From the NCBI RefSeq assembly GCF_949628265.1, contig NC_088786.1, forward strand, positions 13,888,001 to 13,952,000: DNA of 64,000 nt, written 5' to 3'. Positions within the stretch are counted from its first letter, which is position 1. Every line of letters starts with the position of its first letter. The position numbers and the translations under genes were made by a program. Below are positions 1 to 64,000 of the stretch, one piece after another. The DNA comes from Cloeon dipterum. Taxonomy: Eukaryota > Arthropoda > Insecta > Ephemeroptera > Baetidae. Below the pieces are notes generated by a model. It made no database searches. It saw only the letters and a list, made by a program, of their open reading frames with translations, and was not told where the DNA came from.

Positions 1-16
1 AAATCAGGATTTATTT

Positions 17-170
17 CGCCAGGAGAGAAATTTAGCTCGTACAACAATAGCTAAATTATGACAAGAGGAATTCAAATCAAGCGAAAAAATTAATTGACCA
101 ACCGTTTAACTATACGAGAAACTTCGCAACACCTGAAATTTAACTTTTAAATTGCTCCTAATTTGATTAT
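17..170 (+). repeat. Dispersed repeat, copy A
   Basis: This stretch aligns by eye with 16256-16417 over about 155 bases. Shared blocks include the start around CGCCAG, a GAGGAAT...CAAGCGAAA block, ACCGTTT, and TCCTAATTTGATT at the end. The copies differ by many substitutions and small gaps, so they are old. No coding capacity, terminal inverted repeat or target-site duplication was seen. It is probably an old, unclassified transposon fragment. Confidence 0.6.
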
Positions 171-2420
171 TGAGCAGATTTGACGTAATTGTTCAATCTT
201 AAAATATGATCATCTGTTAATTATAATCAGGAATTAAAATAAATTAGTTACGAATGTTGGCGAAGAGTTTGACAAAATTTTATTTTCCATTGCAGCTTGG
301 ATTATTGCACATTGTCATGTGCATCTTGTTCAACAATACAGTTCCCCTCGCTTTGCAGCGCGTATGTGTTCGCAAATTTGTAACGTGTTGAACACGTCTA
401 GTTTGGGCCCTTTTCGACATTGTTCGCAAGAGCAAGGTTTTATCAAGTTGCTTGCCAGGAATGGTGCCTTTTGTCACATTTTTATGTTAGAATTCTGGCT
501 TGTCTTATTGATGTATTTGTATATTGCATAGTGAGAATAAACATCTATAATAATCTATTAATAAAAAATGATTAGCAGCTACCTGCACTGCTAACATGAA
601 ACAGATCAACAAGAAATCGTTTTGTACTGACTAAAAAATATTGGTCGCTTATTAGAGTGAATTTTAAGTGAGATTAAAAAAATATTTGAACGACGAGTGG
701 TTCTCGTTCATGCGAATTGCCACTTCTAGACTCCATTTAATAGAGATCTTATGGATTAAATCAGATAAAAAGAAATAAATCGGTTCACTTCATCATGATG
801 CGATTACCGCACGATTTAAAAACTGCTAATTTAAAGAAGGAGCGATATGTTTGGATTTAAGTAACTAAAAATTCCATACACAGCCAATTGATACAACATG
901 TTTCCAACTATTTCAAACTTCGTCTTTCGCAATATCTTGTATCCCGACGCCCTGATGAAGCTTAAGCAGAATAAAGGAAGAGAAGAGCTTAATGAAGACG
1001 AGTTAACGAGCTCTTTTAAGAGCTGTTGAAACGCGATTCCGGGAATGAGGCACAAAGTAGTATAAAGTGCGTGCTTGTGTGCACGTCGGGTTTTCCTCGC
1101 GAGCGGGAGTCAATGTTGTTCATCACAGGATTGAGTTTCACTCTGCGCTTCTCGCTCGGAATAAAAGTGACGGCATTCACAGACGGACAACACACGCACG
1201 CTGCGCGCACTAGAGAGCCAAAAGAGCAGGAAAGACATCAAGCCGCTGCTGCTTCAACTGCTTTTTATGTGTGCGCTGTGATGTTGTTTACGATTGGGAA
1301 AATAAAAAATGGACAGAACGTATGCGTATTACAATTTTATTAGCGATGTCAATCTACAAAGGCAGCGCGCGCGATGGGAACTCGCGGCGCGGCGACTCAA
1401 ACGCGGTGCAAAACGCGCGCGCATACGATGTGTCTCTCTTTATTGCTCAGTCTTCACACTGCGCCAGACGAACCATATTGTTTCGGGCGCGTTAAATTTG
1501 GACACAGGGTGTTTGCCCAACAACAGATTTCGCAGATAACAGCAGCAGTGTTTAAATAAATAAGGTGGGGGTTTCTTCGTTTAGAGACTGCACCAAAAGA
1601 GAACCGATTTCGGCAGGGAAACACTGCTGTTTTAAACTCTCGACAATTATCATCAGATAACACACTCATCTCAAACAGGACAAGCGTGATCTTGAATATT
1701 AGGGCGAAGAAAAAAATGTACATCAGTTTCAATTGAATTGTAATGTATTATATAGATCTTACTTATCTCAATGATTTTTGATGATGCAAATTAAACACGA
1801 AGTAAAATAACATCTTACTTTTAAACTTGTTCAGGAAATATATATTTTTTTTAATAACTTTACATCAAAATACACTAAATATTTAGTCAAAACGACTCAA
1901 CACTGGAAACAATCGTGTTTGCTAAATTAATAACAAAAATTAAAATGCGACTACATATGAACTTACATTTTAAATTAAAATAACGCTATGGTTGTTTTAC
2001 TGCAAAAAACAAATTTCCGCAAAAATAAATCGTTCAGGGCAGAGGTAAAGCCAAAAATTGCAACCGCTGTATTTTTTGTAATTTTTTGAAAAATGACTTC
2101 AAAATTGGCGTGCATTTTTCAAATGTAAAGAATTTTATTTCTTAATAAAGAGTTTTCCCGAAAAGTAGCAGAGATTTCATCAAAGAACTCTTGTGTAGGG
2201 AAAAAATGTACATATTTTATATTTTGGTGTACCATAATCTCTTTTGATTTTTGAATGTTGTATGAATTTCATTTGCTGCTAATTGTAAGTATCAATCCAC
2301 TTTAAAATTATCACTAAAAAAATCAAAAAGATTCCTTTGTAATTTGACTGTTGACCAAAGAATCAAACGCAGGAAAGTCGGTTTTAATCTACTAATACTA
2401 AAAAAAGTGGTTAGTTTATA
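171..2420. other. Intergenic or intronic, no gene recognised
   Basis: AT-rich sequence with one GC-richer patch at about 1020-1500. The open frames there lack recognisable domains and overlap one another in several frames, as expected of GC-richer non-coding DNA. An 18-base segment at 2289-2306 is identical to 16501-16518, just downstream of the second copy of the dispersed repeat. Confidence 0.6.
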
Positions 2421-2423
2421 GTG

Positions 2424-2730
2424 ACTCGAATTGCTCAAATTGCCCAACGGGCTGGGAGGCGCACCGGCGCCGACTCGCTACTTGCTGGTTTGCACCTTTC
2501 CAGCATGCGTGATTTGGCTTCACGGGACGAATGTCTAGCGTTTCAATGCAGTCCTCGGTGCGGAGGCAAGTGGCCCTTGAGTGGGCTGGGACCCTGTGCG
2601 GCCTGGTGCGCCCATGTTATCCGTTCGCGGTGTTATTGGGACCCGGGTTTCAGCATTCGTGCTAGTGCAGTGCGCGCCCTTCCCGGTCCTCGGAGGACAG
2701 GAATAAAAAGAGCAAAAAAAAATAAACAAA
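2424..2730 (+). mobile_element. GC-rich block ending in A-rich tail; possible retroposed sequence
   Basis: About 280 bases of clearly GC-rich sequence interrupt AT-rich DNA. The block ends with GAATAAAAAGAGC followed by an A-run at 2711-2719 and further A-rich sequence. An internal GC-rich body with a 3' A-tail is the architecture of a retroposed transcript, SINE, or 5'-truncated non-LTR element. The plus frame is open, but its translation matches no family I know. No clear target-site duplication was found, so the call rests on composition and tail alone. Confidence 0.3.
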
Positions 2731-2732
2731 AT

Positions 2733-2993
2733 TTATCGTTGCACAGAGTCAAAATTGAACATCGCTTTTGTATTTTGAATTGAAGAATAATACAAGCTGT
2801 TGTCCATTGGCAGAAAACCACTGACACAAGGGGCAAAAATATTAATCCTAGAACGAACGCTTTGCAGAATAGTATCCAATTTCAGGTGAATATCTGCCAA
2901 CCGATCTGAAACGCGCGACGCCCTCATTAGCACAACGGTGCAGAGAACGAAGGCCGTTTTGTTCTCAGCAATCCGCTCCGAAACAATATCCAT
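2733..2993 (-). CDS. Small uncharacterised ORF, 86 aa (weak)
   Basis: A minus-strand ATG at 2993 opens an 86-codon frame that stops at 2733, next to the A-rich tail of the neighbouring GC-rich block. The middle of the protein (around VSDRLADIHLKLDTILQSV) has the spacing of an amphipathic helix or short coiled coil. No signal peptide, known domain or obvious splice support is visible. It may be a small gene, an exon of a longer one, or chance. Confidence 0.2.
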   Translation of the reverse strand: MDIVSERIAENKTAFVLCTVVLMRASRVSDRLADIHLKLDTILQSVRSRINIFAPCVSGFLPMDNSLYYSSIQNTKAMFNFDSVQR

Positions 2994-4979
2994 TTATCCT
3001 TCCGCGCTCCATTGTCCTCGAAACGCAAATAGAATTTCTTGTGCATTACACGGGCGCAGATGGCGGCGGCGGTCGAGATGCGATCAGGCCGAAAAATAAA
3101 TAATCCTGATTTCGACGCCTACAGATGATTAGCGCACGGCGCCGAGTGCTATTTACACCGCGATTAGAATGGTAACAAAGCGGAGAGAGTGGCGAGAAGG
3201 GCGAACACGCGGATTACACCGCACGGCAGCACAATGGACGGCGCGCATTTGAATGATAAATGTGACGGATATTGGTGACATCCACCGCGCGCGAGCGCGA
3301 GAGAGAGAGAGAGAGGCTGCTGACTGAGAGTGTCTACTTGCGTGTGGCCCGAGTCATGTTTTATTCACTCGGCCTACACCTCAGTCACACCAAATTCCGC
3401 TGCTGCTCCCTTTGTCTGATTGCTCGTGTCCAGCACGCCTTATCAGGCGCAGACACTTCCTTGGAAAAATTATTAATTAAGCCGTAAGCGCGCCCCATCC
3501 GGCCCGGTTCTGTCTCCCTTTCTCAATTCAATATCCCATCGCGGAGTTAATTATGGATGGAATATTCATACGCGACTCTCTCATCTTTGCTTGCGCAGGA
3601 AATGTGAGATATTTGAATTCAAAATGCCGCACTTGATTTATTGTCAACGATGGGTGAGAGGAAAGTGGCAAAGTGGGATTCAAAATCTGGATGACAAGGT
3701 GAATACGTGATTTTCAACTGGTGAGAATGGATAAATGTTCAAGACAAATATAATATGAAACTCACAATCATAGCGTTTCAGATAAGAAAATTAAAATTTG
3801 GCACTCTTCCCTTAAATTTATAGCAAGAGAAAATATGTATGTCAGTCGTAGACGCATTTAGCCCAAAATTGCTAATAATTTTATTGTTTGGTGTTCTTAA
3901 ACAGAAGAATAAAACAAACAACTTCATTACTGAGATCTTAGTTGTGTCTATAGTAAGGGCAGTATAGAGACAGGAACCAACATTCTCCTTAGCCTGACTG
4001 TTGGATAAGGAGAATACACAAATTGAAAAAAAATTCTGTCATTTAGAGTTGACAATAAGTCGAGTAAAGCGCCAAAGTAGGAATACTTAACGTTATTTAT
4101 TTGCGGTTTTCAAGTTATAGACATTCAATTTTTTATTATTTTTTTCTGCTAAGTGAAAAACATTGAAAATGTATTATCTAGATTGACAAAAATCCTTTAT
4201 TTGCTATGTATATGATGACGAAAGAATATTCTGTTATTTAGATAGTTTAGAAAAACGATCGTTAAACAATGTGTGTATCAGTTGCATCGCTTTTGCCATC
4301 ATATAGCTCTTGAAACCCTTCTCCAGTTAATAAAACCCAAACAAAATTTACTGAAGCGGATGAAATAAGGGAGCTGCAGAAGGCTCATTCGAGCTTAAGG
4401 TGTTGGTGTGTGCAAACTCGACACCTTGGATTAACGCCTGCTTCATGAATATCAATGAGCCCAAAGGGGACCTTGCGACGCTTGCCAGCAATACCATTTT
4501 TTATAAACGTATATGTGTAAGCACACGCAGCACATTTCGTTCCATCGTCCTCTGGTATACTCAATGTGCATTTACATACGCGCGCAGAGAGAATGCGAGG
4601 AGAGAAGAAGAGGCTCGCATCTCCACCGCACCCATAATCAATTGTCACGCGTTGGAAGCATTATATTATTTCGCTGCTGATTTTATTCTTCCCTTCCAAA
4701 CATTTATGGATAAGTTACTCAGTTATAAAATCAAGCATGTGATTTTTTAAACTATTTATACTGTTAGAAATTTTTCTTCACGTTTTCTAAAATTGTATAA
4801 AAATGACAATTTCATAAATATATGGTAACGAAATTCATGCTCTCTGGGGAAATTAAATAAATTCAACTTTTGTTTTTAAATTTTACGAAGCACGAATGTG
4901 GCTTCAATCCTGATATATGTATAATATGTCCAGCAAACAATTTTCCAAGAATGTCATGGCGTAAAAAATTCAGTTTGAA
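2994..4979. other. Non-coding stretch with short GA repeat
   Basis: A GC-richer segment at about 3000-3540 holds a short (GA)n tract at 3299-3315, followed by AT-rich sequence. A frame at about 4445-4750 has an internal ATG and 101 codons, but no domain, splice support or poly(A) signal. I call no gene here. Confidence 0.5.
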
Positions 4980-5116
4980 TTAGAAAAAGCTTTTTTGCTT
5001 GATCTGACGTCTGATGGCGGCGCACTTTGAACCCGTTCCAACAAGTTTATTACCACAATGAGTACATTTGCTTCGTAAGTGTGCAGCATTGGGCATTTCT
5101 CTCGATTTGGACAGCA
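4980..5116 (-). CDS. Candidate 3' coding exon with CxxC motif
   Basis: Read on the minus strand, a pyrimidine-rich tract ends in CTCTTAG at 5117-5118, a good acceptor. The frame behind it stays open for 44 codons to TAA at 4980-4982. The peptide contains SKCTHCGNKLVGTGSKCAA, that is C-x2-C-x10-C, followed by a basic tail rich in Arg and Lys. This recalls a small zinc-binding knuckle, but only three of the usual four ligands are present. The frame is also open upstream of the acceptor. No AATAAA was found close to the stop. The upstream exons are not identified. Confidence 0.3.
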
Positions 5117-5728
5117 CTAAGAGGTGCTTGAAGAAAGAGACGTTATTTGTATGTATTTCGGTAGCCAACAAAGCCAGTTGCTTGAGTGCGAGTGAGGCAC
5201 AATATGTGCGCAAAGCACTTTGTCATTGCATTTAATCAAACGGTGCGCGCTTGCCGAAATTATTCACAGCCCACAAAACCTGTCATTTCGCCCGCGCGCA
5301 CGCATTCCTTGCATGAAAGGGAGCACCACCGCTGGAATGTCAGGAATTTTAATTGTGTGCCACCAACATGACACGAAATTTGCATGACATACATTTGCTC
5401 TTACTTGACATTGCAACTCCTCAATGAAACAATTTTTCTGTGACTTTTTATGTTTATTCAATAATTTATTTTAATATCATTTAGTGAAATGTTTTTTGAA
5501 TTGCTGATCGAACCTTATCCAAATTTGAAATTGGCTTAATTGAAATTAGACCTAGGTTTAAAAAATTCTTTAATTAACGTCTGTAATTTAACATCCACAT
5601 ATTTTGTCTTCACACACATCCGGTTCAAGCCGCAAAGCAAACCTTTTGATAAACTATTTTAGTGAAAACCACCGTCTTCCCTACTTGATAAAAAAACAGC
5701 TGAGGTCGTAAATAGGGAGCAAATATAA

Positions 5729-5734
5729 TCAGTT
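5729..5734 (+). promoter_or_regulatory. Initiator-like TCAGTT before the Methuselah-like gene
   Basis: TCAGTT matches the arthropod initiator consensus (TCAKTY). Its A at 5731 would give a 25-base 5' leader before the ATG at 5756. An A-rich GATAAAAAAA lies at 5687-5696, somewhat far upstream for a TATA box. The assignment rests only on consensus and spacing. Confidence 0.35.
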
Positions 5735-5755
5735 TGGATCACAGGGGACAGTAAA

Positions 5756-6606
5756 ATGAAGTTTTTAGCTGCTGCTGCTCTCGTAGTTTTGATTTTCTGT
5801 TCGCTTGGGGACGGCAAAACTTGCAAAAGTGGTGTCAAAATCCAGCTGGATGGTGCAGTTATTATTGACCAAGGGACTGGAGCACTGTTGCATAATTCCA
5901 CGAGATACGAAAAAAACGAGTTCGTCCAAAACGACAGCAAGTTTTATTTCTGTCCATGCAACAGAAAATCGTGCACCAGACTTTGTACCAAAGGTTAAGT
6001 GGCAAAATCTGTAGTGTTATTAAATGATAATTTTTAAAACGCCTATGTTGGTAAAATGCTTAAATCCATTTTTCTTTCAACAGAGTTGGCACAAAAAGCT
6101 AATTTGACGGTACCAACAAAAGGAGCAACTTTAAACGTCAGCAGCAACGGGAACAAATCTGAAATCGTCAACCTGTTCGAGTGTTTCCATGTGCTGCCTG
6201 AAGGAGATTGCTGGTCGGCGCATTTACTAGACATCGAGGAGGACACATACCAAATTTTAGCCAATGGTTCCATTTATTTTATAAATGGAATTGAAGGATA
6301 CCCATCAATTTTCGATATGCACAACTACTGTCTACTGAGTGACGTAAGGCTCTGTTATATTTAAAACTCGATTGAGGATGACCAAGACATGTGACTTTAA
6401 AATTAAAGGGATCGTCGATTGCGTTAGGGTGCCTTGTCAAGGAGGATACTGAGATCGACGTTCAGTCTACAGAAGAGGCACTTAATGAGACGACAACGGA
6501 TGCAACGACAACGACCAAAACAACAAGCAAACCCAACGTGAGCGAGACAACTGAGAAGAAGCCCAAATTTTTCTATTGGTCAAAAACCGAATTGATTTAT
6601 TTTTAA
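5756..6606 (+). CDS. Secreted Methuselah-like ectodomain protein
   Basis: Three exons: 5756-5993, 6084-6343 and 6409-6606. Introns of 90 and 65 bases have GTTAAG...CAG and GTAAGG...AAG borders. The joined frame gives 231 residues. Residues 1-20 are a signal peptide (MKFLAAAALVVLIFCSLGDG). The Cys pattern FCPCNRKSCTRLCTKG near residues 66-81 matches the Methuselah ectodomain signature (C-x-C-x4-C-x-R-x-C). Downstream, LANGSIYF and NYCLLSD correspond to the family's F-E-N-G-T-F-F and Y-C-L-x-H blocks. The Methuselah family normally continues into seven membrane helices. Here the protein ends in a Thr-rich segment (TTTDATTTTKTTSK) and a short tail with no membrane span. Stop TAA at 6604-6606 is followed by AATAAA at 6650, which supports a complete short gene. 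A GTGAGC at 6538 could instead be a donor to distant 7TM exons, but none was seen downstream in this window. The exact acceptor of exon 3 is inferred from frame. Confidence 0.7.
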
Positions 6607-6649
6607 GCGAGGAACGAAAAAACGGAATGATTATTGAATTTATAAAAAT

Positions 6650-6655
6650 AATAAA
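6650..6655 (+). terminator. Poly(A) signal of Methuselah-like gene
   Basis: AATAAA lies 44 bases after the stop codon of the upstream gene, a normal spacing for a 3' end. It supports termination of the transcript without membrane-domain exons. Confidence 0.5.
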
Positions 6656-7213
6656 TTGATCATCATGATGATTTCATGCAATGCAGTAAAAAAACCATTG
6701 CCGTTTGAGTAGAACAATTTTTTTGGTAATTCCTCAATTTAGGAAATAAGTTATTTTACAGAAGCAGTTTGCCATCACGAACTCAACCTTCTAGCCGACA
6801 TACTAGATGCAAATTTTCTTCTATTGATGACGGTGTAGTAAAATATTAAATCAAAAGGGGTGAAATAAGATAGCTCAATGTCACCATTTTCATTAACCTT
6901 CGCCATTGCAGATTTTAACGAGATCATTCAAAATTTTCCAGGCACAAAAGATATTTTATGCGCAGACAAAATTGTTGGTTATTAGAGATTACAACGTTTT
7001 ATGGAATATATACCCAAACAAAGTACAGTGTCCTACTGGAACGTGCCCTGAAGTGGGCTACTCCAAAGTGCCCTAAAGACGGAGAGTGTCCTACAAGATA
7101 TCAGAAAGTGTACTAATAAGGGACAAATATTTTTTGATGATGCTGAAGTTAGCATCATCCTCAATTTTTCTAATCCACACCTTTAAAAAGATCGAAAAAC
7201 TTGCAAAAAAGTT

Positions 7214-7249
7214 TCTGTGGATATGAGGACTCATCCACCTATCCACAGA
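7214..7249. repeat. Perfect 10-bp inverted repeat (hairpin)
   Basis: TCTGTGGATA at 7214-7223 pairs perfectly with TATCCACAGA at 7240-7249 across a 16-base loop. A further GTGGAT occurs at about 7276. No element ends or duplications were identified around it. Confidence 0.5.
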
Positions 7250-7740
7250 TTATATTTAACATTTTATGAAATTGTGGATGCTTACCGCAAATTTTTATCT
7301 AATATGAACTTAAAAGCAGATTCAATCAATTGTGTATACTGTATCATTTTTTCTATTGCAAAGAAGGCAGCAACGTTTAAGAAGCAACGCTAGATAAATG
7401 TTTTTAAATTGTACACCAACAGTGTTTGTTAATAAATTATATCTTACAGTACATGAAGCAATATTATATCAGCTTCAAAACGTTTAAAGAAAATCAAAGA
7501 GACACATAGACTAATCAGTAATAATTGCTTTGCTGTAAAATTTAGGTTCGTGCAGCAAATTTGTCAGGTATCAAGGTTGAGATGCATCATTAAAACGAGC
7601 GGAGGCTGAGAGTAGCCAATTTTCGACTCGAGTATTTTGTTGCGCATTCATCCCGACCATCTAGTAACTTGCCGGGAATGCTCATTGTTGGGTTAGCCCT
7701 CGTGTTTGACGTCTGTTTATTTCCATCTCTTGGTTTTCCA

Positions 7741-7758
7741 CAGCAGCAGCAGCAGCAG
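7741..7758 (+). repeat. (CAG)6 microsatellite
   Basis: Six perfect CAG units outside any recognised coding frame. Confidence 0.9.
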
Positions 7759-9662
7759 GGAGCGAGCCTTTAAAAGGATAATTGCAGAGTCAACAAGCGC
7801 GAGCGCTACCGTATTATTAATCTGACAATTACATACAAGAGTTGCCTCAGCATTCTTAGCTTCCAAAGCGTGCATATTTCCCCCTTTTCTTTGGCTCGAA
7901 AATAGATGCTCAAACACCTGGAGCTTATTTATTACTGAGGTGTCTGTATGTTATTTATGACGCTTTAATAATTTCTTCCTTGTGGGAGGTGCTAATGAAA
8001 ACACTGATGTGTCTTGAGATTTCTCACCGCTTGAATCACACACAATGATCGATGCATTTCACTTGATGATTTTTCATTGAGAGGCCGGACTTCTACTAAT
8101 TTAAATGAATTATGCAAATAAGTAATTTTTGTGATTGATTTGAAAGCCAAATGAATAAAATTGGGTGTCTAGCGTTAGGAGTTTACTGCAAAAATTTTGG
8201 TCATTTCATGATATATATTTTAAAAAAATAACACGTTTGAATGCCCTGGAAGAAAACGCACACTTCTCGGCTCGGAACTGTTGTTATCAAACTCGCCCAA
8301 TCGGTGTTTGGGTGCTGTGGGAATCATGGCGAAATATTCATTTAGCACAGATACACACCATATTCAGACGAGAAATATAATAAATGGCCGCGCGGCCAGG
8401 TATGAAGCTGTAAAGTGGCTGGAAAGGCTATAATTTGCACGCACCGGGCTGAATATTTGTGACAGGCAAACTCAATAATTTTATTCGATTAATTGGTACC
8501 TGCTAAGTATGCTGTATTTGTGTTATGTTGTTGTTGTGGTGGGTCATAGGTCACTGATTAAAATCATGACTCGAGTACGTCCATAAAAAGCAGCGGCGGC
8601 AAGAAGCGGTCGGCCGCGCCGCACATGTGAGTTTATTCCGTAGAAATCGGTGAAAAGAACCAATGCTCGTAAAATGCTGATGTATTATATTAAAACGGTC
8701 CATTGTAATTATTTAATTTATTTTATGGGCCCATTACTGCCAGCCTTTCGAAAGAAATCCTCCAAGGTGCTGCGTAGGAATGCGATGAGAAATTTTTGTT
8801 CCTGATTCTTTGAGAAATTCATCAAGAGAATGATAATTCTTCACGTTGCAACTGCTTTTGGAGCTAGAATGTACATATTTGTGACAGAAATTCAAGACGA
8901 TTTGAGCTGACTAAATTTTGAGCCGATGAATTTTATTTCAATTAATTGCACCAATCAACTTTAAGTGAAAAACTGAAAATCGCCTTGATTTGTAACTTGC
9001 TCCATAAATCATGCACAGGCTCAATTTTGCATATTAATTATTGAAATTTTAATTGAATGAATCATAATGCAGCAACATCAAGCACCCGTGCGTTTGGGTC
9101 CGTGGGAGAAATAAAAGAATTTTGTCCTCATCCAAAGCATCAAGCGCTCTGGTCGGGCGGGGACGTGAGAGCAGCTTTGGGACACTCATCCATCCTTCTC
9201 TGATGTTTTCAGGTAGAAAAATTGTTGAGACGTAAAAACACGCGCATGCATCGTGTGTGTCACCTTATAAACGACGAGTTATTTTATATTCCCGTATACC
9301 TGACCGTGTGTGTTTGTGTATTGTTCCCATGAGCATACTATAATTAATTCCCACACTCTCATCTTGTGAATTATGAACAGAGGGGTCGATTCCCATTTTT
9401 GACAGATGTGATGATCGAGCGATTTAGTGGAAGAAATCTAGATTTAATTCAGGCAGGAAGAAATCGAGTATAATATAGCCAGGATGTCACATTTTGTTTT
9501 CTTAATAATTTTCTTTTAGTTTTTATTCGCAGTTGAGTATTTTTTGTGGCAAGTGAATGATGCCGCAAACATGTTTTAGTGTATATGCGGTTTTTGCTAC
9601 ACTCTGAACCGTAATTTGAATATTATCAGAAAAATTAAACGACTTCTTGACTTTTCAAATAG

Positions 9663-11320
9663 GATTTGAAGCAAAAAACTTGTTAGATATTGTTGATAAA
9701 TCAACCTTTTGTCAATATTGTGTGAACACTACACTGAATTTCCTGAATATTGAGGAAAATAATTTGACATTATCCCAAGATATAACAAAATCCTGTAATT
9801 CTGAATGCAAATCAGAGTCAAACATGATTTGTTTTAAATCTGGTACGTGAAAGGATATGCATGAAATTCAAGGAGCAAAATGTCGCGAGCAGCTTGTCAC
9901 AAATTTATCTCTGCCCGCGTGCCCCGCACTTGTTAGGCTTTTCCTTACTCTCAGAGAAGCACGTAGCCGATGTCGATTTTCCTCTCTCATACCAAAACGG
10001 AATAAGGCGCAGGAAACTTGTTTACAAATGCTAAAATAAATAAATTTCGAGTCGGCAGGCAGCAGCTTTCCAAAGGTAAAATCGAGGAAGAAGATGCTGG
10101 GAGATTTTCTGGAATGCCGCGTTAAAGCTTTCGTGTCGACATAAATATTTTTTTAAATGCACCTCATTAGCGTCTAGAGATCAATTAAATGTGAAAAACT
10201 ACCAATTCGAGCCCCCATTGAAATACATTTTTCTTTGAACAACAGCTGCGCTATTGCACGCGATAAATGTGCAAAAAATAACAGTTGCGCGTGATATAAT
10301 CGCTGAAGCATCAAGCACACCGTTCTCATGAGTAAATAAATATATAAATAATTGCAGCGCTCTTATCGCTAAGGGGAAACCTTTTTCGCGCATTTGTCAA
10401 AATCTGTTTACCTCTTTTGTTCCGGGGTGTGAATTTTCTCGGCATGTCTTTTGAAAAAATCACACTTGCACGCATCACCTAAGAAACTTGCATAATCCAA
10501 TTTTTTAATCTGTTTCTTTTGGTAATAATTAAAATAAAACAAATCATAATTAGAGCTTTTGAAAAATCTCAATTTATAGAATCAAGTTGCATCACAGAAC
10601 GAGAAAGTTGCTAAATTAATAAAATTATAGACTAGGATACTTATTAGACAACTACGGTGTACAACCTATAATGCATAAAAATTACACACGTATATTAACA
10701 ATTTCAATGTAATATAGCACAAAACAGAGCTAAGTACAGCAAAATAGTATTCATAGTTAGAGTACTAATAATAAATTCTCAGCAGGCACCAAAAATGTAT
10801 AAAAATACTATAAAAAACATAACTCATTCATAACGTACAAATTAATTTCCACGAGGGCTTCAAAAAATTTTCTCATGCCAAACAAGTTTTCTCTGAGGTA
10901 AATATTGTACTGTTATTGTGTTAAAATCCGTAAAATATTGGACATATGTCATCACACAAATGTGATATTGTAATATTTTCTCACGTCTTGCCGTCAAAAT
11001 TAATGAAGACGTGAGCTTTGAAGTAGCGAGAGAATTTCCAAGAAATCAACATGTGTGTAAGGCCAATTTAATTTCTTCTAGCAGAAATTGATGCAGCAGT
11101 TAAAATGCAGAGAAGCAGTAGTTTCTGTCTCACGCCGAGCCCCCCCGCTGGTCAAATGAGGTCTCCTCAAATCTGTTCCCACACATTTCGGACCCTCTCG
11201 CCAGGTCTGCGAAGAGCGGGTGCTCAATTTTTCATACCGACTCTCAAAGCAATAAATGTCAAAGAACTAACCTGCGTCATTTTATATGCACGAGCACAGG
11301 TGTTAAAACAAAGGTACTAG
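9663..11320 (+). CDS. Tentative two-exon gene fragment, cysteine-containing
   Basis: First exon 9663-9842: acceptor TTTTCAAATAG, donor CTG/GTACGTG, 180 bases, phase 1 at both ends. It encodes about 60 residues with five cysteines (FCQYC, SCNSEC, MIC) and two N-glycosylation sequons. The symmetric 1-1 phase is common for extracellular modules. Second exon 11085-11320: acceptor TTTCTTCTAGCAG. Its only matching phase is open for 77 codons to TAG at 11318, and AATAAA follows at 11372. The phases join cleanly, but the second part (rich in Ser, Arg and Pro) is weakly protein-like and the start exon is missing. The first exon is more credible than the second. No family recognised. Confidence 0.25.
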
Positions 11321-11371
11321 CAAGTGGAGTCTTTTTTGTGAATTTATCATTTTGTAACTGGATCTGCATGA

Positions 11372-11377
11372 AATAAA
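11372..11377 (+). terminator. Possible poly(A) signal
   Basis: AATAAA 52 bases after the TAG that closes the open stretch 11085-11320. It is meaningful only if that exon is real, since AATAAA is frequent in AT-rich DNA. Confidence 0.25.
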
Positions 11378-11730
11378 GCTTTTCAAATTTATTCACAACC
11401 TCGATCCTAGAAAGAATCGGACACCTGTTGCAATCAAAGTAAATTTATGTCAGAAGTTTAAATTTCAAAACCTTTACGTGAAAGTTGTAATCCATTTAGG
11501 GCAATCCTAAATATTTTTTATCAATTCTATTTAAATTTTGGATTTCAAGAATTTACCTACGAAATCAACCCCATCAAGCAATCCCATATGTGCCTTATGC
11601 GCTTGCGCAGAGCAGCTAGCAAGATTTTAGGGGATTTATTGCTATCTATACTGCACAACCAATGCTTTCTCTTGACGAAAGAATTATTAGTTGTGTGACG
11701 ATTGTAAACGGACTGTGACACTTCTTGAAA

Positions 11731-12466
11731 ATGGTCCTTCAAGCAGGCTCCACAAAATTTTACACCTTCCCGAAATCAAGAGGAAGGGATGTCTATTTTC
11801 CATGCATTTCAGTCAACTTTCAAAAGCTAAAAGCGGAGGAGGAGGCATTGGCCTTTCAAATTGGCGAATTGAACAAGTACTTGAGAAACGGCACCAGAGA
11901 GGTTGTCGGGAGCGACGAGGTGAGATAATATTCCAGAATTTTGACAGCATCTCGCGATTCAGTTTTAATTCAGTTAAAGTCGGTTTATTTATCCAAAATG
12001 TTTAGAAATTAAATCATGGTTTTGAATTTTCCTTAGTTAAAATTACAAGCTCTCTGAGATTTTATTCTTATAGGCTTGAAGGCAAAATATCTTAAAAATG
12101 CGAACTCACAAAGAAAATTCTACAGAGTGCAAGAATTTTGAAATTATTGGCAATCTCCAGATTCCAAACTTCAAAGGGAGAAGAAAAAGTTGCATCTTGG
12201 AGAATCTAAAAAATATTTTTGAAATGTGTCATTATTAGTTGCTGATAGATATCTTTCTGTTACAGAAAAATGCATCCAAATTGTGCGCATATTGCAAGTC
12301 TAAGATGCAGGACAAAGGCTACCTGTTTGGAATGACAGATTTGGAGAAATTTGACAAGGTGTGCGATCGCTACAAAAACACCACGTTGCTGCAATTCATC
12401 AACATGGGGCGCCGCGTCTGCAGGCCCTGCGCAGATCTTGCCAAGTACTTGAATTGCAATTCATAG
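11731..12466 (+). CDS. Small two-exon protein with paired CxxC motifs
   Basis: Exon 1 is 11731-11919 (63 codons) and ends at GACGAG/GTGAGA. Exon 2 is 12266-12466, beginning after TTCTGTTACAG. The phase is 0, giving 129 residues. The ATG was chosen because an in-frame TGA lies at 11716. No signal peptide is seen. Residues 33-50 may form a short helix (KLKAEEEALAFQIGELNKYL). The C-terminal exon carries LCAYCK and, 41 residues later, VCRPCADLAKYL, with another Cys between them and one near the end (LNC). Two C-x2-C knuckles about 40-45 residues apart, the second followed by a helix, are the layout of a treble-clef zinc fold such as the insect ZAD domain. The intervening sequence does not let me claim that family. 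Function unknown; possibly a nucleic-acid-binding or protein-interaction module. Confidence 0.5.
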
Positions 12467-13588
12467 TAATCAGCTTGAACTAATATTCATTTTTAGAAAT
12501 TCCATCGCCCTTTGCGAAAGTCATGACTGCAAAACAAACGGAATCCACCCATTCCGTCAAATTACTAGGAAGTAACTTGAAGTAAGGATGGCGGACACAG
12601 TGGATTTGGATCATAGTTACTTGATTGTTGGCTAACTGTAGACTTTTCTTCTGTTTGTTTGTTTTAATCGTACCAAACAGTAAAATGGGCAACAATCGAA
12701 TCCAAAAATCGAGCTAAGGGAGTATCGGTTCCTGTGTCTACCTCCTTTAAGAACTGGACATCAAGTGCAGTAGAGGATTTAAATGTGAACAGTGATCAAC
12801 AAACAGAAATGACGAAACTTCGTTCTAGAATTAGTTTATTAGCTTAGAGAAAAGAGATAATCTTGTATATTTTGCAATCATTTTACGCTAGTGAATTTCT
12901 CAACTACTGAAACAATTATTAGGATAAGTTTATTTTTTACATTTTTTCGAACTTTCCGTCTATTCAAATTTGTTTGCAAGTTGGTGAAACTTAAATTTTT
13001 AAGGCGATGAACAATTTGATTGATTTGAGCAAAGCAGTTTCTTTTGCTGTTTATGTTGGTTGTTAAAGCTTAAATTTCATGTGCGTTTTTGTGTAAGTTT
13101 CAAGCGTTACGATACGCTGAGAAAGCGCAGGTGTCGGAATGCACGTCTCAAGCATTTTCAATTTCTTTAATTGTAATGAAAATTAGAGGACCACTGTAAC
13201 AGGTCATGCTTAAAGATTTTTAGATCGTATCAATCATTCGTGCTCTTGGTATAATTATTTTCAAGAGTGCAACAATTTAATACCACAAACGACTTTGTCA
13301 CAAAAAACTGTACAAGAAAAAAATTGGAATATTATGACTATGAATCTTTGAAACTTTCTTGTTCATTTTTAGAGTGTAATAAAACATTCTGTAGAGGGTC
13401 ACATGGTCACGTTTTTAATTTACGGAAGGAAGTTCCAAAATGATAATAATAATTTAAAATACTGCTGATATATCTTTGATATAAATTATATGCCCTTGAG
13501 GCGCAGTTTGATTTTTCAAAATTTTACAAAAAGTGATAAATAATAGCAATACTATGAATCAATTTGTTTAATTCTCTCTAATCATCAG
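12467..13588. other. AT-rich non-coding stretch
   Basis: Nothing supportable was seen. No AATAAA lies close behind the gene ending at 12466, so its 3' end is undefined. Confidence 0.5.
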
Positions 13589-13694
13589 GTTGAAGTTGTT
13601 AAAATGGTTAAGGAAAAATGACGTCATGCTCAGCAATCACAAGGGACATGGAAATAAACATTGTTCTCCACTTGAATTGCGATCATGTGTGTTG
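13589..13694 (+). other. Candidate internal exon
   Basis: A good acceptor (TTCTCTCTAATCATCAG) and a strong donor (GTTG/GTAAGC) enclose 106 bases. One frame (phase 1 in) is open throughout and reads LKLLKWLRKNDVMLSNHKGH and onward; the other two contain stops. It could equally be an exon of a non-coding RNA. No neighbouring exons were linked. Confidence 0.25.
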
Positions 13695-15646
13695 GTAAGC
13701 GATTTTCTCTTTTTATTATTTCTACCGTGGTTGAGGCATTTGCCATATAAAGAGCGGCTAAGTGTGTGGAATGCCGTTTTATAGCCGGTACAAAAAGAAC
13801 GAGAAAGGTAGAAAGGAAAAAATATATACACGGCGACGACTGCGATTGGACAAAGAGAGTGCTCCGTACCATTTTGCCGCTCGTTTGCATCTGCACTCAC
13901 CACAGCAGGGCAAAGTATTAACGAGGGACATACTCAAGAAGAAGCAGTACTCGCACTACTCGCACAGACACTTGGGCCGAGGCGGGGCTTGCGGGAGGAG
14001 GAGCATTTTTCAGCAGCATCTCTCGCGCTCCTTCTACACTTATCCGGATCGCTATCTCTACAAACTGCCGCTCCGGCATTCCGAATATTTTATAATTATA
14101 AAACACCTGCTGCTAATTTAATTAGGGCTGCTGGCAGTGATTCATTCTCGCGGCGTGGGTAGAGAACGAGAGACACCTTAATTTATCTCGCCGCAGACGC
14201 ATTGGTTGATTGACACTATGGCAAACAGATTTCGCATAAATGGAACACCTGCACGCGTGGGTGTGGTTTGCAATTAGTTTCAGATTCCTATTTTGATTTA
14301 TATCAGTTTTCATAATTTAGTAAAACAAAATATCTTCACAAAATATAAAAAGTGCAGTAGAAATCAAGAGGACTAAAGTTTTTTTTTAAGCAGAAATTAC
14401 TAAAAATAATTAAAATCACCTGAAACTGGATCTAAATGAGCTCACTTTAGCGACTTTTGTTTGCGTAGAACATGAAGCTCGAGTTCCCCGCAACCCGCGC
14501 AACTCCGAACTGTTGCATGGTTGCATAGCCCAGACCTTCGCAGGGGCTTAGCGTGCCTATGGCAAAATGACATAAATGCAGCAGGAAAAATTCACTTCCT
14601 TCCTTTTCTGATAATGGTATCATTAAAATCAAATCAGGACAAAGCCGCAGGCATGAAAGTGAACTCGGGAAGGAAAAAATTGATGTGGTTGGGAATTTTA
14701 TTACAATTTAAATTACGTGCAAAAACAAGTTTTCTATAGTGAAACGAATATGACATGTATACTTAAAATTCTAAAAAGCTTTATTCACTGTTAGATTATA
14801 TTAGCAGCCCATAAATTTTGATCTTCAGAATAAATTGATGTTCTGTGTAACAAAAGAGGAAAATGAGAAACAAGCAATAATCAGTAATTAATAAAGACAT
14901 TATCGTTATTTATTTGTGATAATTTATCACGCGTTTTCAAATTAGATACAGAGAATTTCTTTGTTTGAAAACACTGCATACCTGAAACGCTTTAGAAAGT
15001 GTTTCCATTACAAAATTGATCTTGTTTGAAAGTTCATATTTCGTAGCTTCAGTTTGTTTTATAAGCGCTGCACACGGTTAAGTTCTTGATAGCAGCGCCA
15101 CAGTGATTTTTCAGGCCATCGGTTTGTTGATACCTGTGTGTCAAAGATGATATTAGTGCCTGGCAATTTATAAACATATTATGAATTTGTATCCAAACTG
15201 TAAAATTTATTTGGCGTACTACGAAATCAGACTCGGTTCAGCAGACAAAATTTTCAAGGCATAGAATTTTAAAGTTAAACTTCAAATTCCTCCGTCTCTT
15301 CTTGTAAAGAATTAAGCAGGGTTTAATTTCTATAGAAGTTATTAGCATTACTTTTTCAACTGCATTGTCTGTTTTGAGCCTGTTTTCAAGTTTTCTAGCA
15401 TGCATTTTGTCTCGGCTGCATTGCGGGGTTCATTTTATTTCCATCAACCGATTTGAAATGCAAGCCGCATACGTACCACACACATGCAGCGCGGTCGTAA
15501 AAAGGCGCACTGCATTTACGTGGCAAGGAGAAAATGCGTGTAATCAGTAATTGTCTCTGTTGGGAATGAGCACATGGCGTGCATATAATGTGCATGAGTG
15601 CGTCGAGCGCATTTGCATACGCCGATAATTAGCAGCAGCAACGAAT

Positions 15647-15666
15647 AACGAACGAACGAACGAACG
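15647..15666 (+). repeat. (AACG)5 microsatellite
   Basis: Five perfect tetranucleotide units in a GC-richer non-coding block. Confidence 0.85.
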
Positions 15667-16184
15667 ATTCGGTGGCGGCCAACAGCAGCAGCTAATAATA
15701 ATCACATTGTAATTTATTCAATTAGATGCTGTGATCGAGATAGCCGTATGGCGCATTTGTATTATTTGCGCCGCTTCCTGCCGACCGACACAGCTCGCCC
15801 GTCCATCCATCCATCCACTCTCGTTTCGTCGCCCCGCGCGTCTCGACGTGTGGTGCATTTTCACTTTCGAATTTGCGACGCCGCTCACCGCCAGAGTGAC
15901 AATTGATAATTGTTTGCGAGACTCACAGCCTTCGTAGCAAGCAGGACCACACAGAGACTAAAATAATCGCATTTTGACATGCGATATCCTTGATTGCATT
16001 ATAAAATGGTCGTTATTTTAATGCTAAACTCTGAAGCAAAAACGATTTACAGTTGAAAACTGAGAAGGTAATACAAAAAAGTTTGCATGTGCTTTAAATA
16101 AACCATATACGTTAATCAATGATGATCGATTGATCTGTTTCTTCATATGTGCTATACAAACAACAAATTTCATTTTAAAAAGCA

Positions 16185-16215
<31 letters not shown>

Positions 16216-16230
16216 TCTCACTCTCTCTCT
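16185..16230 (+). repeat. (CT)n microsatellite
   Basis: CT dinucleotides interrupted twice by an A, next to copy B of the dispersed repeat. The GAGAG sense on the minus strand is a potential GAGA-factor site, though microsatellite origin is sufficient explanation. Confidence 0.95.
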
Positions 16231-16255
16231 CCCAATTGAAAATCACGTTTAAATA

Positions 16256-16417
16256 CGCCAGAGGGGAAACTTACCCCGTAAATCGCATACCGTTGGATAG
16301 ATAGTGACAAAGAGGAATCAAAACCAAGCGAAAGAATCATTGACAAACCGTTTCGTTTTTCAAGAAATTTGGCAAAACTATAAATTTAACTGTTAGTTGG
16401 TCCTAATTTGATTTTTC
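16256..16417 (+). repeat. Dispersed repeat, copy B
   Basis: Aligns with 17-170 in the same orientation through shared CGCCAG, GAGGAAT, CAAGCGAAA, AACCGTTT and TCCTAATTTGATT blocks. Identity is imperfect, indicating age. Similarity may continue to 16518, where an 18-base segment recurs at 2289-2306. Confidence 0.6.
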
Positions 16418-17929
16418 ACATTGTATTCAAACTAACAATTTGATCAACTGCTAATTTAACTGTACTAAACAGTTCAAATTTTAATTTCAATTGTTGACTT
16501 GTATCAATCCACTTTAAAGACTTCTTGAAGTGCTCAATTGTCATCATTTTGAAAAAGGAATTGAAGTATGTATGTATATATATAATTTAAAGAAACAGAA
16601 TGACTTCCTGGCATCTGTTAGATCGACAGTTCATTTTAAATTTAAGCCCGTGTCGTTTTCATAAATAGTTTTTAAAGTTTTTACTTTCGCAAACAACAAA
16701 TAGACTTACTTTCGTTGGTTCAAGACCGCAGAGCAGCTCGCAATCTAATTGGCAATATATATGCAAATGAAGTGCTGTTTCCGTGCAAGAAAACATATAT
16801 TTTTTGCTCACGGGGGGTGCTTTTCGCTCGAGTTACCCGCTGAAGGGTTGGTTGCTTTTAGTGAGACGTCAGGCAACTTTATTTATCCTGTCTGCGCGGT
16901 GCAAACGATGATTTTATTCGGCGCGGTATGAGTGGCAGGACCCCCAACCTTGGCCGCCGCCGCACTTCTTTTCTCGCGTTCGTGCCGTTTTTTATTTATG
17001 CACCCCTCCGGGCCTGAATTGCTGATTTAGTCCACATTGTCTTTCTCTGGCACAATCCAACCGCCTCTTGCGTTAATTACGCCACTTCCTCCTTTCTTTC
17101 TGACTCTGCAAAGCTCCTTCTTGTCAAGCGACAGACATGTAAACTCGAAACTGCACCTGCCTTTGTTGAGCTCATCTAGTTTCGGCAATCAAATGAACGG
17201 AGAAAATTTGTGGATCCGGCGAAGAAGTAGAAGGTTACCCTAGAAAAAGTTAGTTTGATATTTTAAAAACGTTTTGTTTAAAAAATAGAGATTCGAGATT
17301 CAACCCGAGGGTGTTTTTTTAGGATTGCGATTTTACGATTTTATAAGAAACACGCCCATTCTTTTTTTCAATGTGTTGATAATGAGGATCAGAAAACAAA
17401 TTTCTAGAAAGTTTCAGCTAGTTAGCTCATATAGTTCTGCAGGAAACCGGCAATCAAAGAAACGTAAAAACTAGTAATATAGATTTTTATTCTATCTGTT
17501 CTAAATGGGAATTTCGAGGTCATTTCTTCACTATCCAACCTCATTTCTGAAGGAGAAAAATTAATAGAACTATAAAATTAAGGTAAATTAACTAACCATT
17601 TTATGTTATTTGTTCAAGGGGCACAATGCCATAAAAAAGTATAGTTCAACCTGGAAGTTAATATCAAATATAATAAATTTTGAGTAAAAATGGCCACAAT
17701 AATTCGTTTTAGATGGCCTATAACTTCTTTAAAGTAACCTGACTGTCCAAAATGATCCGGTATATTTTTACAACATATAAGCACCAATCAACATCAGCAC
17801 GGTTCTTGGATGAAAATACGGAGAACACAATTTAGATAACAATCTGTGCTCACGTGTGTTGTGCGAACAATTATTAATAACATTGTTTGCTATTTTAGAT
17901 TACGAGTTGCTTGCACTTTTTTCTTGCAG

Positions 17930-18103
17930 AAATACCACGCCAGTTTGATTAATATAATGCAGCAATTTTCCGATTTGCTCAGTGTGGGAACCAAGCATCA
18001 AGCGTTGATTATTTCTCGGCTGGAGTCCAACGCGCAAGTGTCCATAATGATGTGGCACATTTCTAACCAGTCTTTAATTACAAATCATCCTCCGCAGTAT
18101 TAA
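17930..18103 (+). CDS. Candidate terminal coding exon
   Basis: A very good acceptor (TTGCACTTTTTTCTTGCAG) is followed in phase 0 by 57 open codons and TAA at 18101. The peptide (KYHASLINIMQQFSDLLSV, then ISRLESNAQ) reads like a helical C-terminal segment with regular hydrophobic spacing. AATAAA occurs at about 18243. The upstream exons are not identified, so product and family are unknown. Confidence 0.4.
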   Translation, partial: KYHASLINIMQQFSDLLSVGTKHQALIISRLESNAQVSIMMWHISNQSLITNHPPQY

Positions 18104-18779
18104 GATATTAAGTTCCTTAACAAGCTCTCTGAGGAAAAAATGGCCCACGCAGCGATCAACTGCTGCGGCAGAGAAAAATGGCACAAAACAAAAAAGCAGC
18201 TCATTCGTTTGGCATGCAGCGCGATGTGTCTGGGCCGGGTAATAAAATAGATAAGAGACTCGATTTTAATGCTGCGTGCCGGCCTGCATAAGTAGGAAAA
18301 AAGTACAGATACAATCTCTTTATTCATGAAATTATTCACGCCTACTAGAGAAAAGTTATCTGAAAAGCGTTTAGGAAACACGAATGTTACAGCTTTGATA
18401 AGCGGCAGCGCAGTTAAAAGAGTCACTGAATGTGCATGTTTTTATTTTTTGTTTTGCCTCCGCGCACAATTAAAAACGTATATTATGCTCTTTGTATTTA
18501 CGTGATTCACGTCCCGCGAACACGCTTAATATGCCGCGAGTTATCTGCCGAAAAGTGCGATACTGGCGCGTTTTTCCGCTGCTTGCTCTGCGCTCTCGCA
18601 CTACTTTGCGGTCTGTTGCGGTTGAATATTTTTGACGTTTTTATTGATAAGATAAGTTTTAAAATTGCTACAGCATGCATATCACAAGTTGAGAAGTGTT
18701 AAATTTTTAAATTCTATTTCGCCCATACCGGGATTTTGTTGATTAAAATCAATTTATATTTTCATAACTTCAAAATATG
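18104..18779. other. Non-coding stretch
   Basis: Mixed composition with a GC-richer patch at about 18,500-18,620. No supportable gene. Confidence 0.5.
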
Positions 18780-18865
18780 TTATAGCATACGTTTGGCTGG
18801 CGATAGTCTCCGCAGGGTCTGTAGGTCCCATCCTTTTTCAGGACGAGATGCAGCGCGGAAGCCCA
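18780..18865 (-). repeat. Left arm of inverted repeat flanking gypsy relic
   Basis: These 86 bases are the reverse complement of 19487-19572, with three mismatches seen by eye. The sequence corresponds to the beginning of a reverse-transcriptase domain read on the minus strand. Confidence 0.9.
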
Positions 18866-19572
18866 GTGCTGAGCCCCCAAAAGTCCACCAAACGTCTCTT
18901 CATTTATGACCCGCAAACTGACCGCACGTTTCTTGTGGACACCGGCGCAGAGGTTAGTGTCCTTCCTGCAAAGCTGCTTCCAAAAAGGTCCAGGACAACT
19001 GACCTGGTGCTCACTGCAGCAAACAACAATATAGTATTGACACGTACGGATTCATAACCCTCAACCTTACGTTTGGTTTATGGAGGAGATTTGAACACGT
19101 CGAGTTGCTGACGTCGACCGCCCAATATTAGGGGCTGAATTTTTGGCCAAGATGGCCGTGCACTTGGACGAGGGGACTCTTGTCGATAAGATAACCAACC
19201 TTTCGGTTGAAGGTATCGCCGAGCCCTCAAATTCACCCTGCTCTGTCAAAATGGTCGATTCGTCGAACGAATACTACAGCACGTTGAAGGACTTCCCTGA
19301 ACTTTTCAAACCACCGGATCTCAACCGACCTGTCAAACACAAGGCGATTCACCGAATTCCTACCACAGAAGGCTCTCCTCATCACGAAAAATTCCGTCGC
19401 CTCGCCCTAGACAAGCTAAAAATCGTCCGTCAGCTCTTCGAAGAAATGGAGCAGCGAGGAGAAGTACGGCGAGGGGAGAGTGACTATGGGCTTCCGCGCT
19501 GCATCTAGTCCTGAAAAAGGATGGGACCTACAGACCCTGCGAAGACTATCGCCAGCCAAACGTACGCTATAA
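18866..19572 (+). mobile_element. Decayed Ty3/gypsy-type pol fragment (protease to start of RT)
   Basis: The plus strand encodes an aspartic protease with the active-site sequence FLVDTGAEVSVLPA near 18930. The linker and the beginning of the reverse-transcriptase domain follow (for example KFRRLALDKLKIVRQLFEEM near 19400). This order is that of the Ty3/gypsy pol polyprotein. The frame is broken at several points: a stop after the protease, frame changes around 19090-19130, and one near 19495. No gag, integrase or LTR was found nearby. It is a non-functional relic of under 0.8 kb. Confidence 0.85.
19487..19572 (+). repeat. Right arm of inverted repeat flanking gypsy relic
   Basis: The sense copy of the RT start region, matching 18780-18865 in inverted orientation over 86 bases. 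Both arms carry the same frame-disrupting extra bases, so the arms were duplicated after that lesion arose, or were later homogenised. Confidence 0.9.
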
Positions 19573-20487
19573 TGTAATAAACGCGAATTGGCTATATTGC
19601 CAGGAAACCTTCTGGAAATTAGCCTTGTTATTGATCGCAAAACTGTGATTCGATCTATACTTTGAAAAAAGCAGCGATGATTATCTTTAGCTTTTAACAT
19701 TGCTTCTCTTTGGCAATACAACTTGAGTACTAGAAATTTCAAATTCATGGAGGCCGCCCTTATAAGTTTTTGAATATTTCATGCGGCAGCCATATTCCAC
19801 CGAAATTCGTAATAAATCGTAAGACACACAAAATAAACATCTCGCGCGCGCGACGACGGCGGCGATACTTTGCATATAATCACGTGAATCAATCTCTGAA
19901 TTAACTCGAAAATTATTCCGGCAGCGATTTGGTGAAAACATTAAAGAAACGAGTGAGCGTATGATGTTCTCTAATAAAAAATAACAACTCGAGCCGCGCA
20001 GTACACGTATATGCAAGCAGTAAAAATATTATTGGAAGATGCTTCGGCGTCGATAACAGGGAAATATGCAGATTGAACCGACGGGGTGGGAATAGATAGT
20101 CATAAAACGATTATCAGGGATGAAATTTTTAGTTTCTGTTCACGGATGGCTTTCGTTTGGTTTTACTTAGATGAAATTTTTTGAAATGAAAGTCCACGAT
20201 GTAATTATGTCACTATTATATTGTTATAAAAATTAAAAACTAGCTGTGAGAAAGTTCCGCCGTCCTGAAAATTTGAAGGCCGAAAGCAGGAGACCAACAT
20301 ATTTCGGGTCCTCATCAGCAGCTGGTAAACTAATGTTTTATAGCATTCCTTACCATTGCCAAGATAAGATGGAAAGTTAAAAAACAAAGCTTTTCAATTG
20401 GAAAATTAAAAATTTCTTAAATTGAAAGTTTGGAAATCAAACATTTACTTTGAGTGGGGTGCGCTGAAAGGTTTCATAATTTCACAG
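19573..20487. other. Non-coding stretch
   Basis: AT-rich with no supportable gene. A minus-strand frame at 20205-20387 contains a donor-like ATG/GTAAGG but lacks a matching acceptor or domain. Confidence 0.45.
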
Positions 20488-20613
20488 TGCGAACCTGAAA
20501 TCTGGCAAAAGTACTACAAGTTCCAGATTAATCAATTGTGCATCTTTTATTCAGTTCCAACCTCTTGGTTCTGGAATCAGCCTAGAAATCCCGTCCCTAA
20601 AGAGCACTTTTAA
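20488..20613 (+). CDS. Candidate terminal exon, 41 codons
   Basis: Acceptor TTCATAATTTCACAG precedes an open frame ending at TAA 20611-20613, which overlaps an AATAAA. The peptide (CEPEIWQKYYKFQINQL, then SVPTSWFWNQP) has a protein-like composition with several Trp residues. The frame is also open upstream of the acceptor for about 22 codons. No family recognised. Confidence 0.25.
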   Translation, partial: CEPEIWQKYYKFQINQLCIFYSVPTSWFWNQPRNPVPKEHF

Positions 20614-20617
20614 TAAA

Positions 20618-22236
20618 ATTAAGCAGCTCAAGCGTCTGCCACTCTATCACCACGATCGTAATTGTATTTTTAAATGTGTGGCAGTGCTGCTGAAAACTGG
20701 CAAATATCTTAAAATTATTATAATATGCGGCTTATCGCCCTCTACAATGGAGGTGCGAAAGCAATTTCGCTGCACAAATTGCCATCGTTTTACGGCAAAG
20801 TGAGAAGTGGAAGACGAAAGCATGGCTGGCGCACGCAGATGGATTTTGTTTTATGTTGTTTAAGGTAAAATTAGACGGAGCAGAGCGGTCTTAAGCAGGG
20901 CGAGATAATCGATAAAGCACACACGGAGAAGCGCAACCTATAATCAAAACTTATAAAAACCCATAGATCAATAATTTCTGATTGTGGAAAGTATTCCAAG
21001 AGCAAAATTCGCCCGCCGGCCGTGATATTTATTTTCGGTAAAAGCACCAGGTGAACCAGCCTTTTCGTTTTAGGCTTCAAACCGACGATGTTCGGAAGCA
21101 GAGGAACACCTGGCTCATACTCGATGCTAATACAGAAGTTTATACTCGTAGAAATTATTTAATTTAGATGGAATTCGACTGCTAAAAATTTTAATTAAGT
21201 TTAATTTATAATTTAAAAAAATGTGTCACGGAACAAAACAAAAACTTGTTAAACTTTATTTTAACAACAATTCTTTGAAAATCGAAAGTTCGCTGGTATT
21301 TAACATATATTTAAATTATTCTTTTCTCAGAACAAAACTGCTCTCATACAAGCTTAAATTTTGACATTAATTGTGCCCTTAGCAATAGAAAATGCTGGTG
21401 CAAGCCAAGAAGAAATCTCACAATTAAGACTTCCTCGTCAGCTTTCATGATCCACCGCATTTATTTTGACGCGCGCAGAGGAGAGCAAGCAATAAAATTA
21501 CGTTTTATTATCGAAACTGAATAAATTAGTGAGCGTACTTGTATAAGAGCCAGCTCTTTCATTGTCAGCCAACAACTGTAATTATATCATTTCGCGAACC
21601 GCTCATTAAGCAGCCTCACTCAGCCTTCATTACCATAAAGATGCGTGTTTCATTCAGTACATCCACGTGGTCGCCGAAAGTGAATTCTGCCAGCTCGACT
21701 TAATTGCGTGGCCAGATGAAAGGTGCTCGTGGCTCGTGCGCAGAAAATACACCGAGATGAGCATTTTTTGTCATCGCTCATGAAGATCAAAAGCGGAATC
21801 GCGCGCCTTTCAGGGAAGTTCGTGTCGCTGGCCTAGATGCAAAAAAAATCCAACACCTGCGGCTTAACAACTCCAGAGTCTAGATTATTATGATGCCTGA
21901 TGTAAAAACTTGAAATCCACTCTAAAAAGTTTGAAATATAGTAAGTATGAAATGTAATAACCTCGTTTAACATTGAAATTATAATGCAAAATATATAGGA
22001 TTTTAGTAATACCTTCCCTGCCGGGAAAAATTAAGGAAACGCGTTTCAAACATTTCATACATTTTATTTTACATTTACAGCAAGAGGAAAACGGAAACCA
22101 TTAGCTTCAAAAGATTGTGGCTGTTCACAACCACTATTGTTAATAAGTAAGTACAATGTTAAATTATAACTTAAAAGTAATATTTTTAAAAAACCTAATT
22201 TATGTACAGAGTCGCTTTCATGAATAATACAATTTC
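20618..22236. other. Non-coding stretch downstream of the GPCR gene
   Basis: AT-rich with a GC-richer patch at about 21,390-21,850. Nothing supportable was seen. Confidence 0.55.
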
Positions 22237-22238
22237 AT

Positions 22239-24804
22239 TTATTTTTGCTCACTGTCATCACTCTGTATGGTGATTCGCAGTTTGCTGCTAGCAACAGAAA
22301 CAGTTTGTTCTGAATTATTAGAGTTAATAAACGAGACTGATGCCAAAAGGTCGCGGTTGTTTTTAAACGTGGCCAGCCAGAATGCTCTTGCTTTTTTGTT
22401 TAAGGCAACCATGTATATAAAGTAAGTCACTCCTTGGAATGTAACTGTCAAATTAAAAAGTACAGTAAAAACTTCCTGCAGCGCTTCTATATACTGACAT
22501 AGGGCGAAAATCCAACTCAGACCTAACAAGACGAATAGGAAGAACAAAAGTTTGCACACTTGTATATTTTTGGTTGTGCTGCTCTCATGCTTCCGTGGAC
22601 TGTCGTTTGTGCCCATGAATATGTTTTTCAAGATAAGACAAAAGATAACCAAGTTAACCAACATTATGGTGACTACAGGAGCGAGAATCGTGACGAAGAA
22701 AGTGACATCTTGAGGCAGACAGAGTGGCGGGCCGTGATACTCATCCCAATGGGTGGAAATGACGATCAGTAGGCCAGGCACCAAGGGGCAGCCCCACGCG
22801 ACCATCGAAGACTTTGAAAAAAGTTTCGGCACGCGGTGGGCAATAACCTGAACCAAGCGCTTGTACTGCAGATAGCCGGCCACCAGCATCCAGAAGAAAT
22901 TCACCAGAATCGCGTAGTGCAAGAAAAAACCCATGAAGATGCAACCGACTCTGTTTTCTTTTTGGACATCAGCAGCCAAGGATAAGAGGAACATGACCAT
23001 CAAAAAGGCCAAACTGATGGCCATTTGCAGCAGAATCTTTTGACCTGCACCCTTCCGCCACTGTGGAGAGCCGGCAGCAGTGACAAAAACGCCGCTTAGT
23101 CCCAGCAAAGAGATGCTGCAGCCAACGATGCTGAGTACTTCGAACGGTTTCGATTCTGAATTGACATCTTCATGGCCCATCAAAAGCAGGCTGCCAAAGT
23201 GCGTTAGGTGGTAGCAAATACACTCATCTATGAATCCATCGCTGACAGTGTAGGATATGTTGTGGTGACACCCCTCATTAGACCAGTTTCCGTTTCCTTC
23301 GTTTGCCTCGTAATCCCAATAAACACATTGCCCAGGTTCTAGAAAAGGATAAAAAATAAGAAATATCGAACAGAAATTTCTTCTTAAAGCTGCGCAAAAA
23401 TTATGCCCTTATCTCTTTCTACCAAATTACACATTTTTTATTTTGATCAGAGCCCATTTGAAGCATATAAATTCTCCAACTGACTCTTATAACTAGAGAT
23501 TTTTATTCAATTAAGTTACGAAGATTTACCTGGAAAGTTTTTGCTTCTATTGAACCACAGAATGATCGGCTGTGATAAGTTTTTCACATCGATTATCTTT
23601 TGCGTCGAATTTCCAACGGTGACACTAATGACGCTTGATATAAAGTTGGGTTGAAACAGCACTTGCGAGTCCTCTATCAAAATAGCATTCAGCTTGAGTG
23701 ACTGATCTTCTAGTAACTCTCCAGGTAGTTTTAATCCAAGGCTAACATTGAGTCATGAATTTATTTTAGGATTGCAGTTATTTTAATCGCTCACCTTAAT
23801 TTTGGAGTGAAAATATTCGCTTCAGATGTTTCATTCTGGATAAGAGACAATCCTTGGTTTTGTGACCCTCTCTCAAGGAATAATCCAAGTGCTTTGCTCT
23901 CAGCTATATTTACTATCCCTATTGCAATATTCTTGGCCACAACTTCATAGGTACTGTTTTTTATGTCTAAATTGGCGATTGTCAAATCCAAATTGTCCAA
24001 GAGTTCTTTCCTCTCCGATGGCGTCCATTTCTTCACGTCGACGTCAGTAGTCAAATAATCAATGTTCTTGATTTCCTTGGTCAACGTTTCTGGATCCGTT
24101 ATATTTGTGATAGTTTGTGAATAGTTCTGAACGCCATATAAAGTCTCAATAAAATAACCAGTGAAATAATAACCAACACATTTAGCTATTTTGTAACCGT
24201 TCTGATGTGTCTCATTCCATTGAAGTGGAACATTATCAGCAACTTGACAAAATTTTACATTTCTTATCCAAGCAATGCTTTTCTTGTTAAAGTTTTCCAT
24301 TCGGCCGAGGTCCTGCTTGAGATAATTTAAATACTTTTTATACTCAGACACAGTGATTTTTGATTTTTCCTTTAAAAACTTGGATGTGAAATGAACAATA
24401 TTCATATCATTTGCGACTTGCTTTGCAGTAAAATGTTCTGAATGAAATTTCGCAAAATCAAATAAAGGTGAGAATTTGGCAACATAATATAGACGATCCA
24501 TTGCTTTGAGAATTTCCGAAACGTTTTTACTATCTGGATAGTGCACGTCACATAAAATCCACCCTACAGGCTGATCATATAGCAATTGAACAAAACATTT
24601 CTGCTTCATATTGCAATCCATTGATGTGAAATCTTTTGTGTCTCTTTTGTTTTCATATTCAGAAAACTTGCAAGTGATGTTAGGCCTCAGGACCCCTTTG
24701 CCATAAACGTGAAGAACAATTATTGTACCGTTCAATGGTTCCAAGTTCACTTGCACTCCTTTCACCATGACGAAATATGCAGCAAAAACACACCAGAAAT
24801 ACAT
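22239..24804 (-). CDS. Adhesion-type GPCR (GPS + 7TM), frameshifted as given
   Basis: Three minus-strand exons: 24804-23795, 23741-23531 and 23338-22239, with GT-AG introns of 53 and 192 bases. Start ATG at 24804 opens a signal peptide (MYFWCVFAAYFVMVKG). About 390 residues of ectodomain with N-glycosylation sequons follow. Exon 3 opens with a canonical GPS: CVYW, NWSNEGC, ECICYHLTHF. The cleavage tripeptide HLT sits at 23210-23202. Seven hydrophobic helices follow, from FEVLSIVGCSISLLGLSGVF to the helix ending MVALNKKARAFW, plus a Ser-rich cytoplasmic tail. Family role: signal-transducing cell-surface receptor, self-cleaved at the GPS. Exon 2 reads as a typical pre-GPS GAIN strand region, but its two halves are in different frames. 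One A is missing (minus sense) at the run 23581-23584. Without it the frame stops in exon 3. With one more base the coding length is exactly 774 codons. Assembly error or true lesion cannot be separated here. Confidence 0.9.
23581..23584 (-). other. One-base frameshift in GPCR exon 2
   Basis: On the minus strand the exon reads ...GATGTGAAAACTTATCAC. Before this point the sensible frame is VGNSTQKIIDVK. After it the sensible frame, shifted by one base, is LSQPIILWFNRSKNF and joins the GPS exon in phase. The four-base homopolymer would need five bases. The other two frames of each half contain stops or nonsense. Confidence 0.8.
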
Positions 24805-24845
24805 TGTGCTGAGTGTTGAAGTATATTCACCAAAATCCTTCAAGC

Positions 24846-24851
24846 AACTGA
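24846..24851 (-). promoter_or_regulatory. Initiator-like TCAGTT before the GPCR gene
   Basis: On the minus strand TCAGTT has its A at 24849, giving a 45-base leader to the ATG at 24804. No TATA box or downstream promoter element was convincing. The same hexamer precedes the Methuselah-like gene. Confidence 0.35.
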
Positions 24852-27482
24852 GTGTAAAATGAAGTTAAATTGTAAGACCACATATTGTCGATGATAAAAA
24901 ACCACAGCGAGTAAATTTCATACTCTCAGTGGCACTGCATAGACTGCTATAAAGAGGAAAGGGAGTTTTAATAGCACATATAGAAGAAATTTAAAACGTT
25001 CAGCAACCTTTAGCTTGGAGTCCTCTTTCTAAATTATTAATTTAATTAGTTTTTGTCTCACTGTAGTGTCTCTTCTTGCAGACTTTTTGTTCTGATAGAA
25101 GGTATAATATAAATGAATGACTGGAAAACAAAGAAACATAATTTTGTAATGAAGACAGAAAATATTTTTGCGTTTTTCAGAAATGTTTCCAAATAAAGAT
25201 GCCCATTGAAAATAAATATTTAAATGCTACATGATAAGTTGGTTTTCAACTGTCAACCAATCGGGAAGAATAATTCAATATAAATTAATGAATGCCAAAT
25301 AATCAAATGCTTATTCTCTTCATTACAAAGTGGGAAGATCGTGAACACAAAGAAAAATAGAAGCCTTAATGCAGACATAATGTTGTGCTTCGTCTTAATC
25401 AAAGCGTGGCCAAATTAACTTTCCTCGGACATATTACCTTTTTAAGTAATTACTGAAATATACGCGTTGAGAGGTGGTAACAATCACTTGTGCTGAATTT
25501 AAGAAAGTATTCTTGCAACCTATGTTCTTTGGTCAACCGAGAGAGGAACTCCAATATTTTCAGAGTATGAGTGGATTGATAGCGACGAAGGTGATCGTGG
25601 TTGCACGCGCACAAACAATGTGTGGTGGAGGGTGGCTCAATTTATTCACGCGCCGATGGCAATCGCTGGCGGGAACTGTTAAAAATTACAAATCTGCGGT
25701 GGCACTTTGGCACATTCCGCGAATATCTCGCGAGATCCATCATCGCGATTTATGCCGGGCTGTCTCATTAAATTTGCGCGGCACCCGAGATAAAATGCAA
25801 ATGGATAATGAAAAATGCGCTCGCGCCGCGCACCGTCGCGGAAATTTATTTTGCTCGTTAGCCGACGTGTCCCGCGCAGGAGAGAAGCAAAGCAAAGAAT
25901 GCCGAAATAATAAACGAGAGAAGATGAGACCTCCATTTTAATATTTAGCATCCATTGTGTCTGGGCCAACAATGGGGGGCTAAATTTTGCCAATTTTTTC
26001 GCGTCGTGTACGTATTCGGGTGTCATTTTAACAAGATAAACACCGCTCGGGTGTCTCGGCTTTTGTTTTTTCCCACAAGATGCGTGCGTGAAGCGACTAA
26101 CCGCGGCGCGATTGCGATCGCTGAAAGCAGAGAAGACTGTCGTAGAGGAAGGCTCACAATAGTTATTTTGAATGTGTACACGCCGAGCAGCGGCCGCCGT
26201 TTATTATTTTATTTATTTTTCCAGCATTATAAGCGGCCGAATTATTTATGGGACCAGTGCAATTTCGGCGCTATCTCGCGAATAATTTTCCCTATGAAAT
26301 ATTAACGTGTTGCCTTTTCAACAAGTTTCGCTGCCGCGCCAAGTGAGAAATAATTCTTGTTTTCCTCTCTCCCTCGACGCATTCAATTAGCCGCTTGCAT
26401 TATTTTTGCTCGCTTTAACAATGGACCAATGCCGTGTTCGCGGCATTATTCTTCTCTCGCGCCTGCTGCTTTTCGGCTTCACTCACCAACTCTGATTTTT
26501 TTGCAGTGTCACTGACACCAAACGAACAAAAATAAATCACATTAACGATATTTTTGTCATGGCTATCACCATATTTTCTGTAATAATGTAACGTTTCACT
26601 ATGAGCCTAATTATGATTGTAGATGTAAGTTCTGTGGCGAGACTTGTGAAAAATATCATACATATCCAAAAGTGTACAGCAAGAAAACTTACTTTGAGAG
26701 AAGCAGCGAAAATTTGTAAAAATTGATTAACCTTTACATGTAGAATGTTGCACGCATATTTTGCGTTTAATAAACCATTAATTAATTAATTAACGATATT
26801 TTTAAAGCGTTTGCAAGTGAGTTAAAATGGGGAGTCTTTTTATTTACAAATTAAATGGAGTAAAATGTCGGTTGTTTTTAGTTTCTGATGTAGTCCGTCG
26901 AAACCATCGCAGCTTTTGTCCTTACTGGTACTTCCTTATTATGCATAAACTTGATTTTAATCTACCCGCGCCGTTGCAAATTTGAACCTTTGTTCCATCA
27001 GAGTAGCGATGACAGTAATTTTAAACCAACAATAACCCAAAAATCCTGGACCTTGGTCCTAGATCCAATGTCGTTCTCTTAGACTGATACAATTATTTGT
27101 TTTTTATAGCACTTTCTTTGGAACAGGCTCTGATTGACCATAGCGCGAAAGGCTAAGATCGAATTCGAATTTTTACGCATAATAAAAAAGTAAAGGAATC
27201 GGTGGGTCCATTGAGGGGTTTGGAGTTTTGAATGACTGATTGAAATAATGTAGACTCCTGTCAGGGTTTTACATGACGATATTACGATCGCATTAAATAA
27301 TATTGACTCCTATTGAATTGCCAAAATAAAGCCAAGTTGGGCTTACTACATATATTTTCATGAGATAAAATTAACTCATTTTGCAAAAATGAGTTAATTT
27401 TGCTAGAAAATGTTTTGTGAAAATTAGAATTATCATCATGACAAGTTCTTTGCGTTTTGACTGTATTATAAAAAGGGCCCAT
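24852..27482. other. Non-coding stretch with GC-rich block
   Basis: The GC-richer block at about 25,540-26,500 has long overlapping open frames on both strands (up to 155 codons), with no domain and no biased codon pattern, so I treat them as chance. A plus-strand 41-codon frame at 26601-26726 ends in KLTLREAAKICKN, slightly reminiscent of a helix-turn-helix start, but it is too short to call. Confidence 0.5.
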
Positions 27483-27554
27483 GCCTTCAGAGAGGATCGA
27501 ACTCTCGACCGCTGGTTTACGAGACCAGCGCTCGTACCACTGAGCTATGAAGGC
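27483..27554 (-). tRNA. tRNA-Thr (anticodon CGT)
   Basis: The 72-base minus-strand sequence folds as a full cloverleaf. The acceptor stem GCCTTCA pairs with TGAAGGC. The A box is TAGCTCAGTGGTA. Anticodon stem CTGGT/ACCAG encloses loop CTCGTAA (anticodon at 27519-27521), and T arm GAGAG-TTCGATC-CTCTC is intact. The anticodon reads ACG codons. No intron. An A-run on the plus strand just 3' (27472-27476) gives a pol III T-run terminator. Confidence 0.97.
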
Positions 27555-27880
27555 GTAGTAAAAACGTATGGTTGTAACCAAAAATGTTCAAAATATATAC
27601 TCTCAAGTGGAAAAAGCTGTTGACAGCCACTGCGACCGTTGAGCGAAACGATAAAAATGGATGATGTGTAGTTCTGATGGCGGTAAAATTTGGCATCACT
27701 CAAAAAACAACAAACATTAAAAAGTTGCACTGTTGAATATTTATTGTTGTCCTTTTCTCGCAAGAAGTAGAATTAAGTTGGGTTGTTGAGTTAAATGTGC
27801 AATTTTACCGCCACCAGGACGCAATATATGGTGGAAATTATAATTTATTATCTCTAATCAGCTTAATTATTAAAAAATCT

Positions 27881-27952
27881 GCCTCCAGAGAGGATCGAAC
27901 TCTCGACCCCTGGTTTACAAGACCAGTGCTCGTACCACTGAGCTATGGAGGC
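27881..27952 (-). tRNA. tRNA-Thr (anticodon TGT)
   Basis: A 72-base cloverleaf on the minus strand: acceptor GCCTCCA/TGGAGGC, anticodon loop CTTGTAA (TGT at 27917-27919), T arm GAGAG-TTCGATC-CTCTC. It differs from the CGT isoacceptor 330 bases away at a few stem and anticodon positions, so the two are paralogues. A T6 terminator (A6 on the plus strand) lies just downstream. Confidence 0.97.
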
Positions 27953-28085
27953 TTATCAACAGGTGTTCATTATCACCAGATTCACACTAATGGTTTGGAG
28001 CAAACTTCCTCTTCCCAGTGATGAGGCCGGGAATGGGCGAAACGTCAAATTTCCACTCTCGCGCTCGGCGCTCGTGCTGTGCAAG
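27953..28085 (-). repeat. Duplicated 5' flank of tRNA-Thr, copy 1
   Basis: The sequence beside the TGT tRNA is closely related to 33073-33206. Both contain TTCACACTAA and GAATGGGCGAAACGTCAAAT followed by TTCCACTCTCGCGCTCGG. This shows the tRNA pair was duplicated with flanking DNA. Confidence 0.8.
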
Positions 28086-28421
28086 AATACATATCACTAT
28101 TTGCCGCCTATAATTTAATCTATAATTTTTGCACTTCCTTTTCATTCAATCAATGATTTTCTTTAATATAACAAAAGTTGAGCATCAATTTTGTTTTTGC
28201 ATGCAACGGGTAGCAGGAATTCCTGTTCGTAATACTTTGCAGAATATAGGTAATCTTTGAATTAGTATCAGTTTTTAGTTTTTCAACCTTTATTAGATTT
28301 ATTTCTTACAGAAAATCAACAAGAAATATATTAAATAAATAAATTGGCAGACCTAAAATTGTCAAAAATAACATATTTTCAATATTTCTTTGTTCAATGA
28401 TAACCTTATATGTTCAGGTGG

Positions 28422-29076
28422 AATTGAGCCATAATCAGTCAAAGCAGAAAATTTCTGTCCAGGGGTCGATGGATTTTGATGAAATTTTGTTTGCGTTAAT
28501 TTTGCCCTAATTGTACTACAAAACAGCTGAGAAAACTCGGCCTTTCCATTTTTTGCGGGTTTTGCGGGCGTTTAAGTGTCAAAATCTGGGAATTTTGAGT
28601 ACTTCATAACTTTGCTCAGGGTAGTCCTAGAACAAAAATTTAAAAACCCGTATTTATTCCAAATTTTAACGTTTTTAGCTTTATTTTTTCTGCTCTACAA
28701 AATGGCTACGAAAAAAATAAAAAATTCCAATTTATTCATTTTCAAATTTGAGTTTAAAATCAAAAAATTAATTTTTTTTTACCTTAACCTTTGACCTACC
28801 ACTTTGAGGTCAATGTAAAAGTTTTTTGCCTCGTTGAGACGAGTTTACGGGTTTTTTAATTTTTGTTCTAGGACTACCCTGAGCAAAGTTATGAAGTACT
28901 CAAAATTCCCAGATTTTGACACTTAAACGCCCGCAAAACTCGCAAAAATTGGAAAGGCCGAGTTTTCTCAGCTGTTTTGTAGTACCATTAGGGCAAAATT
29001 AACGCAAACAAAATTTCATCAAAATCCATCGACCCCTGGACAGAAATTTGCTGCTTTGACTGATTATGGCTCAATT
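28422..29076. mobile_element. Fold-back element with 231-bp inverted arms
   Basis: Left arm 28422-28652 and right arm 28846-29076 are reverse complements with about five or six mismatches over 231 bases. They are separated by a 193-base AT-rich spacer that holds a small internal inverted motif (TTTGACCT...AGGTCAAT). Outer ends read AATTGAGCC and GGCTCAATT. No transposase and no clear target-site duplication were seen. It is best described as a fold-back or MITE-like element. High arm identity suggests it is young or is kept homogeneous by gene conversion. Any transcript across it would form a long hairpin. Confidence 0.85.
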
Positions 29077-30263
29077 ATAATATTTGTATTATGGTTAATT
29101 ATAAAACCTACCAAATTGCTGCTTACCGCGCGGCAGTAAAATTGGAGATGAGATGATTCGCGGACAATTGTAAAAGGTTTGGATTAAACCGTCGCAGCTA
29201 GGCATAATAGACAAGAGTGGCTGGCATTAAGGCAGAGAAACAAGCGTTTAATTAAATTAAAAGCAAACTCCAGCAGACGCGACGACGGCAATAAAAGCAC
29301 AACAAGTGACTGAAAGGAACACATTTATACAGCATGTTGGCCGTCTGAATTAATTTGACGCCAAAACAAGTCCTTAACTATTTTACAGCTGGCTCGTCGA
29401 ATTTAATATGGGCGGATGCTGGCTCTTGCTAGTTGGCCATATAAAAACCTTCTCCTGCGTATTTTATTCGCTCTCGCGCTCGTGGAATTAAGACGTAATA
29501 AATATGCATAAAACTGCATGTGGCCACGCCACGCCAGGCATAAATTACGCGTATGTGCGGACCGTGTGGCCATTGTTGTCGCACATGTGACGAAACCGGT
29601 CAAAATATTAGGCGACACGCTGTTTGCACTGGCTAATTTGCTCTCTGAATGAAGCAGTTTTCCGAGGCAATTATTAATTTTACTCACTTTATTCTTACGA
29701 TGAGATTTTTTATTGTTTTACTCCTCATTTCTGTCATGAATCACGAAAGTCATCTGCAGAGCTGCTGCAGAGTTTTTATTTTATGTTACAATCACTGTCA
29801 AATAGCTATTTAACACCTAGAAAAATGAATAAATTTTTTAGAGCAAATTACAGACAACGTCTTCAACTAAAAAAAGGCCTTTTATGTCTGAATTGGTTTT
29901 TATTTTTCTGTTGGCGTGGTGCTATAAATTAAGTCTATATTCTCGTCTGATCAAATCAGTGAGTTTAGTCGGTTGGTTCACTTTCAATAACTAACTAGAA
30001 GAGCAAAAAAGCACAAAATTATTATTCAGGTTTTTCTATATCGTTATGAATAAAAAGAAAAAAAATTAAAAAAATTGATTTTTTCCGTCCAAAAATATTT
30101 CAAATTGGCTAAAAATATTGTCTCACCGCGAGCAGTCATAGGAAGAACCACAAAATAACATGAATATTTTATGCAAATTCTTTTGGAACAACCATAACCG
30201 CTGAAAAATTTCAAGAAATAGCCGAAACGTTGAAATCCCATACCAAATACGCCAAATACGATT
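29077..30263. other. Non-coding stretch
   Basis: AT-rich with a GC-richer patch at 29,400-29,680. Nothing supportable. Confidence 0.5.
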
Positions 30264-30440
30264 TTATTGCAAAACACGTTCACTCGTTTTTCTCTGCGTG
30301 GTTACTATGCCCTCTATACTTCTCTCATCCTCCCCAACGTGACCGTAATGCCCAGATTTATGATTCATGTTGACTCTTCTTCCGTTTAGACTGCTCACAT
30401 TAATACTCTTTGCCGTCAACACATTAATGGAATCCAGGCA
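30264..30440 (-). CDS. Candidate terminal exon, 58 codons (competes with plus-strand exon)
   Basis: On the minus strand, CCGGTTTGCAG precedes a phase-0 frame of 58 codons ending at TAA that overlaps AATAAA. The peptide (for example VNMNHKSGHYGHVGEDERSI) is hydrophilic and looks like a cytoplasmic tail or linker. The polypyrimidine tract is only moderate. On the plus strand the same place (30396-30460) has its own good splice sites, so only one strand is likely correct. No family recognised. Confidence 0.3.
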   Translation of the reverse strand, partial: CLDSINVLTAKSINVSSLNGRRVNMNHKSGHYGHVGEDERSIEGIVTTQRKTSERVLQ

Positions 30441-30460
30441 CTGCAAACCGGGACCTGGTA
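30396..30460 (+). other. Competing candidate internal exon, plus strand
   Basis: A strong acceptor (GACTCTTCTTCCGTTTAG) and donor (CCTG/GTAAGTAG) flank a short stretch near these limits. One frame is open and reads TAHINTLCRQHINGIQALQT. It overlaps the minus-strand candidate. I cannot decide between them from sequence alone. Confidence 0.2.
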
Positions 30461-32785
30461 AGTAGTGGAAAAGTAGAACATGTTTTTGTTTCAATACATA
30501 CAATAAAGATGTAAAAATGTTCCTCAAGAGTTATCAAACAATTTATCACCTCTTTTTTTAACGATTGCGCTGATATTTGCTATTTGTCTGGATGGCAATG
30601 TATGGGCCAAATAGCCCATACTATTATAGAGCTATAATAAAAATAATTTAGAAACTAAAAATACAGATTAAAACTAAAAATGGCAATGCTTTCTATATAT
30701 ACTGCAAAAGGGCACTTATTGCTAGTCTGAAAAAATAAATAATGATCAGCGGTGGGTCGTCCAGCGAGACTTTCATTCTGATATTGGTTAGCATCAATCT
30801 ACTGGACACACACTACTTAGTTGCACATAATGCTTTAACGAGAGCCGCTCTAAAGTTTTCATAAGAGCAAATTGCCGCTTTTCACAAGCATGCACGAAAA
30901 TTGAACCTGGCCGTGATTGATCGCCGTGTGTGCGCGCGCGCTGAGAGAAAATCAAGTTTGGCCACGGTGATAATTTTTTACTCATTACGGCCGGGGCCGT
31001 TTGGTAATAATCAAGGCGATGCATGCAAGTATGTACAGCATGTCTCAGGCAGAGATGAGATGAGAAGTCGGGAGGGGGCGGAGGCTGGGAAGGCATGCAG
31101 AGCCATCAATAGCCGCGCATAACAAGGCATTAACGTCTGGATTAAGATCTAATGGGCGAGATAAGTAATAAATATAGCTACGGCGGCGGCCAGCATCGAT
31201 CAAAAACACACAGGATTCGTAATAATTCACACAAATAATCACGACGCCGCCGCAGCCGAATAAATCATATCTCGATTTTGGATTACACGTTTACAGGATC
31301 GCGCAGATGAATCGGCGCGCAGATGCGATAAATATTCATGTCAATAATAGTTTTTACACCTAACACGCGAGCCAGCCACGAAACTAAGGCACACACTTCT
31401 AGGGATGTGAAAAAAGTTTCTTCAAGCGTTTTTTTCTGTTGTTACATGTCCTAATTAGTAATTGTATCAAGTTAAAAGTGTAAATTAATGATAAATCATT
31501 AAAATAGATTATTGATTTTTATTTTTGAATATTCAGGACAATAAAATTGGTTGACAGGTATTTTATAAATCACCCCTTTTTCCAAAATAATAATAATTTT
31601 TCCAAATAATTTTAGGAACTGTGATAAACTTGTGCAAAACATTCATTACAAACCTTAGCTAAAGTTAACAGCCAATTTACAAATTATACTCTCGTCGTGA
31701 GGTCGAATCTAGATGCAAAATTGGTTTGATTTTCACTATCTTCCACACCCCCGAGAAAAATAGAAAGGCTCACTTTCTACATTATCGAAGTTTCAGCTCG
31801 CCCGCTTTTTATGTTTATTCTTTTCTCGCAGGCGTGCAGCGATCACACTTCTAGATTAAATATTTATATTTTCACCGGTGAAAAATGTTTCTGACTGCTG
31901 CTAAAGCGGTGATAAGCTCGTTTAGATTTGGCCTGATATCAAAACGCGCGGGCCGTGCACTCGCTCGCAAACAAACACACTCTTGGATAATTTGTGTTTT
32001 GTGCTATTAATTGTAGGCGGAAAAGTACTACGATTCGTGCACAAACACATACTCGAACACCACTTTTTCCTTCGTTTTCAACTCGATGTGGACAATAAAT
32101 AAATAAAATTTGTTGGCAATGTGGCAATACACGCGTTTGTGATATCAATCGGGGACGCTGAATTCCGAGAAAGTTTTAATTGGAAAACAAAAACGCTTCT
32201 AGCTTATGGCTTCCATCTTGATGGAAAACTAAACGAAAATCACACTGGGGTATAATCTAAACAACTTTTCAATACAGAGGGGGATATTTTAATCAACTAC
32301 AAAATATAAGAATCTAAATTTAACAAATGTTTTTTATTCAAAACACTTCACGTTTAAAATACTCATCCAAATATTGGGTTGATTTACACTAAATTCTGCA
32401 TTTTTTTCTTGGGGCCAACAAATATTAATATTTTCAAAAACCATACCATATTTACCTTGTACAATTAATAAATAATTAATTTATAATTTAGTTATGTTAA
32501 AAATTAATACAGCCAATGTAAATAATACAAGTAGTGAAATAAATAAAGCTGAAACTTGGCCCGAGAAAAAAAGGCTGTCACTTAGAATGAAAGTTAAGCA
32601 AAGCCTTGCACTTGGTAGTAAAATCGAAAAATCTTCTGACGTGAAATAAAATAAAATCGAACGAATTATTTATATGTGAAATAATACACATTATGAGCAA
32701 AAATATATTCAAATTTGCCTTTCGCCTGGTGTATAGGATAATCAGCTTTGGGTTTTAAAAAGCAATCAATTAAAAAAGTCAACGT
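30461..32785. other. Non-coding stretch with tandem hairpins
   Basis: Two adjacent small hairpins lie at 30600-30639. GC-richer DNA at 30,900-31,370 is followed by AT-rich sequence. No gene called. Confidence 0.5.
30600..30639. repeat. Two adjacent perfect hairpins
   Basis: GTATGGGC/GCCCATAC (30600-30607 and 30614-30621) is immediately followed by TATTATAG/CTATAATA (30622-30629 and 30632-30639). Both stems are perfect 8-mers. Confidence 0.6.
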
Positions 32786-32857
32786 GCCTTCAGAGAGGAT
32801 CGAACTCTCGACCGCTGGTTTACGAGACCAGCGCTCGTACCACTGAGCTATGAAGGC
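32786..32857 (-). tRNA. tRNA-Thr (anticodon CGT), second copy
   Basis: Identical over 72 bases to the tRNA at 27483-27554, with the same cloverleaf and anticodon (32822-32824). A T6 terminator (plus-strand A-run at 32772-32777) follows on the minus strand. Confidence 0.97.
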
Positions 32858-32925
32858 TTGAAAATGATGCCAAAACAGTAACAAATTTCATGCGAATTTA
32901 CAGGAAAAAGTTAAAAAATATGGCT

Positions 32926-32937
32926 GCCTTCAGAGAG
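32926..32937 (-). pseudogene. Short tRNA-Thr 3'-end remnant
   Basis: GCCTTCAGAGAG matches the terminal 12 bases of the CGT tRNA and is followed by non-tRNA sequence (CGTCGAGCAAAACGATAAAGTGG). That tail resembles the spacer of the first tRNA pair (about 27638-27660). It may be a broken partial copy from the duplication. Confidence 0.4.
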
Positions 32938-33000
32938 CGTCGAGCAAAACGATAAAGTGGTGAAACTAGTGTTTAAAGGGTACGATTTAATTAAAAAATT

Positions 33001-33072
33001 GCCTCCAGAGAGAATCGAACTCTCGACCCCTGGTTTACAAGACCAGTGCTCATACCACTGAGCTATAGAGGC
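33001..33072 (-). tRNA. tRNA-Thr (anticodon TGT), second copy
   Basis: 72 bases with anticodon TGT (33037-33039). It differs from 27881-27952 at three positions: one in the acceptor stem giving a U-G pair, one in the D region and one in the T loop. All stems still pair, so it is probably functional. A T6 terminator is present downstream. Confidence 0.95.
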
Positions 33073-33206
33073 TTATAAAGCTGCATATAATATCATCAAA
33101 TTCACACTAACGGGTTGATGCAAACGTCCTCTTTCCGGTGACGAGGCCCGGAATGGGCGAAACGTCAAATTTCCACTCTCGCGCTCGGCACTCTCCGTGT
33201 GCGAAA
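33073..33206 (-). repeat. Duplicated 5' flank of tRNA-Thr, copy 2
   Basis: Related to 27953-28085, including the GGGCGAAACGTCAAATTTCC block. It extends the duplication beyond the tRNA genes. Confidence 0.8.
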
Positions 33207-36200
33207 ATGACACTCGTTGACTCATTGCTGTCATTCTTTAATTGCACTAATCTAATTTCATGTATAATTAATGAATTCTCTTGGTTGAGATCGATAGTTG
33301 TTAGACTCATAAAGTTCCAAATAATAACATTGCTTTTGCACGAAACTGGGAGCAGGGAAAAAACCTGAGAAAAAAGGCTGCCACCTACGCTGATTGTTAT
33401 GCACAGTCTTGCACTTGGCTGTGAAGTTGAAAAATCGGCGAATCTCGATGCCCGGCGGCGACGTTTGAAAAGCACATTGTTCGCGTTGCTGCTCTCGGTA
33501 CATTTCCCAGCCGAGGTGGAATCGTGCCGCGCGAAGAATGTGTTTTCTCCGTCTTATCAGCGGCCAATTTCGTTTCATATTTACGGCTGAGGGGGAAAAC
33601 ACAATATGCGCAAGAGGCGCAAAGGTGAAATTATAATTTGTTGTTTGCACTGCGGCGCGAACGGCCCGTGGCTGGTTTTCCTGCACTATTGACGGCCGAG
33701 TCCTGTAATTAGCCGGCACTCACGCTTCTTTTTGATAAAGCGCGAATCTTCGTTCCTTTCTCATAAATATATTCAAATGTATGATCCACTCGTTCGCTTG
33801 CTCGCGCGCCAGAGAGAAAGACGAGAGATAAGTGGTAATATGTGTTTTGGGAGGCGGGCTGTAATTTCGGTGTCTCATTAATAATGACGCCACGCATTCT
33901 GCTGCGAGCCATGCTCCAAACGGACACAACAACGCAGGTGCTGCGCGCTTATGGAATTCTCTTCGCTCCTCGTGGCTACATGAACAAAAATTTGATATCC
34001 ACGCTGGTTTTGCTTGACCTCTCTCAACCGAAAGGTGATCCCAAAGCTAAAGCATGACAGCCATTTTATTACAAATTCACACATTTAAAAACAGAATAGT
34101 TAAAAGAATTCGTGCAGAATCAAAAATGAATCCAGGCACAATAAGCTTTCTTGCTAGATTTGTACATATGAAATAATGCTACAATTTCATTTTTAACGCA
34201 AACGTCGCTTCAATAAAAATAATAAATTAAATCCTTAATATTAGATAATAAATGTATCTAAATAAATCTCAATTAGAAGAACAATAAACTCTTTTAAGGA
34301 ACAAACATCTTGTTTTATTAATTTTCTTATTTTGAATAAATTATAGGCAACGATGGCATTTTACCGCTTCAAACATATTTTTCGACCGTGTAACTTTAAC
34401 GGTGCGCCGAATGAAACAATTTTTCGCAGATCTGAGGCTGAATTATACATTTCGCAATGACTCTTGATTTAAAGCATCCAATTGCGACGAAGGCCATTCA
34501 AACAAGATATATAACTCTTGAGCGGCAGGAAAACCGCGTTTTGGCGCAGTTTGCGATAGTGGAAGCGGGCGAAGAGCAATTAGCTCTGAAAGCTGCGAGT
34601 GCTGAGAAACGCAGAGCGCTGCTTTTTGCAACATGCAGACTGCTCGACGGAGTAAATTAATTAAAATATTAAGTGTGCGCCGGCGGCTCGTTAACAATAC
34701 TCTGCTGCGTGAGATAATTAGCATAAAGCAAAACCCGTTTTCGCCAGAAATGCGAGTGTGTATGTGAGTGTGTGTGCTGACGGACGCGGAGGTCCAATGA
34801 GAATGGCAATAATATTGCACTTCCTTTAATTATTCGCCATGTGAACGTGTTCTTTTCGTGTGGATGTGTGCTTACAGGATGGGCCAACAGTCCCAAGCCA
34901 AATTTCGAGCAATAAAGCTCACATTCATCAGAACATAAACTAGAATGCATGGGCGAATATAGTAAATCTTAGTTTCAATTGTTCAGTTGCATTCGCTATA
35001 CATATGAATGCATTAAAAATTATTTGTTATTGTAATTCGAAATGTGTAATATGAAATCAAGTTTATATTCAAAGTCAAATTCAATAGCTTTTTGCTATAT
35101 AAATCATGAATGTTTGAAGGAACTTTTGTGTTATAACAGCAAGAATATCTTGCCAGAGAAACTGGAGAAACCTCAAAATTAATTTAAAAGTAGAACTTTA
35201 TCATTTTGCGGGTTTTACGGTCAAACTCATGATTCCGTTTCGGTTGCCGCGTGCTGACACATCCTGTACCGCGCTGCATTTTTACTTTCGTCCCGCGGTC
35301 TCGAAAAAGACAACAATTTGGCCACGCATCCGGCTGAGAGCAGCAGTTTCAGTCCGGATTGGCCGGTGCAGCCGTGTGTGAAATTTCAGCTCGACTGACT
35401 AAGTGCGCGCCGCGCGGCCTTAAATAATTAGCCTCGGCGGCAGCCAAACAATGCGCGGCGAGAAACCAATGGCTGAACGAGCGAGAGGCCAATTCCGTCC
35501 AACGTGCGCATGCAAATGAAACTGGAACCTTTTATTTATTGTTATTAGACAGGGAGACGCGAGAGCGGCGCGGAACAATTAGCGTATTTATTATTTGGGA
35601 CTTTACATTTAAATTAGTCTGTCGGGCGCGAGTTTTTGTTCTTGTTGAATGGTGATTTGCGCGCGCTGCTGCGGGAGATTGCTATCTCGATATTATTCGT
35701 TACTGCCAGCTCCTTCAGCGTTTCCTCTCTGAAACATCTAGGATTGTTAAAAAAAAAATGCAAGGGGTGACTGTTTACGTAATTTGCAAGATTCTGATTC
35801 TTGTTAAATTCAAAAACAATCTTATAATATAACGATTTAGATGACGCTTAGTCTGTCTAATTCTTTCTATGTGCGATGAAATATATTTTACTATTAGGGC
35901 AAAATCTGTTTCTTAGGTTAGGACATTAATTTTAGTATATGGTACGTTTGGACATTGTATAGCACCCCATTTATTTTTATAAGAAAAATGTGACTATAAA
36001 ACTTAACCACAAAATCCCGTCTTATTGAATTGCTATTTTGTGATCACAAATAAATAAGTGGTACATAAATGCTTTCCTCAAATGTTAAAGGCGTCTGAGA
36101 GGGAAAATGCTGCATGGACAGAGGAGATTGTGGCTTTTGAATTTTGTTAGAAAGGTCAAATGATGCGGCATGTGTGATGCGGCATGATTATTCACAGAAT

Positions 36201-37220
36201 TCATTATCTTCTCTTGTTGAGTGCATTTCAAGATAAAGTGCGCTCAATTGTTTCCTTAATTCGAACCTTCCTGCATCACCTTCCTGCAGTAGCGAAATTG
36301 GTAAATAGTATAATAGTTAAAAATGGGATATATAGTAAACAAGATTTTTTTCATTGAATGTCAACCCTCAGGGTTAATACTTCAAAGAATTATTAAAATA
36401 AATTTGAATTGGCTAATAAATATTTATCTTTTTATTCAAACTTGTTTAAATTCCCCTTAATATCAAAATTAGGTGATTTTCCAAAATTGAGCTGCCCAGT
36501 TTTAAAAACTCCAAACCAATATTTTGATAGATCGGATACATTTAAAGTTAACCATGCCGAGTTTTCCATTTTTTCAACAGTCAAAGAACCTAGCGAGGGG
36601 TGAAACGTGAAAAATTGTTTGATTAGGGTGGTCAGTAGGCGGGTCGTCGCGATAATTACTCTTCTGCCGGTGTGGCATGGCAAAGGTGAAGTGCATAATA
36701 TTTCGCCATAAGTGTGTTGGAGCCGCATGAGGGCATGTGTGGCTGGCCGCGCTGCTTGCGTGTTTCCTTGGCCGCAATCGCGCCTCTAGATCTGCGATCG
36801 CCTGATAAGCAATATAATTTCATGTCATTCTGTCGTATACCGTATACGCGCGTCGCTGGCTGACCAAACTGCATTCGGCCAGGTGAGCCCTTCGTCCTAT
36901 ATACGCGCAAGCCGGCCGGCCATAAGCCCTCACCTATACATATATGCATGTTCGCCTTCTCTCGCTCTCTTATGTTCTGTGCTCCGTGTTTGATCCTATA
37001 AATTATGTCGCGCGCTGCACTTGCAGGAATTATTGCTTCTTGAGCCGCGCCATTGTCCCATTGTGCCGCGGAAAAATTAATTCTAGCGTCGGACCGATTC
37101 ACAATTTGTCATAATAAAGAATTTGTCTCGCAGCACGAAAGCTTTGCTGAGCAGGCAAACAACTGCAAGTGCAGATGAATGAAAACCTTGATAAAAATGC
37201 CAACGTTATTTTTCTTATAG
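33207..37220. other. Non-coding stretch with GC-richer blocks
   Basis: GC-richer blocks at about 33,390-33,980, 34,440-34,900, 35,230-35,720 and 36,610-37,090 alternate with AT-rich DNA. Open frames reach 153 codons on the minus strand in these blocks but overlap frames on the other strand and show no domain. TGATGCGGCATG occurs twice at 36161-36186. Confidence 0.5.
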
Positions 37221-37427
37221 GACAGCATGGGAGTCAAACAAATTTTTGGATATTTTGTGCAAATTAATCAATTGGTCACCGGAATCGTCAGAATTTCCAC
37301 CTTATTTAAATTCTTAAAAAATGTGGCGCTTGACATAAAGAGCTGCCAGTACATGGTGACGTCACCAATATTCAATATCATTAACAATAAAAGGACTCGG
37401 AGAGTAAAGTTTTTCTGCTTCCCTTAG
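37221..37427 (+). CDS. Candidate terminal coding exon
   Basis: TTATTTTTCTTATAG is followed in phase 0 by 68 open codons (DSMGVKQIFGYFVQINQLV, later LKNVALDIKSCQYMV) ending at TAG 37425. AATAAA follows at 37472, 45 bases on. The acceptor, open frame and poly(A) spacing agree with a last exon. The product is not recognised. Confidence 0.35.
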   Translation, partial: DSMGVKQIFGYFVQINQLVTGIVRISTLFKFLKNVALDIKSCQYMVTSPIFNIINNKRTRRVKFFCFP

Positions 37428-37471
37428 GTGAGGATGACTTCTGAGGCACTCATTTTTGGTTGTGTGATACA

Positions 37472-37477
37472 AATAAA
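37472..37477 (+). terminator. Possible poly(A) signal
   Basis: AATAAA at normal distance behind the candidate terminal exon ending at 37427. Confidence 0.3.
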
Positions 37478-37479
37478 AG

Positions 37480-39190
37480 AGGCACTAAAATAAAATCCAA
37501 CATGCAGTCGAGCAATCACACACCCTGATCTTTGCCACCCTGATCAGCGATGACGTCACAAAAGTACTGGCCGCTTTCTTTGTTTAGTGGCCATTTCTAA
37601 AAATTCCAACAGCGCTAAACTTTTAGACATTAATAATAAATTGTATGAATGAATATTTTCCATGATAATTAAAAAAATTAAATCAAAAATTTTGACTCCA
37701 AAAGATTTCATTTAAATTTAGACAGCAGTTTAATAATTTTGATCTATACAAATTATGGGAATGGCTGTCTTCATTGACCGACTGTCAGTCCCAATTTCCG
37801 CCAACTACACACGCACTTGACGAACTCTCTCAGCTCAAACCGGACAAAAGCGAAAGCGAATTGTCCAGAGCTATTAGAGGCGTCCATTAATTTGTTACCT
37901 CTCCGTTTATTCCAATTCATTGCTACTGAGAATAATGTCTTTCTCGCGTGTCGAGGGATTTTACTTTGGGCCGCTTACTCGCTCTCGTATCACTTGCTAA
38001 TGTATTAAATTTACTAGTTAGTTACCTTGGACAAAAATAAAATGTGTATGGAGACACACGAACCAAGTATGTATAGTGTCAGTGCTGTTTCGTCCTTCGG
38101 TGTGGCACGCGGCGACGTTTTTTACTTATTAGAATATTAATCCGCGCTCGAAATTTACTCCCTCACGGTAGATTTTGCCCAGACAGCTGCATCGATTGGT
38201 TAAAAGCAGGTAATTTATGCCCAGCGAATACGGAACTCTCATGCAAGTGAAGTAAAATGTATCGTAAATTAATTCCAATTTTATTCGGGCTAGGACCAAA
38301 AGTATTCACGCGGTGACCACCATTTTAAAGTCTCAAATCTAGATCATTGAGAAATGAAGCATATCACAACAGATTATTTACATAAAAGTGATATCAATTT
38401 CATCTTTAGATTTAAAGGTTTGATGTGAGGCACTATTTTGACACCTTAAAATATAATATAAAAAACAAACCATAAATTAAATAGGTTTTATGAATTTAAA
38501 TTTCATAAATTGACTTAAATGTGTCTAAATATTAATTTATTTGAGTTTAATGAGCCTTTCTTAGTAAAGTTATTAGCATATTCATCAAATTAATTTTTTG
38601 TTAACGTAATAATGGTCTGGTTTTTTTTAATTGCACGTCAGCTGATGAGCACGCCTTCGAGTTAAAAATTGTTTAATTCTGCATTTCCTTCGCCGTTCTA
38701 ATTAAAAGAGCAGAAAACAAGGAGAAACTTTAACATTCCATCTTCCGTTGGAATTTCTGCCCTGAAAATTAAAGAAAATATAGTTTTTCACGTGGCATTA
38801 TTTATTTTCTGTGCAAATACAACAAATTCCATCTTACTCGGTCTGTCAGTTAGTATGCCATGAGCTGATTCACGACTTTTAAGCGCGGTTCAGGTGAGTA
38901 AGTACAGGAAGTCTGTCAAAAAATAGTCGCTTTGTAATGTGCGTGCTTACCCAGAATACATTAAAATTCACCCGAAAATGCGTCGTAAAAGACGTATTTG
39001 TTCATTTGTGTGGAACTTGTGGAATAAATTATATACAAATGGCTTTCTTTGAGATAAATTAAGCTAAAAATGGTGTAACTTTTTCAATGGAAACTGGTGA
39101 TTCGGCATTTAATTGCACAGCACCATTAAATGCTATGAACACGCATGCAAGGCTCATTCTTAATATATATTTTTTGTTTGCAGCACTTAC
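37480..39190. other. Non-coding stretch
   Basis: Mostly AT-rich. A TCAGTT at 38846 followed by CAG/GTGAGTAAG at 38892 would fit a short non-coding first exon on the plus strand, but nothing confirms it. Confidence 0.45.
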
Positions 39191-39287
39191 ATCATAAATG
39201 TTAAGCGATGGAATGTGAGGCATTTGCAATACATCACGATTCAAATAAAAAGCTGGCAAATAATTGTTTAGAATTACGATTTTTGCC
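39191..39287 (-). CDS. Candidate internal exon, minus strand
   Basis: On the minus strand the acceptor CAGTCTTCAG and a near-ideal donor (TATGAT/GTAAGTGC) enclose 97 bases. The open frame encodes 32 residues (AKIVILNNYLPAFYLNRDVL, then QMPHIPSLNIYD). The frame also continues past the donor to a stop at 39059, so an unspliced terminal exon is an alternative. Family unknown. Confidence 0.3.
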
Positions 39288-42200
39288 CTGAAGACTGAGT
39301 GTAAATTATCGTCAAAAATGTTTACTGTCGCAAATTTACGCCGACAACGGTAGATAACTCTCTAGCAAGACATCTACAATAGCATTTTGCGGCCGATTCC
39401 GCGTGCCGACTTCTCGGATTTCGTCTCGCGCGCATATTTGTCCCGTGATGGCAACTGAATTAGGGACGAGATGCAAGCAAGCAGTAAAAATTTATGTCCG
39501 CCCGGCGAGACTCACGTACGAAAATCCCAGCGAGCGAGCAAGCGCGAACGAGCGTGCAAATTCCCAGCACCGGGACGAATAGAAGGCACGCAAATAAATA
39601 AGCGCGAGTGTCAACGCGAGCATTGTTTTTCAGCATAAAAACGGCGAGGCGTAAATTTGACTCGGAATAAAATGTAATATTGCCCACACCAGACACTCCA
39701 CCCGAGACGACAGAGCACATAAATCTCGCATCCCAACGTACATCTCGGCGAGCTGAAATTAAAAGAGCAGAGAGAAAAGACGAGAACACGCGGGAGAGCG
39801 CCAAATTAAATTAAAATAAAAGCGGACGAAATTTCGGCGATTGCTCCTGCTGATAATGAGGCGGTAACAAGATGTTTGAACAGCGTCCCTTATTCTCGCT
39901 CTGTGTTGATCATTCAATAATGAGAGAGTGAGAGAGAAAGAGAGACGCGCGGTTTTCACCTTAAATAAGATAATATTTGCCGATAAATTAGTGCCGGCCA
40001 TTGAGGAAGTTCAGACGAGGCGACAAAGTAATTAATATGATAATAGTATTATCACCAAGGGGGGCGAGCAGAAATTTATTCTATTTTGTGCCGGACTAAT
40101 CACTCGATGATGTAGCACATATGCATCGCTGTTTTCGCCGGATTTAATACAATAATAATAATAGCAGCCGGAGATTATTACAAGATGAAAAACTATAGGG
40201 TGGAGTTAATGATAAAAACATGACTGGCCAAATCTCTCTCTCGCCGGGCCTTTTCGTTCATCGTCTTCTCTTTTTTGTAATCATCTTATACGAGCGTTTG
40301 ATTTATTATAATGTGTGTATAAATTCGGCCGTGTAACAACTTGTTAAACGGTTATTATCATCATTTCTCGGTGTGTGCCAGAAAACAGAGGGCAGCGCGC
40401 ACAACTCGTCTCGCTGGATCAAAACATTTTTCACGGCCTCTCGCGGGAGAGAAAGAGAGGCTGGGGACTCTATTATTATGCGCGCGCCATCCACTATCCA
40501 ATCTCGTTCCTAACCGGTCATTAACTGGTGTTTAATTAAATATGTGAAACTATTTAACTACTTACACATTTTGCAATGTACATATATGAGATTATGAAGT
40601 GATTCTAAATTATAGCACTCTACTTTATTTGATATACCCAGTCTCATTTTTTTACTTTCGCATCTTGCATTGATTACTAATTACTATAGTAATAATTTAT
40701 TACTTTTTTCCACCACTTAGAATATATATTATACTAAAATAATTTAACAGAGTAATTTAATTTGATTGGACTGAATAAATGAATTCTTTTTATTTTTCCT
40801 TGATATTACTAACTGACGATATGAACTGGCTTTAATTTTTTTAGACAACTCCATATTTTCAGCATGGATGGGCCAGAGATACAAAAAATTCTTCTGCTGT
40901 TATGTTTCCTTTCTTAACTTATCTATTTTAATATTTCTGATCTGCACCTAACTTAATATTTTGCTTCAGTGGTAAAACGTGGATGCATGCTATCCTCGAT
41001 TTATCCAGTGGAAACAAACCTTTTGGCACCAAGACCAGTTACACTGCTCAGGGTGTAATTTCAAGAAGGCAACCACACCTGTGGACCAGGGACCCTCTCG
41101 CGATTGGCAGAGTCGAGGCAGCCAAAGGCAGGCAGGGTGCAGTAGCCATGCGTCACTCGGGACCGAAAGAGATAACACTTGTAGAGAGACACACGAGAGA
41201 GGGATAGCTATAATTCTCAGCGCTGCAAACAAGTAAACACTCTTTCTCTCTCTCACAAAGGGTCTCCACCTCCAGCAGGCTCCTGTATTGGTCGCGGCCG
41301 CCGGTGATCAACGGCCGCGTATTCCCCGTGTTCAGAGATACCCTGTCCAGATAGGCGCGCGAGCACCGAGAGACTTTTTAACCCATGTGTGTATGCTGAA
41401 ATATATCACCGTTCCCTTTTTTTGTATTTTACAAGTTTCAATTTCTTGTTCCTCCTCTCTTTTTCACTCTTCGGAGAGTATGCCTTAAACGGTTTACTCT
41501 GCGCGTGCAGATTTGAAGTGCATCGAAATCAGGACAGCCAAAAACTGTGAACAGCCCCGCAAAAATGGTGGAACTAGTTATGGTCAAAATTCAAATGCTA
41601 CTCAGGAAAAAATATGAAAATAATTTTTACGTTCGTTACATTAAATTATTTTAAGATTTTAGGTGGAGGAAAATGAAGTTATTGGAAGTTCCTATTGTTA
41701 TAATTTATTCAATCATATGCTTATTTTTTAAATATTAATTTGATGCTTTTGCACGTCAAATTTAGGACTAATGTTGAAACCACTCAACTCAAACATATGC
41801 ATATCAAACGGTTCGCGCGCACAAGGCGGCTTTTTTCCTCTGGGCGCAAATGTGTTCACGTACCGACGATTAATATCTGCCTGGAATAAAGCAAAAATTA
41901 TTTGCCGCGACTCCTCCCACAGTCAGAGCAGCAAAAGTGTTTCGAAAATTCTGACCGCGAGTGCTCATAATGTTCTCTCGCGCCGTCTGCGCATGAAAAT
42001 AAGGTGATCTTATATTAAATTTTCTGAGCACTGCTGCGGCTCACGGCCTGGAAATAATATTATATTTCGGCCGGGGCACATAAAAATGTTTCCAATAAAA
42101 ATTAAAGCAACATTATAAAAGTGATGAAGTGTTGAGATAGCCTAACAAGCTTATACTTCGCCATACCTAGAGGCCCGAATTTACCTTTTTATGATATTAT

Positions 42201-42405
42201 ACGTTCTCCCTCGCGCGCGCGCCTTCTCTTCTTAATGTGTATGTACTCGCTCTACACATTATCTCGCGGGACCATTGTTCATCTACTTTCAGCATCTCCG
42301 TGTTTTAATGTATTCAAATATGCATTTAATCGATAACTCGATCTATTGGTAAATTACCCGAAATTTTTGATCGCTTGGCATGCGAACGTTATTTTTAATG
42401 TGCAG
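39288..42405. other. Non-coding stretch with GC-richer blocks
   Basis: GC-richer blocks lie at about 39,400-40,500 and 40,980-41,380, with a short GA-rich tract at 39922-39945. A frame at 40971-41207 is open after an acceptor-like TTTTGCTTCAG, but another frame over the same bases is open too, so I make no gene call. Confidence 0.45.
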
Positions 42406-42448
42406 TACTTCTTATCACGCGGAAAATGAAGCGTGCATAATGTTCAAG
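42406..42448 (+). other. Candidate 43-base exon, plus strand
   Basis: Acceptor TTATTTTTAATGTGCAG and consensus donor AAG/GTAAGTG flank one open frame reading TSYHAENEACIMFK. The splice sites are good, but the length is too short for coding evidence to be strong. Confidence 0.2.
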
Positions 42449-42795
42449 GTAAGTGTCTTGATCAGCACTATATAAAATTATATTGTATATTTTTCACACA
42501 GTTATGAACGATTAAAATTGTTTAAATCGTTACAAATCTCTAGAAATTACTTCATTTTCAGGGGTTTCCAATAATTCTATAATTTGAGCAAAGCACAGAA
42601 CTCAGCTCATCTCGTCAGTCTTCTGGTGTTTGTCTACAAAACGTTTGAGTGTTTTCATAATTTCTAATTTAATTATTTCATGAGGAAAAATTCCCTTTGC
42701 AAACAGCAGTCACTCGACTTTCAGCTTAAGCAAAAAACAAAGCATCTCGTTGCTAGTTTTTGCAGTATCACTCTAGAGGAATAAAAGTTTGTTAC

Positions 42796-42918
42796 CTTGA
42801 CGAGCTGTGCAGATTTTTTCTTTAGCCACCAGCGGCAGAAAGGACTAAAAGCACCTACCGACACAGTGGCCTGGTGAAACGCCTTCACCAGCTCTGTTTC
42901 CTTGGTGGCAGCAGGCGC
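42796..42918 (-). CDS. Candidate internal exon, minus strand
   Basis: On the minus strand the acceptor TTCCGAACGCTCAG opens a frame reading APAATKETELVKAFHQATVS. This continues in frame to a donor AAG/GTAACA at 42795, giving 41 codons, phase 0 at both ends. An earlier donor (TCG/GTAGGT at 42858) would give 20 codons, also phase 0. The first 20 residues look strongly protein-like. The gene is not identified. Confidence 0.35.
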
Positions 42919-44052
42919 CTGAGCGTTCGGAAATATTAAAAATAATGAGCAGCTGCATTTCCAAACGCGGCGGCGACCGAAACCTCTGCAGGAGCTCTCT
43001 ATATTGCCTCCGAGTGGTGGCTTTTTAATTTAATGAATGTGCACAACACACATTGCTTTTAGCCAGTCTATCTGTCAGTCCCGCAGAGCTAAAGAATATA
43101 AGAATCACCTGCCTCCAAAAATATAATCTATCAGCTGAATGTTCATTTGCAGAAAGAAAATAGATGAAGTTAGCAATAGCGGTTAAAATTTGAAATTTAT
43201 TTTATTGATTTTGTAAATTGAATTTATGTAATTATTAGAGCAATCTAAATATATATTTAATATGTTTTTTGTATAACTAATCTCTAGACAACGATAAACT
43301 TATTTTAAAATTCAGTTCACGTAGGTTTCAAATTGGTCTAAATCCGCAATCACCACATTATTATCTCTTATTAAAAACACGTTACGTCAATTGTATTTCT
43401 TTGTCAATTTCTCTGAAAGAGTAATGTTTCCTACAACTGTATATTACTTTACAGTGGGTAACATTAAATTGCGCAATAATTGCCATGCACGCTATCATTA
43501 TTCCGCGCAGATCTGCACACTCAAATGCCTTATTTAACACACTGCTCTGAATATATTTTCCACATTTAAGTCTCATGCATCGGCTAATATTATTTAAGAC
43601 AAGCAAAAGTTAAACGAAATGGTTAGAAACCATCGTTTATGAAAAAATATCTCTAGATTGAGTGAGAGTATAGTGATGTCGATTAAGGAATTTACAAAAA
43701 AAAAGTGTTTTCTGTTTCAGTGTTTATTTTTTTCTCTAGTTTCACTCTTATTGTTTTTCTTTTGATTTCTCAAATGCAGACCCTCGAAAAAGTGCCACAA
43801 GGCTAATTGCAAGCGCAGAACGCTCATTAGCTGCTCATTATGTCAAGATTCGTATCTGGCCTGTCAACACCTGATTAGAAAAAAGCATACGGATATGTGT
43901 TTTCTTTTTCATTAACTTACTAGAAAAAGGCACGCACCGCCGAAAAATTGGGTGGATTCCCATGCACGCACAACCCCAGCAGACAAGAATTCCAATCAGC
44001 GCACAAGGGTAATTAAAACTGGTGATTACCTCGTTCAAGAGCCACACAGCAC

Positions 44053-44055
<3 letters not shown>

Positions 44056-44092
<37 letters not shown>
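44056..44092 (+). repeat. (CT)n microsatellite
   Basis: Perfect dinucleotide run of about 37 bases (GA on the minus strand). Confidence 0.97.
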
Positions 44093-44094
<2 letters not shown>

Positions 44095-46156
44095 TGATTA
44101 GATTTTTGTAATCAACCGGCGCGAGGCCTATAATTTCCCAAATTAAATCACTCTCGGCGCTCAATAAGCAGCGTCAGACAAATGGCAATCAGCAAACTGC
44201 CCAGCGAAAAGGTGGAAAACACCGATCGTCAAAGTCTCCACTGATTTCTGAGATGTGTTTAATGCACAAACAGCTTATACCGCATCAATTATAGTTGCAA
44301 CCAATAGTTCAGTTCTTTTTTATTTATTAGCCAAAATAAACCAAAACGAAAAGAAATTATCCGTCATTTCTTAGACTGCTTGCTTTTTTGCATTGCGATA
44401 AACCATTGAAAGATTGCAGAAATTTTATATTAAACAAATATGAAGGATTGGTTATTGTTGAAATATAAGTATCTCCGAGAGTAAATTGACATCATTACAA
44501 TTCACTTCACGATGCCTTTGATTAATATCATTTGGGGCATTCAAATTCACCCATGCTTGCGTTACCTGCTCGTCCACATGTCTCTCGCGGGGAAATTTGG
44601 AATGCCAGTAAATTGCTTCAACGTTTTACAACTATCCATACTACGAGACCACATATTAATTCAGTCCACGAAAAAACTAATTTTGCATGATTAAAGTTCA
44701 AATACGTATCCGTACGATTCTTCTAACAAAATAAATTTTCTACATTTCCTAAATCACATGCTAACATCCCTAACATCCAGTGCATTGTAATGTACCAAAT
44801 GATTTTTCGCAGACGCGCGCCTGAACGAACTAGTTCTTGGTGACCGAAATGTATGTATAATGATTAATCATTCTACAAAGTTGTGATATAAAGAGATAAA
44901 AATTTAGGAGGAATTGGTCCATTAGAATTGAGAGATATCTGCTCTCAAATATTTCAGCAAAAATGGTTTAACTTGAACTTTAGTACACACTAATTCAACA
45001 GTAAAAATTAGTTTTTTATTTGTCAAATTCTGATAGTCAAGTCCTGACAGCAAAATTATTGAAAAAATTGCAATTCGCACGTGGGACAACCTGAACGATG
45101 GCGCAGAAAAAGAAGAAAGCAATATGGGCTCGCATTTATAATAGTACGGCTGCGGCAGGCGCGCGAGTACCTCCCACTTGCGATATAAAGCAGCGAGAGC
45201 AAGAAAGATGGTCCTGAGATGATAGATCGGCCCTAATAACTGGTTACAGTTCGGACCTCTTTAACCCGCTGATCTCGCCGTGCGTTTTATTTAACTTGAT
45301 GGGAATCTGTTAAAAGGTGAGAATGGGAAGAGAGCCGCGCGGCCGGAAAATTATTACGTGAGCGAGCGAGATGAACGCCGAATATGATGCTGCCTGGCCC
45401 TGGCTGATAATTGACAGTTATAAATATGGTGGTATTAGCGTTTAAGCCCGCGTGTGTATGCTTATGAATAACGACACGAACGTGCCGTGCCGCGTGGTGA
45501 TGAAGATGCTCGCCGCACGATAAAAATCCTTTCGATTTCCACCAGCACGCCGATTTGCTGGGAAATTATAATATTTATCGGCGCCGTTTTGACATTTATT
45601 AGATGGTAATCGGCCGATTGAGCGCTCGCCGAGTGTTGATTTTGACTCCTGATAGATATGGATACCTGTGGTTATAGATTTTCGCGGCCTGATTGATTTG
45701 TTCAGTAAATCAGATTTCACCAGTTCTCTGTACTAATCGCTTCCTGATTGAATTCATCGCAAACTAGCAGAAGGAAAGAGGGTTTATTATTTGGTTGAGG
45801 CTGTAAATGATTTCGTAAATGAAGTGCAGGAGATGGTAGAGCAAGGAAAATGAGTATCAAAGCACACAGTACATTCGATCAATCGTGATCAACACATTTA
45901 TTGCTTTTAAAACTTGAGGGAAAAAACATTCTTTCAGTTCAGAATTCTGAGAAAAACATTTGGCTAATTATTTGTTTGAATGCACTAGAGTTATCGTTCA
46001 AACACAGATTTGGCGACAGATTGTTCTACATAAGGTAACACAAGGCTTTGAAGCACTGCTCAGGCACTGCTGCATTGACTAAAGAGGGGCCATGTGTCAC
46101 ATTCAGTGCGTCCGCGACCCACCAAAACAAATCGACACCATGCATTGTTGTTGCAA

Positions 46157-46159
<3 letters not shown>

Positions 46160-46218
<59 letters not shown>
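46160..46218. repeat. (AT)n microsatellite
   Basis: Nearly perfect AT run of about 59 bases, self-complementary and able to extrude a cruciform. Confidence 0.97.
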
Positions 46219-49200
46219 GAGCCGATTTTTATACAAAATTTCATGGGTTTGACGTAAAACATGCAATTCTCGCCCACTAATCAAATTCAAAATTATTAGG
46301 CAGCACTTTTTAAATAGGGGCGACAGTCTTTGTTCGTGTTTATTCACATAAAATAATACCTTATGAGGGTGTTTTGCAAAACTTGCAGCTTATATTTATC
46401 TGCATCGCGCTCAAATTACAAAACGTAACATCACCATAGCCGAAATGAGGCAAAATAAAAATTTTGTGTGATCTCGCCCCTGCAAATATTTAATCTAATA
46501 AAGCAACAGTAAGTAAAAATTTCGCTCAAACAGTTTAACCACTTAAACAATTGAAATCGAATAAAACACATTTTTGTGTTAATTTTCTGTCGAGTGTTTC
46601 TACGTTTTATACGCACGTTAACGCGATGTAATGAGTTCATTGGCACCCTTGGCTGTAAAAAAGCTGCTAATGCAGTCACGCGGAATCTAATCAAACAGGA
46701 GTGAGTGCATTTCTTTGTTCTGCATGCAAGTGCAAAAAATAAATGCAGCAGAAGCGTCCTTCATCCTCGCTCATTACGTGCACACCTCTCTGTTATGCAC
46801 GGCAATCTTGACACGGAATCAAAATGAGCTTCATTTTTCTACCTGCTGCAGCAGCATGCACCCATTAAAATGCCTTATTTGCGCAACACGCCTCTTAAAT
46901 GGCGTTCTCGTGCAACGAAACACTCTAAATAAATCCACTTTTATGCACACTCGTATATATATCTACTCTTGGGATTCACGATCGCGGATCCAAGTGTTGA
47001 ATTCTATACTAATGATTCGTGTGACGAAAGTTGTGATTGGATAAATGAAATTAGTACTTTTTTAAAGGATAAAGTTTTTAAATAATCATTTCTCGTGCAC
47101 AAGAGCTTGATCCCCATTGAAATGAAAAAAAAATCATGATTTATTTTCCGTTGGTTCCAAAAATTTTTTTCTTATTTAAACGTGAATGTATTTAATATTC
47201 ACCCGTATAAAAATATGTAAATCAGATAGATGAATCTATAAACTATCCTGCAGTTGGAAATGTGCTTGCCATTTTAAAACGGAAATTAACTCTCTTTTAA
47301 TTAATCGATGAATACTTTCATGTTGGCTAAACATCCGCAGTTTATTACCAAAATACCCTCATGTCTGGACATTCTTCACTTGGAATTCATTTGGCTGAAA
47401 GAACTCGGACGCACGGTTGCAAACAAATGGGCTAATGTTTTGAAACACTTGGTTTGTGGCTGGGAGCGACACTTGTCTTGTGCGTTCGGGAAAAACGCGC
47501 AGGTGATTTCTTTCATAGCGCGAGAAGCAGAGAAAGGAAACTCGGCAAAGCAGTCCACCAGAGTAGCATAATAATGTGCGGCAGGTTGAAAAAATAGCTC
47601 CGAATTCTCGTTAGAGCGCGGAAGTGCACCTTGGCGGACCGAGTCCACCTGCTTTTTGCTGCTTAATGGCATCCAACGACGGTGGCTAGGTGCCATTGAC
47701 TAAGGTGTTCTAGAGGACTGACTTTTAAAATTATTTTATTTATGGAAATATTTTGTAACAGACGAAGCCATAAAATTTCTGCTGAATGTTTAATAATTTT
47801 TCAAAGTATTAACTATTAAAGCAATTCTTATTAGGCTTTAATGAGCCAATTTCTGATTTTGAAGTATAGAGGAGGATTTATGGGCATTTAATTACGATTA
47901 GCAGGCAGCAATTACTTTCCATAAACATTCACTTTCTCATATTTACCCCACGCAGTTAAATTAATTTGATTTGAGAGACAATCAGGAAGTCTAGTTTTAG
48001 TGCCGCGCTATTACCAATTTACTTTAAAATTTGATCTTAGTATAATTGTTTTTGTTCTCCACATATATAGAAAAATCAGACAGTTAATTTGTCTCTTTAG
48101 CTGTTAATATTGAAGATTGGTGACGTAATGAAGTTATGCTGCGTGCTGCGTAAAACAAGAGAAAATCAGAACTAAATCCTTTCGAATTTGCAAATTGCTC
48201 TTTAAGGCTACTTTATTACAAAATATCAAAACTGTGGATCTGACACACTTGACAACACGAGAAAAAAAGCGCGTGGAAGAATTACACGCCAATTGCTGGC
48301 ATTAAAGCGTCCGTTATTCTTTCTCTCGTGCTCGCTAAGTTCGCAGAAGGCGAAAGTGAAGCGAACCCCGTGTGTCTTGTGTATTCTTTTCGCACGCACT
48401 TGATCACCATAATTCCCGGGAACACAACCCAATTAAGGATTATCTGCGTGTGCGCGATCGAAATTGAGCGCGCAGGCCGAAAAGCACTTCGCTTGGAAAT
48501 AAGAAGCGCGGTGCGCGGGTAAATCCAGGTGCGATCATAAAAACGCGCCATTGTGTCTCTCTGGCAGCGAACGCAATATTAAATAATATTGCGCGCGGTG
48601 AACACCTGACCGCGTGGATATAAACGGGCATTTTATTGTGATGCTAATTAATTAAATTGTTTTTCATGTACACGCATGCTGGTGGAGCGGCGTTGTTTGT
48701 GCCTCGACGACACATGATAGATTTATGCGAAGTTTACGTGTTTGGCCTGCGCGCCGAACTTAATTTTTCCAGCGCGCAGCAAAGCAAGACCTGCGCGCAT
48801 TGTTGTGCTGCTTTTGTGTACATCCTGTGTGCTCGAAAATTTCAATTAAGTTTGATTTCTTGTCAAGCTGGATGAGATCGTAAGCATCACTCCGTGCAAA
48901 ACTGCGCGCTGATTGTTGGGACGCACGTTTCTCATGCTATAGCTCTGCTGATGCATACAAATTTGGAACACGCGCACTTATAATTGCGTGTAAGTCAGTC
49001 CGAAAGCACGAAATTCACATTTCTTTGATATTGTTGGAGGTTGTATTAAAAGGGAATTGTCCGCCATACAATTAATTTGATGTTGTAAAATGTACAACAA
49101 ACTAAACTGGTGTGAGTGTTGCCGACATTGAGAAACACGCGATTCAGTTTGCTGTCAAAACGCGTATTTTATTCAATCGATCGATCGGTTCGTATTTATA

Positions 49201-50045
49201 CACCCATTCGTTTACCAAGATCCCTGTGCCGACACGCCGACAGCAAGTATTAAGAAGGTCTGTGCATTTGCTGATGATGTGATGTTTTACTATGCGATGG
49301 AAAAATTGTCTCAAAATATTAAAAAAAACATTTTACTAATACAATTTCTTCGTAATAATAATATTTGTTCAATAATTAAACACGCATGTCCACACGGCCT
49401 CATAAAATGTCTAAATTATATACCTAATGCAAAAAGATATTTTTTTTCATTAGATTAAGTTTTTTTACATAACTTTTAAGGGATATTAAAATTTATAAAC
49501 AATATACTCCAAATTTGATGTCAATAATTCTCCTCTAGTTTTAACATTGCTGCTGGAGTCGTATATGGATGAAATTCATAATTTTTAATTCAACAAAAAT
49601 TAAACATATTGAAAAAACACACGGAGTGTCTTGCTAAGAATTAAATCGCATTTTTTCTTCATCAAGGCGTATCGAGAAAATCAAAATTTGTAAAAAAATG
49701 GACAGGCACTTGTAGTCATCAATCATTAAATAAATTTCATACAAATAAATGTAACCGAAAAGAATATCAAAAATTTTATTTTTTTAAATTTTCAATGAAA
49801 AAATAGTAATTAAGAGTGTCGTTGAAATTTTCTGAGGCACCAAGTTAGAGAGCAATCGTATGGGATAAAGAGATCAACCTGCACAATTCAAAAATGTTGA
49901 GGCAGAGATTTGAGGACATACCTTTCCCTGATAGTTACAGTCTGATTTAATACTGGGTTTTTATTTGCAAGACTAGTAAATTTTAATTGTTCAACATTTA
50001 TGCTCTTTCTTGTTCCGAAAACAACGTTATTGATTTAGAAAATCA

Positions 50046-50636
50046 ATGAATGGTTTGGAACGGATCATCAATCCAACAAGCCATTCAAACAAGGATTTGT
50101 TCCTAACTGCAATCATAAGGGATTTTCCTTTCACTTTTACGATTTCCGCACACTTGATAAATTTCACTGGTAGAGGAGAACCAAGGGAGCAAAACACTAT
50201 TAGCGTGCTCTCCTCTCTCTGGCGGGTGACCGACCATGACTCTGTCGGCGGCGTGGAGGGCTGCACTTTGTTTTTTTCCGTGCTAGAGAAAGAGAGCGCG
50301 ATACGCCTCATAAAACACGGTCGACAGCGGGGGGTCACCCGATCAGGGGTCAAACGAATTGATCGCATTTGTACTTATCTCGTCGATGCACCCCGGCTGA
50401 CGAGATCGATGGGTGTGAAAACGAGATGTGATTTTCCTCAGATGGACCGCGCCTCATCTGCACTGATACACAACTGTTGTTCTGACTCTCTTGTTCCATT
50501 GTGTAACATGCTGGGTCGGAATGTCCTCAAACCGTTATGCTGCTGGTGGAAACTCTGCAAAATATTTTTACATTGGATTCGGTATTTGATGATAAAGATA
50601 GTACGAACTCTCTGGGTTCTAAATCAAACTTCATGA
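50046..50636 (+). CDS. Uncharacterised ORF, 196 aa (weak)
   Basis: The longest uninterrupted plus-strand frame in the window, starting at a true ATG and ending TGA at 50634. It has no signal peptide, repeat or known domain. The middle (GC-richer) is Arg- and Ser-rich, and the C-terminus has clusters of Cys, Trp and hydrophobics. The opposite strand is also open over 50027-50368. No poly(A) signal lies close behind. A single-exon gene, a transposon piece or chance are all possible. Confidence 0.2.
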   Translation: MNGLERIINPTSHSNKDLFLTAIIRDFPFTFTISAHLINFTGRGEPREQNTISVLSSLWRVTDHDSVGGVEGCTLFFSVLEKESAIRLIKHGRQRGVTRSGVKRIDRICTYLVDAPRLTRSMGVKTRCDFPQMDRASSALIHNCCSDSLVPLCNMLGRNVLKPLCCWWKLCKIFLHWIRYLMIKIVRTLWVLNQTS

Positions 50637-53600
50637 TAACAATAGATTTGATTTTTTTTTGCATTTTGCAGAAACAAATTATCTGATTTTCAGGTCAGGT
50701 TCCTCATGGAAAGGACCACCAAGGGAATATTTAAATTTTCAAGAACAATGAAGAAGATGATTTTGATTTATTTTATTTTTAATATTTACGGGGAAAAAGG
50801 AGGTTACGCTGTTCTTTGCAATCCTCTTAGGACCGATTTAACTTAATAAGCTGTATGGACCAGCTGAACTTTGATTCCATTTGATTTTAAATAAATTATA
50901 AACATTATATAGCCCAAATCCTGTCTGCGTGTAAACACATAAATAAAAAACAACATTTTATTCGAGTTTTTAAACCACGTGCATCGGAATTACCTTTCTT
51001 GTTATTCAACTCCCAGCACTTTTACATTAGCTTTTAATTTCACAGTTGAATGTATGTAGCATGTGTAGCATACAGTCGATTTGAAAATAAAAGAAAAAAA
51101 AATCATAAATTCATCAGCTGCAAATTACCGGAACAACTTTTTAAGAATGGGTTTATTAAATTTTATGTCAATTTAGTTTTTAATGTATGTTTCCCTTCCA
51201 TCTTTCGAGAAAAGCCACACAGAAGTTGAAATTCCTTTTACGGCATTTTATTATGTGCTAAGCCTTATAGCAAAGCAAAGGCAGGAGCTGAATTTAAATG
51301 GCTACTTATTCCAAAATTTTCCCTGCTCTGGCATGTGTGCACCGGCTGCGACGAAAAAGTGGACACCCTTACGACGCCAAGTGTAATTATTATTACGCTC
51401 TCGTTTCGGCCAAACTGCGCAGGGCAACTTTTTGCCCTGAGCGATTACCAGGATCCATTCCAGCCACCATCTAATTACTTCATTTGCTGTTCTCTTGAGG
51501 AAACAAAGGCGACGCACAGGAGGCTCAGCCTCAGCCTTCGCGCCGCCACTTGAGTTATGAGTTTCCATTTTCGGCCCTCATTGCCCATTCACACCGTGTA
51601 TTTCCAATAACATTGTTTTTCTGTATAATTTTGAATGGCGCCGTGCTGGTGGCACCACACACAAAGCCACGTCTGGACCTGGAAATCAAGAAATATTATA
51701 GTTTTTTTTATTTGATGAATTGAATTCAATTGGAGCAAAAGATAATTTTTTACTAAAATGCTAAGATTACTCAGTTTTCTCAGACTAAACGTGAACCATT
51801 ATTTAAACTTACTAAATTACTTATTTTTAACAATGCAATAATAAATTTATGCTCTCTTTCTGTGTGAACAAGCAAACACAAACATCAAAAAGTGAATAAT
51901 ATTTCGCAAGACGATTATTTATGAAATTATTTTATGTTTAGTAAAAACATCTCTACTTTTAAGAATAAACCTTATTTTGCTAGTTTTTTTCTCACCAATT
52001 TGTTAAAATGGACCCTAATGAAATTATTAAAAAGCTGTCAACTTAGGTTTATTTAAAATGAATCATGACGATGCAACGATTGCAAAAGTTTAGCGGGGAT
52101 GCAGTTGTGTGTCATATTTGTATGATGTCTACCTGTTATAAGTTGAACACCCTCGTCGTCCAGCGCTTCCGCCAGTAATGCAAAGCAGCACTCTCTCGCC
52201 TACAAAACGCACACGTCGCTTTTTTATCTCATTGGTACAAGCGTAGCCATCAAGTCTGTGACGTGAGGTGCATGGCGAAGCACCGCCGTCAAGCATCCCT
52301 AAAAGTTGAGTTTGCTATCAGCATTGATTCTGAATTGTCGAGGAAATCAGTTACGCTCTGGAATATTCAGCACAACGCTGATAAAAGCTAATTTTAAATT
52401 ATTTTCATCACTCTGGAAGGTGACTGAAACACAAAAGAAACAGTAAAACATGATAATTGGGAATATAATACTCATTTTAAAGCAAGAATTGTTTGTACTG
52501 AACGCGGATTAAATGTGACTAACATCTTAAAAAACCTTCTGTTATATGTTATTTATGCTTAGAAAGAATATTACTGGCAGAGATATGAAAAACAATTATT
52601 ACTAAATCCCGAACTTAATTTTTAAGTAGATGTGTAGGCTTATATAACAATAATTTTTCTGATTACTTACCAAGTTCAAAGTCCAATGATGAATAGTTGC
52701 TTTTTAATTAAAAATCACCAAAATTGATCCTGAATATTTTGTCCACTTCTCAAAATGTTGATCATATACTTGTCGGTCTTGTGAAAACTGACACTTTCAG
52801 CCTTCTGATATTTGTGCACTTTCGTATTAAATTAATTATTCATTCATGATTAACTATGTTCCACAAAAAAGCCCTCCGATCGAGTGAGGAAATAAAAATA
52901 TAACATTTTTGCAACCCAGTTAAGATTCGAATGCTTTTCAATTAAATTTATATTGCTCGATTTTGGAACATTAATCTATAAAAAACAATTATTTCAAGCA
53001 TCTTGTTTAACTCGCCGAGGGTGCTTGATTGGCTGCCTGCTGATATCAGTTTAACATGAGAGTCTTTTTTGAAGAACAAGGGAAATATATTTTTTATTCG
53101 ATCTCACTCCTCCGCGCTCGTTACAAATTCATTCCCTTGTGGTGCTGCGTTGCTGTGTGTGTCGCTGCAACGGGAGTGAATTTTCGGAAGAGAGTGAATG
53201 AGAACAACTTTTTGGGTTAATTTATGTGGCCAGCTCGACGGAATGTTGTTTTCGTGGCTGGGACCAAGCAATATAAGCCCAGAGAGTGAGATGGTTCCTT
53301 GAAAACTGGAGCCAGCAGCATTTTCTGCCGTGTCTCCAGCTCGTTTTTATTTATTTTTATCTTGATTGCAAGATGTCGAAGCGTGGAGATTAAAGTCACA
53401 ACAATAAATTTACACGCCTCCTTACAGGAGAGAGAGAAAGAAAGAATTCCCTCTGTCTGATTGGTCTAATTAAAACGCGTCCGTCGCGCAGTAAGAGACA
53501 AAAAATTAGAAGCCTGTTCTGGTTTTTGTTACCGAGAATCGCTGTTTGTTAGCTGCTCACTCCATTACAAAACACTCTGGGATTCATTTTCAATTTGACC

Positions 53601-56043
53601 CTGAATAAAATTACGCTGACAGGTCTTCCAAGTATTTTATGCTTGTACAAAATACATCTAATTGGTATTTTGGATGATCTAGAAAACATATTGTTTAAAA
53701 TGGGCTAAAAATTAACAATTGTAACACGTTTCACCTTCAAAATGGAAAAAATATTCCTAAATATATAAGTTTTTCTATTCAAATAAAATATGAAAATAAT
53801 AAGAAAAGGATACCGAAATTGCAAATATTTGCAACACTTATAGGTAGAATACGTGAAATCACAGACTGCAATGCAGAACCTTGACGTGACGCACTCAATC
53901 GTTGTCAATCATTGCATTTACGATCACTGTTACAAACATATCGAACAAAAAATTTTGATTTTCGGTACCTCATTTTCTCGCAAACATATATACATATTTA
54001 CTAATTCAATTTTAAACATTTGCATCGCTATGCTTTCTATATTGATTCTTGTGAATTTTACAATTTTCAAATAATTTACAAAATAACCCATTTGTGTATT
54101 GCAACATTTTTCTTGGAGCTGGGACATTCTCAATTGAACTGGACCACGCTTGGCAATAAATTAATAAAACACGAATAATAATTTATTAGGTGGGCCGCGC
54201 GCTCTTTCTGATGCACGGAGATTAATAAATACGCGCCGATTCTATATTGCCCCTGGAGGTTAGGCCGCGTTGTACTGTATAATTAAAGAGGCAGAGAGGA
54301 AGAAAGACAAGAATTATGTACGTATGTGTGTATAAAGAGAAAAAAGTGCAATGGCTGACACCTCGGAAAGGTGTTTTAATATGCTTTGGCACCTCCTTTT
54401 ACCTCGGGAGAGAATATGTGTAGCATTTTTCCAACCATTGATCACAGCACAGCAATCCTTTAAAAATATATTATAAATTTCTCGCACTCTGTAATTATCG
54501 GGTCGGTAAATAATACGATTGTCACTCTGGCCGATCGCTCCAGGTGAATGCCACACGGTTTTCGTTTTCAATCCTCGTCGCCTCTCGCCTCTTCACCACT
54601 GGGAAGGGACGATAGCAACGATTGGCCTGTAAACTAAGCTTAAGAGGCTCGAAATGTAGTGATAATAATTATTAATTAAGAGTAAAACTATATCTTTGAC
54701 ATGCTTTTTTAATTGGATCAAGTAATTCGAACAAGAAATCACTACAGAGTAGGAGTTTTTGGCACTTGGTTGGTGATGCAAGATTCTCAGCAAGTTGCAA
54801 TTCAATTACCATTGCATTTTATTAAATATAAGGAATAATTATGAGGTTGTCATACTGCATTCACAAGAATTTAGTTCGGGCCAAAACTTACGGTAGCAAC
54901 GCATTTTTATATATTTAGAGAAGTGCTTCCAAGGTTTGTGTAAGCGCTGTAAATTTTAGACTAGAGAAAATGGTCAAAAGTTGATAAGTATATTTGTGGG
55001 AATTTAGCATTCTTAAAACTGATACAAATATGATAATTGATGCGAGAAACTAACTGCTTAGCCAGACAAAAAAGTAAAAATCCTAAACTACGATATTCTA
55101 TGCAGAGATTGATTTTAATTTAATCTTCAACCTTCAGCCTCAAATTCCTTGGGAATCGAGAAAGTGTGCATGTGGACGTTTTTTGCCTTGGCTCGTCCCT
55201 GCATTCCTGCAGCACCACCTGATACATTCCAATGAGAGGTCCATTTATTTTATAACTCACAACCTGCTTCTGCCCTATCATTTGCATGTCACATAATTCA
55301 AATATTTGTCACTTTGAATTCCATTCTTCAGGTGGGGAAGAATAAATCAAATTTAATTCTATTTTAATATTTCTCTTCTCTCCAATAACATATTTATCTA
55401 AGCGTTACAAAATAGCCAACTGGCAATACGATTTTTTTTTCTGAAAAGACAGGTATCGCTTTATTGATGGTATTTGCAATGACTGTTGTTTATATTTAAT
55501 TTCTGAAATTTTTTATGAATATGCACGTACTTATGCTTAAAAACGATTAATTACATAATCTCTCACCGCAATAGTTAACAATTTAAATCGCTGATCTGCA
55601 AGCACTGTAAAATCGTCATATAATTTTCTCATATTTTAAATCTGAAAGAATGATCAGAAACGATTATTTCATAAACTTTCTGAAGAAAGCATTAATTAGT
55701 TTTTGAGGACGCGTTTTAAATAATCAGCAGATCATTCTCATTATATGCTAATGAAAAGACAGGCATGGTCTGAAAATTTGAACCTCCTGTCACGAGTGAG
55801 AAAGTAAAAGATGTCGAGTTGCATCATTTGCGCTGTGAGAAGCAGTGCTTTTGCCTTTTATAAGCGAGAAAAAGAAGAAGAGCAGAGCCGTAATGCAGAG
55901 TGATGTGTTTGACCCTTGGTCGGGGCCTGGTCGGGATGATTGGACACTGATGAATGAGATCGCTGATCCCCCTTAATTCAGCCGAAATGAAAAGGGCACA
56001 TTTCGCTGCGACGGCGAGCAGGTCCCACACCTTGCTCATTAGC

Positions 56044-56044
<1 letters not shown>
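50637..56044. other. AT-rich non-coding stretch
   Basis: No supportable gene. Isolated splice-like donors on the minus strand (for example CTTG/GTAAGTAATC at 52669) have no matching exons that I could verify. Confidence 0.5.

Positions 56045-56135
<91 letters not shown>
56045..56135 (+). repeat. (CT)n microsatellite, 91 bases
   Basis: A perfect CT run. It is followed by a TATA-like sequence (CATATATATAAG at about 56157-56168). Confidence 0.98.
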
Positions 56136-56137
<2 letters not shown>

Positions 56138-59100
56138 GCCTCGACGCAACTCACAGCATATATATAAGTGAGCGAGACGAAAGGGCTGAATATTCAAAGC
56201 GTTCGCCTCTCTCATTTTACCCAAACTCTCCTCGGCACACTCCCTTTTCGGCGTTAACACCTTAATAGATTCTTCCTTTCGTTGTAGTCAATTATGATAA
56301 TTTTCGGTGGTCATGCAGACTGTGATTCTCTACACATTTTGGGAAAAATAAAAATATTTTATAAAACCAATATCTTTTGTAGTCTTTTTCATAATTTATT
56401 TATGCTATAGATACCCTTTTGGCGAAATCTATTAAAATTGTAAATTAAATAAGTTCATTTTTTACATTAATATAGATCAATAAACTTATTTATTTCCCGG
56501 TTGAAAAATATTCAGAAAGTGTGACGTGTCTGTTTCGTTCTATTGCCTGAAACCTTGGAATTCTTCGCAGCAAATCAGGTGTTCAAACAACAGTAAGACG
56601 CCAAACGAAATGCGGTGATGAATAATGAGCGGGGAAGCGAAAGAGAGGAAAAAGCTCGTTCTTCTCGCAACACACAACAAATTACTTCCTCGGCAGCGTC
56701 GTCATTATTGCAGCAAAGCAGGGAATCGCGCGAGTTGTTTCTTCTTCCAGCAGAGCAGCGTGTATTTACCCAGGGCATGCACACACTCACATACTTACAG
56801 CGAGAGACGAGTCCGAGGAATCGACTTTACATAAAGTCGCCATAAATCTGTCGACTAAGGTTATCATTAGGCCGTCGCAAGGATGAAAATTTTGTGCGCC
56901 TCGCCTCTCGGCCGGCTATTGTTCTTGAAAAACACTACCGGCTAGGAAGCTCCGCCACACACCATCACCTGGCCACACTCACTCACTTTTTGCCTCACCT
57001 CTCCCTTGTATACTTTATACACACACACTCCGCATTATGCAAACTTTCTTTGTATATTTATCGTTTCTGCTGCGCCACACACACAGCACACACTACACAC
57101 TTCTTACGAGAGGCGAAATAGGCGCACGCCAATTGAACCCTTCGACCACACAGGCGAAAACGACCCGAACGCTCGTTCAGAATGCCAGTGTGGGATGCTT
57201 TTATGCCTGTAATTCGTCCAAAAGGGACGTTCAATTTGACATTAATGAATGGAAAGCATATTAAACACGATGATGATTTGAATTATTGCACACGTTTTCC
57301 CGATTTTCGCTTATCTCTTGATTTTGACGATGAAGAAATTCCAAGAACAAGAATTCACAATTCTTGAATTAATTGAGGCTGTCCTTATAAAGTATAGATG
57401 TATATAGATCAAAATGCTAGTCAATTGACAACGAATGAACAAGTTAAGTATAGTTTGAGCTACAAACCCAAAACAACGCTGCAAAATTTTTGAAGATTCA
57501 ACTAACCATAAGCAGATAAAGGAATGATCAAATGATTAGAAATTGCAAAGGGAAATTAGAATGATTCTACTTTCACATTTTTTAACAAACATTTGGTTTA
57601 TGTAAAAGAGAAAAATGCACATTTTTTTAATTAATTGGAACACTTTGAAAAGTAAAGTTAGGCAAAATCACAGCAGAGCCTATTCTCAGGTTGCATAGCT
57701 CTTATGTTCGCCTCTATGATGCGGACAGGATTTTTTATCCTTTGGAAGAGACAAGTCTTCCAGGACTCATGTAGTGTCCAACAGAGACTTTTTGTTTCAA
57801 ATTTCTCATTTATTTCAAGGGAGAAAAGCATAAGTAAGGATACCAAAGACCATAAAGAGACTGAAGTGTTAAGTCCTGAGATAATATTGTTGCTTATTAT
57901 TTTTGCTATATTGGAAAGTTATAGAAATTTCGAGTCCAAGTTTCCAGATTCTTGAAGTAAAATTTAATAGTGAATTGGTAGAGTGTATTTGAAAAATTTA
58001 TTTATAGCAATTTTTTAAAGCCCTCTCACAATCTTTGGTGCCTAGCAAGTATATGTATAATTTGGTCTGGAATCGTCTGGTTCGTTTTTTGACAGTTTAA
58101 AAATACTGAAATCTAATATATTTCAGTTTTACTATAAGAACCCGCCCATAACTCCTTACCATAAGGATTAAAATGTATGGAAGGTAGACCATCCTTATTG
58201 TACAGTTAGAATCTGAAAGCAGACAATGCTTCGACAGCTACAATTTAAACCTGCAAATATGTTTATTTTAACGCTTTCGGTTTCTGTGTCACGTGCGCTA
58301 AGATGTTGCAAAATGATAATTTCAAGATCATTCGTGTAAGTGATTGTATGTCATGGAGTACATTGAAATTATTTACCGTATGCTAAGATGGGGTTAAAAT
58401 AAAAAATGATCCAAAACACTAAAAGAATTTATTTCTGCGTTGCAGTCTTTTTGCAAAATGTAAAAGTGGGTACGTTGGATTTTTCTCATATGAATATCTT
58501 AATATATCACTGTATGTATATAATTTTTAGAGAATTCCCAATATGATGTAGCAATATTTTTTGCACGGCAGCTGATCTTTAAAAATTTGGAGCAACAGCA
58601 AGGGAACCGGCTAAATTTCCCCTTGTAAAAAGATTAAGATTAAGGCGGAGTAAAAGAAAGAAACGTTTGCATACAATAAAAACTCATACATAAGATCAGC
58701 ATTGTTAGGCGCGCAGCGAGATAAATCAGCGGCGGCGAAATCAGCGCGTAATGAAAAATTGGCCGCTGATTGCGTTCGCACAAAGTGACAATCCGAATCG
58801 GCCGCGCGCGGTCGAAATGAGAAGGCGATTGTTTAAATTAACACAAAGGAACACCCGCCGCGCCAATAATAAGAGTAGCAAGGTCGGCCAATTGAATACA
58901 CATGCTAAAAAGCATATTCGACCCAACTAGCGAAAGCAAAACAGGACAAGGCGATTCTCACGAGTCGCTAGGACACTCGATATATACGCTCTGGTCATTT
59001 ACAGGCAGGCCCAGAGTTGATTTTCAAATACCTATACCTTTAAATTTGATTCGAATATTATTTTTTCGATATACTAGCTCGAAATACTATACTATCTCTA

Positions 59101-60752
59101 GAATATGGAAATAACAAAGTGATTTCGAAACAGGATGAACATTAAAATGTCAAAAGTACGGGGAAATTTTGTTCTAGTGGAAAATTATTTGATTTGATTA
59201 TGCGCACTGGGGGCAGTTTTAAGAAACGATGGAAAATTAAAAAAGAAACATGAAAAAACTATCACGCCGTTTTTTTTCTTACTCATTTCGACAAGATAAC
59301 AGCATCTTTGAATAAGACATCAACCCTGTGAATAAAAGTATTTAAGAGCTATAACACTTCATTCAGTTAAAAAATTTTATCAATACTTTGCATAATCAGT
59401 ACAATGAGGATGATAAAATATAATTTTAATATACATTATCTTTTCAGGGAAAATGCCATTCCAAAAATAATAAAAGTCAATATGAAATTAAAATAGTAAC
59501 CCAATGGAAAAAAATTAAAATGTATGAACTGTTTTGCATTCCTTCTACAAAGGGGTTTTGGCCCACTCTGTAGAAGCTGCCTTTAACACTCAGCCGTTAT
59601 GCTGACAATGCACTATTACTACTACTAGCAATTTTTATATTGTTCCTCTCTCGATCGCACCTGCCCGACTTAATTAGCAAATTAACAATGACGTCGGACC
59701 GCAGTCTGACACTAATCTCATCTCCGCACTTATAGACTGGACCGTTTTCCCGCGCAATTTCCTTATCGCTCTCTCGCTACGTGTGTCTATATTAAATTAT
59801 AAGTCGGCTGAGCAAATTGCATTGCACGTTTATAGCTCGGGCGAGTGCGGGATTTAATAAAAATAATTACTTTTGCCGAAATCGCGACTCATGATTGGTT
59901 TTATAACGACCGGGGCCGTCGGTCGGCTGCTCGGATCCGTTCGGCCGGCAGCAGTAGGGGTCTTTGGCAAGTCGAGAGAGTCAACAAGATTGATGGTGGC
60001 CCAATGACTATTAGTATTGAGGCCCAGATTATTACTATTATCATTACTATATGCATGTGTTTATGTCCGCTCACAGGTTCGTGGGCAATCAAAACTCTTC
60101 TTGCGCGTCTCGCTGCTTTTCCCACCTTAAAAGGGTTACTGAACAGCTTTTAGCATTGTCAGGGGCGACCTTTTTAATCCAATATCCGCACTAGTCTCGA
60201 CATCCGGTCTAAAATTTATGTATGAGAAACTTTGCCTTACCTTGTGAACAAGTCATCCTTCCAAAGACGGTTAGTTCTGCTTAAAAGTCAGAAAATTATT
60301 ATTTTGTGAAAAATAATCGAACACACATACATAAATAATTAAAAATAAAGTGAAATATTCAAAGGGATTCATTTTTTTTAAAGTTAAATTGGCTTAAATG
60401 TCTTGGCTAAAGGCAAAATTAAGAACAGCTAGTGCTTTCCACCTGGGCGCAGATCTACAAAAATCAGAAACATATTTGAAAAAAAATGCTAGTTAAAGAG
60501 TAAGGAACTTCGTGTATAGATGCTGGAGTGAGTTCCCATCTCTATTTTATAGCAAACACGCGAGCCTCACGGGCATATTGCGCATTATAAAGTTTTTTCG
60601 AAGAGAGCATAGTTTTCCATCAGCACCGTCCATATAAAAAATGTAAATTTATTACAGAATTCGTCGATGAACGCACCGACAACAATGCCTTTTATTCGCT
60701 TTAATTATAGAGCGGAGGCGGCCCTCAGGGCCCGGCCGCCGCGCCACGTGAA
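56136..60752. other. Non-coding stretch
   Basis: GC-richer blocks at about 56,570-57,180 and 59,640-60,120. A 61-codon ATG frame at 57182-57367 follows an acceptor-like CTCGTTCAG and is acidic at its end (LSLDFDDEEIP), but has no other support. Confidence 0.45.
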
Positions 60753-60800
60753 CTATGCCGGGGCCCAAGCGGCCCCCGGGGGCCCCTGGCCGGGCATCCA
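60718..60800. other. Extremely GC-rich spike
   Basis: About 80 bases with very few A or T, including runs of C and G and a CACGTG E-box, set in AT-rich surroundings. No rRNA or tRNA similarity was recognised. Confidence 0.7.
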
Positions 60801-60872
60801 CCCACGTAATTTGAGGTTCAAATCGAGGGTGGAAAATTGAGGTGTAATTACCTGGCTGGCGCAGGTAGCCAT
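60753..60872 (-). CDS. Candidate small ORF, 39 aa, minus strand
   Basis: CAGATGGCT gives a strong start context. The frame reads MATCASQVITPQFSTLDLNL, then passes into the GC-rich spike (MPGQGPPGAAWAPA) and stops at 60753. It could be a complete small ORF or a first coding exon ending at CAG/GTAATT or at AC/GTGGGT. It overlaps nothing better supported. Confidence 0.25.
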   Translation of the reverse strand: MATCASQVITPQFSTLDLNLKLRGWMPGQGPPGAAWAPA

Positions 60873-60878
60873 CTGAAT

Positions 60879-61121
60879 ATGTTTATGCATTTCTCTCGAA
60901 TGTGTGCTGTGTACGAGGCAGGATTTATGGCGATTGCTATCGTCGCCGTATTTGCCCTAATCACACTCCAAATAATCAGTCTTTTTTCGGATCCAATTTT
61001 CGGAATCAGCTGCCGACCGACTTCATTGTACGCAGCGCGCGTCTGTGCTGTGATTTATCTTTTTTTGCTGCCTTTTCCACCCAAATTCACGCTTTCATCA
61101 CCCCGGCCACGCGGAAAATAA
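60879..61121 (+). CDS. Candidate small membrane protein ORF, 80 aa
   Basis: An ATG at 60879 opens 80 codons with two hydrophobic stretches (GFMAIAIVAVFALITLQII and RVCAVIYLFLLPF) ending at TAA, where an AATAAA overlaps. There is no signal or family match. Pyrimidine-rich non-coding DNA often mimics membrane segments, so this is weak. Confidence 0.15.
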   Translation: MFMHFSRMCAVYEAGFMAIAIVAVFALITLQIISLFSDPIFGISCRPTSLYAARVCAVIYLFLLPFPPKFTLSSPRPRGK

Positions 61122-61668
<547 letters not shown>

Positions 61669-62791
61669 GGTGACTTTTACATCATCCCGATATAATATTA
61701 ACAATAATGCCACGGCGCAAAGCTTCGCGCGATCGCTTCGTGCTCGCGGTGTTAAATTAAAAAGTATAGTGTAAATCCACGCAAGGGAAAATTGGAAACG
61801 CGTATATGAAATATTCAGAGCGGATGAGTCAACCCTGGAGCCTTTGTGTGCGAGAGAGTATGTATGTGTCTGCAGACGTGAGAGCACCTGGATCCTGTTG
61901 CGGCTCAAGACGAGGAAAATAGCCAAACGCCACCTGAAAATGTGATACAAAGAGAGAAACACTTTTGCACGCTGAGTGCAACGAACTTATACTTTATAAT
62001 TCAGTTGTTTCAGAGTTTAGATGAAACGGATGGTCGGACCTTTTTCAAATTTCACGTAATTTTGAATTTATAAAATTCAATTATCGTTAATACGCTTTTT
62101 TATGTAAATAGGTATGGGTTGAGCGAGCTTGTTAATTTTTAATCAAATTAGTTTTCAAATTTTTGTGTAATGAAAAATGTTTTAAAACACTACTTTTCAT
62201 GCATTATTGATATGCTCTAAATTTCTTAACGGTTAATGATTAAGTAATTAAAATAATAAATTTACTTATTACCATGATATTGAATTATTAATTAAAAAAT
62301 TGTAATTTATATGTGCGTTAAAGATTACGAGTTTTCCCTTTTTTAACCAATTCATAGGCATCTATTCTATTCTATTGTGTGCTTATCCACGCAACAGCCG
62401 TCACTGCGCGGCGTTGATCTGTTTGCCAATTATTTGCCTCTCAGCAGATTGATATTGCGTCGGACAATGCGGACGGAAAGCGTTTTTGCTGGTGTTGTGT
62501 TTGCCTGAAATATTACCGCAGACGCAGAGCCACGAGAGGCAGGCCGGAATAACTTTTCAAAAGCAGAAATCCTCCTCATCAAATAGAGATTTTCCGCATG
62601 GTCAAGTTTTGATATGTCCAGCAAACAGCGGCGGCCGCTTGATGTGTGTAATGCAGGAAAAGCTCTCCTCTCTTCTTTCTTATTTTCTCTCTTTCTCGCC
62701 AAGCAGCAAACTCAGCTCAATCTTATTTTAAATGGCTTACAAACTTTTATCTGCGTATTTTCAAGCCTGGCTGCCTTATTTGATTCATTTT

Positions 62792-62809
62792 TGCTGCTGC
62801 TGCTGCTGC
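62792..62809 (+). repeat. (TGC)6 microsatellite
   Basis: Six perfect units. Confidence 0.9.
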
Positions 62810-63784
62810 CAGTGCCGGACAAAGTGGAGTGGCTCGATTTATGGCTTGGATCTTTCTGCGCAGCTTTCAGCTTAGCTCGGGGAAAAAGAGGAACGCCGCA
62901 CTCTTCGACCATCGTATTTAAAATGAGAGAAATTTATTGCATTTCCAATAAAAGTACCTAACTACAGCGAAAGGTTTTTCTGCTCTTTTTAACTCTAAAC
63001 ATAATGTCTTCTTCTTTCCCACTGATCTCTCCCAAAAGTGGATGAAAATGAAATTAAAATCATATGTATAAAATAGCAAGTTATAAGTCCTGGTAATGTT
63101 TTCCAATCAACTTTTATAGTTTTTCTTTGTTCACAAATAAATTAAAAAACTCAAACAAACGTCTAAATTGTTTGTGTAACATTCCATTAAATCTTGCTCT
63201 TTGTCCTTCTCATTTGAGTGTGTTTTTGATTGAAGTGGCGTGAAACCTGCGGTTCAAACTTATTTCGAGAGAAAGAAAAAGGAAACTCAGTATATTTGAC
63301 TGGGTTTGTGCACTGCAGAGAATGTTCAAGTGGCGCGTTTGATGCGATTTGCCGCAAATCTGCGCTGACCCCTCGAGATACAAAAGCGTCATCCGTTTCT
63401 TCCCTGCGTTTTGATTAACAAAACCCGAGGCACAAGTGCAGTCGGCCGAGCGACGAGGGGTCATCGTGGCTTTTATGGGGCTGCAAATCCTTCCTGCTTG
63501 GACCCCAAACGAACGCATCATCTTGAGTACCGGGCGCAGTCCTCCGAGAATATGTGCATAATATGTTGATCCTTCAATTACCATGGATGCGACACTTTCC
63601 GAAATCCACTCAGGTGGCACTCGAGCTGAATAAGTGACGGGACAACAAATCAATAATAAGTCGACTGGAATAATCAGTTGCAGTGGAGCAAATAAGGCCA
63701 GCAGTGGTGTGCGTGCTCTCTGCAAAAGCTGATCGATTTTTTAACTGGCAGGTGGCCTGATGGAGATTCTATTTAAATAGGGTT

Positions 63785-63833
63785 CCTTTCATGTTTTTAA
63801 ACCTTTCAAAAACCTTTCATGTTTTTACAAAAA
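63785..63833 (+). repeat. 28-base tandem duplication
   Basis: CCTTTCATGTTTTTA begins at 63785 and again at 63813, with similar A-rich continuation, a recent tandem duplication. Confidence 0.75.
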
Positions 63834-64000
63834 ATTCATATCGAACTTGCGTCATTTTAGCCAATTTCCATGCTAAAAATATAATCTGATTGAAAGCCCC
63901 GATTATATGCGGCCTCTTTTGTTCACAAGTACAAGTTTGATTACCATCCCTGCTATTATAGAAAATGTTAACGAAATCCCTCCCTCTAATTTACCGGCCA

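What the first reader, a model, noticed from the sequence alone, without database searches (positions are those of the whole stretch)
5756..6606. Ectodomain-only Methuselah-like protein
The cysteine signature and NG(S/T) block of the Methuselah ectodomain are present behind a signal peptide. The protein then ends in a Thr-rich stalk without any 7TM domain, with a stop and a well-placed AATAAA. A soluble ectodomain could act as a ligand sink or be an ancestral secreted module. The family assignment is from known Methuselah features; the soluble role is inference.
Basis: partly seen in the sequence, partly recalled or inferred. Interest (0 to 1): 0.75.

Follow-up and report, generated by a model that had tools for sequence, protein, structure and literature searches.

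The report
Secreted Methuselah-like ectodomain without 7TM
A small arthropod gene appears to encode only the outer part of a Methuselah-like receptor, with a signal peptide and no membrane segments, while the relatives found in the same genome have the membrane part, so it is probably a receptor that lost its membrane half and is now secreted.

Summary
Confirmed: window 5756-6606 (+) holds an intact three-exon gene for a 231-residue protein: signal peptide, Methuselah-like ectodomain, Thr-rich tail, stop, AATAAA at 6650. It shares intron positions with the genome's Methuselah-like receptors. The protein itself has no Pfam match; the family label rests on relatives. It matches its nearest paralogues at E 8.9e-9, and 8 of 11 aligned proteins match Methuselah_N at E up to 1 (best 3.3e-4; the candidate is one of the three that do not). 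Of 37 ectodomain genes found in this 190-Mb genome, 36 have a 7TM region beside them; this one alone does not. The searches found no Methuselah-type 7TM exon in the window, and the nearest on the contig lies about 4.3 Mb away. In relatives TM1 sits in the same exon as the last ectodomain cysteine; here that exon keeps the cysteine but continues as a hydrophilic tail. Most likely a secreted protein derived from a receptor by loss of its membrane half, rather than an ancestral secreted module. A ligand-sink role is plausible but untested; expression, selection and fold were not tested. The literature searches made showed no such gene. New variant of a known kind, moderate interest.

The parts
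5756..5993 (+). exon 1: signal peptide (residues about 1-20), first half of ectodomain, CPCNRKSCTRLC block (5951-5986)
   Evidence: ORF and splice enumeration; aligned with 10 paralogues
5994..6083 (+). intron 1, 90 nt, phase 1, AAG|GTTAAG ... CAACAG|AGT
   Evidence: GT donor and AG acceptor at this place in 15 of 15 other spliced paralogue models (the phase was set in the script, the GT and AG are read from the DNA)
6084..6343 (+). exon 2: second half of ectodomain, with FECFHV (extra Cys113 at 6182-6184), ILANGS block (6254-6271) and NYC motif
   Evidence: genome-wide E 8.9e-9 to C2:31670596-31670865
6344..6408 (+). intron 2, 65 nt, phase 0, GAC|GTAAGG ... TTAAAG|GGA; acceptor tract is A-rich
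   Evidence: In 11 of 15 paralogue models both borders are GT and AG at the chosen anchors; in the other 4 one border lies 3 or 6 nt away, still in phase 0
6409..6606 (+). exon 3: last ectodomain cysteine (C174, 6430-6432), then hydrophilic Thr/Ser-rich tail (about 6484-6561) and stop; TM1 lies at this place in the 15 spliced paralogues
   Evidence: no hydrophobic stretch in this ORF at the threshold used (Kyte-Doolittle, 19 residues, 1.8)
6650..6655 (+). AATAAA polyadenylation-type signal, 44 nt after the last stop base
   Evidence: and sequence

Best explanation
The gene is a derived relative of the genome's Methuselah-like receptors that lost its seven-helix half. It now makes a soluble, N-glycosylated ectodomain with a probably O-glycosylated Thr-rich tail. 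It most likely acts outside the cell by binding the ligand of its sister receptors (nearest: the three tandem 7TM genes at C2:31.67 Mb), so lowering or shaping their signalling as a sink or carrier. An odd cysteine (C113) could link it into disulfide dimers. Shown: an open gene structure, homology, no 7TM found nearby, and that it is the only such copy of the 37 found. Inferred: expression, secretion, glycosylation, ligand binding, sink role, dimer. Estimates: ectodomain-only secreted product about 0.85; ligand sink or carrier given that, about 0.5.
For: Open three-exon frame with intron places shared with 15 spliced paralogues. Sister to C2_31670/C2_31674 with 100/99 support in a tree of 16 rows. 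36 of 37 ectodomain genes have a 7TM beside them: 35 by search and one, C3:28972, by reading hydrophobic ORFs in L061. No 7TM ORF of the sister receptors matches the window: of 63 gene-strand ORFs of L057, five match the candidate's ectodomain exons and no other match is below E 0.01. About 14 stops would be expected in 231 random codons of this composition, none is present, and three receptor paralogues have longer branches than the candidate's 0.94, which argues against a long-decaying pseudogene. A soluble GPCR ectodomain that absorbs ligand is reported for Lgr4-ED (PMC4154783, abstract and outline seen).
Against: No transcript evidence. The acceptor of intron 2 is A-rich and 18 splice combinations are open. 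No related species could be compared here, so selection on the tail is untested and the loss could be recent. The candidate itself does not match Methuselah_N, most relatives match it only weakly, and neither the single protein nor the A1 profile found a Methuselah chain in the PDB. No ligand is known to me for any receptor of this clade.
Confidence: 0.55

Rival explanations
1. A recently truncated, non-functional receptor copy: the 7TM half was deleted and the remaining ORF has not yet decayed.
For: Only copy without 7TM of 37 found; the tail is simple and Thr-rich; no expression or cross-species data.
Against: No trace of 7TM exons in the window; signal peptide, splice sites, stop and AATAAA all in order; the tail is an open 57-codon stretch.
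Confidence: 0.2
2. A secreted protein that kept the fold but changed its job, for example a structural, chemosensory or immune extracellular protein not tied to receptor ligands; the Thr-rich tail would act as a mucin-like segment.
For: The nearest relatives are only 29-31% identical over the aligned rows; a new tail and an extra cysteine.
Against: All 8 cysteines shared by most rows and the ILANGS block are kept, as if the ectodomain surface still matters.
Confidence: 0.2
3. A full receptor whose 7TM exons are missed: very far downstream, or lost in an assembly error.
For: A donor-like GTGAGC at 6538; the genome searches score only the best candidates.
Against: The 57 kb downstream in the window gave no Methuselah-type 7TM exon, while the same queries find 7TM exons in L057-L059; the nearest such places found on contig C1 are at 18.2 Mb, about 4.3 Mb away. 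In the 15 spliced paralogues TM1 is in the same exon as the last cysteine, with no intron between.
Confidence: 0.05

Closest known systems
Methuselah/Methuselah-like GPCRs (class B3), ectodomain family Methuselah_N PF06652
   Same: Homologous ectodomain: conserved cysteines, CPC..C.R.C block and NG(S/T) block; intron places shared with the genome's own 7TM members
   Different: No 7TM; Thr-rich hydrophilic tail; 9 cysteines in the mature protein; not detected by PF06652 on its own
Three 7TM receptors at C2:31.67 Mb of the same genome (L057)
   Same: Two of them placed in the tree as sister clade, 100/99 support; 37.8% identity over 156 aligned columns to C2_31670
   Different: They keep TM1 and further 7TM exons; C2_31670 and C2_31674 lack two ectodomain cysteines that the candidate has
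Soluble GPCR ectodomains such as Lgr4-ED (PMC4154783)
   Same: Ectodomain-only secreted form of a GPCR, reported as a ligand-absorbing antagonist (abstract)
   Different: Lgr4-ED is a splice variant of the receptor gene; here a separate gene has no 7TM. Its ectodomain is leucine-rich repeats, unlike Methuselah's (repeats named in the abstract; contrast recalled)

Membership tests
Methuselah/Methuselah-like GPCR | Ectodomain homologous to Methuselah_N | tested here: met
   Only by way of relatives: candidate to C2:31.67 exon 2 E 8.9e-9; C2_31670 to PF06652 E 4.2e-4, 20.8 bits, just under the 21.5 cut-off; 8 of 11 A1 members match at E up to 1, best 3.3e-4. Of 6 relatives, 1 is over the cut-off (the C4:5301 ORF), 1 just under, 3 weak at E 0.08-0.17, 1 has none
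Methuselah/Methuselah-like GPCR | Direct match of the protein itself to PF06652 | tested here: not met
   0 Pfam families at E up to 10; the genome search with PF06652 found one place, C4:5301492, not this one; neither the single sequence nor the A1 profile found a Methuselah chain in the PDB, although 1fjr and 2pzx are held
Methuselah/Methuselah-like GPCR | Ten cysteines in the ectodomain (PMC4768249) | tested here: not met
   9 in the mature protein (10 in the precursor, one in the signal peptide): 8 shared with most rows of A1 plus C113
Methuselah/Methuselah-like GPCR | Seven-transmembrane domain | tested here: not met
Methuselah/Methuselah-like GPCR | Methuselah ectodomain fold | not tested
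Soluble decoy receptor | Signal peptide, no membrane anchor | tested here: met
   The N-terminus is the only hydrophobic stretch of its exons at the threshold used; by Kyte-Doolittle scan, not by a signal-peptide or GPI predictor
Soluble decoy receptor | Binds the ligand of a membrane receptor and lowers its signalling | not testable with these tools
   Needs binding and reporter assays

The most novel reading that the evidence does not exclude
A stand-alone, genome-encoded soluble antagonist evolved from a Methuselah-like receptor by loss of its 7TM, so that this receptor class has a dedicated decoy gene acting on the large expansion of sister receptors in the same animal.
Probability: 0.35. 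Interest if true: 0.7.

Novelty: new variant of a known kind. Interest (0 to 1): 0.5.

Why it matters
Ligands of most Methuselah-like receptors are unknown (recalled; the class is largely unstudied per PMC4768249). A natural soluble ectodomain of the clade would be a ready bait for ligand fishing, and would show that this lifespan-linked receptor class can evolve decoys by domain loss. It also bears on whether the ectodomain can serve without its 7TM.

Tried and rejected
The 7TM ORF in the window (22242-23408, -), the only window place in the 52 rows of the PF00002 genome search, was checked as a possible partner and rejected: it carries GPS and 7tm_2, lies on the opposite strand, and looks like an adhesion-type GPCR. 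The weak tblastn match at 9878-9726 (E 0.007, composition correction off) was rejected: opposite strand, with stops; it did not recur. The E 0.037 match at 15703-15843 comes from an ORF in another frame than the TM6-7 ORF there and was rejected. A blastn of L057 against the window at E 0.01 gave nothing, not even the ectodomain exons, so DNA-level traces would be too old to see. PDB matches of the single sequence were mostly antibody heavy chains, E 0.018 and above, rejected as chance; the Darcin match of the profile (E 0.39) likewise. The C1:20955896 match to the tail (E 6.5) was rejected as a low-complexity match.

Literature: search listings showed no report of an ectodomain-only Methuselah-like gene; most listings were capped (20 of 40, 20 of 216, 20 of 508, 1 of 1, 12 of 201, 5 of 5). 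Seen: PMC4768249 (parts 1 and 2 of 3), passages of PMC3655951, PMC12653341, PMC6341585, PMC8687355, PMC8660763 and PMC5083930, abstract and outline of PMC4154783. Only open-licence papers are held, so this is not proof of absence.

Full report
Observation. The reading at 5756-6606 is right. The frame needs two short introns (5994-6083 and 6344-6408) and then reads 231 residues to the stop at 6604-6606, with AATAAA at 6650. One search lists 18 open GT-AG combinations; this one fits the paralogues. The protein has a hydrophobic N-terminus, eight NxS/T sites, and cysteines at 15, 23, 66, 68, 73, 77, 113, 122, 162 and 174, of which C15 lies in the signal peptide. After C174 comes a hydrophilic Thr/Ser-rich tail with no hydrophobic stretch at the threshold used.

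Identity. Pfam gives no family for the candidate and the genome search with PF06652 found only C4:5301492, so the label rests on relatives. Searching its own genome (190 Mb, 10 contigs) with the protein gives, apart from itself, a tandem trio at C2:31.67 Mb (exon 2 best E 8.9e-9, exon 1 best E 1.1e-5) and weaker matches in other clusters. Of the 11 proteins in A1, 8 match Methuselah_N at E up to 1, the best at 3.3e-4. C2_31670 matches at E 4.2e-4, just under the curated cut-off; three other relatives only at 0.08-0.17, one not at all, and one distant relative (C4:5301) clearly, over the cut-off. That C4 protein also matches the Drosophila Methuselah structures 2pzx and 1fjr (E 1.8e-7). Against 15 spliced ectodomains of the genome the candidate scores 99.8 bits at best; 500 shuffles reach 28.9 at most. 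Against this reading: neither the candidate nor the A1 profile found a Methuselah chain in the PDB.

Gene architecture. In the 15 other genes spliced, intron 1 follows the C-x-R-x-C block with GT and AG in 15 of 15. Intron 2 follows the last-but-one cysteine, with both borders as set in 11 of 15 and one border 3 or 6 nt away in 4, still phase 0. The phases were built into the script; the GT and AG were read from the DNA. In these 15 paralogues the next exon carries the last ectodomain cysteine and then a hydrophobic TM1. The candidate's exon 3 starts in the same phase and keeps that cysteine (C174), but a Thr-rich tail stands in place of TM1.

Is it the only one? Rows were merged into 37 ectodomain genes. 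35 of 37 have a 7TM-family match within 6.5 kb downstream on the same strand; for 32 of these the nearest is under 900 bp, the others at 1032, 1517 and 2711 bp. Of the other two, C3:28972 has hydrophobic open frames like those of its neighbour gene by direct reading of L061. So 36 of 37 have a 7TM, and the candidate alone does not. These searches score only the best candidates, so 37 is a lower bound and further ectodomain-only copies cannot be excluded.

No hidden 7TM. TM pieces of the paralogues find 7TM exons in L057-L059 at E 1e-3 or better, but among the 30 best window rows none is a Methuselah-type exon; the best is the adhesion-type GPCR on the other strand near 22.4 kb. All 63 gene-strand ORFs of at least 40 codons from L057 were searched against the window at E 0.05: five match the candidate's ectodomain exons, one gives E 0.037 at 15.7 kb from another frame than the TM6-7 ORF, and no 7TM frame matches. 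On contig C1 the nearest place is at 18.2 Mb, about 4.3 Mb away.

Origin. In a tree of 16 ectodomains the candidate is sister to C2_31670 and C2_31674 with 100/99 support (the program names the candidate's branch among the long ones). Because its relatives are receptors that share its introns, loss of the 7TM is simpler than an ancestral secreted module. De Mendoza et al. (PMC4768249, parts 1 and 2 of 3) place the ectodomain as a domain acquired in arthropods within 7TM genes, which agrees.

Functional or dead? A frame free of stops where about 14 would be expected by chance, kept splice sites, the eight cysteines shared by most rows and a branch shorter than those of three receptors argue for long constraint, but some or most of it may date from before the 7TM was lost. 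The tail's openness is weaker evidence. No related species was available here for a dN/dS test.

Mechanism. Most likely the protein is secreted and binds what its sister receptors bind, acting as a sink or carrier; Lgr4-ED is a precedent for a soluble GPCR ectodomain that antagonises its receptor (PMC4154783, abstract). The unpaired ninth cysteine suggests a possible dimer. These steps are inference.

Membership. It is not a Methuselah-like GPCR, because the 7TM was looked for and not found, and the ten-cysteine rule and direct Pfam match also fail. It is a derived relative that keeps a Methuselah-like ectodomain.

Noticed in passing
window 22242-23408 (-) and 23794-24864 (-): Adhesion-type GPCR: GPS (E 5.2e-10) and 7tm_2 (E 1.4e-26) in one ORF; the upstream 357-aa ORF has no Pfam match at E up to 0.01 and may be its extracellular part.
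   Followed up: partly
window 18743-19054 (+): Retroviral-type aspartyl protease fragment, just under the Pfam cut-off (E 0.0021, 18.8 bits), in a GC-richer stretch; probably a retroelement remnant.
   Followed up: no
own genome, C1:18.2, C1:41.26, C2:6.55-6.64, C2:31.67, C2:35.54-35.59 Mb, and places on C3, C4, C5: Large expansion of Methuselah-like receptors: 37 ectodomain genes found, many in tandem arrays.
   Followed up: partly
L057 (C2:31.67 Mb), genes C2_31670 and C2_31674: Both receptors lack the first ectodomain cysteine and the first cysteine of the CPC block together, which hints that these two form a disulfide in relatives.
   Followed up: no
own genome C2:6634731-6634997 (+): A TM1 match with no ectodomain exon found beside it: possibly the reverse case, a receptor without ectodomain, or a missed exon.
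   Followed up: no
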